Assembly (NCBI RefSeq): GCF_015644665.1
Contig: NZ_JADOBQ010000001.1
Span: 682,001-746,000 of the forward strand
DNA from: Roseobacter sp. MH60115
Lineage (GTDB): Bacteria; Pseudomonadota; Alphaproteobacteria; Rhodobacterales; Rhodobacteraceae
Direction: 5' to 3'
DNA length: 64,000 bases
A model generated the notes under the pieces. The model was not told where the DNA came from. It saw nothing but the letters and a program-made list of their open reading frames with translations, and did no database searches. Position numbers and translations under genes: made by a program. Below, in pieces: positions 1-64,000 of the stretch (its first letter is position 1; every line of letters begins with the position of its first letter).

Positions 1-1483
1 GGATGCGTTCCTGGGAATAGTCGGGCCGCGCCAGCGTGCCCTGGATTTCCTGACCGGCCATGACCATGATCCGGTCGCAGAGCGTGATCAGTTCGGGCAG
101 TTCCGAGGATACCACAATCATCGACATGCCTTGGGCCACGAGATCACGCAGGATGCCGTAAATCTCGGCCTTGGCGCCCACATCGACACCGCGCGTGGGC
201 TCGTCGAGCAACAGCACTTTTGGCGTTTTTGCGAGCCACTTGGCCAGTACGACCTTCTGCTGATTGCCGCCAGAAAGGCTTGCCGCCGGATCCGACAGCT
301 TGCCGTATTTCAGCTTGAGCCGGGCACCGCCCCGAGCGGCCATCTCGCGCTCCTTGCCGAAATTCAGCAAACCGCGCCGTGATACCGCGCCCAGATCGAC
401 CAGCGAGCTGTTGGCGCTGATCGGCATGTCGAGGATCAGCCCTTCCTCCTTGCGGTCTTCGGTCACGAACCCGATGCCAGCGGCAATCGCGTCGCGGGGG
501 CCATTGATCTGCACCGGCTGACCCTCCAGATACACCGTGCCGCCGAGCTTTGCATCGGCACCGAAAATCGCGCGCAGCACCTCGGTGCGTCCGGCCCCAA
601 CAAGCCCCGCAATGCCGAGGATTTCGCCGCGTCTCAGCTCGAAACTCACCGGCGTTCCTGTGGGGTTTGCGGTGGTGCGCAAGCCATCGACGCTCAGCGC
701 GGTCCCGGCCCCTGGATGCATCTCGGTGCTGCCATGCTGCGCCTCTTCCAATGTGCGTCCCACCATGAAACGGACGACATCTGCGGGTGTCACATCGGTA
801 ATATGTTGCGTCGTGATGGTTTCACCGTTGCGGAACACAGTCACCCTGTCACAGATGCCGAAGACTTCTTCGAGGTGGTGTGAGACGAAGACCACCGTCA
901 CGCCCTTGGCCTTTATGCCCGCGACAATCTCAAAGAGCCGCTCCGTCTCCCGCTCGGTCAGTGTGGCAGTGGGTTCATCCAGGATCAGGATGCGGCTCTC
1001 GCTTTGCAACGCGCGCGCGATCTCGATCAGCTGCCGATGCGCGATCCCAAGCTGCCGCACGGGCGTGGTCACATCCACATCGCTCAGCCCGATGGCATCC
1101 AGTGCGGCGCGGGCGCGGCGGTTCATCTCCGCCCGGTCCAGCAGACCCAGCCGCGTTTTCGGCATCGCCTCGATGGAGATGTTTTCGGCCACGCTCAGAT
1201 CATTGAGCAGGTTGAATTCCTGATGCACCACCTGGATGCCCGCGAGCTTTGCCGCATGCGGCGAGGCGGGCCGGTAGGACGCGCCGTCCAGTGTGATGTC
1301 ACCAGCGTCAAACATGTGCACGCCCGACAGAACCTTGATCAGTGTGGATTTCCCGGCGCCGTTCTCACCGACCAGCGCGTGCACTTCGCCGGGTTCAAGC
1401 TCAAAGCTCACCCCGTCGAGCGCGTGAATGCCGCCAAAGGATTTGCGCAAGGCTGACACGGAAAGGAGGGGGGATGCGGTCAT
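1..1483 (-). CDS. Sugar ABC transporter ATP-binding protein, RbsA/MglA type (3' end cut by window)
   Basis: This is the ATPase of a ribose/galactose-type (CUT2) sugar importer; it powers uptake through a permease that should lie beyond the left edge. Translating the minus strand from the ATG at 1483 gives MTASPLLSVSALRKSFGG and then a Walker A GENGAGKST. A first signature region (VRQLGIAHRQ), a Walker B ILILDEPTATLT and a second nucleotide-binding half with LSGGNQQKVVLAKWLA and LLLDEPTRGVD follow. Two tandem ABC domains are diagnostic of this family. An AGGAGG-like stretch lies close to the start. It follows the binding-protein gene by 57 bases on the same strand, so the two are one operon. 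The last few residues lie outside the window. Confidence 0.93.
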   Translation of the reverse strand, partial: MTASPLLSVSALRKSFGGIHALDGVSFELEPGEVHALVGENGAGKSTLIKVLSGVHMFDAGDITLDGASYRPASPHAAKLAGIQVVHQEFNLLNDLSVAENISIEAMPKTRLGLLDRAEMNRRARAALDAIGLSDVDVTTPVRQLGIAHRQLIEIARALQSESRILILDEPTATLTERETERLFEIVAGIKAKGVTVVFVSHHLEEVFGICDRVTVFRNGETITTQHITDVTPADVVRFMVGRTLEEAQHGSTEMHPGAGTALSVDGLRTTANPTGTPVSFELRRGEILGIAGLVGAGRTEVLRAIFGADAKLGGTVYLEGQPVQINGPRDAIAAGIGFVTEDRKEEGLILDMPISANSSLVDLGAVSRRGLLNFGKEREMAARGGARLKLKYGKLSDPAASLSGGNQQKVVLAKWLAKTPKVLLLDEPTRGVDVGAKAEIYGILRDLVAQGMSMIVVSSELPELITLCDRIMVMAGQEIQGTLARPDYSQERI

Positions 1484-1540
1484 GGCTCTGATCCTGTTGG
1501 GGGCACCCGGCGTCGCGCGCCGGATGCCGGGAGGGGCGGT

Positions 1541-2461
1541 TTATTTGCCCGCAACCAGTTCGATTGGCGTCTTGACCCAGCCTTCAAGCTGCGGGCCACC
1601 GGCCAGCACGTCGAGCGCGAGGTCGATGGAATTTGCCGCCATTTCCTGGCCAAACTGATCCACGGAGGCCAGCAGACGCCCGTCTTCGATCATTGGCAGA
1701 ACCGCGGGAATGGCATCGAAGCCCACCACCTTGATGTCGCTGCGGCCTGCGGATTCCAGCGCCTTGACGACACCGATGGCCATCGAGTCATTGGCCGCCA
1801 TCACCCCCTGAATGTCCGGGTTCGCGGTCAGCATGGTGGCAAAGACCTGGTTCGCCTCTTCGGTCTCCCAATGGGCCGTGCGGCTGTCGAGCAGGTTCAG
1901 CTTGTGCTCCGCCACGGCGTCCTCAAAGCCGAGACGGCGTTGGGTTGCATTGTCCGCGCCCGGGTTGCCTTCGATGATCACGACCTTCGCGCCTTCCCCC
2001 AAGGCTGTGCCCAGAGCGTCGCCAGCCAGCTTGGCACCGCCGCGGTTGTCGGGCCCGACAAAGGCCAGCTCGACACCCTGCTGCTCTTTCGCACCCTCAT
2101 CGAGCGCCACGTCAAAGTTGATCACGACGATGCCTGCTTCCATCGCGCGCTTGAGGGGGCGCACCATGGCCTTGGAGTCGGCAGGGGCCACAACGATCGC
2201 GTCAACACCCTGGGTGATGAAATTCTCCACCGCGTTGATCTGGCTTTCGAAGTCGGTTTCATTCTGCATGCCCACTGCGCGCAATTCATAGTCGCCGCGT
2301 TTTTCCGCGTGGGCTTCCGCGCCCGCGAGCATGTTCTGGAAAAATTCATTTGCCAGCGACTTCATGATCAGCCCGACAACAGGCTTGTCGTCGGCGGCTG
2401 CGATAGACGTGGACAATAAGATACTGGTCGCTGCCGCGGCAGCGAATTTCATGAGCTTCAT
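1541..2461 (-). CDS. Periplasmic sugar-binding protein of a ribose-type ABC transporter
   Basis: Periplasmic binding protein (Peripla_BP_4 family) that delivers a sugar to the ABC importer encoded just downstream. The true start is the ATG at 2461, preceded by GGGAGG. It gives a clean signal peptide (MKLMKFAAAAATSILLSTS, cleavage near AAADD); the longer open frame upstream has no signal peptide. The mature protein begins KPVVGLIMKSLANEFFQNM, typical of RbsB-like proteins. It continues with VDAIVVAPADSKAM and ANDSMAIGVVKALESAGR, the hinge and ligand-binding regions. About 306 residues is normal for the family. The ligand cannot be told from sequence. A perfect LacI-type palindrome 97 bases upstream suggests repression until the sugar is present. 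Confidence 0.92.
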   Translation of the reverse strand: MKLMKFAAAAATSILLSTSIAAADDKPVVGLIMKSLANEFFQNMLAGAEAHAEKRGDYELRAVGMQNETDFESQINAVENFITQGVDAIVVAPADSKAMVRPLKRAMEAGIVVINFDVALDEGAKEQQGVELAFVGPDNRGGAKLAGDALGTALGEGAKVVIIEGNPGADNATQRRLGFEDAVAEHKLNLLDSRTAHWETEEANQVFATMLTANPDIQGVMAANDSMAIGVVKALESAGRSDIKVVGFDAIPAVLPMIEDGRLLASVDQFGQEMAANSIDLALDVLAGGPQLEGWVKTPIELVAGK

Positions 2462-3035
2462 GTGAGCCTCCCTGAGTAAATCATCAGTCGCACAGCCGCC
2501 CCCACGGCGAATGTTCAACCTGAGGCAAGCAAGCCAGTGAAAGTGATTCTTGTCAATATGAAACGTTTCATTTTTGAGTATGAACCAGGTGCGCTCATGG
2601 ACATTTCGATCGGTTTTCGTAAAAATACCAATTGTATCAGGCGGTAAGGGGGCGAATGTGCCTGACGCCCGAAACAGTGGTTGCTGGCTCCTGAATTCGG
2701 CCAGCACGCCATTTGATTGGGTCATCGAGAGCAAGATTCGAGCCGCAGGCACAGCTTAAAGCTGCGCGGGTGTTGCGGGCAGGCGGTTTCATTCCTGGCC
2801 GATACCCAGGCGTCCACACTCGGTATCGGTGGGATTTGCAGCAGAAAAACAGACATGCCATTCGAAGCTGTGGCGAGGCCAAGACAAGTGCGGGACCCGC
2901 GCTGCTGAAGAAATCTTATAAAAATACTCGGAAAACCACATGATTTACCCAACAATTTCTATCAACAATATTGCTTTCCCCGCCGGAATCAGTAATTGAG
3001 TAAATCAATAAGGATTAACCTTTTGGGAGATACCA
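2462..3035. other. 574-base divergent intergenic region with repeated GTAAATCA element
   Basis: No convincing gene lies here; open frames in this stretch lack ribosome binding sites and family features. It separates the leftward sugar ABC operon from the rightward iron-binding protein gene. It holds the LacI-type palindrome at 2558-2571. The octamer GTAAATCA occurs three times: at 2476-2483 and 3000-3007 on the plus strand and at 2941-2948 inverted. The two plus-strand copies extend to the 10-mer GAGTAAATCA. ATTGA-N5-TCAAT at 2995-3009 overlaps the last copy, just before the ribosome binding site of the iron gene. The octamer may be an operator, possibly iron-related; that is inference. Confidence 0.5.
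2558..2571. promoter_or_regulatory. Perfect LacI-family-type operator palindrome
   Basis: ATGAAACGTTTCAT is a perfect 14-base palindrome with the central CG step typical of LacI/GalR operators. It sits 97 bases upstream of the start of the sugar-binding protein gene on the minus strand. A LacI-type sugar repressor is the likely binder, but no such repressor gene is in the window; it may lie beyond the left edge. Confidence 0.6.
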
Positions 3036-4064
3036 ATGTCCACACCATCGAAATTCATGCTTGCCGCCCTGGCCGCGACGACCGCGATCAGCACCGGCTC
3101 TCTGGCGCAGGCGGAAGGGGAATTGAACCTCTATTCATCCCGCCACTATGACACCGACGAACGGCTCTACTCCGACTTCACCGAGCAGACTGGCATCACC
3201 ATCAACCGGATCGAGGGCAAGGCCGACGAGCTGATTGCGCGGATGGAAGCGGAAGGCGCGAATTCGCCCGCCGATATCCTGCTGACCGTCGACACCTCCC
3301 GCCTGGAGCGCGCCAAGGATGCAGGCGTGCTGCAATCCATCGAGAGCGCGGTGCTGGAAGAACGCATCCCGTCCAACCTGCAGGACAGCGACAACCAGTG
3401 GTTCGGCTTCTCCCAGCGTGCGCGCATCATCTTCTACGACAAGGCCGACGTGGCAGAGCCACCGGTGGATTACGTCTCGCTGGCCGATCCCAAGTACAAG
3501 GGCATGGTGTGTCACCGGTCCTCTTCCAACGTCTATAGCCAGACCCTGCTGGCCGCAGTGATCGAAAACCACGGCGAAGAGGCCGCCAAGGCCTGGGCGC
3601 AGGGTGTGGTCGATAACTTCGCGCGTGAGCCCGAAGGCGGCGACACCGACCAGCTGCGCGGTCTGGTGTCCGGTCAATGTGACGTATCGATTTCAAACAC
3701 CTACTACTTTGCGCGCGCGCTGCGCAAAGATGTCTCCGGCGTCTCTTCGGACATCGAGAAAATCGGCTGGGTGTTCCCTGCACAGGAAGCGGAAGGGGCG
3801 CATATGAACCTCTCCGGCGGCGGTGTGGCAGCGCATGCGCCGAACAAGGACAATGCCGTCAAGTTCATGGAATACCTCGCCTCCGATCAGGCGCAGCAAT
3901 ATTTCTCTGCCGGGAACGATGAATTCCCCGCCGTCGACGGCGTTCCGGTGAGCGACAGCGTGTCGAAACTGGGTGAGTACAAGGCCGATGCTGTCGATCT
4001 CTCTGCCGTGGCCAAGAATGTGCCTGCCGCGCAGAAGATTTTCAACGAAGTTGGCTGGAAGTAA
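3036..4064 (+). CDS. Iron(III) ABC transporter substrate-binding protein, FbpA/FutA type
   Basis: Periplasmic ferric-ion-binding protein. The ATG at 3036 follows GGGAGATACCA and gives a signal peptide ending near LAQAEGE. The mature protein starts ELNLYSSRHYDTDE, the usual opening of the FutA/FbpA family. Later motifs include NRIEGKADELIARMEAEG and SISNTYYFARAL; the paired tyrosines match the Fe(III)-ligating pair of this family. 342 residues is full length. No permease or ATPase gene follows: the gene ends in a strong terminator and hemP is next, so its membrane partners must be encoded elsewhere. Iron-dependent repression is expected from the family, and GTAAATCA repeats lie just upstream, but no canonical Fur, Irr or RirA box was recognised. 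Confidence 0.92.
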   Translation: MSTPSKFMLAALAATTAISTGSLAQAEGELNLYSSRHYDTDERLYSDFTEQTGITINRIEGKADELIARMEAEGANSPADILLTVDTSRLERAKDAGVLQSIESAVLEERIPSNLQDSDNQWFGFSQRARIIFYDKADVAEPPVDYVSLADPKYKGMVCHRSSSNVYSQTLLAAVIENHGEEAAKAWAQGVVDNFAREPEGGDTDQLRGLVSGQCDVSISNTYYFARALRKDVSGVSSDIEKIGWVFPAQEAEGAHMNLSGGGVAAHAPNKDNAVKFMEYLASDQAQQYFSAGNDEFPAVDGVPVSDSVSKLGEYKADAVDLSAVAKNVPAAQKIFNEVGWK

Positions 4065-4089
4065 CGCCTTTCGAACACCGATTGGGAGG

Positions 4090-4115
4090 GGGCGCGGCAG
4101 GGTCGCGCCCTTTTT
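4090..4115 (+). terminator. Rho-independent terminator of the iron-binding protein gene
   Basis: GGGCGCG (4090-4096), a 7-base loop and CGCGCCC (4104-4110) are followed directly by TTTTT. It lies 26 bases after the stop codon of the iron-binding protein gene. Confidence 0.85.
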
Positions 4116-4345
4116 CATTTGGTCACGCCGACAGCCCGTGCCGCATCGGAGAAAAGTAGCCAAGTGTTTTTGTCGGGATTGACTCCCGGCATTGATTCCC
4201 GCAGAATTTAAGCACAATCCCAGCCACCCGAACCGGGCAGCCCGGCGCCACGCAGTTTACTGGAGGTCTCAATGGAGCCATGCCCTTTCCCCGCTTTCCC
4301 GCGCCTGACACGCGCAATGTTTCCGGTTCGCCCGGAGGTGACATC

Positions 4346-4522
4346 ATGAATGCCATGGTGCCCCCTATGCAATCCGCCGCTGCCGATAGTGTCGCGGCTG
4401 ACATCGCGACCTACGATGTCCGTGCCTTGATCGAGACCGGTGTGCAAGCGCGGCTGGTGCTGGACGGACAGCCCTATTTCCTGCGCATCACGCGGGCGGG
4501 CAAGCTGATCCTGACCAAGTAG
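4346..4522 (+). CDS. hemP: Hemin uptake protein HemP
   Basis: A 58-residue HemP-family protein. The C-terminal half YDVRALIETGVQARLVLDGQ followed by PYFLRITRAGKLILTK matches the conserved core of the family. The start chosen is the ATG at 4346 (MNAMVPP), because GGAGGTGACATC precedes it; an upstream in-frame ATG at 4280 would add 22 residues that do not resemble HemP. In proteobacteria hemP is a small iron-regulated gene linked to heme uptake loci; its exact mechanism is debated, with some evidence for a regulatory role. Here it follows an iron-binding protein gene but has no heme receptor beside it. The 230 bases upstream contain the preceding terminator and presumably its own promoter. Confidence 0.93.
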   Translation: MNAMVPPMQSAAADSVAADIATYDVRALIETGVQARLVLDGQPYFLRITRAGKLILTK

Positions 4523-4678
4523 CCGCGCCGCTCGATCCTCTCTCCTCGCCGGTCGGCCCAGGCAATCGATTTGCGTACCATGCGTCGGCACCCTTGGCAT
4601 TCCGATCCAAAACGCTCAGGCTGTGCGCGACATGCGCTTGGGTGCCGAAGCCCGGCGGCGGGTAGCGGAAGGTGAAAC

Positions 4679-6292
4679 GTGGCGCAAAAGAACATCCTCT
4701 TCATCATGTGTGACCAGTTGCGCTTTGACTACCTGGGCTGCACCGGTCACCCGCATCTGAAGACGCCACATATCGATGCGCTGGCCGCCCGGGGCGTCCG
4801 GTTTGACAACGCCTATGTGCAGTCGCCGATCTGCGGGCCCAGCCGTATGAGCACCTACACCGGGCGCTATGTGCGCAGCCACGGTGCGACATGGAACCAG
4901 ACGCCGCTGCGCGTGGGCGAAATGACCTTGGGCGATCATCTGGAGCCTCTGGGTCTGCGCACGGCGCTCTGCGGCAAGACCCATATGGCAGCGGATACCG
5001 AAGGGATGAAGCGGCTTGGCATCGATCCAACCTCCGGCATCGGCGCGCGGATTGCTGAATGCGGTTTCGAGGTCTGGGACCGGTTGGATGGCGTGCACCC
5101 GACGGGGGGTAAAGCGCCGTCGCACTACAACGATCACCTTGCAGGATTGGGATACGGCGGGCCGAACCCCTGGGAGCAATGGGCGAATTCTGCCGCCGGA
5201 GAGGATGACGAGATCCTGTCCGGTTGGCTCATGTCCCATGCGGACCAACCGGCGCGCGTGCCCGAACCGGAAAGCGAAACGCCCTATACGACCACCCGCG
5301 CCATGGCCTTCATCGACGAGGCGGGGGACCAGCCGTGGTGCCTGCATCTGAGCTACATCAAGCCGCATTGGCCCTATATCGTGCCCGCGCCCTATCATGA
5401 TCTTTATGGCGCGGACCATGTACTGCCCGCCCTCCGCTCTGGCGTCGAACGGCAAAATCCGCATCCGCTCCTGGCGACCTATTTCGAACACCGGTTCTCC
5501 AAGGTGTTCACCCGCGACGAGGTCCGCACCCGCGTGATCCCCGCGTACATGGGGCTGATTGCACAGCTGGACGACCAGATCGGGCGGCTCATGGCGTGGC
5601 TGGATGAAACCGACCGGGCCGCGGAGACGCTGATTGTCTTCACGTCGGATCATGGCGACTATCTGGGCGACCACTGGCTGGGGGAAAAGGAGCTGTTCCA
5701 CGAACAATCCGTCAAGGTGCCCCTGATCGTGGTCGACCCCTCCCCGGCGGCGGACCGGACCCGGGGTCAGGTTCTGCACCAGATGATCGAGGCGATTGAC
5801 CTGGCCCCGAGCTTTGTCGATTGGGCCGGGGGGGCCGCACGGCCGCAGATTCTGGAGGGGCGGTCGGTATTACCTTTGCTGCGCGGTCAGGATGTCCCGT
5901 GGCGCGGCGCCGTGATCAGTGAATATGACTATTCGGGACGCATAGCGCAAAAAGCGTTGAACCAGCCGATTGCGGATTGCCGCCTTGTGATGGTTTTTGA
6001 CGGGCGCTGGAAGTACATCCATTGCGAAGGCTTCCGCCCGATGCTCTACGACCTGCAAACCGATCCGCAGGAGTTTCACGATCTGGGTGCCGATCCTGCC
6101 TATGAGGCGGAGCAGGCACGGCTTGCCGAGATCATGAACCGCTGGGCGCGGCGTCACCACAACCGCACGACCATTACCGATGCCGAGATCGAAGCGGGGC
6201 AGGGCCGTGAGGTGGATCAGGGCGTGCTGATCGGCTTTTGGGATCAAAACGAGGTGAATGAGGCGCTAGTGGCGGGCCACAGCGGTAATTGA
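4679..6292 (+). CDS. Type I sulfatase / alkaline phosphatase superfamily hydrolase
   Basis: A 537-residue formylglycine-dependent sulfatase-family hydrolase. The start is a GTG at 4679 with AGGTGA upstream. Near the N-terminus NILFIMCDQLRFDYLG supplies the first metal-binding Asp (D12). PICGPSRMSTYTGRY contains the C-x-P-S-R signature, with Cys52 as the residue expected to become formylglycine. TSDHGDYLGDHWLGEK supplies the distal metal ligands. No signal peptide is visible, so it is probably cytoplasmic. The substrate could be a sulfate ester or a phosphonate/phosphodiester, since relatives share this signature. Its neighbours are hemP upstream and convergent sugar-catabolic genes downstream; a role in desulfating an imported sugar is possible but unproven. 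Confidence 0.9.
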   Translation: MAQKNILFIMCDQLRFDYLGCTGHPHLKTPHIDALAARGVRFDNAYVQSPICGPSRMSTYTGRYVRSHGATWNQTPLRVGEMTLGDHLEPLGLRTALCGKTHMAADTEGMKRLGIDPTSGIGARIAECGFEVWDRLDGVHPTGGKAPSHYNDHLAGLGYGGPNPWEQWANSAAGEDDEILSGWLMSHADQPARVPEPESETPYTTTRAMAFIDEAGDQPWCLHLSYIKPHWPYIVPAPYHDLYGADHVLPALRSGVERQNPHPLLATYFEHRFSKVFTRDEVRTRVIPAYMGLIAQLDDQIGRLMAWLDETDRAAETLIVFTSDHGDYLGDHWLGEKELFHEQSVKVPLIVVDPSPAADRTRGQVLHQMIEAIDLAPSFVDWAGGAARPQILEGRSVLPLLRGQDVPWRGAVISEYDYSGRIAQKALNQPIADCRLVMVFDGRWKYIHCEGFRPMLYDLQTDPQEFHDLGADPAYEAEQARLAEIMNRWARRHHNRTTITDAEIEAGQGREVDQGVLIGFWDQNEVNEALVAGHSGN

Positions 6293-6443
6293 GCAGCTAG
6301 TGAACGGGCCAAGATATCGCAGCGACCCAGACCGTGGTGTTCCACGCCCTCTCTGGCCAGTGATCCGACGCCGGTGATTGCCGCGCGCCACAGGATGCCG
6401 CCTTGCCGGGTGAATGTCAGGCCCGGTGGCCGGTTCTGCGGGC

Positions 6444-7286
6444 CTAGCGCAGGTAGTAAAACCGCCTGGCACTGCCGCCGAATACCTCCGCACGCTCGGT
6501 GTCGGACAGATGCGCCGTCAGGGCCTGCGCGATGTCGTGCCAGTGGTCGTATTCAGCCTGCAACCGGCAGACCGGCCAGTCCGACCCCCACATCACACGC
6601 GACGGGCCGAAGACCTCAAGCACATGATGCGCAAAGGGGCGCAGATCGCTGAGCTGCCAGCCGTCCTGGGCCTCGGTGACCATGCCGGAGAACTTGCAGA
6701 AGGCCTGCGTATCCTCGGCAAGGCGTCGCATGCCGTCTGCCCAGGTCGAGAACGCGTCATCTCCCGCCATGGCGTCGCGGATTTTCGGTTTCATCACGTG
6801 ATCGATCACCACGCGCATCATCGGGTAGCGCGTCAGCAGACGGTGGAAATTCGGCAAATGCTGCGGAAAGCCCAAGGCGTCGAAGGTCAGGTTCAGATCG
6901 ATGAGCGCACGGTAAGCCCATTGCACATCGTCGCGCAGCATCCAATCCACATCCGGAATGTCCTGGATCATCGGGCGCACGCCGAGGAACTTCGGGTGTT
7001 TGGCCAGCCGTTTCAAGGTGGTCAGTTGGCCTTCATCCTCAAAATCGATCCACCCCACGACCCCTTTGACACTGGGCGTCGCATCGGCAATCCCCAGCAT
7101 GTATTCGGTTTCCTGCACCGTTGCCGCAGCCTGTACAAGCACGGTGCCGTCGATCTGCTGGCGCGCCAGCGACGGCGCCAGATCGGCGGGCACATAGCTG
7201 CGGTTCAGAGTCGGATTGTCCTGCGGCATCCAGTCGTAATCACCGCGCGCGGGCTGCCAGTAATGCTGGTGCGCGTCGATCTTCAC
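6444..7286 (-). CDS. Amidohydrolase 2 family lactonase (L-fuconolactonase-like)
   Basis: A 280-residue metal-dependent hydrolase of the amidohydrolase-2 family. The start is a GTG at 7286 whose GTGA overlaps the stop of the upstream aldo/keto reductase gene. It begins VKIDAHQHYWQPARGDYDW, the HxH metal site of the family. It also shows GVRPMIQDIPD and near the C-terminus RVMWGSDWPVCRL, the metal-binding Asp region. Family members such as L-fuconolactonase and 2-pyrone-4,6-dicarboxylate lactonase hydrolyse lactones. Translational coupling to an aldose 1-dehydrogenase-like reductase fits a pathway in which a sugar is oxidised to its lactone and then hydrolysed to the aldonate. L-fucose is the best guess for the sugar; L-rhamnose or D-arabinose types are alternatives. 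Confidence 0.88.
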   Translation of the reverse strand: MKIDAHQHYWQPARGDYDWMPQDNPTLNRSYVPADLAPSLARQQIDGTVLVQAAATVQETEYMLGIADATPSVKGVVGWIDFEDEGQLTTLKRLAKHPKFLGVRPMIQDIPDVDWMLRDDVQWAYRALIDLNLTFDALGFPQHLPNFHRLLTRYPMMRVVIDHVMKPKIRDAMAGDDAFSTWADGMRRLAEDTQAFCKFSGMVTEAQDGWQLSDLRPFAHHVLEVFGPSRVMWGSDWPVCRLQAEYDHWHDIAQALTAHLSDTERAEVFGGSARRFYYLR

Positions 7287-8311
7287 GTCGGCGCATCCTC
7301 CCGCATCAGGCCCTTCGCCTTCAGGTCGTCCCAAAGGGCGGCGGGGATTTCGGCCTGTGCCGCCTGCAGGTTTGCCTGCATCTCGGACACGCCCTGACCG
7401 CCGGGGATCACCGCCACATGCGCCGGGTGCAGCAGCGGGAACTGGAAGGCGGCATCCACCATGCGCACGCCGTGATCTTTGCAAACCGCCTCGATGGCGT
7501 TCACCCGGTCGATGATGTGCTGCGGGGCCAGGTCGTAATTGTAATAGGCGCCGGGTTTTGCACCCGTGGCGAGAATGCCGGAATTGTAGGGCCCGCCGGT
7601 CACGATCCCGATGCCGCGGCTTTCGCAAAGCGGCAGGAAAGAGTTCAGCGCCTCCTGTTCCAGCAGCGTATAGCGCCCGGCCAGCAGGAAGAGGTCGAAA
7701 TCTCCGCGTTCGGCCAGCGTCTGGCAGACCTCCCATTCATTGATGCCGCCGCCGATGGCCTGGATCATCCCCTGATCGCGCAGGCTGACCATTGCGTCAT
7801 AGCCGCGCCCGCCAAAGAATTCCTCGATCCGCATGTCCGAGATTTCCTTGGAGCCATGGCTGAAGATGCACAAATCATGCACGTAGAGGATGTCGATCCG
7901 GTCCACGCCAAGCCGCGAGAAGGAGTGTTCGACCGACCGCATGACCCCATCATAAGTATAGTCATACTGCTCGCGTCTTTGCGGCACCTCGAACCACTTG
8001 CCCACGCCGGAGCGATGTTCAGGCGCGCAGTGCTGCATCAGCCGCCCGACCTTGGAGGACAACACATATTCATCCCGTGGCTTGCCCCGCAGGAAAGGGT
8101 TCAACCGCGTCTCTGCCAGCCCCATGCCATAAAGCGGCGCGGTGTCAAAATAGCGCACACCGCCGTCCCAGGCGGCATCCAGCGTGGCGCGGGCGTCTTC
8201 GTCCGAAATCGCGCGGTAAAGATTGCCCAGCGGAGCGGTGCCGAACCCCAGTTCGGTGAAGGTCACACCGCCATTTTCGATCCGATCCCAATGCCTTGTC
8301 TTCAGTGCCAT
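7283..8311 (-). CDS. Aldo/keto reductase, aldose 1-dehydrogenase type (L-fucose/D-threo-aldose)
   Basis: A 342-residue NAD(P)-dependent oxidoreductase likely to oxidise a free aldose at C1 to the lactone. The ATG at 8311 has GGGAGG upstream. The catalytic tetrad is visible: Asp56 and Tyr61 in YFDTAPLYGMG, Lys87 in LSSKVG and His145 in YVHDL. Features such as LGFGTAPLGNLY and FLAGRYTLLEQEAL are typical of D-threo-aldose 1-dehydrogenases. It overlaps the lactonase gene by four bases, so both are translated together. The divergent gene at 8409 shares a 97-base intergenic region that should carry both promoters. Confidence 0.9.
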   Translation of the reverse strand: MALKTRHWDRIENGGVTFTELGFGTAPLGNLYRAISDEDARATLDAAWDGGVRYFDTAPLYGMGLAETRLNPFLRGKPRDEYVLSSKVGRLMQHCAPEHRSGVGKWFEVPQRREQYDYTYDGVMRSVEHSFSRLGVDRIDILYVHDLCIFSHGSKEISDMRIEEFFGGRGYDAMVSLRDQGMIQAIGGGINEWEVCQTLAERGDFDLFLLAGRYTLLEQEALNSFLPLCESRGIGIVTGGPYNSGILATGAKPGAYYNYDLAPQHIIDRVNAIEAVCKDHGVRMVDAAFQFPLLHPAHVAVIPGGQGVSEMQANLQAAQAEIPAALWDDLKAKGLMREDAPT

Positions 8312-8408
8312 GCCGGCCTCCCACTTCTGTTGGCGCTACCATAAACCAGTTTCCCTTTGCGTGAACAGGTCACAAAACCTAAGCTCGGACACAAAAGGGA
8401 GAGGGTGC

Positions 8409-9209
8409 ATGACCGAACGGTTCCGGACGGTTTTCCAAACAGAAAAGCCGGTGACTGCCATGGTGCATCTGGGCGCTTTGCCCGGCAGCCCGCTTTACGA
8501 TCCGGCGGTCGATCTGGTGGCTGCGGCCCGCGCCGATCTGCAGGCCTTGCAGGACGCGGGCTTTGATGCGGTGATGTTCGGGAATGAGAACGACCGACCC
8601 TATGAATTTACCGTTGATCCGGCCTCCTCTGCGATGATGGCCTTTGTGATCGGGCAGCTGCGCAATGAAATCACGGTGCCTTTCGGTGTGAACATGCTCT
8701 GGGATCCGATGGCGAGCGTCGCGGTGGGGGCCACCACCGGCGCCGGATTTATCCGGGAGATTTTCACGGGCACCTATGCCTCCGACATGGGGGTCTGGTC
8801 GCCGGATGCAGGCAAGGCGATGCGGTATCGCGATAGGCTGGGCCGGTCTGACATGGCGATGCTGTTCAACATATCCGCCGAGTTTGCTCATTCGCTGGAC
8901 ACGCGGCCCTTGCCCGACCGGGCGCGGTCAGCGGTGTTTTCGTCGATCCCGGACGCGGTGCTGGTCTCCGGCCAGATCACCGGCGAGGCGGCAGCGCTCT
9001 CTGATCTCGAAGCGGTGAAGGCCGTGCTGCCCGACACGCCCGTGCTGGCCAATACCGGCGTGAAACACGATACAGTGGCGGATGTTTTGAACGTGGCCGA
9101 CGGCTGCATTGTCGGCTCTTCGTTGAAACGGGACGGCGACACATGGAACGCGGTTGATCCGGAACGGGCGGCTGATTTCATGAACCGCGTTCGGGCCGCA
9201 CGCGGATGA
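8409..9209 (+). CDS. BtpA/SgcQ family protein
   Basis: A 266-residue TIM-barrel-like protein of the BtpA/SgcQ family. The ATG at 8409 follows GGGAGAGGGTGC. Conserved family segments are MVHLGALPGSPLYDP near the N-terminus, FGNENDRPYEF, PFGVNMLWDP, and ILANTGVKHDTV-like VLANTGVKHDTVADVLN followed by DGCIVGSSLKRDG. The cyanobacterial member BtpA affects photosystem I stability, whereas E. coli SgcQ sits in a cryptic sugar operon; the biochemical activity is unsettled. Here it overlaps an M42 peptidase-family gene by ATGA. In E. coli, sgcQ and sgcX (also M42) belong to the same operon. This points to an enzymatic role in sugar metabolism rather than photosynthesis. Confidence 0.88.
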   Translation: MTERFRTVFQTEKPVTAMVHLGALPGSPLYDPAVDLVAAARADLQALQDAGFDAVMFGNENDRPYEFTVDPASSAMMAFVIGQLRNEITVPFGVNMLWDPMASVAVGATTGAGFIREIFTGTYASDMGVWSPDAGKAMRYRDRLGRSDMAMLFNISAEFAHSLDTRPLPDRARSAVFSSIPDAVLVSGQITGEAAALSDLEAVKAVLPDTPVLANTGVKHDTVADVLNVADGCIVGSSLKRDGDTWNAVDPERAADFMNRVRAARG

Positions 9210-10300
9210 CCGGGCGGATCAAAGAAGACCTGATGCAGCTCATGCAGGTGCCGGGGCTTTCGGGGCACGAGGATCGCGTCCGACGTGCAATTGCTGCCCG
9301 TCTTGACGCTATGGGGCACACCGCCCAGACCGATGTGCTTGGTAACTTGTGGGTCACCGTCGAGGGCGAGGGTCCGGCAGTGATGCTTTTCACTCATATG
9401 GATCAGCTGGGCTTCATCCTGCGCAAGATCGAAGACAACGGGCTTTTGCGGTTGGAACGTCTGGGCGGGGTGCCGGAACGTGCGCTGGCCGCACAGGAGG
9501 TGCTGATCTGTCTGGGCGAGGGTCGTGATATCCGCGGTGTGATTGCCAACAAGAGCCATCACGCCACGCGCCCGGATGAGAAATACACCGTGGTGCCCTA
9601 CGCTGAGTTTTTTGTCGATGCGGGGTTCGCCAGCAGGGAGGCCGCAGAGGCGGCTGGCCTCCGCATCGGGGCCCCGGTGGTCTATGCGCCGCACGCCGTT
9701 GAACTGGCCGGCGGTCGTGTCAGCGGGACCAGCGTCGATGACCGCGCAGGCTGCGCCGTACTGCTCGACGTTGCGGCCCAGCTTGCAAGGCGCGACAGCG
9801 GTCCGCCCGTGCATCTCTGTTTCACCGTGCAGGAGGAGTTCAACCTGCGGGGCGCGCAACCCTTGGCGCAACGCCTTCAGCCCGACATCGCGATCCAGAT
9901 CGACCTGATGCTGGCCAGCGACACCCCTGATATGGCCGCGCGCGGCGAGATGGCGCTGGGGCAGGGGCCGGGCATGAGCCTCTACAGCTTTCATGGGCGC
10001 GGGACCCTGAACGGTGTGATCCCGCATCCGGCACTTGTGCGCCTCGCCGAGGACAGCGCCGCCGCTGTCGCACTGCCGCTGCAACGTTCGGCGCAGACCG
10101 GCGTGTTGACCGATCTGAGCTATGTGCAGCTGGTAGGCGACGGCGTGGCAAGCCTCGATCTGGGGTTTCCCATGCGCTATTCACACTCGGCACGCGAAAT
10201 GTGCGACCTCAAGGACCTCGCGGATTTGTCGCAGTTGCTGCAGGCGATGCTGGCGCGGATTACCCCTGAATTTTCACTGAACCGGGATGACTATACCTGA
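9206..10300 (+). CDS. M42 family metallopeptidase (SgcX/FrvX-like)
   Basis: A 364-residue M42 (glutamyl aminopeptidase/FrvX) family protein with the two-metal site intact: LFTHMDQLGFI (His, Asp), TSVDDRAGCAVLLD (bridging Asp), CFTVQEEFNLRGA (Glu pair) and IQIDLMLASD (Asp). The C-terminal MRYSHSAREMCDL supplies the last His. The ATG overlaps the BtpA stop (ATGA) and its own stop overlaps the next start (TGATG). M42 proteins are peptidases or deacylases, yet several, such as SgcX and FrvX of E. coli, lie in sugar-transport operons. An activity on a sugar derivative such as an amide or ester is therefore plausible here. Confidence 0.9.
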   Translation: MTGRIKEDLMQLMQVPGLSGHEDRVRRAIAARLDAMGHTAQTDVLGNLWVTVEGEGPAVMLFTHMDQLGFILRKIEDNGLLRLERLGGVPERALAAQEVLICLGEGRDIRGVIANKSHHATRPDEKYTVVPYAEFFVDAGFASREAAEAAGLRIGAPVVYAPHAVELAGGRVSGTSVDDRAGCAVLLDVAAQLARRDSGPPVHLCFTVQEEFNLRGAQPLAQRLQPDIAIQIDLMLASDTPDMAARGEMALGQGPGMSLYSFHGRGTLNGVIPHPALVRLAEDSAAAVALPLQRSAQTGVLTDLSYVQLVGDGVASLDLGFPMRYSHSAREMCDLKDLADLSQLLQAMLARITPEFSLNRDDYT

Positions 10301-11784
10301 TGGCATATACGCTTGGCATCGACATCGGGACCTATGAGACCAAGGGGGTGTTGGTCGATTTCGAGGGTGGCATTGTTGCCCAGGCCGCGCGGGGTCACCA
10401 GATGCTGGTGCCGCAGCCCGGCTGGGCCGAGCACCGCCCCGAAGAGGATTGGTGGGGCGATTTCATCTACGTCTGCCAGGCCCTGCTGCGGGACAGCTGC
10501 GTCGATCCGCGTGACATCAAGGCCGTCGCCTGCAGCGCCATCGGACCCTGCATGCTACCGGTGGATGCGGAGGGCACACCGCTGATGAACGGCGTGCTTT
10601 ACGGTGTCGATGGCCGCGCCGAGGCCGAGGTGCGGGAGCTGACCGATCGCATTGGCGAAGACGTGCTGATCGCCCGTTGTGGTAACGCGCTGACCTCGCA
10701 GTCGGTCGGGCCCAAAATTCTCTGGCTCAAGCGCCACCGCCCGGAGCTCTACGCCCAGACCGCCCATGTCCTCACCTCCACCAGCTTTCTTGTGCAGCGG
10801 CTCACCGGCGAGGTGGTGATCGACCACTACACAGCCGCCAATTTCGCGCCGCTCTACGATGTGGATACGCAAACCTGGGCCGACGATCTCGCCGACGATA
10901 TCCTGCCGCTCGACAAACTCCCGCGCCTGCTGTGGTCAGGTGAGGTCGCCGGGTGCATCACCCCGGCTGCCGCCGCGGAGACCGGTCTCGCGCCCGGCAC
11001 GCCCGTAACCGCCGGGACCATCGACGCCGCCGCCGAAGCGTTTTCCGTTGGTGTAGATCGTCCCGGTGATATGATGATGATGTACGGCTCGACCATCTTT
11101 ATCATTCTGCGCGCAGCCGAACGCGTCGCCGATCCGCGTATCTGGTATGCGCCCTGGCTATTCGACGGAGAGCACGCCTCCATGGCCGGCCTCGCCACCT
11201 CCGGTACCCTGACCCATTGGTTCCGCGACCAGATCGCGCGCGATCTTGACCCCGCCGATGCTTTTCAGGCACTCGCCAACGAGGCCGCCGCGTCACCGCC
11301 CGGTGCGAATGGCCTTCTGCAACTGCCGTATTTCTCCGGCGAACGCACCCCGATCCACGACGTCCATGCCAAGGGCGCGCTTTTCGGCCTGAACCTCACC
11401 CACACCCGCGGCGACATGTATCGCGCGCTGATCGAAGGCATCGCCTACGGCACGCGCCATGTGACCGACACCTTTGCGGAACTCGGCCACGCACCTGAAC
11501 GCCTTCTGGCTGTGGGTGGTGGGACGAAGAATGCCCTGTGGCTGCAGGCGACCTCTGATATCACAGGGATCGATCAGGTGGTTTGCGAGAAAACCACGGG
11601 AGCCAGCTACGGTGATGCTTTCCTCGCGGCCCTTGCCATCGGGGGTGTTGCTCGCGAGGATATCGTACAGTGGAATCCCGTTGCCGAAACCATCACCGCC
11701 ACCCCCTGCGTGGTGTATGAAACAGGCTATCGTCTCTTCCGTCGCCTTTACGAGCAGACGAAAGACATCGCCCGCGTGCTCTAG
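10300..11784 (+). CDS. FGGY-family carbohydrate kinase (xylulokinase-like)
   Basis: A 494-residue sugar kinase of the FGGY family. It starts MAYTLGIDIGTYETKGVLVD, the phosphate-binding loop. AGTIDAAAEAFSVGV, a sugar-binding and catalytic region with Asp, and LLAVGGGTKNALWLQATSDI, the C-terminal adenosine motif, follow. The start codon shares one base with the stop of the M42 gene, so the BtpA-M42-kinase trio is translationally coupled. The substrate cannot be assigned: FGGY enzymes act on ketoses, polyols and related sugars. The gene ends tail to tail with the DUF1428 gene, the two stop codons sharing the palindrome CTAG. Confidence 0.92.
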   Translation: MAYTLGIDIGTYETKGVLVDFEGGIVAQAARGHQMLVPQPGWAEHRPEEDWWGDFIYVCQALLRDSCVDPRDIKAVACSAIGPCMLPVDAEGTPLMNGVLYGVDGRAEAEVRELTDRIGEDVLIARCGNALTSQSVGPKILWLKRHRPELYAQTAHVLTSTSFLVQRLTGEVVIDHYTAANFAPLYDVDTQTWADDLADDILPLDKLPRLLWSGEVAGCITPAAAAETGLAPGTPVTAGTIDAAAEAFSVGVDRPGDMMMMYGSTIFIILRAAERVADPRIWYAPWLFDGEHASMAGLATSGTLTHWFRDQIARDLDPADAFQALANEAAASPPGANGLLQLPYFSGERTPIHDVHAKGALFGLNLTHTRGDMYRALIEGIAYGTRHVTDTFAELGHAPERLLAVGGGTKNALWLQATSDITGIDQVVCEKTTGASYGDAFLAALAIGGVAREDIVQWNPVAETITATPCVVYETGYRLFRRLYEQTKDIARVL

Positions 11785-12134
11785 GTTTCCAGGATTGTCT
11801 CGAACCCGCCAAAGATGAGGCGCGCGCCGTCAAAGGGCATCGGGTTGGCCTCTGGCGACATATCCGGGTCCTCCATGATCTTTGCCCAGCCCGCGTCGCG
11901 CACCTCTTTCGACGGCCAGACCACCCAGGAAAACACGACCGTCTCATCGTCGCCGCAGTGCACGGCCTGCGGAAAGGATGTCACCTCGCCCGGCGGCACA
12001 TCATCGCCCCAGTTCTCGACGGTCTTCAGCGCGCCATGTCGTTTGAAGACTTCGCTCGAGATCCGCGAATGCTTGAGATAGTCCTGCTTTTTGCTACTGG
12101 GCACTGCCGCCACGAAGCCATCCACATATGACAT
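11781..12134 (-). CDS. DUF1428 family protein (YbaA-like)
   Basis: A 117-residue protein of the DUF1428 family, related to the dimeric alpha-beta barrel fold. The start is the ATG at 12134 (MSYVDGFVAAVPSSKK), with a strong AAAGGAGG upstream; a longer frame exists but lacks a ribosome binding site. Conserved segments include ENWGDDVPPGEVTSF and VVFSWVVWPSKEVRDAGW near the middle and PMPFDGARLIFGGFE at the C-terminus. The function is unknown. It is monocistronic: two large hairpins isolate it from the upstream ABC permease genes and it converges on the FGGY kinase gene. Confidence 0.88.
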   Translation of the reverse strand: MSYVDGFVAAVPSSKKQDYLKHSRISSEVFKRHGALKTVENWGDDVPPGEVTSFPQAVHCGDDETVVFSWVVWPSKEVRDAGWAKIMEDPDMSPEANPMPFDGARLIFGGFETILET

Positions 12135-12187
12135 GATCGACCCTCCTTTACTGGGCAAAGCTTAGCACGCATCAGATGAGATGGGGA

Positions 12188-12233
12188 GGTCCGGTGGCCC
12201 GCCCGGCCCAAGGGCCGGGCGGGCCACCGGACC
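12188..12233. repeat. Perfect 22-bp inverted repeat (hairpin 1)
   Basis: The arm 12188-12209 (GGTCCGGTGG then CCCGCCCGGCCC) is perfectly complementary to 12212-12233, leaving only AA at the tip. All of it is GC-rich. It lies between the stop of the ABC permease gene and the start of the DUF1428 gene, both on the minus strand. No T-run follows on either strand, so it is not a textbook intrinsic terminator. Confidence 0.9.
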
Positions 12234-12236
12234 GGA

Positions 12237-12288
12237 GCGCCAGCGCAAGGCAGGCCGCGCCCAGGCGCGGCCTGCCTTGCGCTGGCGC
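12237..12288. repeat. Perfect 25-bp inverted repeat (hairpin 2)
   Basis: The arm 12237-12261 (GCGCCAGCGCAAGG then CAGGCCGCGCC) pairs perfectly with 12264-12288, with CA at the tip. It begins three bases after hairpin 1 and ends 19 bases before the permease stop codon. The two hairpins have unrelated sequences, so this is not a simple duplication. On RNA they would form two adjacent, very stable stems after the ABC permease gene, able to block transcription or 3' exonucleases. Confidence 0.9.
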
Positions 12289-12307
12289 CGCTCGCTGCAC
12301 CGTGGGT

Positions 12308-13222
12308 TCATTTGACTGCGCCCGCGGCCATGCCTTTGATGATGTATTTCTCCAGAAAGATGGCCACGATGATTAGCGGCAGAATCGCGGCGGAGGATAA
12401 AGCTGCCATCGACCACCAGTTGATGCCCTGACTGCCGGTCTGGCTTGCCACCATCACTGGCAAAGTGGTGGCATTGGTCGAGGTCAGCAGGGCGGCGAAG
12501 AAGTATTCGTTCCAACAGAGCACAAGGCTCAGGATGAAGGCAGCGACCATGCCCGGCAGGGCGATCGGCAGCACAATCTGCAAGAACGCGCCCCAGATGC
12601 CCAACCCGTCGACCAGCGCGGCTTCTTCCAACTCCACTGGAATGCCCTGAAACTGATCGCGCATGATCCAGATCACGATGGGCAGCACCATCAGCGTATA
12701 GAGCAGGATCAGCCCAATGCGGCTGTCGAGCAGATCAAGCGAGCGGTAGAGCACCAGAAACGGCAGGGCCAGCACCACCGGTGGCAGGATCATCTGGCTG
12801 AGGAAAAAGAAAGAGATGTCGGAGTTACGCATGAACCCAAAGCGGTAGTTAAAGCGCGACAGGCCATAGGCCGCAAGCGAACCCAAAACCACCGCCAGTG
12901 TCGAGGCCGACACAGCCACCACAGCGGAGTTCCAGAAGCGTTTCAGGAATTCCTCACGCACGGTCGAGACCTCGCCGATGAGCCGTGGCGAGAGGCCCAG
13001 GCTCTCCCAGCCTTTCCATTTCGGCGTGTAGTCCACGAAGGGGATCATATTGCCGCGCATCACGTCGGGCGCTAGTTTGAAGGAGGTGGTGAGCGTCCAG
13101 TAGATCGGAAAGAGGCAGATGAAGGCCCAGAGGATCAGCGCCCCATAGATCGCCACCCGGCTGGACCACCATTTGACCTGCACCTTGCGGCTGGCGGCAT
13201 CATCTTTGAAAATCGCGCTCAT
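12308..13222 (-). CDS. Carbohydrate ABC transporter permease, MalG type
   Basis: A 304-residue inner-membrane subunit of a CUT1 sugar importer, with about six hydrophobic segments. The coupling region EEAALVDGLGIWGAFLQIVLP carries the EAA motif that contacts the ATPase. It begins MSAIFKDDAASRKVQV; its ATG overlaps the stop of the MalF-type gene by four bases. The C-terminus FLEKYIIKGMAAGAVKg-like (ending GMAAGAVK) is characteristic of MalG-like permeases. Its ATPase partner is probably the UgpC-like gene at 16882 on the opposite strand. Confidence 0.92.
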   Translation of the reverse strand: MSAIFKDDAASRKVQVKWWSSRVAIYGALILWAFICLFPIYWTLTTSFKLAPDVMRGNMIPFVDYTPKWKGWESLGLSPRLIGEVSTVREEFLKRFWNSAVVAVSASTLAVVLGSLAAYGLSRFNYRFGFMRNSDISFFFLSQMILPPVVLALPFLVLYRSLDLLDSRIGLILLYTLMVLPIVIWIMRDQFQGIPVELEEAALVDGLGIWGAFLQIVLPIALPGMVAAFILSLVLCWNEYFFAALLTSTNATTLPVMVASQTGSQGINWWSMAALSSAAILPLIIVAIFLEKYIIKGMAAGAVK

Positions 13223-14322
13223 GCCGGGCGCTCCATCCAGCGGCTCACCAGTTTCAAAAGCGCGGTGATGAAGAGGATGATCAGCACCAGATAGACCATG
13301 GCCAGCAGCGTGCCGTAGCCCACGTTCGAGCGGTCGCGATACTCGCGGAAGATGAAGCTAGTGACACTGTCGGTGGCCCCGCCCGGGCCGCCGGAGGTCA
13401 CGTTGATGATGATGTCGGCCAGCTTCAGCTTGAAGATGATGCGGATGACGATGGCGGTGACCGAGACGGGCAGCATCAGTGGAAAGATCACCTCCTTGAA
13501 ACTCTGCCAGCCGCTGGCGCCATCGACCTTGCTGGCCTCGATCACCTCGCGCGGCAGGGCCTGCAGGCCCGCCAGCAGCATGATCATCATGAAGGGGATG
13601 AAGGTCCAGGCGTCCATCGCCATGATCATGAAGCGGGCCATCTCCGGTGTGCCGAAGAAACTCGGTTCAAACCCCATCTCCCGCACCAGCCGTGACACCG
13701 GGCCAAAGCGCACCTCCAACATCGACTTGCCGACCATCCAGGAGACGGCGACCGGGCTGAGCATCAAGGGCAGCAGAAAGACCACGCGAAAGAACTTGCG
13801 CGCCCGGATTTGTGCGTTCAGCAGCAGGGCGAGGCCAAAGGCGATCACGTATTCCACGCTCACCGCAGCCACGTAATAGACCATGTTTTTCAAAGCGTTC
13901 CAATAAAACGCATCTCCCCACATCTGCCGCATATTGTCCCAGCCGTTGGGCTGCGCACCGTCGAGCGAGGCGAGGTTCCAATCGGTGAAGGAAATATAGA
14001 GCGCAAAGAGCAGCGGGAAGACCACGAGGCTGATCACAAAGAGCGCGGCAGGCAGCACGAAGAGCGTGCGCTTGCCCTTCTCCCCGTTCACGATCACCTG
14101 CGCAGCACAGAGGCAGGTGGCCCAGAGCAGATAGGCAAAGAGCACCGGTCGCCATGTGGTAAACCCGACATCCAGACGCCCGGCGTCATGAGCAAACTGC
14201 AGCGTCGCCAAAAGCGCAAAGAGCGCAGCAGACCCCCAGACCATCCCGCGCCCCACACGTCTGCGCCTGTCAGAAATATCATCCGCCGTAACGGTGTGCA
14301 GCAGATCGCCTTCGATGTTCAT
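13219..14322 (-). CDS. Sugar ABC transporter permease, MalF type
   Basis: A 367-residue membrane subunit pairing with the MalG-type protein. It has an unusually long N-terminal part with extra hydrophobic segments (SAALFALLATLQF, VLFAYLLWATCLCA) before the transport core. The EAA region reads EVIEASKVDGASGWQSFKEV. It carries LFALYISFTDWNLASLDG, typical of the first periplasmic loop of MalF homologues. The start ATG at 14322 has only a weak ribosome binding site. The GFA gene upstream on the same strand separates it from the binding-protein gene at 15006. Confidence 0.9.
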   Translation of the reverse strand: MNIEGDLLHTVTADDISDRRRRVGRGMVWGSAALFALLATLQFAHDAGRLDVGFTTWRPVLFAYLLWATCLCAAQVIVNGEKGKRTLFVLPAALFVISLVVFPLLFALYISFTDWNLASLDGAQPNGWDNMRQMWGDAFYWNALKNMVYYVAAVSVEYVIAFGLALLLNAQIRARKFFRVVFLLPLMLSPVAVSWMVGKSMLEVRFGPVSRLVREMGFEPSFFGTPEMARFMIMAMDAWTFIPFMMIMLLAGLQALPREVIEASKVDGASGWQSFKEVIFPLMLPVSVTAIVIRIIFKLKLADIIINVTSGGPGGATDSVTSFIFREYRDRSNVGYGTLLAMVYLVLIILFITALLKLVSRWMERPA

Positions 14323-14428
14323 GACCAGACGTTAGCGAGGATGGCCGCAGCTGTTAAGGAGGAAATGCACTATTGTGGTTTCCACGGGCGGGCGTCGGCC
14401 CGTCGCTCAAAATGGGCTGGCTTTGTGC

Positions 14429-14827
14429 CTAGGTTTTTGCGCCGGAAACGGTGACGGTCCACCACTTTGGCCGCCCGCCTTTGTAGGAATGGGCGAGAGG
14501 CATGAGTTCCTTGCGGTTCGTTTTGTCGAACACGCCCAAGAGCAATACGACGGTCGGAGCGTCATCTATGGCGCCCAATGTGCTGCCACAAGTCGGGCAA
14601 AAGGCGCGGGTGGATTTTTCTGATGAACGATAGGTTGACGGTGGGCCGCCCGGTCCTGTCCAGGAGATTGCGTCCTTTGGAAACTCTACCCAGACGGTGG
14701 TCAGCGCGCCGCTATGACGCTGACACATTTTACATGAACATGTGTGGGGGTTAAGCGCCGGGCCTTGGGCGTCGAACCGAATGGACCCGCAGAGACAGCC
14801 GCCGGAATGGATCATGTTCCGTGCCAT
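14429..14827 (-). CDS. GFA/CENP-V family glutathione-dependent formaldehyde-activating enzyme-like protein
   Basis: A 132-residue zinc-binding protein of the GFA family (Mss4-like fold). Cysteine ligands are visible in GGCLCGSIRFDA, HTCSCKMCQRHSGAL and RAFCPTCGSTLG, the usual layout of the structural and catalytic zinc sites. Members may bind glutathione adducts, but many have no proven activity. It lies on the same strand between the sugar-binding protein and permease genes, an odd insertion into a transporter operon. It starts at the ATG at 14827, where the codons read MARNMIHSGG; a second in-frame ATG four codons later (MIHSGGCLCG) is an equally plausible start. Confidence 0.87.
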   Translation of the reverse strand: MARNMIHSGGCLCGSIRFDAQGPALNPHTCSCKMCQRHSGALTTVWVEFPKDAISWTGPGGPPSTYRSSEKSTRAFCPTCGSTLGAIDDAPTVVLLLGVFDKTNRKELMPLAHSYKGGRPKWWTVTVSGAKT

Positions 14828-14962
14828 TGCTCATCCCCTCGATATCTTCCGTTTCCGAATGCGTGCCGTCGCATTCTCCCTTGCCCTTTGACTAAAGGAC
14901 CAAAGCGATCCAGCGTCAATCACGGGCACTTCCTGCACAATCCCTATGCCCAGACGTGCGGA

Positions 14963-14986
14963 AAACGCGACCTGACAGGCGCGTTT
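14963..14986 (-). terminator. Likely terminator/attenuator after the sugar-binding protein gene
   Basis: AAACGCG (14963-14969) pairs with CGCGTTT (14980-14986), and inside it CCTG-A-CAGG forms a second stem. Read on the minus strand it follows the stop of the binding-protein gene by about 20 bases and ends in TTTT. It probably lowers expression of the downstream GFA and permease genes. Confidence 0.55.
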
Positions 14987-15005
14987 CCCAGATTTTTCAA
15001 CAGTT

Positions 15006-16664
15006 TCAGAGCCCGAGCGACGCCTTGTAAAGTGCGATCTGGTTCTCGCGACCAATTTGATCGGTGATCTTTTCCCAGGCCGCCGCGATGGCATCTGCCG
15101 TTTCCTGAGCGGAGCCGTATTGACCGGCATAGCCCTTGGCCAACTCGTCCTCGGCCACCGAGTAATATTGGAAGATGCCGGGAATGCGGGGTTCAATCGC
15201 CGCATTGGGGTGGTTGTAGCTGTCAGCGTTCGAGCTGAGGTAATCCTCCACAAAGGCCCGGTCATATCCGGCCTCTTCCCACTCATCATAGTTGAAGTGC
15301 GACTGCCGGTAGGGTTGGAAACCCGACGGGTAGGCGGAGGCCCAGAGCGACAGGTCCTTGCCCCCCAAATGGGCCGCTGCGGACCAGGCCGCCTTCTTCT
15401 TCTTCTCGTCGCTGTCCACCGTCGCCATGACGTAGATGCCCCAGCCGATATAGGCGTTGTTGGGCGACACATTGGGCGTCTCTTCCCACGCACCTGTTTG
15501 CGAATTCCAGACCTTGGCGGAGCCGGGGTTGATGTCGAACCCAACCACATCGCCGACTACGGAGGTGTCGGAGGTGCGTGCCGAGGAGCCCACATCGCCC
15601 CACCAGTTCAGCATACCGCCGGTGCCTGCAAGGAATTGCTGGAAAGCGGTGGTGCCGGGGTCGGCGTTGATCTGATCGGCGGGATAGGCGTCTGCCGCGA
15701 TCAGGTCCATCACATCCTGAATGGCCTGCACAAAGGCGGGGTTGTTCACACGCGGTTTCATGGTGTCCGGATCAAAAAGCCACGCCGGATCATCCGGGTG
15801 CTTGGCATAAGGAGCGGCACGGTTTTCAAGGAAGTAGAAACCAAACCCGCCCCAGCCTTTCAGCGGATCAAGATAGCCATGCGCATCAAGGCCCGTCAGC
15901 GGATCGGTCTTGCCGACGAGGAACTTGGACTGCGCGTTGACTTCCTCCCAGGTGGTTGGCTGTGCCCAGGGCGTGGTATTGCCCGCATCGGCCCAGGCCT
16001 GCGCCAGTTCTTCGCTTTCGTAGTAGTCCTTACGATACGCAAACGTATGGGTGTCGCCATCGATGGAGACGCGGTAGGTCTTGCCGTCCCAGGTACCCAC
16101 GGGCGCCTTGAGGTAATCCACATAGTCATCCATGTCGATCTGGTCTCTGACCCAATCGGGCATTTCCGAGGCCATGCCGCGTCCCAGAACATCACCCTCA
16201 AAGGGCGCGCCCATCTCGATGATGTCAAAATCCACCGTGCCCGTTGCAATCGACTGCTGCAGCCGCGCGTTGTAGTCGGCCTGTGCGAGGTCGATCCAGT
16301 TGATCTTGGCACCGGTGTAGGCCTCCCAGGGTTTTAGGAATCCGCGGAACAGGAAGTTGTGCAGGTTCTGGTTGTTGAGCCCCATGAAGGTCAGCTCGAC
16401 ACCGGCCAATTCGCCTTCGGCAACGTTTTCCTTGGTGGCGCCAAGGCACATCTCGCCCACTTTCTGCCAGTCGCTGTCGGTGGGGGAACCGGCGCCCACG
16501 CCGGGGATCTTAAGGATCTCGGCGCGCACGTTGCCGTGCCCGTCGGCATAGGCTGCAGCCTTGGGCATCATTGCGACAGCCCCCACCGCGGCGGTGCCTT
16601 TGAGCATCTGCCTGCGGTTCATTTTCTGCGCCGCCTTGATGTAGTTATAAAGGTCAACTTTCAT
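15006..16664 (-). CDS. Large extracellular solute-binding protein of a CUT1-like ABC transporter (Tat-type leader)
   Basis: A 552-residue binding protein, longer than the roughly 420 residues of typical MalE-like proteins. The start at 16664 (MKVDLYNYIKAAQK) has GGGAGG six bases upstream; the ATG two codons earlier abuts that site and is less likely. NRRQMLKGTAAVGAVAMM looks like a twin-arginine leader, so export may occur folded. The mature region has FLFRGFLKPWEAYTGAKINW, AGTGGMLNWWGDVG and GWGIYVMATVDSDEKKKKAA. The ligand is unknown, though neighbouring genes suggest a sugar. It is transcribed divergently from the ATPase gene at 16882, across a 217-base region that should carry both promoters. 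Confidence 0.9.
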   Translation of the reverse strand: MKVDLYNYIKAAQKMNRRQMLKGTAAVGAVAMMPKAAAYADGHGNVRAEILKIPGVGAGSPTDSDWQKVGEMCLGATKENVAEGELAGVELTFMGLNNQNLHNFLFRGFLKPWEAYTGAKINWIDLAQADYNARLQQSIATGTVDFDIIEMGAPFEGDVLGRGMASEMPDWVRDQIDMDDYVDYLKAPVGTWDGKTYRVSIDGDTHTFAYRKDYYESEELAQAWADAGNTTPWAQPTTWEEVNAQSKFLVGKTDPLTGLDAHGYLDPLKGWGGFGFYFLENRAAPYAKHPDDPAWLFDPDTMKPRVNNPAFVQAIQDVMDLIAADAYPADQINADPGTTAFQQFLAGTGGMLNWWGDVGSSARTSDTSVVGDVVGFDINPGSAKVWNSQTGAWEETPNVSPNNAYIGWGIYVMATVDSDEKKKKAAWSAAAHLGGKDLSLWASAYPSGFQPYRQSHFNYDEWEEAGYDRAFVEDYLSSNADSYNHPNAAIEPRIPGIFQYYSVAEDELAKGYAGQYGSAQETADAIAAAWEKITDQIGRENQIALYKASLGL

Positions 16665-16881
16665 ATCCATCCTCCCGGGACCTGATGATACTCTCTTGTC
16701 CATGGGCAGATATTTGGACGCGCGTTTTTATCTGCATTTTTGATCAGCAGCGCCCTGTGATCCCCCCACAAGATTTCACTATGGGCGAGATTAACCTTAA
16801 GTCAACAAAAGCTGTAAACCGGGCGTGGACAAGGCAAATTCCTTTCTCTAGCATCAAAAATCGAGGGCGGGGGGACATCGC

Positions 16882-17931
16882 ATGGCAGGCGTCACAATTC
16901 AGGACATCAAGAAATCCTATGGCGCCGTCGAGGTTATTCACGGGGTGAATGTCGATATCGCCGATGGTGAATTCGTGGCGCTTGTCGGTCCCTCGGGCTG
17001 TGGAAAATCGACGCTGCTGCGCATGATTGCGGGGCTGGAGCCGATCAATGGCGGCACCATCGCCATCGGTGACCGGGTGGTGAACAATCTGCCGCCGGCG
17101 CAGCGGGATATCGCGATGGTGTTTCAGACCTACGCGCTTTATCCGCACAAGTCGGTTGCTGCAAATATGGGCTTCGCGCTCAAGGTCGCGCGTGCCGACA
17201 AGGCCGAGATCGATCGCCGGGTGAGAGAGGCTGCCGAAATCCTGAGCCTGACCGAATATCTGGACCGCAAACCGCGGCATCTGTCGGGTGGGCAACGCCA
17301 GCGCGTGGCAATGGGGCGGGCAATCGTGCGTGATCCGCAGGTGTTCCTTTTTGATGAGCCGCTGTCCAATCTGGACGCCAAGCTGCGCATACAGATGCGT
17401 ACGGAAATCAAGGAGCTGCACCAGCGGCTTAAGACCACGACCGTCTTTGTGACCCATGATCAGATCGAGGCGATGACGCTGGCAGACCGGATCGTGGTGA
17501 TGCAGGCGGGCCGGATCGAACAGATCGGCACACCGCTGGAGCTTTATGACAACCCGGCCAATGAGTTCGTGGCCACCTTCATTGGTGCGCCATCAATGAA
17601 CCTGATGTATGGCAGCCTTACGAAAGGGGTGGTCAATCTGGCCGGGCATTCCGTTGCGCTGCCGGGTGTCGAGGGGGTCGGACAGGTGCGCTTGGGGGTG
17701 CGGCCGGAACATCTGGCGTTGTCCAGCGAAGGCAAGGGGCTGCCGATGCAGGTCAAGGTGGTGGAGCCGACCGGGTCGGAAACCATGGTGTTCCTGACCT
17801 TCGACGGACGCGATGTGACGGCGGTGTTTCGTGAACGTCACGCCTTTGCACCGGGAGACATCATCCATCTGACGCCTGATCCGCATCACCTGCATTGCTT
17901 TGACGCCGCGACCGGTCAGCGGATCGGATAA
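16882..17931 (+). CDS. ABC transporter ATP-binding protein, UgpC/MalK type
   Basis: A 349-residue ATPase that energises a CUT1 sugar importer. It has Walker A VGPSGCGKSTLLRM, Q-loop MVFQTYALYPH, signature HLSGGQRQRVAMGRA, Walker B VFLFDEPLSNLDAKL and switch FVTHDQIEAM. A C-terminal TOBE-type regulatory domain (LGVRPEHLAL, PTGSETMVFL) completes it. The start is preceded by GGGGGGACATCGC. It leads the operon ATPase, SGNH hydrolase, RbsD/FucU, ribokinase. The matching permeases and binding protein are on the opposite strand, so this one transporter is split over two divergent operons. Confidence 0.93.
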   Translation: MAGVTIQDIKKSYGAVEVIHGVNVDIADGEFVALVGPSGCGKSTLLRMIAGLEPINGGTIAIGDRVVNNLPPAQRDIAMVFQTYALYPHKSVAANMGFALKVARADKAEIDRRVREAAEILSLTEYLDRKPRHLSGGQRQRVAMGRAIVRDPQVFLFDEPLSNLDAKLRIQMRTEIKELHQRLKTTTVFVTHDQIEAMTLADRIVVMQAGRIEQIGTPLELYDNPANEFVATFIGAPSMNLMYGSLTKGVVNLAGHSVALPGVEGVGQVRLGVRPEHLALSSEGKGLPMQVKVVEPTGSETMVFLTFDGRDVTAVFRERHAFAPGDIIHLTPDPHHLHCFDAATGQRIG

Positions 17932-17934
17932 GCG

Positions 17935-18585
17935 ATGTCGCCGCGCACCGTTCTTTGTTTCGGGGACAGCAATACCCATGGGACCTGTGCGATGCGCTTC
18001 GCCGGAGACCGGCGGAGGCTGCCGAAGGAGATGCGCTGGCCCAGTTGCATGGCGGAGGGTTTGGGCCCGGACTGGGATGTTGTCGCGGAAGGTCACCCTG
18101 GCCGCACAGCTGTTTTTGACGACCCCATCGAGGGGTCGCACAAAAACGGGCAGGCTGCGCTGCCGGTGCTCCTGGAGACGCATCGCCCCATCGATCTGGT
18201 GATCGTGATGCTGGGGACCAATGACCTCAAGGCCCGGTTCAACCAGTCCGCCCATGACATCGCGCTGGGGGTGCAGCGGCTTGTGCGCGATATCGCGGCT
18301 TGCGATAGCGGGCCGGACGGCAGCGACCCGCAGGTTCTGGTAGCAGCACCGGCTGTGGTCCGGGAAACCGGGGCGCTGGCCGCGACTTTTACCGGTGCGG
18401 AGGCGAAGTCTGCGCTGGTGCCTGAGCTACTGGTCGCGATGGCGGAGCGGCAAGGCGTGCATTTTACGGACGTGAACGCCGTTGCTCGGGTGGACCCGGT
18501 GGATGGTATCCATCTGACGGCAGAGGCGCATGCTGCAATTGGTGCCGCGATGGCGCAAGCTGTGCTACGCATTTTCAAAGACTGA
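17935..18585 (+). CDS. SGNH/GDSL hydrolase (arylesterase-like)
   Basis: A 216-residue hydrolase with the SGNH family blocks: LCFGDSNTHGT (block I, catalytic Ser), VMLGTNDLKARF (block III, oxyanion Asn) and DGIHLTAEAH (block V, catalytic Asp and His). No signal peptide is present, so it acts in the cytoplasm. Three bases separate it from the ATPase gene and it precedes RbsD/FucU. Deacylation of an imported esterified sugar is a sensible inference from this position. Its full-length relatives are variously annotated as arylesterases, lysophospholipases or acyl-sugar esterases. Confidence 0.88.
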   Translation: MSPRTVLCFGDSNTHGTCAMRFAGDRRRLPKEMRWPSCMAEGLGPDWDVVAEGHPGRTAVFDDPIEGSHKNGQAALPVLLETHRPIDLVIVMLGTNDLKARFNQSAHDIALGVQRLVRDIAACDSGPDGSDPQVLVAAPAVVRETGALAATFTGAEAKSALVPELLVAMAERQGVHFTDVNAVARVDPVDGIHLTAEAHAAIGAAMAQAVLRIFKD

Positions 18586-18604
18586 CAAAGGAAGGACGCA
18601 AGAC

Positions 18605-19054
18605 ATGCTCAAAGGACTGGATCCGATCCTGAACGCGGATGTGCTCTATGCATTGCGCGCGATGGGCCATGGCGACGATCTGATCATTGCCGATACCAAT
18701 TTCCCCTCCGATAGCGTGGCGCGGGAAACCGTCTTGGGCGAGGTGTTGCGCATCGACCGCCCGGCGGCGGAAGTGGTGCGGGCCGTGCTCTCGGTCTACC
18801 CGATTGACACATTTGTCGAGGATGCCGCCGCACGGATGGAAGTGGTGGGGGAACCTGACACGATCCTGCCGGTAATGCAGGAGGCGCAAGCCGAAGTGGA
18901 TGCCGTCGAAGGGCCCACGATGCTGGGGATCGAACGGTTTGCCTTTTACGACCGGGCCAAGCAGGCCTATGCGGTGATCCAGACCGGGGAGCGGCGGTTT
19001 TACGGCTGCTTTGCCCTGCGCAAGGGCGTGGTGCCGCCGGAGGCAGAGGGCTGA
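18605..19054 (+). CDS. RbsD/FucU family sugar mutarotase
   Basis: A 149-residue protein that interconverts anomers of free ribose or fucose. The start at 18605 (MLKGLDPILNADVLYALRAM) has AAGGAAGGACGC upstream; a longer frame from 18530 overlaps the preceding gene and does not match the family. GHGDDLIIADTNFPSD contains the conserved catalytic His and Asp. The C-terminus AYAVIQTGERRFYGCFALRKG is typical of FucU, including the Tyr of the active site. The next gene, four bases on, is a ribokinase, so ribose or a similar sugar may be handled. FucU-like sequence features and the fuconolactonase nearby keep L-fucose as an alternative. Confidence 0.9.
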   Translation: MLKGLDPILNADVLYALRAMGHGDDLIIADTNFPSDSVARETVLGEVLRIDRPAAEVVRAVLSVYPIDTFVEDAAARMEVVGEPDTILPVMQEAQAEVDAVEGPTMLGIERFAFYDRAKQAYAVIQTGERRFYGCFALRKGVVPPEAEG

Positions 19055-19057
19055 GAC

Positions 19058-19966
19058 ATGGGGAAGGTCGTCATCCTTGGGGTGTTTGTTGCGGATACCT
19101 CCTATCGGGCGGATCGGATGCCGCGCATGGGCGAGACCATTCTGGGCAACAGTTTCGCGCTGGGCCCGGGGGGCAAGGGCTCCAATCAGGCGGTGGCCTG
19201 CGCGCGCATTGGTGCCGACACACATATGATCTCCAAGCTTGGGCAGGATGATTTTGCCAAGCTCGCGCTTGACACCTGGGCGGAGGCCGGGGTGACGCCC
19301 CATGCGGATCAGATCAGCGAGAGCTATACCGGGGCGGCCTATATCTTTGTCGAGGAAAGCTCAGGCGATAACGCCATCATCGTGGCACCGGGCGCGGCGG
19401 CCCTGATGGACACCGCCGATATTGACGCGCGTGCTGAGCTGATCAAAAGCGCGGATGTGTTTGTCACGCAGCTGGAGCAGCCGATGCCTGCCGCCCTGCA
19501 CGCATTGGGCATTGCGCGGGCGGCGGGGGTGACAACCATCCTCAACCCGGCCCCGGCGGCGACCCTGCCGGAGGGGATGCTGGCGCTGTGTGACTACGTG
19601 ACGCCGAATGAGACCGAATGCGAGGCCTTGACCGGGATCAGCGTCGAGACGGAAGCGGACGCGGAACGCGCCGCTGCGGCGCTTCGGACGCTTGGCGTTG
19701 GCACACCGATCATCACGATGGGAGAGCGTGGGGCTTATCTGGACGGGCATGGTCTGGTCCCGGCGGTCAAGGCAGGGCCCGTTGTAGAGACGACCGGTGC
19801 CGGGGATGCCTTCAACGGTGGATTTGCGGCAGCACTGGCGGAGGGCAAATCGCCGCTTGAGGCGGTGCAGATCGGCTGTGCTACGGCGGGGATTTCCGTG
19901 ACCCGGCCCGGCACCGCGCCGTCGATGCCGGATCGGCGCGAGGTAGAGGCGCTGCTGGGCGCGTAG
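19058..19966 (+). CDS. rbsK: Ribokinase (PfkB family)
   Basis: A 302-residue PfkB-family kinase that should phosphorylate ribose or a related sugar at C5 with ATP. Family signatures are ALGPGGKGSNQAVACARIGA near the N-terminus (substrate binding) and VVETTGAGDAFNGGFAAAL, which holds the catalytic Asp and anion hole. VTPNETECEALTG is the PfkB substrate-lid helix seen in ribokinases. It is the last gene of the operon that begins with the UgpC-like ATPase, and it converges with modC. The coupling to RbsD/FucU supports ribokinase rather than adenosine or fructose kinase. Confidence 0.9.
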   Translation: MGKVVILGVFVADTSYRADRMPRMGETILGNSFALGPGGKGSNQAVACARIGADTHMISKLGQDDFAKLALDTWAEAGVTPHADQISESYTGAAYIFVEESSGDNAIIVAPGAAALMDTADIDARAELIKSADVFVTQLEQPMPAALHALGIARAAGVTTILNPAPAATLPEGMLALCDYVTPNETECEALTGISVETEADAERAAAALRTLGVGTPIITMGERGAYLDGHGLVPAVKAGPVVETTGAGDAFNGGFAAALAEGKSPLEAVQIGCATAGISVTRPGTAPSMPDRREVEALLGA

Positions 19967-19968
19967 CT

Positions 19969-19990
19969 GCGGGCGGTTGCCTGCGGTTTT
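19969..19990 (+). terminator. Possible weak terminator between ribokinase and modC
   Basis: GCGGGC-GGTT-GCCTGC (19969-19984, with one G-U pair) followed by GGTTTT, five bases after the ribokinase stop. The 53-base gap separates two convergent operons, where a terminator is expected. Confidence 0.4.
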
Positions 19991-20019
19991 AGTTGAAAAC
20001 GGGGGGGCTGCGGTCCCGG

Positions 20020-21132
20020 CTACTTGGCCTGTTGGTCTTGCGCGCGCGGGGTGTCGCTGATTGCGTCACGGGCGACCGAAACCGCCTTGAGCACTGCAAA
20101 GACCGGGGTGCCGGGTGCCAGCGCCAGCGCTTCGGCAGAACGCCGGGTGATCCGCGCCAGAAGGAGCGCCCCGCCAAAGGACAGCTGCACGATCACGCCT
20201 GGACCCGCCCCCCTGCGTATCTCTGTGACCGTTGTTTTCAGGACGTTGAGGGCAGAGATGCCGCGCGGCTCTTCGGTGGCCAACATGACGTCCTGCGCTT
20301 CGATCCAGACCCGCACGGCGGTGCCGGGGGGCTGATGAACGCGGGGCAGCAGCAAGGTCGCGCCTTCGGCCTCCAGCGTACTCAGCCCATCGGCGTGATG
20401 CGCCTGCACCCGTGCGTCGAGCATGGCACCTGCGGAGCGAACGCCAAGGGGGGTGATTGCCGGGTCGCTCATGACATCGGCTGCCGGACCCTGACGCGCC
20501 ACGCGGCCACCTTCCAATGCGACGACCGTGGTGGCAATCCGCGCCACTTCCGCTGCTGCGTGGCTGACATAGAGGATCGGAATGCTGACCTCATCGCGCA
20601 GCCGTTCGAAATAGGGCAGGATTTCCGCCTTGCGTTGTTCGTCCAGAGCGGCCAGCGGCTCGTCTGCGAGGAGGATATGCGGGCTTGCCAGCAGCGCCCG
20701 GCCAATGGCGACACGTTGTTTTTCCCCCCCCGAAAGCCCCGCGGGCCTGCGGTTGAGCAGGTGACCAATGCCCAGCAGATCAACAATGCGCGCCATATCT
20801 TCGCGCGGGGCCTTTTTGGGGGCAAACCAGCGCCCGTAGCCAAGGTTCTGACGGACGGTCAGATGCGGAAACAGCCGCGCCTCCTGAAAGATATAGCCGA
20901 CCCTGCGTTTATGAGGCGGCAGGTTCCGGCCCGTCGTGCTGTCCAGCATCACGGTGCCATCGCTGGCGATACGCCCCGCCTGCGGGGTTAGCAAGCCAGC
21001 CACGGCGTTGATGATGGTCGTTTTGCCTGCGCCGGATCGGCCAAAGAGCACGGTAATGCCGGTGGGCGCCTTGAAGGCGACATCCAGATCGAAGGCACCG
21101 AGGCGATGCTGCAGGGACACCGACAGCGTCAT
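20020..21132 (-). CDS. modC: Molybdate ABC transporter ATP-binding protein ModC
   Basis: A 370-residue ATPase of the molybdate importer. It shows Walker A LFGRSGAGKTTIINAV, the Q-loop YIFQEARLFPHLTVRQNLGY, the signature AGLSGGEKQRVAIGRALL and Walker B ILLADEPLAALD. The FxEARLFPHL form of the Q-loop region is characteristic of ModC. A C-terminal Mop/TOBE domain (RGISALNVLKTTVTEIRRG, LARITRRSAEAL) binds oxyanion and gives feedback inhibition in relatives. It overlaps modB by four bases. Molybdate supply fits the formate dehydrogenase in this window. Confidence 0.95.
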   Translation of the reverse strand: MTLSVSLQHRLGAFDLDVAFKAPTGITVLFGRSGAGKTTIINAVAGLLTPQAGRIASDGTVMLDSTTGRNLPPHKRRVGYIFQEARLFPHLTVRQNLGYGRWFAPKKAPREDMARIVDLLGIGHLLNRRPAGLSGGEKQRVAIGRALLASPHILLADEPLAALDEQRKAEILPYFERLRDEVSIPILYVSHAAAEVARIATTVVALEGGRVARQGPAADVMSDPAITPLGVRSAGAMLDARVQAHHADGLSTLEAEGATLLLPRVHQPPGTAVRVWIEAQDVMLATEEPRGISALNVLKTTVTEIRRGAGPGVIVQLSFGGALLLARITRRSAEALALAPGTPVFAVLKAVSVARDAISDTPRAQDQQAK

Positions 21133-21824
21133 GTGCCGCGGACCTGTTGTGCCGCCCGGCGGGCCAGTGCTTCGGAGAGGAGCAGCGCGCTCATCGCGAC
21201 CACGATGGAGACAATCACCAACCGCCAGACAGAGGTTTCACCCCCTGGCACCTGCAGGAAGGCGTAGATCGCCGAGGGCACGGTTTGCGTCTGGCCGGGG
21301 ATGTTGGAGACAAAGGTGATGGTGGCGCCGAACTCTCCCATCGCCTTGGCAAAGGCCAGCACGGCGCCCGCAATCACGCCGGGTAGGATCAGCGGCAGCG
21401 TGATGGTTGCAAAGACCCACAGGCGCGAGGCCCCCAGCGTTGCGGCGGCCTCTTCCAGCTTCGGGTCCACCGCCTCGATCGACAGACGCATGGCCCGCAC
21501 CATCAAGGGAAAGGCCATGACTGCCGCCGCCAATGCCGCTCCGGTCCAGCGGAAGGCAAAGACAATGCCAAAAGGCTCCAGAAGGCGCCCGACGGGCCCT
21601 TGCGTACCAAAGGTGGCCAGCAGCAGATAACCGGTGACCACCGGGGGCAGGATCAGCGGCAGATGCACCAGCCCGTTCAGCAGCTGTTTGCCGGGAAACT
21701 CACGGCGCGCGAGGATGTAGGCGATCCACAGGCCAACGGGCAGGCTGAAGAGCATTGCCCAGAAGGACACCTTCAGGGAAAGCGCAACGGCGCGCCATTC
21801 ATCGGGGCCAAGCCAGTCTGTCAC
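21129..21824 (-). CDS. modB: Molybdate ABC transporter permease ModB
   Basis: A 231-residue inner-membrane permease with five or six hydrophobic segments. The EAA coupling motif EEAAATLGASRLWVFATITLP and the following GVIAGAVLAFAKAMGEFGATI are highly conserved in ModB and CysT/W permeases. NIPGQTQTVPSAIYAFLQVPG is the periplasmic loop found in ModB. It overlaps modA and modC by four bases each, so modABC is a single transcript read leftward. Confidence 0.95.
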   Translation of the reverse strand: MTDWLGPDEWRAVALSLKVSFWAMLFSLPVGLWIAYILARREFPGKQLLNGLVHLPLILPPVVTGYLLLATFGTQGPVGRLLEPFGIVFAFRWTGAALAAAVMAFPLMVRAMRLSIEAVDPKLEEAAATLGASRLWVFATITLPLILPGVIAGAVLAFAKAMGEFGATITFVSNIPGQTQTVPSAIYAFLQVPGGETSVWRLVIVSIVVAMSALLLSEALARRAAQQVRGT

Positions 21825-22585
21825 GGGCTGGCCTTTGGCAGGGTAAACCCCTGATCCTTGAAAAGGGCACGCGCGGTGGCTGTGTCCAGATGGTCCAGAA
21901 AGGCCTGACCACCTGCAGAGGTGCGCCCCTTGAGGAGCGCGGCGGGATAGCGAATGTCCGGATGGCTGTCAGGTGGGAAAATCCCAAGGACGTGCACCCG
22001 GGGTTCCGCCTGCGCATCACTGGCATAGACAATACCAAACGCCGCCTCACCCGCAGCCACAAGGGCCAGTGCGGCGCGCACGTTGTCGGTTTGCACGATC
22101 TGGGACGACAGCCTCTCCCAGAGGCCCATATGTGACAGGGCGGCCTTGGCATAGAGGCCGGCGGGCACGGCCTCGACCAGCGCCGTGGCGATACGTTCCG
22201 CGCCCAGGTGGTGGGTAAGGTTTTCACGGGTGAGCGCCAGAGGAGCACCCTCTGCGCCATGGGCGATCAGCACCAGCCGGTTGCCGATGATCTCTCGCCG
22301 CGTATCAGGCACCAGCGCCTGCCGGGCTTCCAGCCAATCCATCCACTCGCGATTTGCCGAGATGAAGACATCCGCAGGTGCACCCAACGAGATTTGCCGC
22401 GCCAGCAGCGAGCTGCCTGCGTAGGAGATCGACACACTGTAGTCGGTCTGTTCCATGAAGTCCGCAGCAATCTGATCCAGTGCCGTTTTCAAGCTGGCCG
22501 CGGCAAAAACCGTGACCTGTTCCGCCCGAGCGGGGCCAAGGAGCCCAAGCATCATGCAAACCACAAAGATCACCAGGGACCGCAT
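21821..22585 (-). CDS. modA: Molybdate-binding periplasmic protein ModA
   Basis: A 254-residue binding protein with a signal peptide ending near GPARAEQ. The mature N-terminus VTVFAAASLKTALDQIA is the ModA hallmark; the Ser and Ala residues bind oxyanion. Further motifs are SYAGSSLLARQISLGAPADVF (anion-binding Ser) and GEAAFGIVYASDA (Tyr). It is first in modABC, divergent from the glycosylase gene at 22807 over 221 bases. No clear ModE box was found there, so the way molybdate represses it is unknown. Confidence 0.94.
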   Translation of the reverse strand: MRSLVIFVVCMMLGLLGPARAEQVTVFAAASLKTALDQIAADFMEQTDYSVSISYAGSSLLARQISLGAPADVFISANREWMDWLEARQALVPDTRREIIGNRLVLIAHGAEGAPLALTRENLTHHLGAERIATALVEAVPAGLYAKAALSHMGLWERLSSQIVQTDNVRAALALVAAGEAAFGIVYASDAQAEPRVHVLGIFPPDSHPDIRYPAALLKGRTSAGGQAFLDHLDTATARALFKDQGFTLPKASP

Positions 22586-22806
22586 CAGCCGACCTGTCTC
22601 AGCAGCGGGCGGGGCATGTGCATCCTGCGGTTTTCGAGCGTTTGGATCATGTCGCTACACTCTTGCACAGGCGGGGTGGTTGCAAGAGGCAGTGACTGGC
22701 GCAGATATCTGGGGTGCGATTTTTGCACAAGCCCCTGTGCCACAATCATCATTTCGCGGGCGCTTGGGCAGCGCTAGACTGGTGCGCCAGCAAGACGGAG
22801 GATCGG

Positions 22807-23475
22807 ATGCGGACATTGGACGAGATACTGGCCATCAGCCTGGAGAGAAAAGGCTCTGAGGACGCGATTTTCGCAGGACTTGAACCGACGAAGACCGCAA
22901 CCGAGCTGGCGGCGACACCGGATGACCGCTGGCTGGCGGCGATGTCGCGCGCGATTTTCAACGCCGGGTTCAACTGGAAGGTGGTGGAGACGATGTGGCC
23001 GGGGTTCGAGACCGCGTTCAAGGGGTTCGACCCCGGTGCCTGCTCCATGATGGATGACGATTGGTTCGATGCGCTGATCACCGATACCACGATTGTGCGC
23101 CACGGTCCGAAAATCCGCGCGGTGCAGGAAAACGCAGTTTATGTGCGGGCGCAGGCCGAGGCTCACGGCAGCTTTGGCGCGTTTGTCGCAGGCTGGGGTC
23201 CGGATGAATTCTCGGGGCTACTGGCGCATCTCAAATCCGGCGGCACCCGGCTGGGCGGGATGACCGGGCAGTATTTTCTGCGGTTCATGGGTGTGGATGG
23301 CTATATGCTGTCGCAGGACGTGGTGACGCGTTTGATTGCCGAAGGGGTGATCGACAAGCCACCAACCTCAAAAGGGGCCATGAAGGCGGTGCAGGAGGCG
23401 TTTTCCACCTGGCACCACGCCTCCGGACGGTCGTTGAAAGAGATCAGCCGGATCTTGGCCACCAGTACCGGTTAG
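22807..23475 (+). CDS. DNA-3-methyladenine glycosylase I family protein
   Basis: A 222-residue helix-hairpin-helix DNA repair enzyme of the Tag family, which removes 3-methyladenine. The start at 22807 (MRTLDEILAISLERKGSED) has GGAGGATCGG upstream; an earlier in-frame ATG would add an unlikely Cys/His-rich leader. Family-like parts are MSRAIFNAGFNWKVVETMWP and AFKGFDPGACSMMDDDWFDAL. LGGMTGQYFLRFMGVDGYMLSQDVVTRL holds the Tag-like active-site region. This subgroup is divergent from E. coli Tag and lacks its obvious zinc-binding CxxC ends. It ends tail to tail with arsJ, the stop codons overlapping. Confidence 0.85.
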   Translation: MRTLDEILAISLERKGSEDAIFAGLEPTKTATELAATPDDRWLAAMSRAIFNAGFNWKVVETMWPGFETAFKGFDPGACSMMDDDWFDALITDTTIVRHGPKIRAVQENAVYVRAQAEAHGSFGAFVAGWGPDEFSGLLAHLKSGGTRLGGMTGQYFLRFMGVDGYMLSQDVVTRLIAEGVIDKPPTSKGAMKAVQEAFSTWHHASGRSLKEISRILATSTG

Positions 23476-24746
23476 GCATTGCCTTTGGCTGCCTGGCCGG
23501 TTTCCACCGCCCGTAGACGGGCCGCGCCAAAGGCGCTGAGTGCAAGCAGCGCAGCGGCCGTTCCCAGACAGAGCGGCAGGCCACCGATCTGATAGCTGGC
23601 CCCAGACAGCACGGTACCCAGCAGCCGCCCGGCGGCATTGGCCATGTAGTAGAAACCCACGTCCATCGTGACTCGCTCGCCCGAGCTGAAGGCGAGGATG
23701 AGATAGGAATGCAGCGCTGAATTGACCGCAAAAAGCGCGCCGAATACCAAAAGCCCACCGATCAGCGTGGCCGTCAGCCAGCCGGTGGGTTCCGGCGTGA
23801 CATAGGTGAGCAGCGCCAGACCTGCCGGGAGAATGACCAGCGCCGCAACCCAGCTGCGGGCGTTGCGGATGATCTCGGCTTCGGGGCGTGATTTTGCTTT
23901 CAGCAGTTTCGGGGCTGCGGCCTGAACCGCCCCGTAGAGGATGATCCAGAGGGCCATGAAACTGCCGATGGTGAAGAAGGCGGCCCGATTGCCTACCTCC
24001 GTGCCATCGGAGAGCACCGCGTAAAAATAGATCGGGATGCCGACCACGAACCAGACATCGCGCGCGGCAAAGAGGAAGACGCGCGCAAAGCTCAGCCAGT
24101 TGACATTGGCGTTCTTGGAGAAAACCTCGCGGAATTTCGCATCCTTGCGGCCCGTGGGCAGCCCCGCGGGCATTTTCAGGACGATCACAAACAGGATCAG
24201 CGCCAGCACCGCCGCCATGCCCAGCACCGCGCCTTTGAGCCCAACCCACCCCAGCAGCACCGCGCCGATGAGAAAGCCCAAGCCCTTCACGGCGTTCTTG
24301 GAGCCGGTCAGCAGCGCCACCCAGCGAAAGAGCCCTCCCTGTTCGGCAGGGGCCAGCAGTTTGACGGCGGATTTCGCGCTCATCTTTGAAAGGTCCTTGG
24401 CCACACCGGATGCGCCCTGCACGGCCATGACAAAGACCACAGAGGCGGCGACCGTCCAGTTTGGGTCAAGCTGGGCAAGGGCCACCAGCGCGCCGACCTG
24501 CAGCGCGAGACCGGCGTAGAGTGTCGAGGTCAGGCCAAACCGCGCCGCGATCCAGCCCGCGCTGAGGTTGGTGACCACGCCAGCGATTTCGTAGAGCACG
24601 AAGAGATAGGCCAGTTGCACCGGCGAAAACCCCAGCGTGTGAAAATGCAGCAGCACCAGCATGCGCAGCGCGCCATCGGTCAGCATGAAGGCCCAATAGG
24701 CCGCCGTCACTGCCACATAGGCCGCACCTGCATGCGGGGTGCTCAT
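23472..24746 (-). CDS. arsJ: Organoarsenical efflux MFS transporter ArsJ
   Basis: A 424-residue major-facilitator protein with about 12 hydrophobic helices. The start at 24746 ([20 protein letters not shown]) overlaps the GAPDH stop by [24 protein letters not shown] and [20 protein letters not shown] are strongly conserved in ArsJ. In Pseudomonas the partner GAPDH makes 1-arseno-3-phosphoglycerate from arsenate and ArsJ exports it, giving arsenate resistance. The gene order ArsR-ArsC, GAPDH, ArsJ and the overlaps here make the same function very likely. Confidence 0.94.
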
Positions 24747-25741
24747 AGGGAAGCGCCGACCATGAAGGCCACATCCGCCAGCCGGTTGGCATAACCCCAT
24801 TCGTTGTCATACCAGACGTAGACTTTCAGCTGGGTGCCATTCACCACCATGGTCGAGGGCGCATCCACGATCCCGGAGCGGGGATCATTCGTGTAATCCG
24901 TGCTGACCAGCGGGCGGGTTTCATAGCCCAGAATGCCTTTCAGTTCAGCATTCGAGGCGGCCTCAAAGAGGCCGTTGACCTGATCCACCGTTGTTTCCCG
25001 CTCCAGCTCAAAGACACAGTCGGTCAGCGAGGCGTTCAGCAGCGGCACGCGCACCGCATGGCCGTTGAGGCGACCTGTCAGCTCCGGATAGATCAGTGTG
25101 ATCGCCGTGGCGCTGCCCGTGGTGGTGGGGATCAGCGAATTCAGCGCGGACCGCGCGCGACGCAGGTCCTTGGCGGGGCGGTCCACGATGGTTTGCGTGT
25201 TGGTGACATCGTGGATCGTGGTGATCGAGCCGTGTTTGATGCCAAGATTCTCATGCACCACCTTGACCACCGGCGCGATGCAGTTGGTTGTGCAGCTGGC
25301 GGCTGTCACGACCTGGTGCTGCGCTGGATCATAGACGTCGTGGTTCACGCCATAGACGATGTTGGCGGTCGGGCCATCCTTGACCGGCGCGGAGACCACC
25401 ACCTTTTTGATGCCCGCGGCGAAATAGGGGGCAAGGGCGGCTTCGGTCTTGAAGGCGCCGGTGCAGTCGATCACCACATCCACACCGTCCAGCGGCAGGG
25501 CCGCCAGATCGGTTTCGCCGTGCACGGGCAGACGGGTGCCGTCGATGGTGATACTGTCCTCATCGGCGGCGAAATCCGCAGGCCAGCGGCCGTGCACCGT
25601 GTCGAATTCCAGCAGATGCGCGTGCATCGCTGGATCACCCACAGCATCGTTGATCCAGGCGATCTTTGCGCCGCGCTCCAGCAGGGGGCGCAGCGCCAGT
25701 TTTCCGATCCGGCCCAGGCCATTGAGGGCGTAAGTTGTCAT
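24743..25741 (-). CDS. ArsJ-associated glyceraldehyde-3-phosphate dehydrogenase
   Basis: A 332-residue [25 protein letters not shown] is the Rossmann NAD site, and [21 protein letters not shown] carries the catalytic Cys in [26 protein letters not shown] and [14 protein letters not shown] are typical of the family. It overlaps both the ArsR-ArsC gene and arsJ by four bases. This operon position identifies it as the arsenate-detoxifying copy, which uses arsenate in place of phosphate to form 1-arseno-3-phosphoglycerate for export; the main glycolytic or Calvin-cycle GAPDH should be elsewhere. Confidence 0.93.
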
Positions 25742-26574
25742 GCAGGGGTTCCTTCCAGGTGGTCCGCGCCAAGATCATCAATGGCGGCTTGCAGTGAAAT
25801 GGCATCCAGTGTGTTGATGGGCAGCGCGGCAAAGGCCTTTAGCCGGTTGCGCAGCGCGCCATAGGTCTGTTGAAAGGCGAGCCGACGTTCGGCGAGGCTG
25901 CCGCTGGCCTTGACCGGATCGGGCAGCCCCCAATGGCCGCTGATCGGCTGACCCTCCCAGGAGGGACACTCCTCATTGGCGGCCTGGTTGCAGACGGTAA
26001 AGACAAAATCCATGCGCGGGCTCTCGGGGCTTTGAAACTCCGACGTATGCTTGGATCGTAACGTCGATGTGTCATGCCCCTTGGAGATCAGCATCTCCAC
26101 CGCCAGCGGGTTCAGCTCGGATGCGGGCAGCGTGCCGGCGGAATAGGCGTTGAACCGGGATCCATCCAGATCGCGCAGAATGGTTTCGGCAAAGATCGAG
26201 CGGGCGGAATTGCCGGTGCAGATGAAGAGAACGTTGTAGCGGGTATCGGTCATCTTTGGTGCTCCTTTGGCGAGAGGGGGGCACAACTCCGGTCGGCCCC
26301 TGCAGCAGTCAATGAAGAGGAAATCGATCAGCTCCCCCGCCGCGCCGGGTGCGGCACGGTAAAGCAGCGAAGTGCCTTGCCGGTGCTGGTGGATCAGGCC
26401 CGCATCCGTAAGAGCCGCGAGGTAGACGGAGGTCGTGGACGCCTTGAGAGATAGGGCGTTGGCAATTTCACCGGCGGGTACCTCATCCGGATAACGCCGC
26501 ATCAGCAGACGAAAGACACTCAGCCGGTGCGGGTGGCTGAGGGTGGTCAGGCGAAGAAGCGCGTCTTTTTCCAT
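25738..26574 (-). CDS. ArsR repressor - ArsC arsenate reductase fusion
   Basis: A 278-residue two-domain protein. Residues 1-100 form an ArsR/SmtB winged helix ([19 protein letters not shown], then [20 protein letters not shown]) with an As(III)-sensing Cys pair and third Cys in [12 protein letters not shown]. Residues 110-278 form a low-molecular-weight-phosphatase-type arsenate reductase; [14 protein letters not shown] has the CX5R loop with nucleophile Cys119, and [16 protein letters not shown] carries the redox cysteines. A second start is possible: the ATG at 26253 (Met108) is preceded by AAAGGAG eight bases away, which could give free ArsC as well. A palindromic operator overlaps the first start codon, pointing to autoregulation. 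Confidence 0.93.
26262..26268 (-). promoter_or_regulatory. Internal Shine-Dalgarno before the ArsC half of the fusion
   Basis: On the minus strand AAAGGAG lies eight bases before the in-frame ATG at 26253, exactly at the junction between the ArsR and ArsC domains. It would allow separate translation of a 171-residue ArsC. Confidence 0.6.
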
Positions 26575-26596
26575 ATTTCATGAATATATGAAATAT
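26573..26596. promoter_or_regulatory. ArsR operator overlapping the start of the arsRC gene
   Basis: ATATTTCA-N8-TGAAATAT is a perfect dyad (26573-26580 and 26589-26596) covering the start codon of the ArsR-ArsC gene. Its AT-rich TTCA/TGAA half sites resemble known ArsR-family operators. Binding here would block transcription or translation of the arsenic operon until arsenite is bound. Confidence 0.7.
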
Positions 26597-26632
26597 AGAT
26601 CTGCGCAAGGCTGATCTGCGGTGGGGTCAAAG

Positions 26633-26661
26633 AAAAACGCGCCCCTTTTGGAGCGCGTTTT
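26633..26661 (-). terminator. Bidirectional terminator after the TRAP/universal stress operon
   Basis: AAAACGCGC (26634-26642) pairs perfectly with GCGCGTTTT (26653-26661). The stem is flanked by A-runs and T-runs on both strands, so it works in either direction. It follows the universal stress protein stop on the minus strand by 21 bases and insulates the arsenic operon promoter. Confidence 0.8.
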
Positions 26662-26681
26662 AGAGGTTAAAGAAGGAGCAA

Positions 26682-27113
26682 TCAGCGGACGACGTGCACG
26701 CTGCAATTGGAGTGCCGAACAACCCGGGCCGCGTTCGGACCCAACAGGTAATCCTTGAAGTCCGGCTTATGGGCGCCGATCACGATCAGCCCGCAATCCG
26801 TCTCCCGCGCCACATGCAGGATTTCCTCATAGGCGTTCCCGGTTGCCACCACATGGCGGACCATCGCATCCACATCCGCGCCAATGCTTGCGGTGATTTC
26901 GTCACTCAGCAATTGCCGCGCCTCGGCAACGGCCTTTTCGTGGTGGTCGGCGTCGAAGAAACTGCCCACGATGCTTTCGCCGAAATCGGGCACAACCGTC
27001 ATCACGTCGAGCGATGCGCCGTCGAGGTCGGCGAGCTTTTTGGCCACGCGCAGAACCTCCGCGTCCTGGCCTTTGTGGCTGACATCGATCGCGCAGAGAA
27101 CTGAACGGCTCAT
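26682..27113 (-). CDS. Universal stress protein (UspA family, TeaD-like)
   Basis: A 143-residue UspA-family protein. It starts MSRSVLCAIDVSHKGQDAEV with the nucleotide-binding Asp, and ends GLIVIGAHKPDFKDYLLGPN and ARVVRHSNCSVHVVR, the G-2x-G-9x-G(S/N) ATP-binding region in altered form. It overlaps the TRAP permease gene by ATGA. In Halomonas the homologous TeaD binds ATP and regulates the TeaABC ectoine TRAP transporter, so a regulatory role for the adjoining TRAP system is likely. Confidence 0.92.
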   Translation of the reverse strand: MSRSVLCAIDVSHKGQDAEVLRVAKKLADLDGASLDVMTVVPDFGESIVGSFFDADHHEKAVAEARQLLSDEITASIGADVDAMVRHVVATGNAYEEILHVARETDCGLIVIGAHKPDFKDYLLGPNAARVVRHSNCSVHVVR

Positions 27114-29728
27114 GCGGGGACTCCTTCCTGTTTCTCTTCTTTGCCCGCGCGGCCGCGCTGCAGCAGGACGATCAGCCCGAGGAACAACAGCGCCGGCAGG
27201 AACATCAGCTCCTTGGGCATCTGGTCTGCCGGGGCTTTCACGGCTTTGACGGTCACGAATTCGTCGCCGTAGAAGTCATAGCCCTGGAAGGTTTCCGCAT
27301 AGGGTGTGCCAAAGAGCGGCTCTTCCAAGGCGATCTCGTCACCCTCTTCGACGGTCAGCAGGCCGTAGGTTTCCATCCGGGTGCCTTCAGCTTCTTCGCC
27401 GATGGGCACCAGCAGCGTGGTTTCCTTGGTCTCGCCGGTATCGAAGTCAGGGCCGCTGACGATCACCCTGAATTCACGACCCACCGGGGCGCTTTCCACC
27501 TTCTCGGCAAAGTTGGCCGGGGCGATATCCTCAAACGGAGGCTGCAGGCGGTCCATGAAGAAATCCGGCCGGAAGAGCATGAAGGCGATGAACACCAGGG
27601 CGACGCTCTCATAGATGCGGCTGCGGGTCAGGAAATAGCCCATGGTGCCTGCGGTGAAGACCAGGATCGCGATGGTTGCCGTGATGAAGACCAATATCCC
27701 TTGGGCCCATCCCACGTCGATCAGCAGAAGATCCGTGTTGAAGATGAAGACAAACGGCAGGGCAACTGTGCGCAGGGAATAGAAGAACGCAATGAAGCCG
27801 GTGCGGATCGCGTCGCCGCCCGAGACGGCGGCAGCGGCGAAACTGGCAAGCCCCACGGGTGGCGTCACATCCGCCATGATCCCGAAGTAGAACACAAAGA
27901 GGTGCACCGCGATCAGAGGCACGATCAGCCCCGACTGCGCGCCCAACTCGACAACCACCCCGGCCATCAGCGACGAGACCACGATGTAGTTCGCCGTGGT
28001 GGGCAGCCCCATGCCCAAGATGAGGCTCAGGAGCGCCACCATGATCAGCATCAGGATCAGATTGCCGCCCGACAGGAACTCCACCAGGTTGGCCATGACC
28101 TGTCCCACACCGGTCAGCGTCACCGTGCCGACGATGACACCGGCGGTGGCCGTCGCAAGGCCGATGCCGATCATGTTCCGCGCCCCGTCGATCAGGCCCT
28201 GCAGCAGGTCCACGACACCGTCGCGGAACGCGTTCACCATATCGTTTTCACCGCGGAAGATGGACTTGAGCGGTTTCTGCGTAAGCAGGATGAAGAACAG
28301 CAGCATGGTGGCCCAGAAGGCCGAGAGGCCGGGGGATTTCTGTTCGATCATCAGGAAGTAGACCAGCACGATGATCGGCAGCAGATAGTAGAGACCCGCC
28401 TTGTAGATTTCCCCGATGACCGGCAGTTCGACATGTTCGGCGTTCGGATCGTCCGGCATGAGGTCCGGCACCTGTGCGGCCAGCGCCAGCAGCAGGATGT
28501 ACACGCCACAGACAATTGCGGTCATGATCAGCCCGGCGGAACTCGGCGCCCAGGCGGTCACGGCCTCGACGGGGAACTGCGAGCCATAGCAAAGCCCCGC
28601 AAAGACGAGGAAGAACGACAGCATTCCGACAACGGTTTTCACCATGGACACCTCGCGGTCGCCCAGGGTCGGCATGTTGTTCTTCACCGCTTCGAGATGC
28701 ACGATGTAGACCAGCGCGATGTAGGAAATCGTCGCGGGCAGGAAGGCGTGAGTGATCACCTCGACATAGGAAATGCCCACATATTCCACCATGAGGAAGG
28801 CCGCAGCCCCCATGACCGGCGGCATGATCTGGCCGTTCACCGAACTTGCCACCTCAACCGCGCCACCCTTCTCTGACGAGAAGCCTACACGTTTCATCAG
28901 CGGGATGGTGAAGGTGCCGGTGGTGACCACATTCGCGATGGAGGAGCCGGAGATGAGGCCCGTTGCGGCAGAGCCGACAACAGCCGCCTTCGCTGGACCA
29001 CCGCGCAGATGACCCAGCGCGCCGAAGGCCATCTTGATGAAGTAGTTGCCCGCGCCCGCCTTATCGAGCAGGGCGCCGAAGAGCACAAAGAGGAAGACGA
29101 ATTTCGTGGAGACCCCGAGCGCGATGCCAAACACCCCTTCGGAGGTGATCCACATGTGGCTCATCGCCTTTTGCAAGCTCGCACCTTTCCAGCGGATCAC
29201 GTCCGGAACCGCCTGCGAGGCGCCGAAGAAGACGTAGAGCAGGAAGATCGTGGCAATGATCGCCATGGCAGGCCCGAGCGCGCGGCGCGCGCCTTCAAAG
29301 AGGATGATCAGGCCCACAAGCGCAAACCACTTGTCGGTGTCATCGGCGAGGCCGCCGGAATTCACGATCTTGTCGTAGAAGATATAGCCGTAGAGCGCGA
29401 TGAACGTGCCCCCGAGCGCCAGGAGCCAATCGTGGATCGGAATGTAGTCGCGCGGGCTCGACTTGAACATCGGGTAGGCCATGAAGGCCAGGAAAATGGC
29501 AAAGGCCAGGTGGATCTGGCGCGAATTGTTGATCACGGAGCCGGGCAGCAGCTGATTGGACAGCGGCGAGGCCAGCATCACCTGAAACAGCGACCAGACG
29601 ATTGCGACAATCGCCAGAAAGGTGCCGACGGACCCGGCCGGATTACGGGCCCCTGCGTCCGACGAGGAGACGAGGTCCTGAAGTTCTTCTTCGGTCAGCG
29701 CACGGCCGCCGCTTGTCTTATCTGCCAT
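27110..29728 (-). CDS. TRAP transporter fused permease (DctQ-DctM, with DUF3394 tail)
   Basis: An 872-residue fused small and large TRAP membrane subunit. Many hydrophobic helices occur. FFGASQAVPDVIRWKGAS marks the DctQ-like part, and GSAATGLISGSSIANVVTTG and GMGLPTTANYIVVSSLMAGV mark the DctM core. The last roughly 150 residues (PANFAEKVESAPVGREFRV onward) form a soluble DUF3394 domain plus a final helix. The start has GGGAGACAGTTAA upstream. It uses a sodium or proton gradient with the TAXI-type binding protein encoded just before it. Substrate unknown; TAXI systems often carry dicarboxylates or amino acids. Confidence 0.94.
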   Translation of the reverse strand: MADKTSGGRALTEEELQDLVSSSDAGARNPAGSVGTFLAIVAIVWSLFQVMLASPLSNQLLPGSVINNSRQIHLAFAIFLAFMAYPMFKSSPRDYIPIHDWLLALGGTFIALYGYIFYDKIVNSGGLADDTDKWFALVGLIILFEGARRALGPAMAIIATIFLLYVFFGASQAVPDVIRWKGASLQKAMSHMWITSEGVFGIALGVSTKFVFLFVLFGALLDKAGAGNYFIKMAFGALGHLRGGPAKAAVVGSAATGLISGSSIANVVTTGTFTIPLMKRVGFSSEKGGAVEVASSVNGQIMPPVMGAAAFLMVEYVGISYVEVITHAFLPATISYIALVYIVHLEAVKNNMPTLGDREVSMVKTVVGMLSFFLVFAGLCYGSQFPVEAVTAWAPSSAGLIMTAIVCGVYILLLALAAQVPDLMPDDPNAEHVELPVIGEIYKAGLYYLLPIIVLVYFLMIEQKSPGLSAFWATMLLFFILLTQKPLKSIFRGENDMVNAFRDGVVDLLQGLIDGARNMIGIGLATATAGVIVGTVTLTGVGQVMANLVEFLSGGNLILMLIMVALLSLILGMGLPTTANYIVVSSLMAGVVVELGAQSGLIVPLIAVHLFVFYFGIMADVTPPVGLASFAAAAVSGGDAIRTGFIAFFYSLRTVALPFVFIFNTDLLLIDVGWAQGILVFITATIAILVFTAGTMGYFLTRSRIYESVALVFIAFMLFRPDFFMDRLQPPFEDIAPANFAEKVESAPVGREFRVIVSGPDFDTGETKETTLLVPIGEEAEGTRMETYGLLTVEEGDEIALEEPLFGTPYAETFQGYDFYGDEFVTVKAVKAPADQMPKELMFLPALLFLGLIVLLQRGRAGKEEKQEGVPA

Positions 29729-29805
29729 TTAACTGTCTCCCTGACGTGCCGCGTTATTTTTGGATGCGGCTTTTTGTCGTTTGGTGTGCCCTTTGGCGGG
29801 CTTCA

Positions 29806-29825
29806 AGGGGCGGCGAACCGCCCCT
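29806..29825 (-). promoter_or_regulatory. Intercistronic TTCG-tetraloop hairpin between TAXI binding protein and permease
   Basis: On the minus strand AGGGGCGG-TTCG-CCGCCCCT forms an 8-base GC stem closed by a very stable UUCG-type loop, 19 bases after the binding-protein stop. No T-run follows. It probably protects or partly terminates the message so that binding protein is made in excess over permease. Confidence 0.65.
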
Positions 29826-29844
29826 CGCGTTGGCATAGGTGGGT

Positions 29845-30813
29845 TTACTCAACCCAGCCTTTTTCCTTGTAGTATTTCGCAGCACCGGGGTGCAGCGGCG
29901 CGGACAGACCGGCTGTCGCCATTTCTTCCGCTGTCAGGTTGGCGAAGGCCGGGTGCAGCTTTTTGAAGTCTTCAAAGTTGTCAAAGACTGCAGCGACAAC
30001 CGCGTAGACCGCATCTTCCGAGACGCTCGCGGAGGTCACGAAGGTTGCGCCCACGCCGAATGTGGCTACGTCATCATCGGTGCCGCGATACATGCCGCCG
30101 GGGATCTTGGCGGAGCGGTAGTAGGAGTTGTCACCGATCAGCGCGTCAATCTCGGCACCTGAAACTTCAACCAGCACGGAATCGCAAGCTGTTGTGGCTT
30201 CCTGGATGGAGCCCGAGGGGTGACCGACGGTGTAGATCATCGCATCGATCTGGTTGTCGCAGAGTGCTGCCGACTGCTCCGCCGCCTTCAGTTCGGAGGC
30301 CAGAGCCAGATCGGATGTGCTCCACCCCATCTTCTCCATCACCACTTCCATGGTGCCACGCTGGCCGGAGCCGGGATTGCCGATGTTGACCCGCTTGCCT
30401 TTCAGATCGGCAAAGGTCGAGATGCCGGCATCGGCGCGGGCCACCACGGTGAAGGGTTCGGGGTGCACGGAGAACACCGCCCGCAGATCTTCGAACGGGC
30501 CCTGCTCCTCAAAGCGTGAGGTGCCTTTGTAGGCGTGGTACTGCCAGTCGGATTGGGCCACACCGAACTCCAGCTCGCCCGCGCGGATCGTGTTGATGTT
30601 GTAGACCGATCCGCCCGTCGACTCGACGGAGCAGCGGATGCCGTGTTCCTTGCGGCCCTTGTTCACCAGACGGCAGATCGCGCCACCGGTCGGGTAGTAG
30701 ACCCCGGTGACACCACCCGTACCGATGGTGATGAATTCCTCCGCCATGGCAACCGGCGCCGTCAACATCGCCAGTGCCGCACCCGCGGCGGTCATTTTCA
30801 ATCCATTGAACAT
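29845..30813 (-). CDS. TAXI family TRAP transporter solute-binding protein
   Basis: A 322-residue periplasmic binding protein. The start at 30813 ([17 protein letters not shown]) gives a signal peptide cleaved near VAMAEEF; longer upstream frames have no leader. The mature N-terminus [20 protein letters not shown] is the signature of the TAXI (TRAP-associated extracytoplasmic immunogenic) group. [20 protein letters not shown] and [15 protein letters not shown] follow. It lies 34 bases after the RpiR regulator gene on the same strand and is followed by the fused permease. Confidence 0.93.
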
Positions 30814-30847
30814 TTTTGTCTCCCTTATTTGGATTATGAGTCGTAGG

Positions 30848-31711
30848 TTAGCCGTCTGACACTTCTTGTAAACGGCGGTTATTCTGTTCCACCTCGGCAA
30901 TGCGCTGCCGCGACGCCTCGCCCCCGATGCGTGCCAGAAGGCCCATCAGGGTTTCGACGAAGAAAAGCGATGCCGTGTAGGAGGAAAAGAAATGTGGTGT
31001 CTTGGAAGGGGTGATGAACCCGGCTGCTGCATATTTAAGCGCCGGGCAGGTGTGGGTGTCGGTGATCACCACCACAAAGCACCCGTTTTCACGCGCCAGT
31101 TCCGCGGCCCGTGCGGCGCGGGGTGAAAAGGGGGCTTGCGTGATCACGATCACCACGTCTTCTTCGTTCAGCCCGGCGAGACCTGCTCCCAGCGATGCGC
31201 CCATCCGCCCGGCCAGGCTCCAGTTGTCAAAAAGCAGACCCGCCATATAGGTCAGATGTTCCGCGACACCGGTTGAGCTCAGCGCGCCGAACACCATGAC
31301 CGTGCGGGCCGCGTGCAGTTTCTGCACCGTCTCCTCCAGCTGGGAGGCGGGCAGGCTGCCGGCGAGGGTCTCGATGTTGCGGACGCAGGCTGCCGCAAAG
31401 CTTTCCGGGAAATCGAGTTGGCCTTCGTTTTGCAGCGTGGACAGCTGCTGCTCGCGCGGGGTGGCGCGGTTGACGCGGCGCCCGATGGAAGTGCGCAAAT
31501 CCCCCCGCAGCGCGCCAAAATCCTTATAGCCCAGGGCCCTTGCGAGGCGGGAAAAGGACGCGGGCGCGATATCGCTTTGCTCGGCCACAGACCGCAGGGA
31601 GCGGGTCGCAATATCAATCTGGTTCTCGACAAGGTAATCTGCGGCCTGTTTCAGCTTGCCGCTGAGGTCGTCATAGCTCGCAGATATCCTGATATCGAGT
31701 GGTCCGTCCAC
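30848..31711 (-). CDS. MurR/RpiR family transcriptional regulator
   Basis: A roughly 287-residue regulator with an N-terminal RpiR helix-turn-helix ([20 protein letters not shown], then [20 protein letters not shown]). A C-terminal SIS domain follows ([40 protein letters not shown]) that usually binds a phosphosugar. I chose the GTG at 31711 because GGGGGAG lies five bases upstream; another GTG at 31732 with GAGGA is an alternative that adds seven residues. It heads the operon RpiR, TAXI protein, TRAP permease, Usp and is divergent from the aminotransferase gene. It probably controls both directions across the 113-base gap. Confidence 0.9.
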
Positions 31712-31824
31712 GCAGGCTCCCCCAGCCGTCACGAATCCTCAGAAGAGGATTCATTTGTTTCAGCGCATTGTCAACGAAGGCTCCATATGTTTCACAATTG
31801 GCAGCGCAACAAGGGAGATTTCGA

Positions 31825-33141
31825 ATGTCACATGTGTTTGCCCGGCACTCTAGGACCAATCTTCGACGGGCGTCTATAGGTAAAGGCGCGTACCTCTATG
31901 ACGCTGATGGCAAAGAATATTTTGATGGATCGGGCGGTGCGGCGGTGTCCTGTCTGGGACATGGCGACCCGGATGTGATCGCGGCGATTCAGGCGCAGGT
32001 GGCGCAGCTGGCCTATGCGCATACAAGCTTCTTTACGTCCGATCCGGCGGAAGAATTGGCCGACCGGCTCGTCAAAGACGCACCCGGCGATCTGGACAAG
32101 GTCTACTTCGTCTCCGGCGGCTCCGAGGCGGTGGAGGCGGCGCTGAAACTCGCGCGTCAGTATTTCGTGGAAATCGGCCAGTCCGATCGGCGGCACTTCA
32201 TTGCGCGGCGGCAAAGCTATCACGGCAACACCCTTGGCGCGCTGGCCACCGGCGGCAACGTCTGGCGCAAGCAGGCCTTTGCGCCGATCATGGTGGAAAC
32301 CTCGCTGATCTCGCCCTGCTACGCTTATCGCGGCCGGCAGGAAGGTGAGAGCGCGTTCGACTATGGCCAGCGCGTTGCGAACGAGCTGGAGGCGGAATTG
32401 CTGCGTCTGGGGCCCGAAACGGTGATCGGTTTCGTGGCTGAGCCCGTGGTGGGCGCCACCCTTGGTGCCGTGCCGCCGGTTGAGGGCTATTTCAAGCGCA
32501 TCCGGGAGATCTGCGATCAATACGGCATCCTGCTGATCCTTGATGAGGTGATGTGCGGCATGGGGCGGACCGGCAGTCTGTTTGCCCATGCGCAGGAGGG
32601 GATCACCGCCGATATCGTGACCATCGCCAAGGGGCTTGGTGCCGGGTACCAGCCCATCGGGGCGATGATGTGCACCGACAAAATTCATCAGGCGATTGCC
32701 GATGGGTCAGGGTTCTTTCAACACGGACACACCTACATCGGTCACCCCACGGCTTGTGCGGCGGGCAATGCGGTCCTCCAGAAACTGACCGGAGGGTTGG
32801 TCGAGCGTTGCGCGGTGATGGGGGAGAAATTGCAGTCCGCCCTGCAATCCGAGTTTGGCCAGCATCCGCATATCGGAGACATTCGGGGCCGTGGGCTGTT
32901 TCGGGGCCTGGAGATCGTCGAGGACCGCGCCAGCAAACAGCCCTTCGATCCGGGGAAGGGCATCAACAAGCAGATCAAACAGACGGCCATGTCGAACGGG
33001 CTCGCCTGCTACCCGATGGGCGGCACGGTCGATGGCCAGACCGGTGATCACGTGCTGCTGGCACCGCCCTTTATCATCGAAGACGCCCATGTGGACGTGA
33101 TCGTCACGAAACTGAAAAAGACCTTCGACGAGGTGCTGTGA
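31825..33141 (+). CDS. Class III aminotransferase (PLP-dependent)
   Basis: A 438-residue omega-type aminotransferase of class III. The start at 31825 (MSHVFARHSRTNLRRASIG) has AAGGGAG upstream; an earlier in-frame ATG lies inside the divergent regulator gene region. PLP-related segments are FVSGGSEAVEAALKLARQYF, RRQSYHGNTLGALATGG, LLILDEVMCGMGRTG and VTIAKGLGAGYQPIGAMM, the last carrying the catalytic Lys. The C-terminal HVLLAPPFIIEDAHVDVIV is typical. It is divergent from RpiR and the TAXI-TRAP operon, so the transported compound may be an amine or an amino acid that this enzyme deaminates; the substrate is not evident. Confidence 0.92.
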   Translation: MSHVFARHSRTNLRRASIGKGAYLYDADGKEYFDGSGGAAVSCLGHGDPDVIAAIQAQVAQLAYAHTSFFTSDPAEELADRLVKDAPGDLDKVYFVSGGSEAVEAALKLARQYFVEIGQSDRRHFIARRQSYHGNTLGALATGGNVWRKQAFAPIMVETSLISPCYAYRGRQEGESAFDYGQRVANELEAELLRLGPETVIGFVAEPVVGATLGAVPPVEGYFKRIREICDQYGILLILDEVMCGMGRTGSLFAHAQEGITADIVTIAKGLGAGYQPIGAMMCTDKIHQAIADGSGFFQHGHTYIGHPTACAAGNAVLQKLTGGLVERCAVMGEKLQSALQSEFGQHPHIGDIRGRGLFRGLEIVEDRASKQPFDPGKGINKQIKQTAMSNGLACYPMGGTVDGQTGDHVLLAPPFIIEDAHVDVIVTKLKKTFDEVL

Positions 33142-33147
33142 TCCGCG

Positions 33148-33936
33148 TCACTCCAGCGTGAAGCCGATGCCGCGGAGGAAGGCGGCAAAATCGGTGCGCT
33201 GGGGGGCGGCGTACATCTTCGCCTTGGCCTCGGACCATACCGGACCATCTTGCCCGTCCAGACGGCGGGTGTCGTAGGATTTGATGTCTGCCTCGGTGAT
33301 ATCCGAAAACCGGTCGCGATGGACGGTCTTGGACAGGGGCAGGCGGGCGCTGACGCCCGGTGCGGCGCTGGGGTATCCCACGGCCATGCCCGCCACCGGA
33401 AAGACGTGATCCGGCAGGGCCAGCAGGTCTTTGACCTGCGGCAGATGATTGCGAATGGTGCTGATCGGGCAGCACCCCAGCCCCGCCGCCTCCGCTGCCG
33501 CCATGAAGAAGGCGAGGGCAATTCCCGCATCGACACTGGCATTGAAGAACGCGTCCAGGTGATCGTTCGGGAAGGGTTGGTCATGCATCATCTGCACCTG
33601 GCGCTGACGTCGGTTGTTGGCCAGAAACACGACCATTGCCGGGGCCTCGGCGATCCAGGCTTGCGCATCAAGCAGCGATTTCAGCGCCGCCAGCAGTTTC
33701 GGGTCGGTTACGATGAGAATGTCGCGCTGCTGCAAGTCGCTCTTTGAAGGCGCGCAAAGTGCCAATGCGCTAAGTGTTTCCAGCACGTCCGGTTCAACCG
33801 TTTGACCGGTAAAACTGCGGCAGGACCCGCGCGTGGCCAAGGCGTTTAACGCCGGGATTTTGGCCAGACCCTCGGGGACCTTCGGCGTCTCGCCAAAGCG
33901 CCGGATAAGGGCTGCGGAAAGCGCGGTTTCAGACAT
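33148..33936 (-). CDS. Nitroreductase family protein
   Basis: A 262-residue FMN-dependent oxidoreductase. NALATRGSCRSFTGQTVEPD has the R(x)S/T FMN-phosphate site of the family. LCAPSKSDLQQRDILIVTDP, FFMAAAEAAGLGCCPISTIR and VFPVAGMAVGYPSAAP follow, matching the dimer-forming and flavin regions. Family members reduce nitro groups, quinones or enones with NAD(P)H. It is divergent from the reductase operon at 34031, and the three-half-site element at 33956-33981 lies only 19 bases upstream of its start. It may therefore belong to the same LysR regulon. Confidence 0.9.
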   Translation of the reverse strand: MSETALSAALIRRFGETPKVPEGLAKIPALNALATRGSCRSFTGQTVEPDVLETLSALALCAPSKSDLQQRDILIVTDPKLLAALKSLLDAQAWIAEAPAMVVFLANNRRQRQVQMMHDQPFPNDHLDAFFNASVDAGIALAFFMAAAEAAGLGCCPISTIRNHLPQVKDLLALPDHVFPVAGMAVGYPSAAPGVSARLPLSKTVHRDRFSDITEADIKSYDTRRLDGQDGPVWSEAKAKMYAAPQRTDFAAFLRGIGFTLE

Positions 33937-33955
33937 CGAAACACCTGCAATTATA

Positions 33956-33981
33956 GTAAGAAATACTTACAAGAAACATAA
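33956..33981. promoter_or_regulatory. Three-half-site operator GTAA-N7-TTAC-N7-ATAA (site A)
   Basis: GTAA (33956-33959), seven bases, TTAC (33967-33970), seven bases, ATAA (33978-33981). Each pair of half sites forms a 15-base T-N11-A LysR-type box with an 11-base repeat interval. It lies between the nitroreductase and the reductase iron-sulfur genes. The same architecture recurs at 40527-40552 beside the LysR gene. Confidence 0.65.
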
Positions 33982-34030
33982 GTACATATTCCTTCTCGTT
34001 AGTTATTCTGGCGGTTATACCATAGGCGCA

Positions 34031-34792
34031 ATGGAACCGGTCACAAGTCAGGAAAGCGCATTGGACGGGCAAGGCGGCACTCTCGAAGTCTCGGTCTGGC
34101 GCGGCACGTCTCAGGGCGGCGGTTATCAGCGCTTCGAGGTTCCCGCGCTCGAAAACCAGACAATCCTTGATGTGGTGTCGTGGATACAGCAATACGTGGA
34201 TGCGACCCTGACCTACCGTTTTGCCTGCCGTGTGGGCATGTGCGGATCCTGCGCGATGATGGTGAACGGGCAGCCGCGCTGGACCTGCCGCACCCACGTC
34301 AAGAAAGTGCTGAAGGCCGGAAAGGTACAGATCGGACCTTTGCGAAACCTGCCTGTGATCAAGGACTTGGCGGCGGATATGGATCCGTTTTTCGACAAAT
34401 GGGTGGCGGCCGGGGGTGCCCACGCGCCCAGTGCCACGCGGGACGATCCCATCCCGCCAGTCGATCCCGAAGACGCAATCCGCGTGGAGGCGAGCGCAGG
34501 CATAGAATGCATCAATTGTTCCATCTGCTATGCGGCCTGTGACACGGTGGCCGGCAATCCGGACTACCTCGGCCCGGCCGCGCTGCAACGCGCCTGGACG
34601 CTGTTGAATGACGCGAAACACGACGCGCGTGACCAGATCCTCGACGCGGTGTCGGGTGCGGGTGGCTGTCACAATTGCCATTCCATGGGCAGCTGCACGA
34701 CATTCTGTCCCAACGACCTCGATCCGATGTCCGCCATCGCCGGGCTCAAGCGCGAAACCACGCGCGCATTCTTTCGCAAGGGGCGCCGCTGA
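34031..34792 (+). CDS. Succinate dehydrogenase/fumarate reductase-like iron-sulfur subunit
   Basis: A 253-residue electron-transfer subunit. The start at 34031 (MEPVTSQES) follows from homology, although its ribosome binding site is weak. [2Fe-2S] ligands are Cys66, Cys71, Cys74 and Cys86 in YRFACRVGMCGSCAMMVNG and WTCRTHV. The C-terminal part has IECINCSICYAACDTV and GGCHNCHSMGSCTTFCPNDL for the [4Fe-4S] and [3Fe-4S] clusters, with extra cysteines compared with normal SdhB. It heads an operon with two membrane subunits, a flavoprotein and a fumarase-type hydratase, so it is a second, specialised complex rather than the housekeeping succinate dehydrogenase. Confidence 0.9.
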   Translation: MEPVTSQESALDGQGGTLEVSVWRGTSQGGGYQRFEVPALENQTILDVVSWIQQYVDATLTYRFACRVGMCGSCAMMVNGQPRWTCRTHVKKVLKAGKVQIGPLRNLPVIKDLAADMDPFFDKWVAAGGAHAPSATRDDPIPPVDPEDAIRVEASAGIECINCSICYAACDTVAGNPDYLGPAALQRAWTLLNDAKHDARDQILDAVSGAGGCHNCHSMGSCTTFCPNDLDPMSAIAGLKRETTRAFFRKGRR

Positions 34793-35136
34793 TGCTCGAT
34801 CTGCGCCTTTATATGCTTCAGCGGATCACGGCCCTGATCATGGCGCCGCTGACGCTCGGGCATATCGCCGTGATGATATACGCCGTGCAGGGCGGGCTGA
34901 CGGCTGCGGAAATCCTGGGGCGTACGCAGGGTTCCGCCTTCTGGTTTCTGTTCTACGGCAGTTTCGTGCTCGCGGTTTCCGTGCATGCGGCCATCGGTCT
35001 GCGCGTGATCCTGCATGAGATGGCTGGTCTGAAAGGCCGATCACTGAGCGTGGTGAGCTGGGGCATCGCAGCTGTGCTGCTGGCCATGGGCACACAGGCG
35101 TTGGTCGCGGTGACATGGCCGGGGGGCGCATCATGA
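34792..35136 (+). CDS. Membrane anchor subunit 1 of the reductase complex (SdhC-like)
   Basis: A 114-residue three-helix membrane protein. MLDLRLYMLQRITALIMAPL resembles the quinone-site helix of SdhC/FrdC anchors; LTLGHIAVMIYAV and FVLAVSVHAAIGLRVILHEM carry His residues that could ligate heme b. Its ATG shares one base with the stop of the iron-sulfur gene and its stop overlaps the next start by four bases. Such anchors are poorly conserved, so the call rests on topology, the HxxIGxR-type segment and operon position. Confidence 0.85.
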   Translation: MLDLRLYMLQRITALIMAPLTLGHIAVMIYAVQGGLTAAEILGRTQGSAFWFLFYGSFVLAVSVHAAIGLRVILHEMAGLKGRSLSVVSWGIAAVLLAMGTQALVAVTWPGGAS

Positions 35137-35471
35137 GCTACGCGCGGGCACATCCGCTTTGGCTGGCCTTCGTGCTGCACCGGGTCTCCGGCCTTGCGCT
35201 CGCGCTGTTTCTGCCGCTGCATTTTTGGGTTCTGTCGCTTGCATTGACCCGGCCCGAGCGGCTCGATCAGTTTCTCGGTTTTACCGAGCAGCCTGTGGTA
35301 AAACTGGCGGAGTTTGGTCTTATCTTCCTGCTGGCCGTGCATATGTTTGGCGGGCTTCGATTGATGGCGATGGAGTGGCTGCCCTGGTCCGCGCCGCAAA
35401 AGACGCTGGCCGCCGGAGCCGTGGGCGTGGCGGTTCTGATCTCCGGCACCTTCTTCCTGCAGGTGGTGTGA
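35133..35471 (+). CDS. Membrane anchor subunit 2 of the reductase complex (SdhD/FrdD-like)
   Basis: A 112-residue three-helix protein. It opens MSYARAHPLWLAFVLHRVSG, the H-R-x-S-G quinone-site motif of succinate dehydrogenase cytochrome b, and continues LALALFLPLHFWVLSLAL. LAVHMFGGLRLMAMEW supplies another possible heme ligand. The start overlaps the preceding gene (ATGA), and its stop overlaps the flavoprotein start (TGATG). Together with the previous gene it should anchor the complex and pass electrons to or from quinone. Confidence 0.85.
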   Translation: MSYARAHPLWLAFVLHRVSGLALALFLPLHFWVLSLALTRPERLDQFLGFTEQPVVKLAEFGLIFLLAVHMFGGLRLMAMEWLPWSAPQKTLAAGAVGVAVLISGTFFLQVV

Positions 35472-37225
35472 TGATGCAGATCGACCGGCATGACACTGAT
35501 ATCCTGATCCTAGGCACAGGCGGCGCAGGGCTTTTTGCCGCGCTGCATGCGCAACAGTCAGCGCCCGAAGGGACGAAGATCACCATCGCCGTGAAAGGGT
35601 TGATCGGCAAATGCGGCTGTACGCGCATGGTGCAGGGCGGCTACAATGTGGCGCTGGGGGGCGGCGACACGGTCGAGCGGCATTTCATGGACACGATTGA
35701 GGGCGGTAAGTGGTTGCCCAATCAGGACATGGCCTGGCGGCTCTGCGAGCAGGCGATTGTGCGCATCCGCGAGCTGGAAAATGAGATCGGCTGTTTCTTT
35801 GACCGCAATCCCGACGGCACGCTGCATCAGAAAGCCTTTGCCGGGCAGACGGCGGACCGCACGGTGCACAAGGGCGATCTGACCGGCATCGAGATCATCA
35901 ACCGGCTGATGGAGCAGGTGCTGAGCCGCCCCGTCGAAAAGCTTCAGGAACACCGCGCGATTGGTCTGATCCCGACAAAGGACGGCAGCGCGCTGGCGGG
36001 TGTGCTGATGATCGACATGCGTACGGGGCGGTTCCGGTTCGTGCGTGCCAAGACGGTGCTGATGGCGACGGGCGGTGGGCCGACAATGTACAAATACCAT
36101 ACGCCGAGCGGCGATAAGACCATGGATGGCCTCGCCATGGCGCTGCGTGTGGGCCTCCCGCTGCGCGATATGGAGATGGTGCAGTTCCACCCCACTGGTC
36201 TTTTGGCGGGTGAGCACAGCCGCATGACTGGCACGGTGCTGGAAGAGGGCTTGCGCGGCGCGGGCGGGCAGCTGCTGAATGCCGCCGGACAGCGTTTCAT
36301 GTTTGACTATGACGCAAAGGGCGAACGTGCGACCCGCGATGTGGTCAGTCGCGGCATCTACGCCGAGATGCGCAAGAGCAACGATCCCGATCAGGTGGGT
36401 ATGTTCATTTCCATGGCGCATCTGGGGCCCGAGAACGTGCGCGCCAAGTTCAGGGGGATGGTCAAACGCTGTGAGGACAGCGGCTTTGATCTCGCGGGCG
36501 GGCTGGTGGAGGTGGTGCCGACGGCGCATTACTTCATGGGTGGCGTGGTGGTCGATGTGGACACGCGGACGGCGCTCGAAGGTCTGTATGTGGCGGGCGA
36601 AGATGCTGGTGGCGCGCATGGGTCGAACCGGCTTGGGGGCAACGGTGTTGCGAACTCGACCGTCTATGGTGGCATTGCGGGTGACACGATGGGCGCGGAT
36701 ATCCGGGGGATGGCCGCCTTGCGTGACCCGGATGAAGAGGTTCTGGCCGCTGAAGTCGCCCGTGCGACCCGACCGCTCTCACAGGCACCTGATCTGGTGC
36801 AGCCCCTGCGCACCCAGTTGCAGGAGTTGATGTGGGAGGAGGTTGGCGTCATGCGCACGGCGACAGGGATGCAGCGGGGACTGGACAAGATCGCGACCAT
36901 TCGCAATGACCTGATGCAGGTCGGTGTCGCGCCGGACAATCTGGCGTTCAACTTGACCTGGCACGATTGGCTGAACATGGCGAGCCTGTGTGATATCTCT
37001 GAAGTGATCGCCAAGGCGGGGGGCGCGCGGGAGAACTCGCGCGGCGCGCACTACCGCGAGGATTTCCCAGAGGCGGGGGCTATGGAAGCGTCCTACTTCA
37101 CGGTTGCTCAGAAAGAAGGTGACGACATCAACGTCACCAGAGAAGACGTTGATTTTTCAATTGTTCGTCCCGGCGAGAGCATCCTCCCGGAGGGCGAGCC
37201 TGAAACACTGGTGGCGGCACAATGA
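35471..37225 (+). CDS. Fumarate reductase/succinate dehydrogenase-like flavoprotein subunit
   Basis: A 584-residue FAD protein. DILILGTGGAGLFAALHAQQ is the dinucleotide site. Catalytic segments are EMVQFHPTGLLAGEHSRMTG, VLEEGLRGAGGQLLNAAG and ERATRDVVSRGIYAEM (the Arg proton shuttle); AHYFMGGVVVDVDTRTALEG and GGAHGSNRLGGNGVANS bind substrate and FAD. The position that normally holds the His for covalent FAD (the S-H-T of SdhA) reads GKCGCTRMVQGGYN, with Cys in place of His, so FAD is probably noncovalent. This fits a reductase or a dehydrogenase for an unusual substrate. The alternative ATG at 35474 is three bases inside. Confidence 0.9.
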   Translation: MMQIDRHDTDILILGTGGAGLFAALHAQQSAPEGTKITIAVKGLIGKCGCTRMVQGGYNVALGGGDTVERHFMDTIEGGKWLPNQDMAWRLCEQAIVRIRELENEIGCFFDRNPDGTLHQKAFAGQTADRTVHKGDLTGIEIINRLMEQVLSRPVEKLQEHRAIGLIPTKDGSALAGVLMIDMRTGRFRFVRAKTVLMATGGGPTMYKYHTPSGDKTMDGLAMALRVGLPLRDMEMVQFHPTGLLAGEHSRMTGTVLEEGLRGAGGQLLNAAGQRFMFDYDAKGERATRDVVSRGIYAEMRKSNDPDQVGMFISMAHLGPENVRAKFRGMVKRCEDSGFDLAGGLVEVVPTAHYFMGGVVVDVDTRTALEGLYVAGEDAGGAHGSNRLGGNGVANSTVYGGIAGDTMGADIRGMAALRDPDEEVLAAEVARATRPLSQAPDLVQPLRTQLQELMWEEVGVMRTATGMQRGLDKIATIRNDLMQVGVAPDNLAFNLTWHDWLNMASLCDISEVIAKAGGARENSRGAHYREDFPEAGAMEASYFTVAQKEGDDINVTREDVDFSIVRPGESILPEGEPETLVAAQ

Positions 37226-38178
37226 TCCCGATTGATCTTATAGAGACGACGGCAGAAACACTGATGGACAAAGCCGCCATTGAGATCCCGCAGGATTATC
37301 TCGACGGGCTAAAGGCGGCGGCTAGGAACGAAGACGGCGATCTGTCATCCTTTGTGCTCAAGGCCATGCTGGAGAACTACGAGGCCGCCAAGGAAGACCG
37401 TCGTGCGATGTGCGGCGACACCGGTGTACCGCGCTGGTTTGTAAAGCTGGGCAATGAGGCGCGCATCGAAGGTGGCTTTGTTGCACTGGAGGCCGCGCTG
37501 CGCCGGGCGACCGCCACGGCGACGACCGGCGTGCCTTTGCGCCCGAACCGCGTGCATCCGCTCTGGCGAACCGACCACAACAACAATGTCGGCATCGGCG
37601 CGCCGGAAATTGAATACGGGTTTGAACCCGAAGGCGACTGGATCGATCTGATCACCGTGCACAAGGGCGGGCTCTTTGGCACCGACTACCGGATGCTGTT
37701 TCCCTCCGACGGGATCGAGGGGATCAAGCGCTTCTATCTGGATAGCCTGGTGGCGTTCGGCAAACGCGGTTTGGCCTGCCAACCGGCGATCATCGGGATT
37801 GGGCTGGGCGGGTCGAAAGACACCTGCATGGTGCTGGGCAAGCGTGCCTCGGTCCTGCGCACCGTAGGCAGCCGCAACTCCGATCCCAAGATTGCGGCGA
37901 TGGAAGATGAGTTCAAGGAGCTGGGCAATTCCATCGGCATGGGAGCCATGGGGTTTGTTGGTAAAAACATGGTGATAGACTGCAATATTGAAGTGGGATA
38001 TTGCCACACGGGCGGCATGCAGATGTCGGTGCATGCGTTTTGCCTGTCGTCGCGCCGGGCGGTTGCGCGCATCTTCCCCGATGGTCGTGTCGAACACCGC
38101 ACGGACCCGGATTGGTTCACGCCGTACCAGCGCCGTGAGACCATTGAATGGGATCCGGTGCGGGAGGCGGCAGAATGA
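37222..38178 (+). CDS. Class I fumarase/tartrate dehydratase-type hydro-lyase, alpha subunit
   Basis: A 318-residue [4Fe-4S] hydro-lyase subunit. Cluster ligands by comparison are Cys64 in RAMCGDTGVPRW, Cys186 in LACQPAIIGIGLGGSKD and Cys261 in VGYCHTGGMQ. TTGVPLRPNRVHPLWRTDHN is the conserved substrate region. It overlaps both the flavoprotein and beta-subunit genes by ATGA. Two-subunit members act as fumarase, L-tartrate dehydratase or mesaconate hydratase; sequence alone does not separate them. Coupling to a succinate dehydrogenase-like complex favours a two-step oxidation-hydration of succinate or a substituted succinate. Confidence 0.9.
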   Translation: MIPIDLIETTAETLMDKAAIEIPQDYLDGLKAAARNEDGDLSSFVLKAMLENYEAAKEDRRAMCGDTGVPRWFVKLGNEARIEGGFVALEAALRRATATATTGVPLRPNRVHPLWRTDHNNNVGIGAPEIEYGFEPEGDWIDLITVHKGGLFGTDYRMLFPSDGIEGIKRFYLDSLVAFGKRGLACQPAIIGIGLGGSKDTCMVLGKRASVLRTVGSRNSDPKIAAMEDEFKELGNSIGMGAMGFVGKNMVIDCNIEVGYCHTGGMQMSVHAFCLSSRRAVARIFPDGRVEHRTDPDWFTPYQRRETIEWDPVREAAE

Positions 38179-38843
38179 AAATCCGCGAAGTCACGCTCTC
38201 CACCACCCCGACCGCAGAGGCGGTGGCCGATTTGCGGCTGGGCGATATCGTCTATCTCGATGGGCTCATCTATACAGCGCGCGAAGGCGTCTACATGCGC
38301 GCGCTGGAGGGGCAGGCCAACATCCCCATGGAGCTGCCGTCGCAGAGTGCCGCGAATTTCCACTGCTCGCCCGCCGCAGTGATCCGAGAAGATGGCTCGT
38401 TTGATCTGGGCGCGGTCACGGCCACGGCGAGCTTCCGCTTTGCCAAGTGGCTGCCGGAGTGGATTGCCAAGACGGGTGCGCGTCTGATCATTGGAAAAGG
38501 TGGCATGTCCTCCAAGGATTACAAGGAATACTTCGTCCCGAATGGCGCGGTGTACCTTTCGACCGTGGGCTACGGCACCGGCGCGCTGCTGGGGCGCGGG
38601 GTCGAGACCGTCGAGGCGGTGCATTGGCACGAGGAGTTGGGCATCGCGCAGGCGATGTGGGTGATCCGGGCGCGGCGGATGGGTCCGTTTATTGTCGCCT
38701 CTAATATGCAGGGCGAGTGTCTGTTTGAGCGCGAAAACGCCAAGATCGCCGAGAACCTTGATCGAGTCTACGAAGGCACTAAACCGGCGGTCTTGAAACG
38801 CTATGGCGAGACAGATGATCGGTCTGACGAGGTGATTGGCTAG
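38175..38843 (+). CDS. Class I fumarase/tartrate dehydratase-type hydro-lyase, beta subunit
   Basis: A 222-residue partner of the alpha subunit. The start at 38175 (MKIREVTLSTTPTAEAVAD) overlaps the alpha stop. Family features include LRLGDIVYLDGLIYTAREG, ARLIIGKGGMSSKDYKEY (the GKGGM loop) and GAVYLSTVGYGTGALLGRG. The last part, VEAVHWHEELGIAQAMWVI, is also conserved. It closes the reductase-hydratase operon, converging with the TSUP permease gene three bases away. Confidence 0.9.
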   Translation: MKIREVTLSTTPTAEAVADLRLGDIVYLDGLIYTAREGVYMRALEGQANIPMELPSQSAANFHCSPAAVIREDGSFDLGAVTATASFRFAKWLPEWIAKTGARLIIGKGGMSSKDYKEYFVPNGAVYLSTVGYGTGALLGRGVETVEAVHWHEELGIAQAMWVIRARRMGPFIVASNMQGECLFERENAKIAENLDRVYEGTKPAVLKRYGETDDRSDEVIG

Positions 38844-38846
38844 GAC

Positions 38847-39590
38847 CTAGAGCAGTTCGCGCAGGAGCAAGACGGCGCCTGACAGAAAACAAACCGCAAT
38901 CAGCAACCGTCGGAAGACCGCGTCCTCCAAGCGACGGAAGACGAGGATGCCCGCTTGCGCTGCCACAAGCGCTGTCGGCAGGGCGATGCTGGCGTAGATC
39001 AGCGTTTGGGCATGGTAGGCGCCGTTCCACGCCAGCAGGAGCGCGGAAAGCCCCAACACCACGACGTTGAAAGGTTGCAGCACCGCACGGGTCTCATATC
39101 GGGGCCAGGCCCGCATCGAACACCACATGGTCGGCAGCGCACCGGAGAGCGAGGCCGCGCCCCCCAAGATGCCTGCGAAAAACCCGACCGTACAGTCGAT
39201 CACCGGGGTCGGACGGTCGATTTTGGGCAGAGTCCGGCGCAGGGTGAAGAACCCGCCGTAGAGGATCAGGAAGGCGGCAATCAGCAGCTTCAGGGCCGAC
39301 ACATCCACCTGTTTCAGCGAGGCAATGCCCAGCGGGATGCCGAAGAGGGCGGGCAAAAGGAAGCGCGCCAGACGCCGGGGGTTGTTTGCGATGGCGTGGC
39401 GCACGATCCAGAGCCCTTGCAGACCGCTGAAGACGGAGATCAGCAGGGTGATCGCGACAGCTTCCAGCGCGGGCATGACGCTGAGGAAAAAGCCCAGTGC
39501 AAACAGAGCGGTGCCGAACCCCGCAAGCCCGTTGATAAAGCCGCCCGCGATCGCTCCGATCACCAGATAGAGGATGTCGGCATTGTTCAT
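38847..39590 (-). CDS. TSUP (TauE/SafE) family permease
   Basis: A 247-residue membrane protein with about eight hydrophobic segments. GAIAGGFINGLAGFGTALFA near the N-terminus and GFFAGILGGAASLSGALPTM in the middle form the two repeated halves typical of TauE/SafE permeases. Members transport sulfite, sulfoacetate and other organic anions. It overlaps the LysR gene by ATGA and is co-transcribed with it. An organic anion related to the neighbouring dicarboxylate genes is the best guess. Confidence 0.9.
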   Translation of the reverse strand: MNNADILYLVIGAIAGGFINGLAGFGTALFALGFFLSVMPALEAVAITLLISVFSGLQGLWIVRHAIANNPRRLARFLLPALFGIPLGIASLKQVDVSALKLLIAAFLILYGGFFTLRRTLPKIDRPTPVIDCTVGFFAGILGGAASLSGALPTMWCSMRAWPRYETRAVLQPFNVVVLGLSALLLAWNGAYHAQTLIYASIALPTALVAAQAGILVFRRLEDAVFRRLLIAVCFLSGAVLLLRELL

Positions 39591-40498
39591 CCGTCACGCT
39601 CTTGTGCGCCGGGGTTGCCGAAAACGCCGATCTTGACCGATTCCAGACATAAGTGGTGCAGCGCGGTCAGCACCGGGCCAAAGGCCGTGTCCTGCGGAAA
39701 GGCCAGGCCAAGTTGGCGCACCGGTGCGTCGGCGCCCAGCGACAGGCGCTTGAGCGGCAGAGGGTTTTCAACCTGGACGGACCTCTTTGGCGCGATGGCC
39801 ACACCGAGTTTTGCAAAAACCATGCTGGAGATCGCCTCAAGCCCGTCCAACTCCATCGCCTCGCTGACCTTGATGCCCTTTCGTTGCAGCCAGCTTTCAA
39901 TCATCCGCCCGACCACCGCATCCCGGTTGAAGCGGATGAACGGGTATCTCTCCAGCAAATCAAACGGATCGTCACTGTCGATATCGCGCGACGCGAGGAG
40001 CTGTAGCGGTTCAGCCGCAATTTCGAGGAAATTCAACCCGTTCGGGAGCAGATCGGGGCGGGTGATGATGGCCGCATGCAACGCGCCGCGTTCAAGCTGC
40101 GAGACAAGCTGGTTGCTGAGGCCCGGGAACAGACGGACGCGCACCTGAGGATAGTCGGCGACCAGCATTGAGATGGCTGACGGCACCATCGTGGTCAGCG
40201 TCGTCGGCAATGCGCCGAGGCTGATGTCTCCGCTCACGCCACTTTCACCCAGGACCGAAGGCAGCATCTGATCATAGGCGTTCACCACCTCGCGCGCCCT
40301 GACCACAAGGGCACGGCCCAACGGGGTCAGCTCGGGGGTGCGGCGCGACCGGTCAAAGATCTGAATGCCCCAGGTCTCCTCCAGTGTGCGCATCTGCTGG
40401 CTGACGGCGGCGTGGGTCACGTGCACGGCATCTGCCGCCGCGCTGAATGTCGTGTGATCGTGCACGGCGATCAATGTCCGAAGCATACGTATGGACAT
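39587..40498 (-). CDS. LysR family transcriptional regulator
   Basis: A 303-residue LysR regulator. The start at 40498 (MSIRMLRTLIAVHDHTTFSA) fits the family length; the longer frame is spurious. The helix-turn-helix is FSAAADAVHVTHAAVSQQMR followed by TLEETWGIQIFDRSRRTPEL. The effector domain has ISLGALPTTLTTMVPSAISM and FAKLGVAIAPKRSV. It lies between the reductase-hydratase operon and tctCBA. Tandem T-N11-A boxes occur 29 bases upstream of its own start and again before the reductase operon. It is therefore the likely activator of both operons and controls itself. Confidence 0.92.
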   Translation of the reverse strand: MSIRMLRTLIAVHDHTTFSAAADAVHVTHAAVSQQMRTLEETWGIQIFDRSRRTPELTPLGRALVVRAREVVNAYDQMLPSVLGESGVSGDISLGALPTTLTTMVPSAISMLVADYPQVRVRLFPGLSNQLVSQLERGALHAAIITRPDLLPNGLNFLEIAAEPLQLLASRDIDSDDPFDLLERYPFIRFNRDAVVGRMIESWLQRKGIKVSEAMELDGLEAISSMVFAKLGVAIAPKRSVQVENPLPLKRLSLGADAPVRQLGLAFPQDTAFGPVLTALHHLCLESVKIGVFGNPGAQERDG

Positions 40499-40526
40499 TC
40501 GGCAAGCGGCCTTCTGTTCAGAAAAC

Positions 40527-40552
40527 TTACGAGAACTGTAACTTATTATTAC
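40527..40552. promoter_or_regulatory. Three-half-site operator TTAC-N7-GTAA-N7-TTAC (site B)
   Basis: TTAC (40527-40530), seven bases, GTAA (40538-40541), seven bases, TTAC (40549-40552). Read on the minus strand it is GTAA-N7-TTAC-N7-GTAA, the same layout as site A at 33956-33981. It lies in the divergent region between the LysR gene and tctC, 97 bases upstream of the tctC start. Confidence 0.7.
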
Positions 40553-40649
40553 TTCTATAAAGCATGTCTTAACGTTACCAATTGTCAAGGGTGCCGTCGG
40601 CTTGGCCCGGAACGGTCCGGAAACAAGACACGACTGGGAGGAAAAACGG

Positions 40650-41624
40650 ATGACATTCAAGACACTCGGTGCGGCTTGCGCCTTGACCCTCGGCCTGGCG
40701 GGGGTCGCTTTGGCGGAGTATCCCGAGCGGCCGATCAACATGGTGATCCCCTACGGCGCAGGTGGCGCCACGGACATTTCGGCGCGCACGATTGCCGAGC
40801 CGCTGGGGGCGGCTGTGGGCAAGCCGCTGGTCATGGCGAATGTCACGGGCGCGGGCGGGGCCACCGGCTCTGTCGCGGTGCAGAACGCCAAGGAAGACGG
40901 CTACACGATGCTCTTTGCGCGCGTCGGCTCGCATTCGGTGAACCCGGCGATGAAAGCGACGCTGCCCTATACGCTGGATGATTTCCGCTTTGTCACGGTC
41001 TACGAGATCAACCCGGTGGCCTGCGCGGTCAGCCCGTCATCTGGCATCACCTCGATGGAAGATCTGATCGCGAAGGTGGATGAAGGGGGCGTGACCTATT
41101 CCTCCTCCGGTGTCGGATCGCTGCTGCATCTGGCCGCCGTGATGGTGCTGTCGGAGTTCGGTGTCGAAGAACCGCTGACCAAGACCACACATATCCCGCA
41201 AAAGGGCGGCGGTGCTGCAGCGACAGCGGTGCTGAACGGCACGGCAACGTTCCTCTGCACCAACTCCTCCGCCATCGCGAGCTTTGTCGCCAACAAGCAG
41301 CTGGTGCCGCTGATGGTCACCACGGCAGAGCCGGTGGCCGGGTTCGACGTGCCGACAGCCGCTGATCTGGGCAAGCCCGCGCTGCACCAGCTGGTCGGCT
41401 GGACGGGCATTGCCGGGCCGGACGGTCTGCCCGATGATGTGGCGGACAAATGGGGCGCCTGGATGGCGGCCGCGACGGAAGATGCAGAGTTCCTGGAGAA
41501 GATGACATCGCGCGGGTCCGTCATTGAACTGATGTCGCCCGAAGACGCCAATGCCTTCATCGAAGGGCAATACAATACCTTCCGGAAACTTGTTGACGAT
41601 CTGGGCATGAGGATTGAAGGCTAG
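40650..41624 (+). CDS. tctC: Tripartite tricarboxylate transporter solute-binding protein TctC
   Basis: A 324-residue periplasmic binding protein (Bug family). The start at 40650 (MTFKTLGAACALTLGLAG) has GGGAGG upstream and a signal peptide cleaved near ALAEYPE. The mature N-terminus YPERPINMVIPYGAGGATDI is diagnostic of TctC/Bug proteins; ANVTGAGGATGSVAVQNAKE forms the second ligand loop. Its ligand is a carboxylate but cannot be specified. A terminator between it and tctB suggests that tctC is expressed more strongly than the membrane genes. Confidence 0.93.
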   Translation: MTFKTLGAACALTLGLAGVALAEYPERPINMVIPYGAGGATDISARTIAEPLGAAVGKPLVMANVTGAGGATGSVAVQNAKEDGYTMLFARVGSHSVNPAMKATLPYTLDDFRFVTVYEINPVACAVSPSSGITSMEDLIAKVDEGGVTYSSSGVGSLLHLAAVMVLSEFGVEEPLTKTTHIPQKGGGAAATAVLNGTATFLCTNSSAIASFVANKQLVPLMVTTAEPVAGFDVPTAADLGKPALHQLVGWTGIAGPDGLPDDVADKWGAWMAAATEDAEFLEKMTSRGSVIELMSPEDANAFIEGQYNTFRKLVDDLGMRIEG

Positions 41625-41656
41625 GTCCGAGGGCCGCAATGCATGCTACATGGAAA

Positions 41657-41687
41657 CGCCGGGCACTGTCTCTGCCCGGCGTTTTTT
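41657..41687 (+). terminator. Intercistronic terminator between tctC and tctB
   Basis: CGCCGGGCA (41657-41665), a seven-base loop and TGCCCGGCG (41673-41681) followed by TTTTTT. It lies 33 bases after the tctC stop. As tctBA follow on the same strand, it probably works as a partial terminator that sets the ratio of binding protein to permease. Confidence 0.85.
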
Positions 41688-41719
41688 CTTGAGACCCGGA
41701 ACGGGCGAGAGGAGGACCG

Positions 41720-42211
41720 ATGACACAAAGGCAGGTGCAATTGCGGCTGGGCGTCGGCGCGCTGCTGGTCGCGGTTTTTCTGGCTGTCTATGCCATTCCT
41801 GCCTGGGTGTCTTCGCCCAGCAATGTGGGCAATGTCATCCTGTCACCGTTATTCTGGCCCTACGCGCTGGCGGGCTTCACCGGTCTGGCCGGGCTGGGGT
41901 TGGTGTTTTCGGGCCTGCGGCATGAGGACACCGACACGCCCGTCAACGCTCCCAGCGAAAACCCGAATGCCGCCTGGCTGCGGCTGGCCGGTATGGCGGT
42001 GATCATGGGGCTGACCATGACTGCCCTGCCGCGTCTGGGCATGGTGCTGACCTCGATGCTGATCTTTGTCGCCACCGCCTTTCTGGTGCGCACGCGCCAT
42101 CCGGTCACAGCCGTGGTCTGCGCGGTGATCATCCCGTTGGTGCTTTACGCGTTTTTCGCCCATGTCGCCGGGGTCGCGATCCCGCAGGGCAACATCCTGA
42201 GGCTGCCATGA
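41720..42211 (+). CDS. tctB: Tripartite tricarboxylate transporter small membrane subunit TctB
   Basis: A 163-residue protein with four hydrophobic helices (GALLVAVFLAVYAIPAWV, YALAGFTGLAGLGLVFSGL, LRLAGMAVIMGLTMTALPRL, VLTSMLIFVATAFLV). TctB sequences diverge widely, and size, topology and position between tctC and tctA identify it. It has GAGAGGAGG upstream and overlaps tctA by ATGA. Confidence 0.9.
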   Translation: MTQRQVQLRLGVGALLVAVFLAVYAIPAWVSSPSNVGNVILSPLFWPYALAGFTGLAGLGLVFSGLRHEDTDTPVNAPSENPNAAWLRLAGMAVIMGLTMTALPRLGMVLTSMLIFVATAFLVRTRHPVTAVVCAVIIPLVLYAFFAHVAGVAIPQGNILRLP

Positions 42212-43722
42212 GCTTTCTGGACAGTCTTGCGGCGGGCCTCAGCCTGGTCGGCAATATCGAGAGTTTTCTGGCGCTTTTCATGGGTGTGGCCATCGGTGTG
42301 ATCGGCGGGGCGATCCCGGGCATGTCCGCCACCATGGCCGTGGCGCTGACCTTGCCCTTTACCTTCGCGATGCAGCCGATCACCGGTATCCTGCTGCTGC
42401 TCGGGGTCTACAAGGGTGGCATTTTCGGCGGCTCGATCCCGGCAATCCTGATCAAGACGCCGGGCACGCCCGCGTCCTCGGCCACGATCCTCGATGGCTA
42501 CCCGATGGCTGAGAAGGGCGAGGCGGGCCGCGCGCTTGGCATGGCGCTCTGGGCCTCCTGCACGGCGGATGTGATCTCCAACCTCTCGTTGATCCTCTTC
42601 GCGGGTTGGCTGGCCTCCTTCGCACTCAGCTTTGGACCGCCCGAGTTCTTCACGCTCATCCTCTTTTCCCTGACCATCATCGCCGGTGTCTCGGGCGAAA
42701 GCCTGTTACGCGGGGCACTCTCGGCGCTGCTCGGGTTGCTGTTGGCGACCATCGGGCTCGATCTGGTCTATGGCACCAACCGTTTCACCTTCGGCGATCC
42801 GAACATGATGGGGGGGCTGAATTTTATTGCCGTGCTGATTGGCCTCTTCGCCATCCCGGAAATCCTGGCCATGGTCTGGCATCCCACGGCGCATGTGGGC
42901 ACGGCGCGCAGCCTTGGCAAGAACTGGGTCAGCTTCGCCGACTACCGCCGCAGCTTCAAATCCATCGTGCGGGGCAGCTTCATCGGAGTGTTTCTCGGCT
43001 CCATCCCTGGTATCGGCGCTGCCCCTTCCGCCTTCCTGAGCTATTCTGAAGCGCGGCGCACGTCGAAGAACAAGGAGACCTTCGGCAAGGGCGAGGTCGA
43101 AGGCGTCGCCGCCTCTGAGGCGGGCAACAACGGGGTGGCCGGCGCCACGCTGATCCCGCTTCTGGCGCTTGGCGTGCCGGGCGATGTGATCACCGCGATC
43201 ATCATCGGGGCTTTCATGATCCACGGGCTGCAACCCGGTCCGATGATGTTCATCCTGAACGTCGATATCATCTACGGGCTCTTTATCGGGCTGATAGTCA
43301 GCTCGGTCTTCCTGTTCCTGATCGGCACCGTCGCCATCCGCGGGTTCAAATACGTGGCTGACATCCCCAAACGCATCCTGATCCCCGCCGTATTGGTGCT
43401 CTGCATCTATGGGGTCTTTGCAGTCAACAACAACATCTTTGATGTGGGCGTGATGTTCGTCATGGGCTGGGTCGGTTTCATGATGGTGCGCTATCACATC
43501 CCCGCCGCGCCCTTTCTGATTGCCTTCATTCTCGGTCCGCTGCTGGAGGATAACTTCCGCCAGTCGATGCTGATGTCGGGCAGCGACCCGTCCATTTTGG
43601 TGCGCGGCCCGATCACATGGTTCTTCTGGGCGATGACCCTACTGACCATCATCGCGATTGTGCGGGCAGGCGTGCGGGCGGTGAAAGGCACGCCAGCCCT
43701 GACGCCAAAGGTGAAGGACTGA
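42208..43722 (+). CDS. tctA: Tripartite tricarboxylate transporter large membrane subunit TctA
   Basis: A 504-residue permease. AIGVIGGAIPGMSATMAVAL and GVYKGGIFGGSIPAILIKTP, then TPASSATILDGYPMAEKGEA, are the signature motifs of the family (the GxxPGxSxTM and GGSIPAILIxTPGT loops). GSIPGIGAAPSAFLSYSEAR is the matching motif of the second half. It moves the carboxylate delivered by TctC using the ion gradient. It ends the operon. Confidence 0.95.
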   Translation: MSFLDSLAAGLSLVGNIESFLALFMGVAIGVIGGAIPGMSATMAVALTLPFTFAMQPITGILLLLGVYKGGIFGGSIPAILIKTPGTPASSATILDGYPMAEKGEAGRALGMALWASCTADVISNLSLILFAGWLASFALSFGPPEFFTLILFSLTIIAGVSGESLLRGALSALLGLLLATIGLDLVYGTNRFTFGDPNMMGGLNFIAVLIGLFAIPEILAMVWHPTAHVGTARSLGKNWVSFADYRRSFKSIVRGSFIGVFLGSIPGIGAAPSAFLSYSEARRTSKNKETFGKGEVEGVAASEAGNNGVAGATLIPLLALGVPGDVITAIIIGAFMIHGLQPGPMMFILNVDIIYGLFIGLIVSSVFLFLIGTVAIRGFKYVADIPKRILIPAVLVLCIYGVFAVNNNIFDVGVMFVMGWVGFMMVRYHIPAAPFLIAFILGPLLEDNFRQSMLMSGSDPSILVRGPITWFFWAMTLLTIIAIVRAGVRAVKGTPALTPKVKD

Positions 43723-43966
43723 GGCGCGGGCGGGCCAACGTGGCACGTGACGCAGGAAAACCACATTGGCGGCATTTTGCCGGCGTTCACGAGGTAAACT
43801 GAAATTGTGATTTGGCGGCAGGCGCGGGTTTCGTGCAGGCTTGGCAGGATACGCGCAGCACAACGCCACTGCGTAGCAAAAGACCGGAGTTCAAGATGCC
43901 TGCCTGCCTTTCCGCCCCGAGCCAACAGTACGATGAGGGACAAATCGCAGCGGGCAGGGCGGCACG

Positions 43967-44344
43967 ATGAACCAGGCCGAAGCCATTCTGATGGGGCTGC
44001 GCATCTGGGGCAGCATCGGTGCCGTGGTGGCCGCGATTTTCCTGACCATCGGCATGGACCGCATCGATGAGGATGCGCGCGGCGCCTATGTTTTTCGCCC
44101 CCTACTGATCCCCGGTATTCTGGTGATCTGGCCGTTGGTGCTCTGGCGCTGGTACCTCTATGAGAGCGGGCGCGAGCTCTGGGCGCGCCGCTATGATCCA
44201 CCGCGCCGGGCGCATTTTGCGGTGGGGTGGGTATTGCCCATCGGCATCGGCCTGATCATCCTGACGGGGCTCAGCCTGCGCCAGACGTGGCCTGCGGATA
44301 TCGCCCCGGTGCAACTTTCCGGTCCGGCGGAGGTGAGCCAATGA
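43967..44344 (+). CDS. Small membrane protein, first gene of the Rieske-ThDP cluster (unknown function)
   Basis: A 125-residue protein I do not recognise. It has three hydrophobic segments: GLRIWGSIGAVVAAIFLTIG, FRPLLIPGILVIWPLVLWRW and VGWVLPIGIGLIILTGLSL. Between helices two and three is a charged loop, ESGRELWARRYDPPRRAHF. Its stop overlaps the start of the cytochrome b-Rieske gene (ATGA). It is probably a structural subunit of the membrane complex encoded here. A similarity of arrangement to small anchors of cytochrome b complexes is inferred from topology only. The 244 bases upstream show no gene and presumably hold the promoter. Confidence 0.75.
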   Translation: MNQAEAILMGLRIWGSIGAVVAAIFLTIGMDRIDEDARGAYVFRPLLIPGILVIWPLVLWRWYLYESGRELWARRYDPPRRAHFAVGWVLPIGIGLIILTGLSLRQTWPADIAPVQLSGPAEVSQ

Positions 44345-45393
44345 GCGTCAAATACATCCCTGTCCAGTGGAACCCGAACAAATACATCTACGATGCGGTG
44401 ATGCTGCTGGGCGTGGCGCTCTTTCTCTATGTGTTTCTCTATGCCGCACCGGGCATTCTGAGCCACGAACGCCCGATCAACAGCCAAGTGCACAATGCCC
44501 GTGCCCTCGGGGCCTGTGCTTTTGTCATGCTGACCGTGATCCTTTGCATTGGCCCTCTGGCGCGGCTTGATCCGCGGTTTCTGCCCTTGCTCTACAACCG
44601 GCGTCATTTCGGGGTGATGACCGTCTTCGTGGCGATCACCCATGCGGGGTACATCGTCGATTGGTACTTCGCCTTCTCGTCATCGAACAAATACGAGGCG
44701 CTGCTCTTCGCCAATACCAGCTACGGTCAGCTTGCAGGCTTTCCCTTCGAGGTCTTCGGGGTTTTCGCACTCTTCACTCTGATCTTGCTGGCGGCGACGA
44801 GCCATGATTTCTGGATGAAGTTCCTCAGCCCGCCTGTCTGGAAGCGCATCCACTACCTGATCTACCCGGCCTACCTTTCGGTGGTGGCGCATGTGTCCTT
44901 CGGCATCCTGCAGGACCAGCAGAACCACGCCTTTACGGTGATATTCATCGGCGGTGCGGCGGCTGTTGGGGGACTCCACCTGATGGCTGCGCTAAAGGAA
45001 CGTCGCGCGGATCGGGCGCTGACGTCCGAGGTCGCCGGTTGGGTGCCGGTCTGCGACATCTCGGAGATGAAAGACGGTTTTGCCAAGATCAAGCTGCTGG
45101 CAAATGGCGAGCGCGTAGCGGTCTATCTAAATGACGGCAAGCTCAGCGCCATTTCCAACGCCTGCGCGCATCAGAACGGTCCGCTGGGGGAGGGGCAGAT
45201 CATCGACTGTCTGGTGACCTGTCCGTGGCACGGGTTTCAATACGATGTCACCAACGGCCAGTCGCCCGCGCCCTTCACCGAGAAAATCCCCACCTACAAT
45301 CTGAAGACCGACGGCACCCGCGTGCTGGTCGACCCCCGCGCCAACCCGCCCGGGACTTACGTGGAACCGGTACCCGTAGGAGCACCGTCATGA
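44341..45393 (+). CDS. Ferric-reductase-like membrane protein fused to a Rieske [2Fe-2S] domain
   Basis: A 350-residue two-domain protein. Residues about 15-220 contain six hydrophobic helices with candidate heme-ligating His residues (H89, H101, H171 and H184, for example VFVAITHAGYIVDW and IYPAYLSVVAHVSFGIL), as in ferric reductase-like (YedZ/MsrQ-type) domains. Residues 232-335 form a Rieske domain with Cys275/His277 in CAHQNGPLGEG and Cys294/His297 in CPWHGFQYDV, the ferredoxin-type Rieske seen in dioxygenases. It overlaps genes on both sides by four bases. It may pass electrons from a soluble partner through its Rieske centre and hemes to quinone or across the membrane. The direction is inference. 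Confidence 0.88.
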   Translation: MSVKYIPVQWNPNKYIYDAVMLLGVALFLYVFLYAAPGILSHERPINSQVHNARALGACAFVMLTVILCIGPLARLDPRFLPLLYNRRHFGVMTVFVAITHAGYIVDWYFAFSSSNKYEALLFANTSYGQLAGFPFEVFGVFALFTLILLAATSHDFWMKFLSPPVWKRIHYLIYPAYLSVVAHVSFGILQDQQNHAFTVIFIGGAAAVGGLHLMAALKERRADRALTSEVAGWVPVCDISEMKDGFAKIKLLANGERVAVYLNDGKLSAISNACAHQNGPLGEGQIIDCLVTCPWHGFQYDVTNGQSPAPFTEKIPTYNLKTDGTRVLVDPRANPPGTYVEPVPVGAPS

Positions 45394-46151
45394 GTGACAA
45401 GGATCGCCCCTTCTTCGTCGGATACCTGCCTGCGCCCAAGGCGCTGCGGGGTCTGTTGCTCGCTGTCTGTGTGCTATTTGTCTCCGGGCTGGCGGGGTTC
45501 GGTCTGGCGCTTGGCATCGCGCAGGATGATCCGGGTGACGGGGCATTCCGGTTCGACTACGGGCGGCAAACGGTTACCGGAGTCGTGGAACTGACACCCT
45601 ATCCGCTCTTGCGCGTCACCGAAGGCAATGAACGCATTCCGGCAGGCCACACGCTGATGCTGGCGGGCGGCGGCAAGACCAATGTGGAAAGCCGCGCGAT
45701 CCCGCTGGAGGGGCAATTGGCGCAGGTGTCCGGAGTGCTGCTCGAACGCGGATCTTTGGACATGATGCAGGTGCGGGGCGGTCGCAACGGCCTTCAAGCC
45801 GCTGAAGGGGAGGTGCCCGTCTTCGAGACCATCCCGCTTGGCCGCTGGAAGCTCGCGGGTGAAATCTGTGACGGCAAGTGCCTGGCCGGTGCCATGCGGC
45901 CTGGGCGCGGGTTGGCGCACAAAGCCTGCGCCAATCTCTGCCTGCTGGGAAAGGTGCCGCCTGTCTTTGTCTCGACGCAGCCTGTGGATGGCTCCGAATT
46001 CCTACTGGTCACTGGCCCCGATGGCGGGCACCTGCCGGAAAGCGCCTATCACTACGTGGCGCAGTTCGTCTCGCTTGAAGGCGAAGTGGAACGGCGCGGC
46101 GACCTGCTGGTTCTGCGCATGGACCCTAAGACGCTGGAGGTGCTGGACTGA
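45390..46151 (+). CDS. Membrane-anchored Cys-motif protein in the Rieske-ThDP cluster (unknown function)
   Basis: A 253-residue protein I cannot assign to a named family. One N-terminal helix (GLLLAVCVLFVSGLAGFGLA, residues about 20-40) anchors it, and the rest should be periplasmic. Two beta-rich, OB-like stretches (TVTGVVELTPYPLLRV; VSLEGEVERRGDLLVLRMDP) flank a distinctive four-Cys segment, GEICDGKCLAGAMRPGRG then LAHKACANLCLLGKVPPVFV. I have the impression that this Cys pattern recurs in proteins next to Rieske genes, but could not check it. The cysteines and His could bind a metal or heme. Its start overlaps the previous gene (ATGA) and its stop shares a base with the next start. Confidence 0.75.
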   Translation: MSDKDRPFFVGYLPAPKALRGLLLAVCVLFVSGLAGFGLALGIAQDDPGDGAFRFDYGRQTVTGVVELTPYPLLRVTEGNERIPAGHTLMLAGGGKTNVESRAIPLEGQLAQVSGVLLERGSLDMMQVRGGRNGLQAAEGEVPVFETIPLGRWKLAGEICDGKCLAGAMRPGRGLAHKACANLCLLGKVPPVFVSTQPVDGSEFLLVTGPDGGHLPESAYHYVAQFVSLEGEVERRGDLLVLRMDPKTLEVLD

Positions 46152-46432
46152 TGCGCCGCGTTCTCATGCTGATCCTGATCGCCTGTCTCGCTGCGATTTT
46201 CTTCTACCTCTCGCGCTTTTGGTACCTGTCGCTCTGGGACCGCCCGGGCCTTTTCGGGCTTGAGGCTTTGCGCCCGCAGGGCGGTCTTGTCGGCCAATGG
46301 CTGCGCGGGACCAATGCCGCCCCGTTCGAGCTGCTGATCTGGGCACTGGGGTGTTTCGCCATCCTGAGTCTTGCTCAGAAGCTCTATGATTTCTTCACCA
46401 CGCCATCTGAAACAGGAGAGCCAAATGAGTGA
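46151..46432 (+). CDS. Small two-helix membrane protein in the Rieske-ThDP cluster (unknown function)
   Basis: A 93-residue protein with two hydrophobic segments: VLMLILIACLAAIFFYLSRF and ELLIWALGCFAILSLAQKLY. The loop between them holds DRPGLFGLEALRPQGG. It has no motif I recognise. It overlaps the next gene by eight bases. Its tight packing between the anchored Cys protein and the Rieske-ThDP gene makes it a candidate subunit that docks the soluble fusion enzyme to the membrane. Confidence 0.75.
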   Translation: MRRVLMLILIACLAAIFFYLSRFWYLSLWDRPGLFGLEALRPQGGLVGQWLRGTNAAPFELLIWALGCFAILSLAQKLYDFFTTPSETGEPNE

Positions 46433-48404
46433 CGAAACCCTCGACTGGATCAGCGTTGGCCACACCGATGACCTGCCTGAAGGCCGGGTCAAGACGGTCA
46501 CCGCCCGCACCACCTCGATCTGCCTTGTGCATTTCGACGGGCAGTGGGCGGCGATGAACAACCACTGCCCGCATCAGCGGGGGCCGCTGGGCGAAGGGTC
46601 CATCGAAAAAGGCATCGACGACAAATGCTGGATTCGCTGCCCCTGGCATGGCTGGGATTTCGACCCGCTGACCGGCAAGCCGCCCGGCGGGCATGAGGAC
46701 ACCGGCCAGCAGATGTACCCGGTGGATGTGCGGGGCGGCGAGATTTTTGTAGGCATCGAACCCGAGCCGCCGCATGAACGGACGGTCACGGACGTCATGG
46801 TGGAGACGCTCAGCAATTGGGGCGTGCAATCGGTTTTTGGCATGGTGGGCCATTCCAATCTGGGGCTGTCGGATGCGATCCGGCTGGCCGTGGTGGATGG
46901 CAGGATGTCTTATTTCGGCATCCGGCACGAAGGTGCTGCGGCCTTTGCAGCCTCGGCCTACGGCAAGCTGACCGGTACGCCCGCCGCCTGTCTGACCATT
47001 GCGGGGCCGGGGGCCACGAACCTGCTCACCGGACTCTGGGACGCCAAGGTGGACCGCGCGCCGGTGCTGGCGTTGACCGGGCAGGTGCAGACGCAGGTCA
47101 TGGGGCCAGGAGCGTTTCAGGACATCGATCTGCTCTCGGCGTTTCAGGCCGTCACCAGCTTCTCGCAACCGGTGCTGGGCAGTTCCAACCACGCGGAGCT
47201 GGCCTCGCTCGCCTGCAAGACAGCGATTGTCGAGCAGAACGTCGCGCATCTGATCTTCCCGGATGATGTGCAGACGAACCGCTCGGACAAACCCGCCGGT
47301 GCGCCGGAGGGGCGGGTGACAGCAGCCCCCGTGATCCCGGCGCAAAGTGAGATCGACAAGGCGGCTGCAATGATCAAGGCCGCGAAACGCCCGATCATCG
47401 TGGTCGGCCACGGCGCCTACCCGATGCGCGAGGACATCGCGGCGCTGGCCGAAACCCTCGGCACACCTGTCCTGACCACGTTCAAGGCCAAGGGGCTTTT
47501 GCCCGATGACCACTCATGCGCAGGCGGGGTGCTGGGCCGGTCCGGCACACCCATCGCCAGCTGGTTCATGAATGAGGCCGATCTGATCATTGCCCTTGGC
47601 ACCAGTTTCTCTAACCACACCGGGATTGAGCGCAGCAAGGACATCATCCAGGTCGATCACGAGCGCATGCAGCTAGGCAAGTTTCACCCCGTGGCCCTGC
47701 CGATCTGGGGCGACGTCGGGGCGTTCTGCGAGGCCATCGCCAAGGCGGATCACAAGAACCCAGACGCGGTGGCTCAGATCACCGAACTGGCAGAGCGCTG
47801 GGACATCTGGCGGCGGGAAAAACAGCAGCGGCTGGCAGAAGACACGGGCCGGGGGATCCATTCCTTTGCCATCTTCGAGGCGCTGGGGCGGCTGGTGCCG
47901 GAGAACACCATTTTCGCCGTGGACGTGGGCAACAACACCTATTCCTTTGGCCGCTATCTGGAAACCAAGGGCACGCAGCGGGTGCTGATGTCGGGCTATC
48001 TGGGCTCCATCGGGTTCGGTCTGCCCGCCGCCATGGGGGCCTGGGCGGCAACGCAGGATAAGGATGATCTGAAGGGGTGCAAGGTCGTGTCCATCTCGGG
48101 CGATGGCGGCTTTGGCCAATACCCGATGGAATTCACGACGGCTGTCAAATACGGCATGGATATCACCCATATCCTGCTGCACAACGGCGAGCTGGGCAAG
48201 ATTTCCAAGGAGCAGCGGTCGGGCGAATGGCCGGTCTGGGAGACCGATCTGCAGAACCCCGGCTTTGCCGCCTTTGCGCGTCTCAGCGGCGGGCACGGGG
48301 TGAAAGTCACCGAGGCGGGTGATCTGGAGGCCGCGATCCGGGAAGCCCTGAACCACAAGGGCCCGGCGCTGGTCGAGATCATGACGGATGCGGAGTTGGT
48401 CTGA
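46425..48404 (+). CDS. Rieske [2Fe-2S] domain fused to a ThDP-dependent enzyme (pyruvate oxidase/acetolactate synthase-like)
   Basis: A 659-residue fusion. The start at 46425 (MSDETLDWISVGH) has GGAGAG upstream. Residues 5-112 are a Rieske domain with ligands Cys48, His50, Cys72 and His75 (NNHCPHQRGPLGEG, IRCPWHGWDFD). Residues 120-659 are a complete ThDP enzyme. Glu169 in FGIRHEGAAAFAASAYGKL activates the cofactor; GPGATNLLTGLWDAK matches the family; the ThDP motif runs from SGDGGFGQYPMEF (GDG 559-561) to Asn587. Overall it most resembles PoxB-type pyruvate oxidases. A joined Rieske centre could take electrons from 2-oxoacid decarboxylation to the membrane Rieske-cytochrome encoded upstream. 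FAD binding and substrate are unknown. Confidence 0.9.
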   Translation: MSDETLDWISVGHTDDLPEGRVKTVTARTTSICLVHFDGQWAAMNNHCPHQRGPLGEGSIEKGIDDKCWIRCPWHGWDFDPLTGKPPGGHEDTGQQMYPVDVRGGEIFVGIEPEPPHERTVTDVMVETLSNWGVQSVFGMVGHSNLGLSDAIRLAVVDGRMSYFGIRHEGAAAFAASAYGKLTGTPAACLTIAGPGATNLLTGLWDAKVDRAPVLALTGQVQTQVMGPGAFQDIDLLSAFQAVTSFSQPVLGSSNHAELASLACKTAIVEQNVAHLIFPDDVQTNRSDKPAGAPEGRVTAAPVIPAQSEIDKAAAMIKAAKRPIIVVGHGAYPMREDIAALAETLGTPVLTTFKAKGLLPDDHSCAGGVLGRSGTPIASWFMNEADLIIALGTSFSNHTGIERSKDIIQVDHERMQLGKFHPVALPIWGDVGAFCEAIAKADHKNPDAVAQITELAERWDIWRREKQQRLAEDTGRGIHSFAIFEALGRLVPENTIFAVDVGNNTYSFGRYLETKGTQRVLMSGYLGSIGFGLPAAMGAWAATQDKDDLKGCKVVSISGDGGFGQYPMEFTTAVKYGMDITHILLHNGELGKISKEQRSGEWPVWETDLQNPGFAAFARLSGGHGVKVTEAGDLEAAIREALNHKGPALVEIMTDAELV

Positions 48405-48484
48405 TCCGATTGCACCGACCCCGGTGATGTCCTAGGACGGATCAACTGAAACATGAATGCGCGTCCGATGATCCGGCCTGAGAC

Positions 48485-49189
48485 ATGAACGATATTCTGG
48501 AAGGCCTGGTGGCGGCATTCTGGCTGGTGGTCACCTTCGATCCTGACCTGATGCAAATCTCGCTGCGCTCCTTGCAGGTGAGCCTCTCGGCGCTTGTAAT
48601 TGCCTCTGCCATTGCCCTGCCGCTGGGGACCTTTCTGGCAATCCGGCGGTTTCGCTACCGGCGGCTGACGATTTCGCTGCTGAACGCGCTGATGGGGCTG
48701 CCGCCGGTGGTGGTGGGGCTGATCGTCTACATCCTGCTGTCGCGGTCGGGGCCTTTTGGCGTGTTGGGCCTGCTCTTTACGCCCACCGCCATGATCATCG
48801 CGCAGGTGATCATCATCACGCCGCTCATTGCCTCGATCACCCATCAGGCCATGCGCGAGCTCTGGGCGGAATACCACGACCTGCTGATCTCGCTGAACAC
48901 CAGTGGCTGGCAGCGGATCAAGACGCTGATCTGGGACGGGCGGCGCAACCTGCTCACGGCCTCGCTGGCCGGGTTCGGGCGGGCCATTGGTGAGGTTGGC
49001 GCGATCATGATCGTGGGCGGCAACATCGACAATGCCACCCGCGTGTTGACCACGGCCATCGCGCTGGAAACCGGCAAGGGGGATTTCGCTCTGGCGCTGG
49101 CCCTGGGCTTTGTGCTGATCGCGCTGGCCATCGGCATCAACATCAGCATCCACTGGCTGTCGCGCACGGAACGGGAGGGGCGGTGGTGA
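48485..49189 (+). CDS. tupB: Tungstate ABC transporter permease TupB
   Basis: A 234-residue permease with five or six helices. ALMGLPPVVVGLIVYILLSR and SGPFGVLGLLFTPTAMIIAQ are typical of TupB/WtpB-related permeases. The EAA-type coupling region is HDLLISLNTSGWQRIKTLIW, and GRAIGEVGAIMIVGGNIDNA is highly conserved in TupB. It starts 80 bases after the Rieske-ThDP gene with no terminator between them, so it may share that transcript. Tungstate supply would suit a tungsten or molybdenum bis-pterin enzyme such as the formate dehydrogenase downstream. Confidence 0.93.
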   Translation: MNDILEGLVAAFWLVVTFDPDLMQISLRSLQVSLSALVIASAIALPLGTFLAIRRFRYRRLTISLLNALMGLPPVVVGLIVYILLSRSGPFGVLGLLFTPTAMIIAQVIIITPLIASITHQAMRELWAEYHDLLISLNTSGWQRIKTLIWDGRRNLLTASLAGFGRAIGEVGAIMIVGGNIDNATRVLTTAIALETGKGDFALALALGFVLIALAIGINISIHWLSRTEREGRW

Positions 49190-49899
49190 GCGTGATGCTG
49201 CCCTTGACACTCAAGGATGTGTCCGTGCGCCGGCGCGGCAAGCGTCTGCTGGGTCCTGTGAACCTGACCCTGAACCCCGAGGGGCTGACCATGATCGTGG
49301 GTCCCAACGGCAGTGGCAAGACCACCCTGCTGCGGGTCATGCACGGGGTGGAACGGTTGAGCGAGGGCAGCGCGACATGGGCCGTGCCCGAGGAGGAGGC
49401 GCGCCACCGACAGTCCTATGTCTTTCAGACGCCGATCATGTTGCGCCGCACGGTGGCCGACAACCTGCGCTATCCCCTGCAACTGACTGCCAAGCCCCGC
49501 GCGGAGATTGAGGAGCTTGTGCATCACTGGCTCAAGAGGATCGGACTGGACGCGCGGATGGGCCTGCAGGCCACCCGGCTCTCGGGGGGGGAGAAACAGA
49601 AGCTGGCGCTGGCCCGCGCGCTGATCCGCAAACCGGATGTCCTGTTTCTGGACGAACCCTGCGCCAATCTCGATGGGGCCTCCACCCGCGACATCGAAAC
49701 CATTCTGCGCAGCGCATTATTGGAAAAAACCCGCATTATCATGACCACACATGATCTGGGTCAAGCCAGACGTCTCGCGGGTGATGCACTCTTCATGTTG
49801 CATGGCGTCGTGCATGAAAGGGGTCCCGCATCGGATTTCTTCAGCGCGCCGCAGACCGCCGAATTGCAGGCATTCTTCAGAGGAGACATCATCGCATGA
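49186..49899 (+). CDS. tupC: Tungstate ABC transporter ATP-binding protein TupC
   Basis: A 237-residue ATPase with Walker A IVGPNGSGKTTLLRVMHGV, signature TRLSGGEKQKLALARALIR, Walker B VLFLDEPCANLDGAS and switch His in MTTHDLGQARRL. No Mop domain is present, unlike ModC. The likely start is the GTG at 49186, whose GTGA overlaps the tupB stop and which has GAGG seven bases upstream. GTG 49183 and ATG 49195 are alternatives. It overlaps tupA by four bases. Confidence 0.93.
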   Translation: MSVMLPLTLKDVSVRRRGKRLLGPVNLTLNPEGLTMIVGPNGSGKTTLLRVMHGVERLSEGSATWAVPEEEARHRQSYVFQTPIMLRRTVADNLRYPLQLTAKPRAEIEELVHHWLKRIGLDARMGLQATRLSGGEKQKLALARALIRKPDVLFLDEPCANLDGASTRDIETILRSALLEKTRIIMTTHDLGQARRLAGDALFMLHGVVHERGPASDFFSAPQTAELQAFFRGDIIA

Positions 49900-50702
49900 T
49901 GACGCGCATCGCAGCACTTTTAACAACGGTGTTCTTGGGCACCGCCGCATTGGCCGAAGACATCAAACTGGCCGTGACCACCTCATTTGAAAACTCCGGC
50001 CTAGCCGATGTGCTGTTACCGGCCATCAAGGAAGATCTCGATCTGGATGTGCAACTGCTCGTGGTCGGTACCGGCCAGGCCCTGCGGTTGGGAGAGGCGG
50101 GGGATGTCGATGCGATCCTGGTGCACTCCCGCACGGCCGAGGAGAAGTTCGTGGCCGAAGGCCATGGCACCTACCGGCGCGAGATCATGTATAATGATTT
50201 TGTCTTCATCGGGCCCAAGGAGGATCCGGCTGGCGTGGCCAAGGCAGGCTCAGCTGCCGAAGCTCTCAAACGTATCGGTGTGGTCAAACCCGCCTTTGTC
50301 AGCCGCGGCGATGACAGCGGTACCCACAAAAAGGAAATCGCCCTCTGGCAGGCGGCTGATCTGGCGCCAGAGAGTTTTGGCGACTGGTACCGGGAAGTCG
50401 GCGCAGGGATGGGTGCGAGCCTGAACACGGCGGCGGGTCTCGATGCCTACATCCTGGCGGATCGCGCGAGCTGGCTCAACTTTGGCAACAAGGCGGGCCT
50501 CGATCTGCTCTATGCCGGGGACGCGGCACTCTTCAACCAATACGCCTTTCTGGCCGTGAACCCGGAGAAACACGCCCATGTCCGGAATGATCTGGCGCTG
50601 CAGCTGGAAGACTGGCTGACCAGCCCGCGCGCAGCAGAGCTGATCAACGGCTACACCATCAACGGCGAGACGCTCTTTATCTTCAACGCAAAACCCGAAT
50701 AG
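49896..50702 (+). CDS. tupA: Tungstate-binding periplasmic protein TupA
   Basis: A 268-residue binding protein with a signal peptide cleaved near ALAED. The oxyanion-binding motifs of TupA are all present: LAVTTSFENSGLADVLLP (TTS), DAILVHSRTAEEKFVAEG (VHS) and SRGDDSGTHKKEIALWQ. These set it apart from ModA. It is last in tupBCA, an unusual order in which the binding protein follows permease and ATPase. Parts of it resemble the N-terminal half of the cytochrome-like protein at 54882. Confidence 0.95.
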   Translation: MMTRIAALLTTVFLGTAALAEDIKLAVTTSFENSGLADVLLPAIKEDLDLDVQLLVVGTGQALRLGEAGDVDAILVHSRTAEEKFVAEGHGTYRREIMYNDFVFIGPKEDPAGVAKAGSAAEALKRIGVVKPAFVSRGDDSGTHKKEIALWQAADLAPESFGDWYREVGAGMGASLNTAAGLDAYILADRASWLNFGNKAGLDLLYAGDAALFNQYAFLAVNPEKHAHVRNDLALQLEDWLTSPRAAELINGYTINGETLFIFNAKPE

Positions 50703-50713
50703 GCAAAACCCCA

Positions 50714-50749
50714 GGCGGTCAGGGCGATGATTGGGTCGTAATGACCGCC
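50714..50749 (+). terminator. Possible hairpin terminator after tupA
   Basis: GGCGGTCA (50714-50721) pairs perfectly with TGACCGCC (50742-50749) over a 20-base loop, 11 bases after the tupA stop. No T-run follows at once, so it may be a Rho-dependent end or a stabilising stem. Confidence 0.4.
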
Positions 50750-50850
50750 CGGAACCCATTTTGATCATACCTTTGCGACGCCGCTGATGTCAGCACCGTT
50801 CCCGCCGCCGCCGACGGGTTTTGCGATTCGAACGCGCTCGGGGATCGTCC

Positions 50851-51186
50851 CTAGTGCACAGCGAAATCCGACAGCGCATTTATGACAACTATTCCCGCGA
50901 TTATCAGTGAAAGTCCGATGCAAGCCGCGAGGTCCAGCCGCTGCCCAAAGATGAATATACCTGCCAGGACGACCACAATGATGCCAAGGCCGGAGGCCAA
51001 TGCGTATGTGATGCCAACGGGCATGTACTTCAACGCCAGGGTCAGGAAGTAGAAAGACCCCCCAAGCCCCGCAACCACCAAAAGCGAGGGCCAGAGCCGG
51101 GTGAACTGCGCACTGGCGTTCAATGCGGAGTACCCCACGGCTTCGGCAATGACGGATGCGATGAGGTAAAGATAATGAGTTGGCAA
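50851..51186 (-). CDS. Small multidrug resistance (SMR) family transporter
   Basis: A 111-residue four-helix transporter. YLIASVIAEAVGYSALNASA carries the conserved membrane Glu of EmrE-like proteins. YFLTLALKYMPVGITYALAS and GLGIIVVVLAGIFIFGQRLD are hallmark segments of the family. The start is a TTG at 51186 with AAGGAG six bases upstream. It should export cationic compounds or act as a spermidine/guanidinium-type carrier. It is divergent from the LytTR gene over 227 bases. Confidence 0.93.
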   Translation of the reverse strand: MPTHYLYLIASVIAEAVGYSALNASAQFTRLWPSLLVVAGLGGSFYFLTLALKYMPVGITYALASGLGIIVVVLAGIFIFGQRLDLAACIGLSLIIAGIVVINALSDFAVH

Positions 51187-51413
51187 GATGGTCTCCTTGT
51201 TCGATGATTTTGCTGCGGCTGGGCGCCACGGAAAACGGATGGTCAGATGGCCTCATGTCGGAACCACGCGCATAGGCAGATCTGCCCTGCGGGCAGGTGA
51301 TGGTGAAGAGGTACAGTCCGCCTTTCGGGTAATAGGCATGTGTGACTGGTTGCGGTGTCGGTGTTCTGCTACCGTCGCTAAGCAACTGAAGAAATGGGTC
51401 TGGCGTCAACGAC

Positions 51414-52193
51414 ATGGCAAAAGTCGCGAACGACACGGTTGTGGCGGAAACCATTGCCGAGGCACGGGCCTTGGCGCAGCGCGGACGGTTTTGGGCGGCG
51501 CTGCTGGGCTTGGGTTTCGTGATCGGCCTGACCGGTCCGTTTGGCACCTATGACACGCTGCCGACGGTGCTGCGCGCCGCCTATTGGACGGTCGTTGTCA
51601 CGACAACGTTTTGGCTTGGATATCTGGTGTCCTTCGCTGTCGCGACCTGTGCGGAAGCCTATGGTATTCATGCGCCGATCAGCCTTGGGATCGGGGCGGC
51701 GGTTGCGAGTGTTCCGCTGACCGCCTGGCTTGCGGGCCTTCACATGGCGTTTTTCGCGACACCGTTCTGGGCCAATGCGGGGGAGCTTCTGCCTTACGTG
51801 ATTGTCATTTCTTTCGCTGCTGCCACCTTGTTCGAGGCCGTCTCCTCACGCGAAGTGGTCCCGGTGCCGCGCGCGGCGTCAACGTCCGGGCCTGCTTGGC
51901 TTGATCAATTGCCTGCACATCTGGGCAAGGACCTGATCTTGCTGCACGCGCAGGATCACTACGTCCGGGCCGAGACTGCGCTGGGTCAGACATTGATCAG
52001 AACGACGCTGCATGACGCAGCGACTGATCTGGGTTACTATGGCATACGCCTTCACCGATCATGGTGGGTCGCCCGAGGTGCAATCCAGGCGCAGCGGTAC
52101 CGCAATGGCGCCCCAGTGGTTGTCTTGCAAGATGGGCGCGAGCTTCCCGTCGGTCGCACGTACCGCCGAGCGTTGAAAGATGCGCTCCGATAA
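51414..52193 (+). CDS. Membrane-bound LytTR DNA-binding regulator
   Basis: A 259-residue protein with four predicted membrane helices (residues about 28-48, 55-80, 88-112, 120-140) and a C-terminal LytTR domain (about 165-259). The latter includes GKDLILLHAQDHYVRAETAL, GIRLHRSWWVARGAIQAQRY and QDGRELPVGRTYRRALKDAL, typical of LytTR folds. No receiver or kinase domain is present, so the membrane part itself may sense a signal. It could regulate the divergent SMR gene. The ribosome binding site is weak. Confidence 0.88.
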   Translation: MAKVANDTVVAETIAEARALAQRGRFWAALLGLGFVIGLTGPFGTYDTLPTVLRAAYWTVVVTTTFWLGYLVSFAVATCAEAYGIHAPISLGIGAAVASVPLTAWLAGLHMAFFATPFWANAGELLPYVIVISFAAATLFEAVSSREVVPVPRAASTSGPAWLDQLPAHLGKDLILLHAQDHYVRAETALGQTLIRTTLHDAATDLGYYGIRLHRSWWVARGAIQAQRYRNGAPVVVLQDGRELPVGRTYRRALKDALR

Positions 52194-52327
52194 CGGCTGC
52201 CTATACGTCAGCAGTCATCCACGTGAGCCTGCCGGCAATCTGCTGTGCTGGCATCCCTGTCATACAGATGGGTATTTTTCGCGGCCACGGTGCGCGCCTG
52301 CGTCACCCGGCCCGCCTCACTCCGGCG

Positions 52328-52822
52328 CTAGTGCTGGTGTGGTTCGTCGTCCAGCGACCCGTGGATGGCGAATTGTTCGATGCCAGCGTCCTGCGATTCG
52401 ATCATGCGGTAGCTTTCCTTCACGCCCGCCTCGGTCAACTCGCGCGTGACCGTCAGCAGGGTGTTGAACGCCTGATCCTCGCAGAGCGCGACCATCTGGC
52501 TGATCTCTTCCATCGCCACCCCCATCGCCGCCTCGACCGATGGGGCGCCGTAGATGTCCACGAAATGCTGGGCGAGGGCGGTGGCAATCGCATCGCGCTC
52601 GTTCTCCTCGATCTGGGTGACGGCGACAAAGCTCGCGCGGCCAAAGGTTTCCACGCCCATCCAGCCGTTAGTGAAGGCCTGCTTCGCTTTGCCGGTCAGA
52701 TCAGCCTCCGACCAGTTGGAAAACTCGAACCCGCCCGAAATGCACCATTCGCCGGTGCGCGCGGGGCTGTGAAAGACGCGGGTGTCGCTGTCGTCGAAAT
52801 GAATGGCGCGAGCCAGTTTCAT
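52328..52822 (-). CDS. DUF6505-like protein, formate dehydrogenase neighbour
   Basis: A 164-residue conserved protein of unknown function that I recall as DUF6505. It starts MKLARAIHFDDSDTRVFHSP and has GEWCISGGFEFSNWSEADL, then AFTNGWMGVETFGRASFVAV. No signal peptide or metal motif is obvious. It overlaps the next gene by ATGA and belongs to the leftward operon DUF6494, Mrp, lipoate-ligase-like and DUF6505. That operon adjoins the formate dehydrogenase genes, suggesting a role in their maturation. Confidence 0.8.
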   Translation of the reverse strand: MKLARAIHFDDSDTRVFHSPARTGEWCISGGFEFSNWSEADLTGKAKQAFTNGWMGVETFGRASFVAVTQIEENERDAIATALAQHFVDIYGAPSVEAAMGVAMEEISQMVALCEDQAFNTLLTVTRELTEAGVKESYRMIESQDAGIEQFAIHGSLDDEPHQH

Positions 52823-53523
52823 GGCATCTCCCTCAGGGTGCTGGTCAGCGGTATGATTGTCGAGCCGTCGTCCTGCTGCAACAGCAAACCGAAGGTTTCG
52901 TCAATGCCGCGATAGGTGCCGGTTTTGCCCTTCAGGGTGATCGGATCGCCAATGCCGTGGGCCAGCCCGGTCCATTCGTTGTGCACCGGTTTCACGCCCT
53001 CATCGTCCCAGCGGTTGATCCAGACCAGTGTGTGTCGCACCCAGGCTTCCAGCAGTTCCACCGGGTCCACCTCGCCGCAGCCTTCGGCAGAGAGCGAGGT
53101 CACATCCGGCGTGGTGCCGGTCTCTTCCTGATCCGACCAGAGCGTAAGCGCCAGCCCGATCACCAGCCAATCCGGCGTGCGCTCCGGATCCTCCGGGGCC
53201 GCCGCTGCCTGCAGCGTGCCGCAGCGCGCGCCATTGAGCCGCAGGCCACCGTCCCAGTCCAGATGCACCGAGACCTCCGGCGGGGCCAGCGCACCAAAGG
53301 CGTTCTGAAACCCGACCCCACAGACCGGCAGCATGATCATCGCATCGCGCAGTGCAACCTCGGGAGCAAAGACAATGGCCGCCCGCAAGTGATCGGGTGC
53401 AATGTCATAGGCCACCAGCCCGGCGTCGCAGCCTTGCGCCGCCTCTTCGCAGGCCGCGCGGAACGGGTCCGCTCCCGCCGTCACGAGGCCCGAGAACAGA
53501 GGCGGGAACTGCGCGCCGCTCAT
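52819..53523 (-). CDS. DUF4444 / biotin-lipoate ligase-like protein
   Basis: A 234-residue protein that resembles a biotin/lipoate-protein ligase fold with a C-terminal DUF4444 domain. FPPLFSGLVTAGADPFRAAC opens it; VCGVGFQNAFGALAPPEVSV and PDWLVIGLALTLWSDQEETG are in the core; NEWTGLAHGIGDPITLKGKT and GTYRGIDETFGLLLQQDDG match the small C-terminal domain. The usual ligase GRGRxG adenylate-binding motif is not evident, so it may not be a ligase. It is coupled by overlaps to mrp and DUF6505. Confidence 0.82.
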   Translation of the reverse strand: MSGAQFPPLFSGLVTAGADPFRAACEEAAQGCDAGLVAYDIAPDHLRAAIVFAPEVALRDAMIMLPVCGVGFQNAFGALAPPEVSVHLDWDGGLRLNGARCGTLQAAAAPEDPERTPDWLVIGLALTLWSDQEETGTTPDVTSLSAEGCGEVDPVELLEAWVRHTLVWINRWDDEGVKPVHNEWTGLAHGIGDPITLKGKTGTYRGIDETFGLLLQQDDGSTIIPLTSTLREMP

Positions 53524-54587
53524 GCCTTGCCGTCAGCGATCAGGCTGCGGGCCACGGCGCGAAAGGCCTCTGCCTGCGGGCTGTCGGGTTTGGACACCAC
53601 GATGGGTGCGCCGCCATCCGCCGCCATGCGGATGTCCAGATGCAGCGGGATTTCCGCCAGCAGAGGCACGCCCAGCTTCTCCGCCTCCGCCGCCACGCCG
53701 CCATGGCCAAAGACATGCTCCTCATGGCCGCAGTTGGAGCAGATGTGGGTGGACATATTCTCGATCATACCGAGGATCGGCGTGCCGAGCTGGTTGAACA
53801 TGTCGATCCCCTTGCGCGCATCCAGCAGCGCCACATCCTGCGGCGTCGAAACAACAACCGCACCATCGACCTGGAATTTCTGCGTCAGGGTCATCTGCAC
53901 GTCCCCGGTGCCGGGTGGCAGATCGACAATCAGCACGTCCAATGCCCCCCATTGCACCTGGTTCATCATCTGCTGCAGGGCACCCATCAGCATCGGGCCG
54001 CGCCAGACGGTCGCCTGATCGTCATTTGTCATCAGACCGATTGACATCATGGTCACGCCGAAATTGCGCATCGGCAGGATGGTCTTGCCATCGGGGGAGG
54101 CCGGACGCCCGGAGACACCCAGCATGCGCGGCTGCGACGGGCCATAGACGTCCGCATCGAGCAAACCGACACGGCGGCCCTCGGCGGCCAGCGCACAGGC
54201 GATGTTGGAGGAGATGGTGGATTTGCCCACGCCGCCCTTGCCCGAGGCAATGGCCAGGATGCGGTCAATGCCGGCCACCTTTTGCGGACCGCTGGGCGCG
54301 GATTTCTGGGGTTTCAGATCGGGCGGGGCAGAGGGCGTGCTATGCGCGGTCATGACCACCGAGACGGTGCCAACGCCGGGCAGGGCTTGCACCGCCGCCT
54401 CCGCCGTCTTCTGGACTTTGCCATAAAGATCCGCCTGCGAAGGCGGTACCTCGATCACAAAGCGCACGGCGCCTCCGTCCCCGAGGGTCAAGGCCTTGAT
54501 CAGCCCGGCAGACATCAGGTCGGACCCGCTGACCGGGTCTTCGATCTCCTTCAGCGCGGCCAGAACCGCGTCGCGTGTCAGACTCAT
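53520..54587 (-). CDS. mrp: Mrp/NBP35 family iron-sulfur cluster carrier ATPase
   Basis: A 355-residue P-loop protein that carries and transfers [4Fe-4S] clusters. An N-terminal DUF59/MIP18-like domain (residues 1-85, VLAALKEIEDPVSGSDLMSA) is followed by the deviant Walker A IASGKGGVGKSTISSNIACA. IVDLPPGTGDVQMTL is also conserved. ENMSTHICSNCGHEEHVFGH carries the CxxC that bridges clusters in the dimer. In this operon it may supply Fe-S clusters for formate dehydrogenase or the polyferredoxin nearby. Confidence 0.93.
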   Translation of the reverse strand: MSLTRDAVLAALKEIEDPVSGSDLMSAGLIKALTLGDGGAVRFVIEVPPSQADLYGKVQKTAEAAVQALPGVGTVSVVMTAHSTPSAPPDLKPQKSAPSGPQKVAGIDRILAIASGKGGVGKSTISSNIACALAAEGRRVGLLDADVYGPSQPRMLGVSGRPASPDGKTILPMRNFGVTMMSIGLMTNDDQATVWRGPMLMGALQQMMNQVQWGALDVLIVDLPPGTGDVQMTLTQKFQVDGAVVVSTPQDVALLDARKGIDMFNQLGTPILGMIENMSTHICSNCGHEEHVFGHGGVAAEAEKLGVPLLAEIPLHLDIRMAADGGAPIVVSKPDSPQAEAFRAVARSLIADGKA

Positions 54588-54785
54588 TTATCCTTGCCCG
54601 CCAGAGATTTGCCCGGTCACGACATGTTCCATATCCAGTCCGTCGATGGTCAGCACCACCTTGGCCTCATAGGTTTTGCCGCTGGTATCCCCGGCATTGC
54701 GCATGGCCTCTTCGATGGCCTGCTGCGAGGTCACGCCGACCTGTTTGAGGAATTTGCGCATCGACATGTTGAAGTCTTCTGACAT
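54588..54785 (-). CDS. DUF6494 small protein
   Basis: A 65-residue protein: it opens MSEDFNMSMRKFLKQVGVTS and has AKVVLTIDGLDMEHVVTGQI near its end. It matches what I recall as DUF6494, a small family of unknown function often near mrp in alphaproteobacteria. The stop lies directly against the mrp start codon. It heads the leftward operon; AGGA is 8-9 bases before the ATG. The region to the divergent cytochrome gene is 96 bases. Confidence 0.85.
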   Translation of the reverse strand: MSEDFNMSMRKFLKQVGVTSQQAIEEAMRNAGDTSGKTYEAKVVLTIDGLDMEHVVTGQISGGQG

Positions 54786-54881
54786 GGGGTGGGTCCTTTT
54801 TTGCGGATGAGATGAAAACTTGACGGTGAATTGAGCGCCCGCCTAGGCTGTCTGGACAGAGCAGAGTTCGGGAGGGGCGAT

Positions 54882-55613
54882 ATGCGGAGAATACTGAGGG
54901 CGCTTGCCTGTCTTGTCCTCCTGCCCACCACGCTCAATGCAGAGGATTTGCGGTTGGCCGTGCCGGAGGCGCTGGAGGCCACGGGGCTGGCGCAATACCT
55001 CGCGCCGCGCTTTTCGCTGAAAACATCCGTGCGGATTGCGCGCGTGGGCCCGGATGCCGAGGCCGAGATGCGGTTCACCCGCGGCGGCACGGCAGTGTTT
55101 GAAGGGCCGCAGCAGCGTTGGGGGCTGGAGCATGATGGCGACCCGCGCGCGGTGCGGTTTCTGGAGTGGCTGAAATCCGACGTGGGCAAGCGCACGATTG
55201 AAAGCTTCACGGCAGAGGACGGTACCACCTATTCCGCCACGCTGACGCAGGCGACGGTCGAGGTGGAGGTGAGCTTTGACGGCGACAGACGAAAAGGCGA
55301 GGCACTCTCGCTGTCGCTCTGCGGGCGCTGTCACGTGATCAACGAGAGCAACAGGATGAACGGCATGGGCTCTACGCCCTCTTTCCGGGTCCTGCGGGGC
55401 CTGTCGGACTGGGACCGGCGCTTTGCCAATTTCCATCTGCTCAACCCGCACCCGAGCTTCACGCAGATCGACGGGGTGACTGATCCGTTTGATCCAACAC
55501 TGCCGTCGCCCATCGTGCCGGTCGAACTGACGGTCGATGACCTGGAGGCGATCCTCGCCTATGTGTCCGGGGTGGCCCCGGCGGATCTGGGCGCGCCGCT
55601 GCAACTTCAGTGA
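54882..55613 (+). CDS. c-type cytochrome with a degenerate TupA-like N-terminal domain
   Basis: A 243-residue exported protein. The start at 54882 (MRRILRALACLVLLPTTLNA) has GGGAGGGGCG upstream and a signal peptide ending at AED. Residues 21-120 resemble TupA with its middle removed: EDLRLAVPEALEATGLAQYL matches the TupA opening EDIKLAVTTSFENSGLADVL, and RFLEWLKSDVGKRTIESFTA matches the TupA end LEDWLTSPRAAELINGYT. The oxyanion-binding TTS, VHS and SRGDDSGTH motifs are lost. Residues 140-243 form a c-type heme domain with CGRCH at 147-151 and a likely axial Met in RMNGMGSTPSF. It faces the polyferredoxin gene and overlaps its end by seven bases. An electron carrier for formate oxidation is plausible. 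Confidence 0.82.
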   Translation: MRRILRALACLVLLPTTLNAEDLRLAVPEALEATGLAQYLAPRFSLKTSVRIARVGPDAEAEMRFTRGGTAVFEGPQQRWGLEHDGDPRAVRFLEWLKSDVGKRTIESFTAEDGTTYSATLTQATVEVEVSFDGDRRKGEALSLSLCGRCHVINESNRMNGMGSTPSFRVLRGLSDWDRRFANFHLLNPHPSFTQIDGVTDPFDPTLPSPIVPVELTVDDLEAILAYVSGVAPADLGAPLQLQ

Positions 55614-57562
55614 TCCCTGCGCTTGCTCAGGTAATCATCCGTGGTGCGCACGGCGGGCCGCTCGCCCCCGGCGAAGGGGTTGTTTTGCGAATGGTACTGC
55701 GCCTGTATCCGGCAGTTGTCACACATCTCGATCATGCGGATGGTGTCGGGATTGGCGAACATCGCGTGTTTGCCCGCGAGCTTTTCCTTGATCCGTTCCA
55801 CCGTTGATTCGGACCCGAAGAGCGCGCCGCATTCGATGCAAGGAAAGGGTTCTTCCTCATGCATCACCACTTGCGTAAACGCGGAGTCTGTCAGATTCAG
55901 TTGCGGGGTCAGGGTGATGGCATCTTCCGGGCAGATATTGCTGCAAAGACCGCATTGCAGGCAGGCGTCTTCCTGAAACCGCAGCTGGGGCTTGTCCGGG
56001 TTGTCGCCAAGCGCCCCCGCCGGGCACAGCGACACACAGGAGAGGCATAGGGTGCAGGCCTCCTGATCCACAAGCACCGCGCCATAGGGGGCGGCTTCGG
56101 GCAGGGGGATGACCTCAGCCTCCGGCTGCAGGGCCTTGGCGGCGAGGCGGGTGACCTGACGGCGGCTGCCAAGGGGCAGGATGGGGTCCTGAACGGCTTT
56201 GGCCTCTGTGTCTGTGTAGAGCGCGTCGCTCAGGGCATCAGGATCGCTCAAGTCCAGCAGCGCGACGCCGTCCTGTCCTGCAATCGCATTGGCCAGGGAC
56301 ATCTCCTGTTCCAGCACCGCGCCTTCGCTGCGCGGGGCCAGCAGAACCGACACATGGGCAAAGCCGCAGGCCAGGGCGGCCAGCATTTCCGCGTGGCCAA
56401 AGCTGGCCAGAGCGGAGACCGAGAGGGGGATCACATCGGCGGGCAATCCGCGACCGTATCGTGCCGCGAGCGAAATCATCTCGGCACCAAAGTCATCGTC
56501 ATGCACCAGCAGGCGCGGGGCCGTGCCGCCCGCCTTGCGATAGGTGCCGGCCAGCGTGTTCAGCCGCGCAAAGAGGTTGGCCACCGGCGGCGCGTCATAG
56601 GTGATCGCACCGGAGGGGCAGAGCGACGCACAGGCCCCGCAGCCCGCGCAGATCATCGGATCGATGGCCACATGTTCCCCGGCGGAGGTGATCGCACCGG
56701 TAGGGCAGATGTTCAGACATTTCGAGCAGGCGGGCTGCTCGGCGCGGGAATGGGCGCAGAGCGGTTCTTCCAGCCGCACGTAGAGTGGCTTTTCAAAAGT
56801 ACCGATCATCTGCGAAGCGTCGAGCACCGCCTTGGCCACGGCGGTCTGGCTGCCCGGATCGGCGCGCAGGTATCCGTCGCGTTTTTCCGGGGCCGGAAAG
56901 AGGGGCGTGTCGCCACTCAGATCAAGGATGACATCACAGGTACTCCGCGCGCCATCTTTGGGGGGTGTCCAGTCGGCAGCACCACGCCCCCCGGCGACGA
57001 TCTGGCGAAAGCCATCAATGCGGATGTCGAACTGACCCAGCGACCCGGTCGCGCCGCGCAGCGTGCCGCAGACCGCGTCAAAAGCCAGGCCCGGTGTGGT
57101 CTCAAGCGGGGCAGGGGTCAGGAGTGTCACGGCCAGAACACCGGCCAGATCCCGGGCGGCCTGCTGCGCGACCTCGCCCGATCCGATGATCAGGCAGGCG
57201 CCGTTCGAGATCACGTCGCGGGTGCGTTCGGGCGGGCGGACCACCATGGCCTCGGCGGCAAGGGCGGCCATTTTCGGTGCCGCCTCCGCGGCTTCATCGC
57301 TCCAGCCCGCGCGGTCGCGCAGATCGACGAAACGGGGCTCGGGCGCTTCAACTTCCTCGGCCAACTCCCTGAAGAGAGGGGCTTCCTGTTGGCAGGCGAC
57401 CATCACGTCCTCCTCGCCAAGATGCTGGGCAACCTCTGCGATCTGGGCGCCGCAGGCATGGGTGAAGAGTTTCGTGCACCCCAGGCCCGTGGCCTTCGCA
57501 ATCGCGTCACCATCTACGGCCTGACTGCCCAAACAGTCGCAAAGCACCAGTTTTTTTGTCAT
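55607..57562 (-). CDS. Multi-cluster 4Fe-4S binding protein of the formate dehydrogenase locus
   Basis: A 651-residue iron-sulfur protein. The start at 57562 (MTKKLVLCDCLGSQAVDGD) excludes a spurious upstream extension. It has at least two pairs of ferredoxin clusters: ACSKCLNICPTGAI with CAGCGACASLCPSGAI, and CTLCLSCVSLCPAGAL with CLQCGLCSNICPEDAI. Near the C-terminus PFPCIECGALFGS and MIEMCDNCRIQAQ give four more Cys. An N-terminal Cys pair (LCDCLG, THACGA) may hold another site. Such genes commonly flank formate dehydrogenase in alphaproteobacteria. It may deliver electrons to, or assemble clusters for, the complex. The operator region of 333 bases separates it from the rightward fdh operon. 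Confidence 0.88.
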   Translation of the reverse strand: MTKKLVLCDCLGSQAVDGDAIAKATGLGCTKLFTHACGAQIAEVAQHLGEEDVMVACQQEAPLFRELAEEVEAPEPRFVDLRDRAGWSDEAAEAAPKMAALAAEAMVVRPPERTRDVISNGACLIIGSGEVAQQAARDLAGVLAVTLLTPAPLETTPGLAFDAVCGTLRGATGSLGQFDIRIDGFRQIVAGGRGAADWTPPKDGARSTCDVILDLSGDTPLFPAPEKRDGYLRADPGSQTAVAKAVLDASQMIGTFEKPLYVRLEEPLCAHSRAEQPACSKCLNICPTGAITSAGEHVAIDPMICAGCGACASLCPSGAITYDAPPVANLFARLNTLAGTYRKAGGTAPRLLVHDDDFGAEMISLAARYGRGLPADVIPLSVSALASFGHAEMLAALACGFAHVSVLLAPRSEGAVLEQEMSLANAIAGQDGVALLDLSDPDALSDALYTDTEAKAVQDPILPLGSRRQVTRLAAKALQPEAEVIPLPEAAPYGAVLVDQEACTLCLSCVSLCPAGALGDNPDKPQLRFQEDACLQCGLCSNICPEDAITLTPQLNLTDSAFTQVVMHEEEPFPCIECGALFGSESTVERIKEKLAGKHAMFANPDTIRMIEMCDNCRIQAQYHSQNNPFAGGERPAVRTTDDYLSKRRDH

Positions 57563-57895
57563 CTCTCCCCCAGCGGCTGCAGCAACGCCATCGTCCCCCC
57601 AACATATATAGGGCACTGGCGCACAAAAAGGCAGGAAACGGCGGCGGCGTAAACCGGAATCGACCGCGCATCTGCCCGGTCCTGCCGGTCTGTCCACATG
57701 AAGGCGCAGGTCCAAGCGGCCCCATCCAAATGCAAAATCGCTAAAGCCCCTGTAATTCAGAGAGTTGGGGAAATGCAAGCCGACCGGCGCAGGCCTCTAC
57801 GACTAAATGTGTACAGATGCATGCTTTTTTTTCTGGGATAATGACCGGGGTTTGCTAAGGTAGGCTCAAGTACAGCGCGCGTTTGAGGAGCAATC
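57563..57895. other. 333-base divergent promoter region of the formate dehydrogenase locus
   Basis: No gene is supported here. The leftward part is an extension of the polyferredoxin frame that has no ribosome binding site and no family match. The rightward part has an AT-rich stretch, TTTTTTTTCTGGGATAATG at about 57825-57843; GATAAT at 57837-57842 is a possible -10 element for the fdh operon, about 54 bases before the TTG start. No clear FNR, NarL or ModE site was identified. Confidence 0.4.
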
Positions 57896-58462
57896 TTGGG
57901 AGTCGTCTATCCAGAGTCGCAATCTGCGAGACTTGGCGTGGTCTTGCGCCGGTCGCCCGGTGTCACCGCCTGGTCCAAATGGGTATGGCGTGCCACGTCT
58001 GTTTTGCCGGGTGCCGGTGATGCCTCCTGGAAGGTGCTGCGCGACGAAGGCGGCGTGACCGAATATCACGCATCAACCCATGATATTCACCTCTATGTTT
58101 CGGATACGGAAGCCTACGCGCATGAATTGCAGGCGCAGTCGCCGTCCGTCTATGTGATCCTGCGCGAGGGTGAAGGTGACGCGCCGCTGGACGTTCTCAC
58201 CGTGACCGTGTCGCCCTATGAGGCGCAGGACTATTCCGACAGCGGGGAAGAGCAGGTGGAGCGTGTGGCGATGCCGCCCGCCGTTCTGGAGTGGGTCACG
58301 GCGTTTGTCGACCAGCACCACCGCGAAGAGCCCTTTGTGAAGCGGCGGCGTAACAAACACCGCACGGACCGCAAGCAGGCCGGTATTGGAGATGCCCGCA
58401 TTTCCCAGACTACGGATGTTTACCGCGCGCCGACTGCCAACCTGCAGGAGGGGGCGGAATGA
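57896..58462 (+). CDS. DUF3305 protein, formate dehydrogenase accessory
   Basis: A 188-residue DUF3305 protein. The start is a TTG at 57896 with GAGGAG five bases upstream. It has LGVVLRRSPGVTAWSKWVWR and WKVLRDEGGVTEYHASTHDI, then AYAHELQAQSPSVYVILREG, all typical of the family. Its function is unproven; it almost always precedes DUF3306, TorD and formate dehydrogenase genes in proteobacteria. It overlaps DUF3306 by ATGA. Confidence 0.9.
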   Translation: MGVVYPESQSARLGVVLRRSPGVTAWSKWVWRATSVLPGAGDASWKVLRDEGGVTEYHASTHDIHLYVSDTEAYAHELQAQSPSVYVILREGEGDAPLDVLTVTVSPYEAQDYSDSGEEQVERVAMPPAVLEWVTAFVDQHHREEPFVKRRRNKHRTDRKQAGIGDARISQTTDVYRAPTANLQEGAE

Positions 58463-59064
58463 CGGCGCAAAGCTCTTTCTGGGCGCGCAGACGCGCCGCC
58501 GTTCAAGCCGAGGCAGAAGCGGAAGCGCGGGTCGAAGCGGAACAGCTGTCTGCAGTGCGTGAAGCGGAATTGGCCGGGAAGGATGACGCAGTGGTTCTGG
58601 AGGAGATGGGGCTGCCGGATCCTGACCGGATGCAGGCCGGTGATGATTTCGCCGCCTTCATGGCTGAAGAAGTGCCCAAACATTTGCGGAACAAGGCGCT
58701 GCGCAAGCTCTGGCGCAGCAATCCGGTACTGGCCTGTGTCGATGGGTTGAATGAATACGACGACGACTACCGCGCGGCGATGCTGGCCGGTGGGCCGATC
58801 CAGACCGCCTATCAGGTGGGCAAGGGCATGATGGCGCATGTCGAAGAGATGGCGCGTCAGGAAGAACTGGCCAAGGCGGATGCGGAAGCGTCTGATGATG
58901 TCGTTGAGGACATTGCCGAGCAGGTTGAGACGGAAGCACCGGAGCCTGAGCCTGTTGTGTCCGAGGTGCAATCAGAAGATTTGGTTGCCGATGCGCAAGA
59001 CACTGTCGAAGCTGCGCCGGTACCACGGCGCATGCGGTTCCAGTTCGAGGAGGCGCAGGCGTGA
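58459..59064 (+). CDS. DUF3306 protein, formate dehydrogenase accessory
   Basis: A 201-residue DUF3306 protein. FWARRRAAVQAEAEAEARVE begins a charged helix, likely a coiled coil. FMAEEVPKHLRNKALRKLWR and NPVLACVDGLNEYDDDYRAA form the conserved core. The last third is Glu/Ala-rich and low in complexity. It overlaps DUF3305 and torD-like genes and belongs to the maturation set. Confidence 0.9.
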   Translation: MTAQSSFWARRRAAVQAEAEAEARVEAEQLSAVREAELAGKDDAVVLEEMGLPDPDRMQAGDDFAAFMAEEVPKHLRNKALRKLWRSNPVLACVDGLNEYDDDYRAAMLAGGPIQTAYQVGKGMMAHVEEMARQEELAKADAEASDDVVEDIAEQVETEAPEPEPVVSEVQSEDLVADAQDTVEAAPVPRRMRFQFEEAQA

Positions 59065-59669
59065 CGGTGGCGGCAGAAACCCTCGACATTGCGGCGGAAG
59101 ACCGGCTGCGCGCCGATCTTTACAACTTTATTGGCCTGCTGCTGGCCCGTCCGGCAGATCAGATGCTGCTGGACCAGACCGCCGCGCTACAAGGTGATGA
59201 CAGCCCCATGGGGCAGGCGATCAACAGCCTGGCACGGGTCGCGAAGGTCACGAAACCCAAGGCGGTGGAACGGGAGTTCAACGCGCTCTTCATCGGGCTG
59301 GGACGCGGGGAGCTTTTGCCCTACGCCAGCTACTATCTGACGGGGTTCCTGAACGAAAAGCCGCTGGCCAAGCTGCGGCAGGATATGGCCGCGCATCAGA
59401 TGACGCGCGCCGAAAACGCCTTTGAGCCCGAAGACAGCATGGCGGCGTTGATGGAAATGATGGGCGGCATGATTGTCGGCCGCTTTGGACAGCCTGCACG
59501 GCTCGACCAGCAGCGCGGCTTTTTCAACAGCCACATCGCCCCCTGGGCCACGCATTTCTACACGGACCTCGAAGGCGCGAAATCTTCGGTATTCTACGCA
59601 GGCGTCGGGGCCGTTGGCCGCGCCTTCATGGAGATCGAGAAAGAAGCATTCAGAATGACGGCGGACTGA
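59061..59669 (+). CDS. TorD/DmsD-family molecular chaperone for formate dehydrogenase
   Basis: A 202-residue all-helical chaperone. The start is a GTG at 59061 whose GTGA overlaps the DUF3306 stop. Family-like segments are LRADLYNFIGLLLARPADQM, EREFNALFIGLGRGELLPYA and SYYLTGFLNEKPLAKLRQDM. TorD-type proteins bind the twin-arginine leader of a molybdoenzyme and guide cofactor insertion before export. The Tat leaders of FdhA at 60007 and of the small protein at 59723 are its natural targets. Confidence 0.92.
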   Translation: MTVAAETLDIAAEDRLRADLYNFIGLLLARPADQMLLDQTAALQGDDSPMGQAINSLARVAKVTKPKAVEREFNALFIGLGRGELLPYASYYLTGFLNEKPLAKLRQDMAAHQMTRAENAFEPEDSMAALMEMMGGMIVGRFGQPARLDQQRGFFNSHIAPWATHFYTDLEGAKSSVFYAGVGAVGRAFMEIEKEAFRMTAD

Positions 59670-59722
59670 TCCGCCGAAAAGGGACGGGACGCCGTCCGCA
59701 AAGACGAAAGGGAGAAGGATAC

Positions 59723-59914
59723 ATGGCACAGAAATCGGATGGCGACACAAATCGCCGGGATTTCCTGAAACTGGCGGGCACAGCAGCCCCTGCGGCAGCC
59801 GTTGCCGTGGCAGCCGGGACAGGAACGGCGGAAGCTGCCGAGGTGGATATGACCTCTGACAAGATGCAGGACACCGCCCACACGCGCGCTTATCTCGCCA
59901 GCGCGCGCTTCTGA
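59723..59914 (+). CDS. Small twin-arginine leader protein of the formate dehydrogenase operon
   Basis: A 63-residue protein consisting mainly of a Tat leader (TNRRDFLKLAGTAAPAAAVA) and a short tail ending AYLASARF. It has AAGGGAGAAGG upstream. Equivalent tiny genes, sometimes called FdhX or annotated as 'transcriptional initiation protein Tat', occur directly before fdhA in many proteobacteria. Its function is unclear; it may help export or be a small complex subunit. Confidence 0.88.
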   Translation: MAQKSDGDTNRRDFLKLAGTAAPAAAVAVAAGTGTAEAAEVDMTSDKMQDTAHTRAYLASARF

Positions 59915-60006
59915 TTTGCGCCGGGGGTGCATCTGAGCGGTGCAGCCTGACGGCGCTTCGACATTAAATACCCAGCCACCTGATCGGGGCAGCAAGGGAG
60001 GGAAGT

Positions 60007-63000
60007 ATGTTAAGGAAAAAGACCAATTCGGTCACGCAGCGTGCAGGACGGACGAACATCCTGTCGGACGGGGCCGCATCATCCGTTGACCGCCGTGCGT
60101 TTTTGCGAGGCTCCGGCCTGGCGATTGGCGGGCTGGCCGCCATCTCCGCCACGGGCGGCGCTGTCACCCAAGCCTCCGCTGCGACTGCAGCGACGGGCGC
60201 AGTTGAAACCATCAAATCCGTCTGCACCCACTGCTCGGTCGGTTGTACGGTCGTTGCGGAAGTGTCGAACGGCGTCTGGACAGGGCAGGAACCCGGATGG
60301 GACAGCCCGTTCAACCTCGGCGCCCATTGTGCCAAGGGCGCGGCGGTGCGCGAGCATGCGCATGGCGAACGCCGCCTGAAGTACCCGATGAAGAAAGAGG
60401 GTGGTGAGTGGAAGCGCATCTCCTGGGAGCAGGCGATCGAAGAGATCGGCGACAAGATGATGAGCGTCCGCGAGGAAAGCGGACCGGATTCCGTTTACCT
60501 GCTGGGCTCGGCCAAGCACAATAACGAACAGGCCTATCTGTTCCGCAAGTTCGCGGCCTATTGGGGCACCAACAACGTCGACCACCAGGCGCGGATCTGT
60601 CACTCCACCACCGTGGCGGGTGTGGCGAATACATGGGGCTACGGCGCCATGACCAACAGCTACAACGACATGCACAATTCCAAGGCGATGTTCCTGATCG
60701 GTGGCAACCCGGCAGAGGCGCACCCGGTCTCGCTGCTGCACATGCTAAAAGCGAAAGAGCAGAACAACGCGCCGCTGATCGTCTGCGACCCGCGCTTTAC
60801 GCGCACCGCAGCGCACGCGGATGAATATGTGCGCTTCCGTCCGGGCACCGATGTGGCGCTGGTCTGGGGCATCCTCTGGCACATCTTCGAGAACGAGTGG
60901 GAGGACAAGGAGTTCATCCGCACCCGCGTCTGGGGCATGGATCAGATCAAGGCCGAGGTCGCCAACTGGACACCCGAGGAAGTCGAACGCGTCACCGGCG
61001 CGCCCGGCAGCCAGCTGCGCCGTGTGGCGCGGACGCTGGTCAACAACCGCCCCGGCACCGTGATCTGGTGCATGGGCGGCACGCAGCACACCAACGGCAA
61101 TAACAATACGCGTGCGTATTGTGTGTTGCAGCTTGCCCTTGGCAACATGGGCACCGCTGGCGGTGGTACCAACATCTTCCGCGGCCACGACAACGTGCAG
61201 GGCGCGACCGACCTGGGTGTGCTGGCCAATACGCTGCCGGGGTACTACGGGCTCACGCCTGGCTCCTGGGCACATTGGGCACGGGTCTGGGAAGAGGATC
61301 TGGATTGGCTGAAATCCCGCTTCTCCGTCATGGAAGGTGCCGGCAAGGATGGCACCGACCGCCTGATGATGAACGAGACCGGCATTCCGGTGTCGCGCTG
61401 GATCGACGGGGTTCTGGAAGAGAAGGACAACATCGACCAGCCCGACAATACGCGCGTCATGATGCTTTGGGGCCATGCGCCCAACTCGCAGACCCGTCAG
61501 AAAGAGATGAAGACGGCGATGGAGAAGCTGGACATGATGGTCGTCGTCGACCCCTATCCAACCGTTTCTGCCGTCCTGCAGGACCGCGAGGATGGCGTTT
61601 ACCTGCTGCCTGCCTGTACCCAGTTCGAGACCCGCGGCTCTGCCACGGCCTCCAACCGGTCCCTGCAGTGGCGCGACAAGGTGGTCGATCCGATCTTTGA
61701 ATCACTGCCCGACCACACGATCATATCGATGTTTGCCAAGAAACTGGGTTTCCATGACAAGCTCTTCCGCAACATCGAGATGGACGGTGAAGAGCCGGTG
61801 ATCGAGGACATCACCCGCGAATTCAACCGCGGCATGTGGACCATTGGCTATACCGGTCAGAGCCCTGAGCGTCTCAAGATGCACATGGCCAACCAGCACA
61901 CCTTTGACCGCACCTCGCTGCGGGCCGTTGGTGGCCCGGCGGATGGCGATTTCTATGGCATGCCATGGCCCTGCTGGGGCACGCCGGAGATGAACCATCC
62001 GGGCACTGCGAACCTCTATGACATGTCGCTGCCGGTGGCGGAAGGCGGTCTGGCGTTCCGCGCGCGCTTTGGCGTGGAGCGGGATGGCGATAACCTGCTG
62101 GCCGAAGGGGTCTCCAACCCCGGGGCGGAAATTCAGGACGGATACCCTGAGTTCACCATGCAGATGCTGATCGATCTCGGTTGGGACGGTGATTTGACGG
62201 ATGCGGAAAAGCGCGTCATCGGCAAGTCTGTCGGCATGGAATTCGATACCGTGGGCGAAAGCGACGATACCGAAAAGATGGCCGAAGCCGCAAAACCGGC
62301 AGATGGGTCCGAAGAGGTGGGAGAGACGTCAATGTCGCCCTTCCCGTCGGACTACAACGAGCGGGTTTCCAAGATCAATTGGAAGACCGATCTGTCAGGC
62401 GGCATCCAGCGGGTGGCGATCAAGCACGGCTGCGCGCCCTTCGGCAACGCCAAGGCCCGTGCGGTGGTCTGGACTTTCCCCGATCCGGTGCCGGTGCACC
62501 GCGAGCCGCTTTATACCAACCGGCGTGATCTCGTGGCCGACTATCCGACTTATGAGGACAAGAAGTTCTGGCGCCTGCCGACCATGTACAAGTCGATCCA
62601 GGAAAAAGACTTCAGCCAGGAGTATCCGATGATCCTGACCTCGGGTCGTCTGGTCGAATATGAGGGCGGTGGTGACGAATCCCGCTCCAACCCCTGGCTG
62701 GCGGAACTCCAGCAGGACATGTTTGTCGAGGTGAACCCGCGCGATGCCAACAATCTTGGCCTGCGCGATGGCGAACAGGTCTGGGTCGAAGGCCCCGAAG
62801 GCGGCAAGGTCAAGGTCATGGCCATGGTCACCGAACGGGTCGAGGCGGGCGTGGCCTTCATGCCCTTCCACTTCGGCGGGCATCTGGAGGGGGTCGATCT
62901 GAGGGATAAATATCCCGAAGGCGCCGATCCATATGTGTTGGGCGAGGCGTCCAACACGGCGCAGACCTATGGCTATGACAGCGTGACCCAGATGCAGGAG

Positions 63001-63036
63001 ACGAAATCAACGCTCTGCAAAATCTGGGCAGCGTAA
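60007..63036 (+). CDS. fdhA: Formate dehydrogenase catalytic (alpha) subunit, Cys-type
   Basis: A 1009-residue Mo/W-bis-pterin enzyme oxidising formate to CO2 in the periplasm. A Tat leader (DRRAFLRGSGLAIGGLAA, Arg29-Arg30) is present. The [4Fe-4S] ligands are Cys73, Cys76, Cys80 and Cys108 (SVCTHCSVGCTVVAEV, LGAHCAKG), with Lys110 toward the pterin. The metal ligand is Cys198 in ARICHSTTVAG where E. coli FdnG has selenocysteine, next to His199. The reading frame has no in-frame UGA. GRLVEYEGGGDESRSNPWLA starts the C-terminal pterin-binding domain. GGGAGGGAAGT precedes the start. The alpha-beta-gamma order follows the respiratory FdnGHI/FdoGHI type. Either molybdate (ModABC) or tungstate (TupBCA) could supply the metal. 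Confidence 0.96.
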   Translation: MLRKKTNSVTQRAGRTNILSDGAASSVDRRAFLRGSGLAIGGLAAISATGGAVTQASAATAATGAVETIKSVCTHCSVGCTVVAEVSNGVWTGQEPGWDSPFNLGAHCAKGAAVREHAHGERRLKYPMKKEGGEWKRISWEQAIEEIGDKMMSVREESGPDSVYLLGSAKHNNEQAYLFRKFAAYWGTNNVDHQARICHSTTVAGVANTWGYGAMTNSYNDMHNSKAMFLIGGNPAEAHPVSLLHMLKAKEQNNAPLIVCDPRFTRTAAHADEYVRFRPGTDVALVWGILWHIFENEWEDKEFIRTRVWGMDQIKAEVANWTPEEVERVTGAPGSQLRRVARTLVNNRPGTVIWCMGGTQHTNGNNNTRAYCVLQLALGNMGTAGGGTNIFRGHDNVQGATDLGVLANTLPGYYGLTPGSWAHWARVWEEDLDWLKSRFSVMEGAGKDGTDRLMMNETGIPVSRWIDGVLEEKDNIDQPDNTRVMMLWGHAPNSQTRQKEMKTAMEKLDMMVVVDPYPTVSAVLQDREDGVYLLPACTQFETRGSATASNRSLQWRDKVVDPIFESLPDHTIISMFAKKLGFHDKLFRNIEMDGEEPVIEDITREFNRGMWTIGYTGQSPERLKMHMANQHTFDRTSLRAVGGPADGDFYGMPWPCWGTPEMNHPGTANLYDMSLPVAEGGLAFRARFGVERDGDNLLAEGVSNPGAEIQDGYPEFTMQMLIDLGWDGDLTDAEKRVIGKSVGMEFDTVGESDDTEKMAEAAKPADGSEEVGETSMSPFPSDYNERVSKINWKTDLSGGIQRVAIKHGCAPFGNAKARAVVWTFPDPVPVHREPLYTNRRDLVADYPTYEDKKFWRLPTMYKSIQEKDFSQEYPMILTSGRLVEYEGGGDESRSNPWLAELQQDMFVEVNPRDANNLGLRDGEQVWVEGPEGGKVKVMAMVTERVEAGVAFMPFHFGGHLEGVDLRDKYPEGADPYVLGEASNTAQTYGYDSVTQMQETKSTLCKIWAA

Positions 63037-63051
63037 GGGAGGACATGAAAA

Positions 63052-63648
63052 ATGGCCGCTAGAGCAAAATTTCTCGTCGACGCTGAACGCTGCATTGAAT
63101 GCAACGCCTGCGTCACCGCCTGTAAGAACGAGCACGAAGTGCCGTGGGGCATAAACCGCCGCAAGGTCGTGACGATCAATGACGGCAAGCCGGGGGAGCG
63201 TTCGATCTCCGTCGCCTGCATGCATTGTTCGGACGCGCCTTGCATGGCCGTCTGCCCGGTGGATTGTTTCTACCAGAACGAAGAAGGCGTCGTCCTGCAC
63301 TCCAAGGATCTCTGCATCGGCTGCGGGTACTGCTTTTACGCATGCCCCTTCGGCGCGCCACAGTTCCCGCAAGCGGGCAACTTCGGCAGCCGCGGCAAGA
63401 TGGACAAATGCACCTTCTGCGCCGGGGGACCGGAGGAGAACAACTCCACCGCCGAATTCGCCAAATACGGGCGCAACCGGATCGCGGAAGGCAAGCTGCC
63501 GATCTGCGCCGAGATGTGTGCCACCAAGGCGCTGCTGGCGGGGGACGGCGACGTCGTCTCCAGCATCTACCGCGAACGCGTCGTGGCCCGTGGTTTCGGC
63601 TCCGGCGCCTGGGGCTGGGGCACAGCCTACGACCAGAAAGGCGGTTGA
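63052..63648 (+). CDS. fdhB: Formate dehydrogenase iron-sulfur (beta) subunit
   Basis: A 198-residue protein with four [4Fe-4S] clusters: CIECNACVTACKNEH, CMHCSDAPCMAVCPVDC, CIGCGYCFYACPFGAP, and CTFCAGG joined with CAEMCATKAL. It passes electrons from FdhA to the membrane cytochrome b. GGGAGG lies eight bases before the ATG at 63052. Unlike FdnH it has no C-terminal membrane helix and is shorter (198 rather than about 294 residues), as in other alphaproteobacterial versions. Confidence 0.95.
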   Translation: MAARAKFLVDAERCIECNACVTACKNEHEVPWGINRRKVVTINDGKPGERSISVACMHCSDAPCMAVCPVDCFYQNEEGVVLHSKDLCIGCGYCFYACPFGAPQFPQAGNFGSRGKMDKCTFCAGGPEENNSTAEFAKYGRNRIAEGKLPICAEMCATKALLAGDGDVVSSIYRERVVARGFGSGAWGWGTAYDQKGG

Positions 63649-63675
63649 CCTTCGCCTCAAGGTTGTGAACTCTTT

Positions 63676-63701
63676 CGGGGCGGCTCTTTGGGGCCGCCCC
63701 G
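63676..63701 (+). promoter_or_regulatory. Intercistronic hairpin between fdhB and the cytochrome b gene
   Basis: CGGGGCGGC (63676-63684) pairs perfectly with GCCGCCCCG (63693-63701) over an eight-base loop, 28 bases after fdhB. No T-run follows, so it is more likely a stability or attenuation element than a full terminator. Confidence 0.6.
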
Positions 63702-63728
63702 TGTGTCTTGAGAGAACAGGAAAATCCC

Positions 63729-64000
63729 ATGCTCCGATTTTTATGCCTTCTGATTGTCACGCTGGGCCTCGCCATGAGCGTTCAGGCGCAGGAGGCGGCC
63801 CCCGTTGACCGCAGTGCGACAGGCGGGGCGCAGACGCTCGAAGACATTCTCAAGCGTCAGGAAGGGCTCAAGATCGATGACAGCTTTCGCAGCACGTTGA
63901 CGGGTAATCCTGACAACGCCGCCGCCAAGACCGATCAATTAGGCACCCTCGGTGGGGCATCGGACCCGGATCTCTGGCGCGCTTATCGCTACAATTCGGC
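63729..64000 (+). CDS. Formate dehydrogenase gamma subunit (cytochrome b), N-terminal part
   Basis: Only the first 90 residues are inside the window. A signal-like N-terminus (MLRFLCLLIVTLGLAMSVQA) is followed by a soluble stretch with LEDILKRQEGLKIDDSFRST and SDPDLWRAYRYNS. The W-R-x-x-R segment before the membrane helices is typical of the longer FdhC/FdoI-type cytochrome b subunits of alphaproteobacteria. It should anchor the complex and pass electrons to quinone. Position after fdhAB supports the call. Confidence 0.85.
   Translation, partial: MLRFLCLLIVTLGLAMSVQAQEAAPVDRSATGGAQTLEDILKRQEGLKIDDSFRSTLTGNPDNAAAKTDQLGTLGGASDPDLWRAYRYNS

Follow-up and report, generated by a model that had tools for sequence, protein, structure and literature searches.

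In a 64,000-nucleotide stretch of the genome of Roseobacter sp. MH60115 (hereafter, the window), one open reading frame joins a Rieske iron-sulfur domain to a ThDP-dependent enzyme, which raises the question of what reaction such an enzyme performs and where its electrons go. The known electron acceptors of ThDP oxidases are FAD, quinone, O2, and, for pyruvate:ferredoxin oxidoreductase (PFOR), 4Fe-4S clusters. The frame (46425-48404, + strand) encodes a 659-residue Rieske-ThDP fusion enzyme, here called FUS, whose translation has no internal stops. A Pfam search of the product bore out the original prediction of a Rieske domain followed by a complete ThDP enzyme, returning, each above its gathering score and all on the + strand, a Rieske [2Fe-2S] domain (PF00355; residues 8-86, 46446-46682; E 2.8e-17), TPP_enzyme_N (residues 120-236, 46782-47132; E 7.9e-32), TPP_enzyme_M (residues 310-437, 47352-47735; E 2.6e-35), and TPP_enzyme_C (residues 500-652, 47922-48380; E 2.2e-32). 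The Rieske ligands Cys48 (46566), His50 (46572), Cys72 (46638), and His75 (46647), the activating Glu169 (46929), the GDG motif (Gly559-Asp560-Gly561), and Asn587 (48183) all lie at their predicted positions; alignment adds His143-Ser144-Asn145 in the N domain and Lys592 (48198) and Glu596 in the C domain.

The fusion is found again in numerous marine bacteria and in some halophilic archaea; a homologue of about 74% identity occurs in Roseibium/Labrenzia. The Rieske domain precedes the ThDP enzyme in one frame at all 85 loci whose neighborhoods were studied, 80 of which are the best 80 of 580 relatives found, so that the count covers the closer relatives; three further ORFs in the FUS cluster (L072, L084, L092) were excluded from this count. 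Occurrences extend from roseobacters to four haloarchaeal plasmids (56.5-58.3% identity over 98-100% of the length, tblastn) and a Mycobacteroides plasmid (50.5% identity over 98%, tblastn). That a frameshift, assembly error, or mis-annotation merged two genes is refuted by this recurrence in different organisms of both prokaryotic domains, leaving such an artefact a negligible probability. A candidate relative on a Granulicella plasmid (H6) was rejected, its frame encoding a ThDP enzyme without a Rieske domain. Conservation was assessed over 109 distinct rows after the removal of three duplicates. The four Rieske ligands, in the pattern CxH...CxxH, are kept in 108 of the 108 rows that reach them, the remaining row (L125) ending at a contig edge. 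Glu169, Asp560, Lys592, and Glu596 are invariant (109/109 each), and position 587 is Asn in 105 rows and Asp in 4; the invariance of His143-Ser144-Asn145 arises by construction, since rows were chosen by the string VGHSN.

The Rieske portion resembles the ferredoxin-type proteins HcaC, AndAb, and NirD, from which FUS differs by its fusion to a ThDP enzyme; the best NCBIfam relatives of residues 1-118 are HcaC-like PRK09965 (55 bits) and NirD (45 bits), both below cut-off. Extra disulfide cysteines, which are typical of bc1-type Rieske proteins, are absent from its sequence. No mononuclear-iron catalytic domain of the Rieske non-haem iron oxygenases appeared among the Pfam matches, residues 120-652 being occupied by the ThDP enzyme. 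Because Rieske ferredoxins commonly act as electron donors to enzymes, FUS could be thought to run in reverse, with electrons from the Rieske domain entering at ThDP to support reductive carboxylation or the reduction of an acyl intermediate; however, ferredoxin-type Rieske potentials, at about -150 mV, are far too high for reductive carboxylation, and we consider this direction very improbable.

The ThDP portion is closest to the quinone-linked pyruvate oxidases, E. coli PoxB and Corynebacterium glutamicum PQO, in agreement with the comparison to pyruvate oxidases made in the original prediction. Among solved sequences, PoxB scored highest (296 bits), followed by acetohydroxyacid synthase (AHAS) I (253 bits) and L. 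plantarum POX (251 bits), and a Foldseek search with an AF2 model of the single chain without cofactors (pLDDT 87.2, pTM 0.86) returned C. glutamicum PQO and PoxB as the nearest folds. VIA placed the same model equally near HKA synthase (Z 40.4) and PoxB (Z 40.1), a tie that we counted against an oxidase reading and on account of which neither structural ranking was used alone. Residues 116-659 match the three-domain fold of PoxB (3EYA), PQO (9EV5), and POX at about 25% identity and share with them the N/M/C domains, the activating Glu, the GDG...N metal motif, Phe231-Gln232, Glu596, and conserved equivalents of the FAD site. FUS differs from these enzymes in its N-terminal Rieske domain and in lacking the PoxB-type C-terminal lipid-binding tail: the alignment stops at residue 528 of 572 in 3ey9, where FUS comes to its end, and the PoxB tail beyond about residue 531 has no counterpart. 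Of the POX active-site pair Phe479 and Glu483, the Glu is retained as Glu596, but Lys592 occupies the place of the Phe found in both POX and PoxB, and FUS may therefore use another substrate than pyruvate oxidases do, or even catalyze a different reaction. FUS also scored below the curated NCBIfam pyruvate oxidase cut-offs (PRK08611, 373.7/742 bits; PRK06457, 328.1/788; PRK09124, 288.6/792; SpxB, 281.1/637.85), and in a tree of ThDP enzymes the six outgroup rows sat on saturated branches (length 10), so that the tree carries no claim about a sister family.

The proximity of AHAS I and of the 2-hydroxyacyl-CoA lyases in sequence and fold also accommodates a non-oxidative carboligase or decarboxylase in which the Rieske domain is a redox on/off switch or a structural element. 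AHAS itself retains FAD without a redox role, its large subunit, from which FUS is set apart by the Rieske domain, has the same fold (AHAS I, 29% identity in the Foldseek alignment), and ECF-sigma-like genes (recognized by eye, near 9/85 loci) and zf-HC2 anti-sigma factors (8/85) make control by stress possible. Against this, FUS fell short of the AHAS cut-off (TIGR00118, 281.9/538.35 bits) and carries Glu596 where AHAS I has Gln; AHAS genes above the cut-off were found elsewhere in six of the seven genomes tested (the exception being G037), and were the Rieske domain a sensor, the Rieske and CDGSH tags on neighboring proteins described below would be needless. We accordingly view a non-oxidative enzyme as rather unlikely. 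A role as a replacement acetolactate synthase was considered from a gene that looks dihydroxy-acid-dehydratase-like in sequence (no family call was made) and precedes the longer CDGSH form of FUS in two genomes (G235 and G151), yet both have an above-cut-off AHAS elsewhere, and the idea was set aside.

The reading toward which we lean, with reservations, is that FUS is a 2-oxoacid oxidoreductase of the pyruvate oxidase/pyruvate:quinone oxidoreductase lineage that exports electrons through its Rieske domain. In such a soluble enzyme, Glu169 would activate ThDP, which would attack and decarboxylate a 2-oxoacid, and the resulting enamine would be oxidized, probably by way of a FAD held in the middle domain. 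Electrons would then exit singly through the fused ferredoxin-type [2Fe-2S] cluster, which would take the place of the membrane-docking C-terminal tail that leads to quinone.

The original prediction had electrons pass from a ThDP intermediate straight to the Rieske center. The relay role agrees with the iron-sulfur domains found on neighboring proteins and on longer relatives of FUS, but direct transfer without FAD fits poorly with the conservation of the PoxB FAD-site equivalents, among them Gly371-Arg372-Ser373, Ser394-Phe395, and Asp411. Ten residues aligned with this site (PoxB numbering as in UniProt) have a mean major-residue frequency of 0.91, compared with 0.74 in the rest of the middle domain, 0.86 in the N domain, and 0.82 in the C domain; given this contrast within the middle domain, a FAD step is no less probable than direct transfer. 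A ThDP radical passing single electrons to the Rieske cluster would amount to a PFOR-like mechanism on a pyruvate-oxidase fold, and two features speak for it: Lys592 at the Phe479 place makes the site unlike that of flavin oxidases, and four iron-sulfur domains precede the ThDP enzyme, wire-like, in the longer relatives. Weighed against the conserved FAD site, we hold this mechanism to be distinctly unlikely. PFOR/OFOR resembles FUS in the principle of wiring a ThDP enzyme to iron-sulfur clusters; PFOR uses ferredoxin-type 4Fe-4S clusters, whereas the FUS forms use Rieske, CDGSH, and Fer4_19 domains, and the PFOR domain set is absent from the six Pfam matches.

The longer forms were encountered in a survey of 289 genomes of the class, 14 of which carry FUS. 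In 5 of these 14, CDGSH lies within the same open frame, and in 4 of the 5 the order is CDGSH-Fer4_19-CDGSH-Rieske-ThDP (Pfam was run on 4 of the 5). PMC5859297 describes CDGSH proteins in fusion with Fer4_19, Glu_synthase, or Rieske_2, and here the same accessory domains occur on the longer forms of FUS and also on a partner enzyme discussed below; none of the words TPP, thiamine, pyruvate, and acetolactate was matched in a search of that paper's main text.

Within the window, the likely acceptor would be the Rieske domain of a neighboring membrane protein. The five genes spanning 43967-48404 overlap mutually with the chosen starts, as in a coupled operon, and all lie on the + strand. The first, b125 (43967-44344), encodes a small multi-TM protein that is weakly cytochrome-b561-like (Pfam Ni_hydr_CYTB, E 0.006, below cut-off), with homologues at 16/85 loci as chosen ORFs and 25/85 by blastp. 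It is followed by FRD-R (44341-45393), a 350-residue membrane ferric-reductase-like protein with a C-terminal Rieske domain (Pfam Ferric_reduct and Rieske), which has a homologue at 37/85 loci and in which His 89, 101, 155, 171, and 184 and a complete set of Rieske ligands are invariant (38/38 rows). This second Rieske protein, three genes upstream of FUS, had escaped notice in the original prediction. Its architecture is that of M4, the FRD superfamily with Rieske, in the part of PMC3591440 seen, where no link between M4 and a ThDP enzyme was found. FRD-R would relay electrons via haems to quinone or to the periplasmic face, where u253 (45390-46151) may come into play. This one-TM protein is predicted to contain a beta-rich part made of two repeats, is present at 38/85 loci, and has invariant Cys164, His177, Cys180, and Cys184 (37 rows). 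No Pfam or NCBIfam family matched u253 at E 0.01, no convincing sequence relative was found in the PDB (best E 0.041), and Foldseek gave no match at E <= 0.001; the best VIA comparison (Z 7.3 over 84 residues, rmsd 3.2) suggests at most a common barrel arrangement. Between u253 and FUS lies u93 (46151-46432), which encodes a small two-TM protein, shares 8 bases with the beginning of FUS, and has homologues at 16/85 loci as chosen ORFs and 18/85 by blastp.

In many relatives a second acceptor may be a glutamate-synthase-like (GltS-like) FMN enzyme, which the original prediction did not mention. Its gene is present at 58 of the 85 loci, tagged with a Rieske domain in 51 (Roseobacter insulae, L030, has such a Rieske-tagged form), CDGSH in 4, and neither in 3; it is missing from the genome studied here, and 20 loci lack both it and FRD-R. 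Across the 289 genomes, GltS-like was found in 12, 7 of them shared with FUS against 0.58 expected (hypergeometric p 8e-8), or 5 shared when counted by genus (p 4e-5), and u253 was found in 14, 7 of them with FUS (p 3e-7), p-values that ignore relatedness beyond genus. Each was absent, at the thresholds used, from 7 of the 14 FUS genomes, including all five with the CDGSH form, and neither is therefore an obligatory partner. Without FUS, u253 occurred in 7 genomes and GltS-like in 5, and in two genomes (G145 and G231) FUS, GltS-like, and u253 lie on different contigs. In the rows inspected by eye for regions with u253 or GltS-like (11 from FUS-less genomes and 2 from G145), no shared neighbor stood out, a weak negative since the ORF picker missed genes such as the GltS-like gene of L175.

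No description of a Rieske-ThDP fusion was found among the literature matches listed, consistent with the original statement that no characterized enzyme of this kind with a built-in Rieske center is known. As the fusion recurs widely, often beside genes with like iron-sulfur domains, FUS probably represents a novel route by which electrons are taken from ThDP chemistry. A widespread family in which the POX fold is coupled to Rieske and CDGSH clusters would be a further solution to electron exit from ThDP, and since exchangeable iron-sulfur tags of this type occur on ThDP, FMN, and haem enzymes alike, the exit route could be put to the test within one soluble polypeptide. A more speculative proposal, which we regard as doubtful, is that FUS and the tagged GltS-like enzyme form the two parts of a single machine, in which 2-oxoacid oxidation on ThDP would drive FMN/3Fe-4S reductive amination to glutamate or a relative, cluster to cluster and with neither NAD(P)H nor free ferredoxin, serving K-glutamate salt adjustment; partnerless genomes such as this one would use the membrane Rieske protein. 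Salt adjustment would suit the marine bacterial and haloarchaeal hosts and the adjoining cation/proton antiporters (28/85 loci) and weakly TrkH-like genes (7/85). Were the proposal true, it would imply a general kit in which unrelated enzymes receive interchangeable iron-sulfur plugs.

Two flanking transporters were rejected as clues to the substrate of FUS. Homologues of TctC, TctB, and TctA (TctCBA, 40650-43722) occur near just 2, 2, and 4 of the 85 loci, and those of TupB and TupA, from a TupBCA-like tungstate transporter (48485-50702), near 2 and 2. Homologues of TupC, a general ABC ATPase, occur near 14.

The frame encoding the Rieske-ThDP fusion enzyme (FUS; 46425-48404, forward strand) was translated into 659 residues without an internal stop. 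A Pfam search of this product recovered a Rieske domain (residues 8-86) and three TPP_enzyme domains (residues 120-236, 310-437, and 500-652), all of them exceeding their gathering scores by a wide margin, bearing out the original prediction of a Rieske domain and a full ThDP enzyme in one frame; the residues it had listed were also correct. At its start codon (ATG), FUS shares 8 bases with the end of the gene before it; with starts as chosen in our analysis, similar overlaps were found for the genes of b125 (43967-44344; a small multi-transmembrane protein), FRD-R (44341-45393; a membrane ferric-reductase-like protein with a C-terminal Rieske domain), u253 (45390-46151), and u93 (46151-46432; a small protein with two transmembrane helices). 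Because successive genes overlap, a five-gene operon including FUS is likely.

A 53-member FUS profile scored highest with E. coli PoxB (296 bits), followed by acetohydroxyacid synthase (AHAS) I (253) and the L. plantarum pyruvate oxidase (POX; 251). In the profile alignment, POX Glu483 corresponds to Glu596 of FUS, where AHAS I has Gln, whereas the column of POX Phe479 holds Lys592; the variant 2ez4 (F479W by its title) has W in that column. PoxB runs approximately 40 residues past the end of FUS; this C-terminal tail is its membrane-binding part (cf. the 3EYA title). The AlphaFold model of FUS was good (pLDDT 87.2, pTM 0.86), and Foldseek placed C. glutamicum pyruvate:quinone oxidoreductase (PQO) and PoxB in its top ranks; by VIA, the model matched PoxB over 512 residues (Z 40.1, 2.5 Å), with an HKA synthase tying and AHAS and lyases near.

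Conservation was evaluated in 109 distinct FUS rows after removal of three duplicates. The Rieske ligands were intact in all 108 readable rows; Glu169, Asp560, Lys592, Glu596, and Gln597 were present in 109/109 and Asn587 in 105/109, the other four having Asp. His143-Ser144-Asn145 is invariant by construction, since rows were chosen with the string VGHSN and the scan pattern was similar. At the ten positions equivalent to FAD contacts of PoxB, the major residue had a mean frequency of 0.91, versus 0.74 elsewhere in the middle domain, 0.86 for the N domain, and 0.82 for the C domain, which fits a dinucleotide retained in FUS; ADP-binding enzymes occupy the same pocket, and the conservation therefore falls short of proof. 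High-potential Rieske centres of the bc1 type are marked by extra cysteines and a serine, which the FUS motifs (CPHQ, CPWHGW) lack, and the nearest NCBIfam models were ferredoxin types, all below cut-offs.

FUS is single-copy in the Roseobacter sp. MH60115 genome, where the similarity of five other ThDP enzymes is confined to the ThDP part (27-30% identity). It was found in 15 of 59 genomes comprising its own and near relatives (E ≤ 1e-60; its own, 10/18 of the same genus, 1/16 of the family, and 3/24 of the class), so its distribution is patchy; an even draw of the class yielded 14/289 genomes (E ≤ 1e-120) and the phylum 5/299. When GTDB contigs were scanned using alignment A1, at least 589 stretches matched, with 580 confirmed relatives among the matches listed; the best 80 of these (63-96% identity), to which examination was confined, were mainly from marine Alphaproteobacteria, plus some Gammaproteobacteria. 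One contig each was labelled Campylobacteraceae (L085) and Thermoleophilia (L097); both FUS fell among proteobacterial rows in the tree, and the contigs are perhaps mis-binned, transfer being the alternative. Homologues covering 98-100% of the length, annotated 'thiamine pyrophosphate-binding protein', were present on plasmids of four haloarchaea and Mycobacteroides abscessus. A quick tree built from the ThDP part, whose root is untrusted because outgroup branches were saturated, placed the four haloarchaeal rows as a single clade (support 100) among those of proteobacteria, suggesting a bacterial origin by transfer.

Some longer relatives bear further Fe-S domains. Among the 14 FUS genomes of the class draw, four (G093, G235, G151, G109) encode CDGSH-Fer4_19-CDGSH-Rieske-ThDP in a single open frame, and one (G035) has two CDGSH repeats 5' of the Rieske domain. 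Pfam supported all four CDGSH-type frames submitted (L121, L123, L124, L118); the layout of L122 (G235) was read by eye, and the G078 frame (L125) is broken off at a contig end. No CDGSH domain occurred on FUS itself in the 85 loci of the neighbourhood set (the best 80 of the 580 relatives and the five plasmids; full flanks in 54).

Neighbours in this set were clustered using a simple ORF caller and blastp, with family names resting on one or two scanned representatives each. A glutamate-synthase-like FMN enzyme (GltS-like) was found in 58/85 loci, on the same strand as FUS in 51 of the 58 and within 300 bases in 33. FRD-R was found in 37, u253 in 38, u93 in 16, b125 in 16, a Na_H_Exchanger-type antiporter in 28, an ECF-sigma-like protein (by eye) in 9, a zf-HC2 anti-sigma-like protein in 8, and a weakly TrkH-like protein (best NCBIfam E 0.0018, far under cut-off) in 7. 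GltS-like and FRD-R occurred together in 30 loci (25 of the 54 with full flanks), GltS-like alone in 28 (15), FRD-R alone in 7 (3), and neither in 20 (11). In all 38 rows of FRD-R, five histidines were invariant and the Rieske site was complete; under the positive-inside rule, a basic stretch just past its final predicted helix suggests a cytoplasmic Rieske domain. The u253 protein, with one transmembrane helix, beta-rich repeats, and an invariant Cys/His set that is possibly a new metal or cluster site, had no Pfam or NCBIfam matches.

The GltS-like representative matched Pfam Glu_synthase (306 bits) and Rieske, and 54/58 proteins carry Cx5Cx4C, the motif of the 3Fe-4S site. Their N-terminal tag was Rieske in 51 and CDGSH in 4; of the three with neither, one was cut by a contig end, one was shortened by the ORF caller's choice of start, and L045 lacks both motifs. 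In L074, L075, and L076, the CDGSH-tagged gene adjoins the Rieske-ThDP gene (in L080 it is near), a domain swap. In the window genome, GltS-like had no matches at E ≤ 1e-120, only partial ones (34-38% identity) beginning past the tag in other proteins. The gene lies between TctA and b125 in L030 and is missing from L029, a close relative, and the window genome, where it was thus probably lost.

In the class draw, where GltS-like occurred in 12 genomes (E ≤ 1e-120) and u253 in 14 (E ≤ 1e-15), FUS shared seven genomes with GltS-like (0.58 expected, p 8e-8) and seven with u253 (0.68 expected, p 3e-7), all three meeting in 6/289; counted by genus, five were shared each (p 4e-5 and 1e-4), deeper relatedness being ignored in all these tests. 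The three genes were on separate contigs in G145 and G231 and tens of kb apart in G043 and G163. Against a link, at the thresholds used, GltS-like and u253 were each missing from 7/14 FUS genomes, the five genomes with CDGSH-bearing FUS lacked both, and u253 occurred without FUS in seven genomes and GltS-like in five.

The best-supported reading places FUS in the POX/PQO line as an oxidoreductase, given its lineage, the retained oxidase glutamate, the missing tail, the several kinds of added Fe-S domains, and the neighbours with matching plugs; electron exit would have shifted from a quinone-docking tail to the fused Rieske centre. We infer the chemistry, FAD, substrate, electron direction, and partner; the presence of Lys592 in the pocket may indicate that the substrate is some anion other than pyruvate. 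A role in salt adjustment is an idea prompted by the antiporter and weakly TrkH-like neighbours of relatives and by habitat. The original prediction knew of no characterised enzyme with a built-in Rieske centre; titles and abstract openings among the open-access matches listed held no description of the fusion or its partners. CDGSH combined with Fer4_19, Glu_synthase, or Rieske_2 is reported in PMC5859297, in the main text of which ThDP terms are absent, and FRD with Rieske in PMC3591440.

Directly 3' of FUS (48485-50702) lie a permease, an ATPase, and a binding protein, the permease and binding protein being most like the tungstate proteins TupB and TupA, below cut-offs; such homologues were near only 2/85 FUS relatives. 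A tripartite tricarboxylate transporter, TctCBA (40650-43722), with a divergent LysR-like gene (39587-40741), had homologues near only 2-4/85. DUF5996-type genes were present in 13/85 loci (including L088, L091, L099, L103, L062, and L036), all within 300 bases of FUS.
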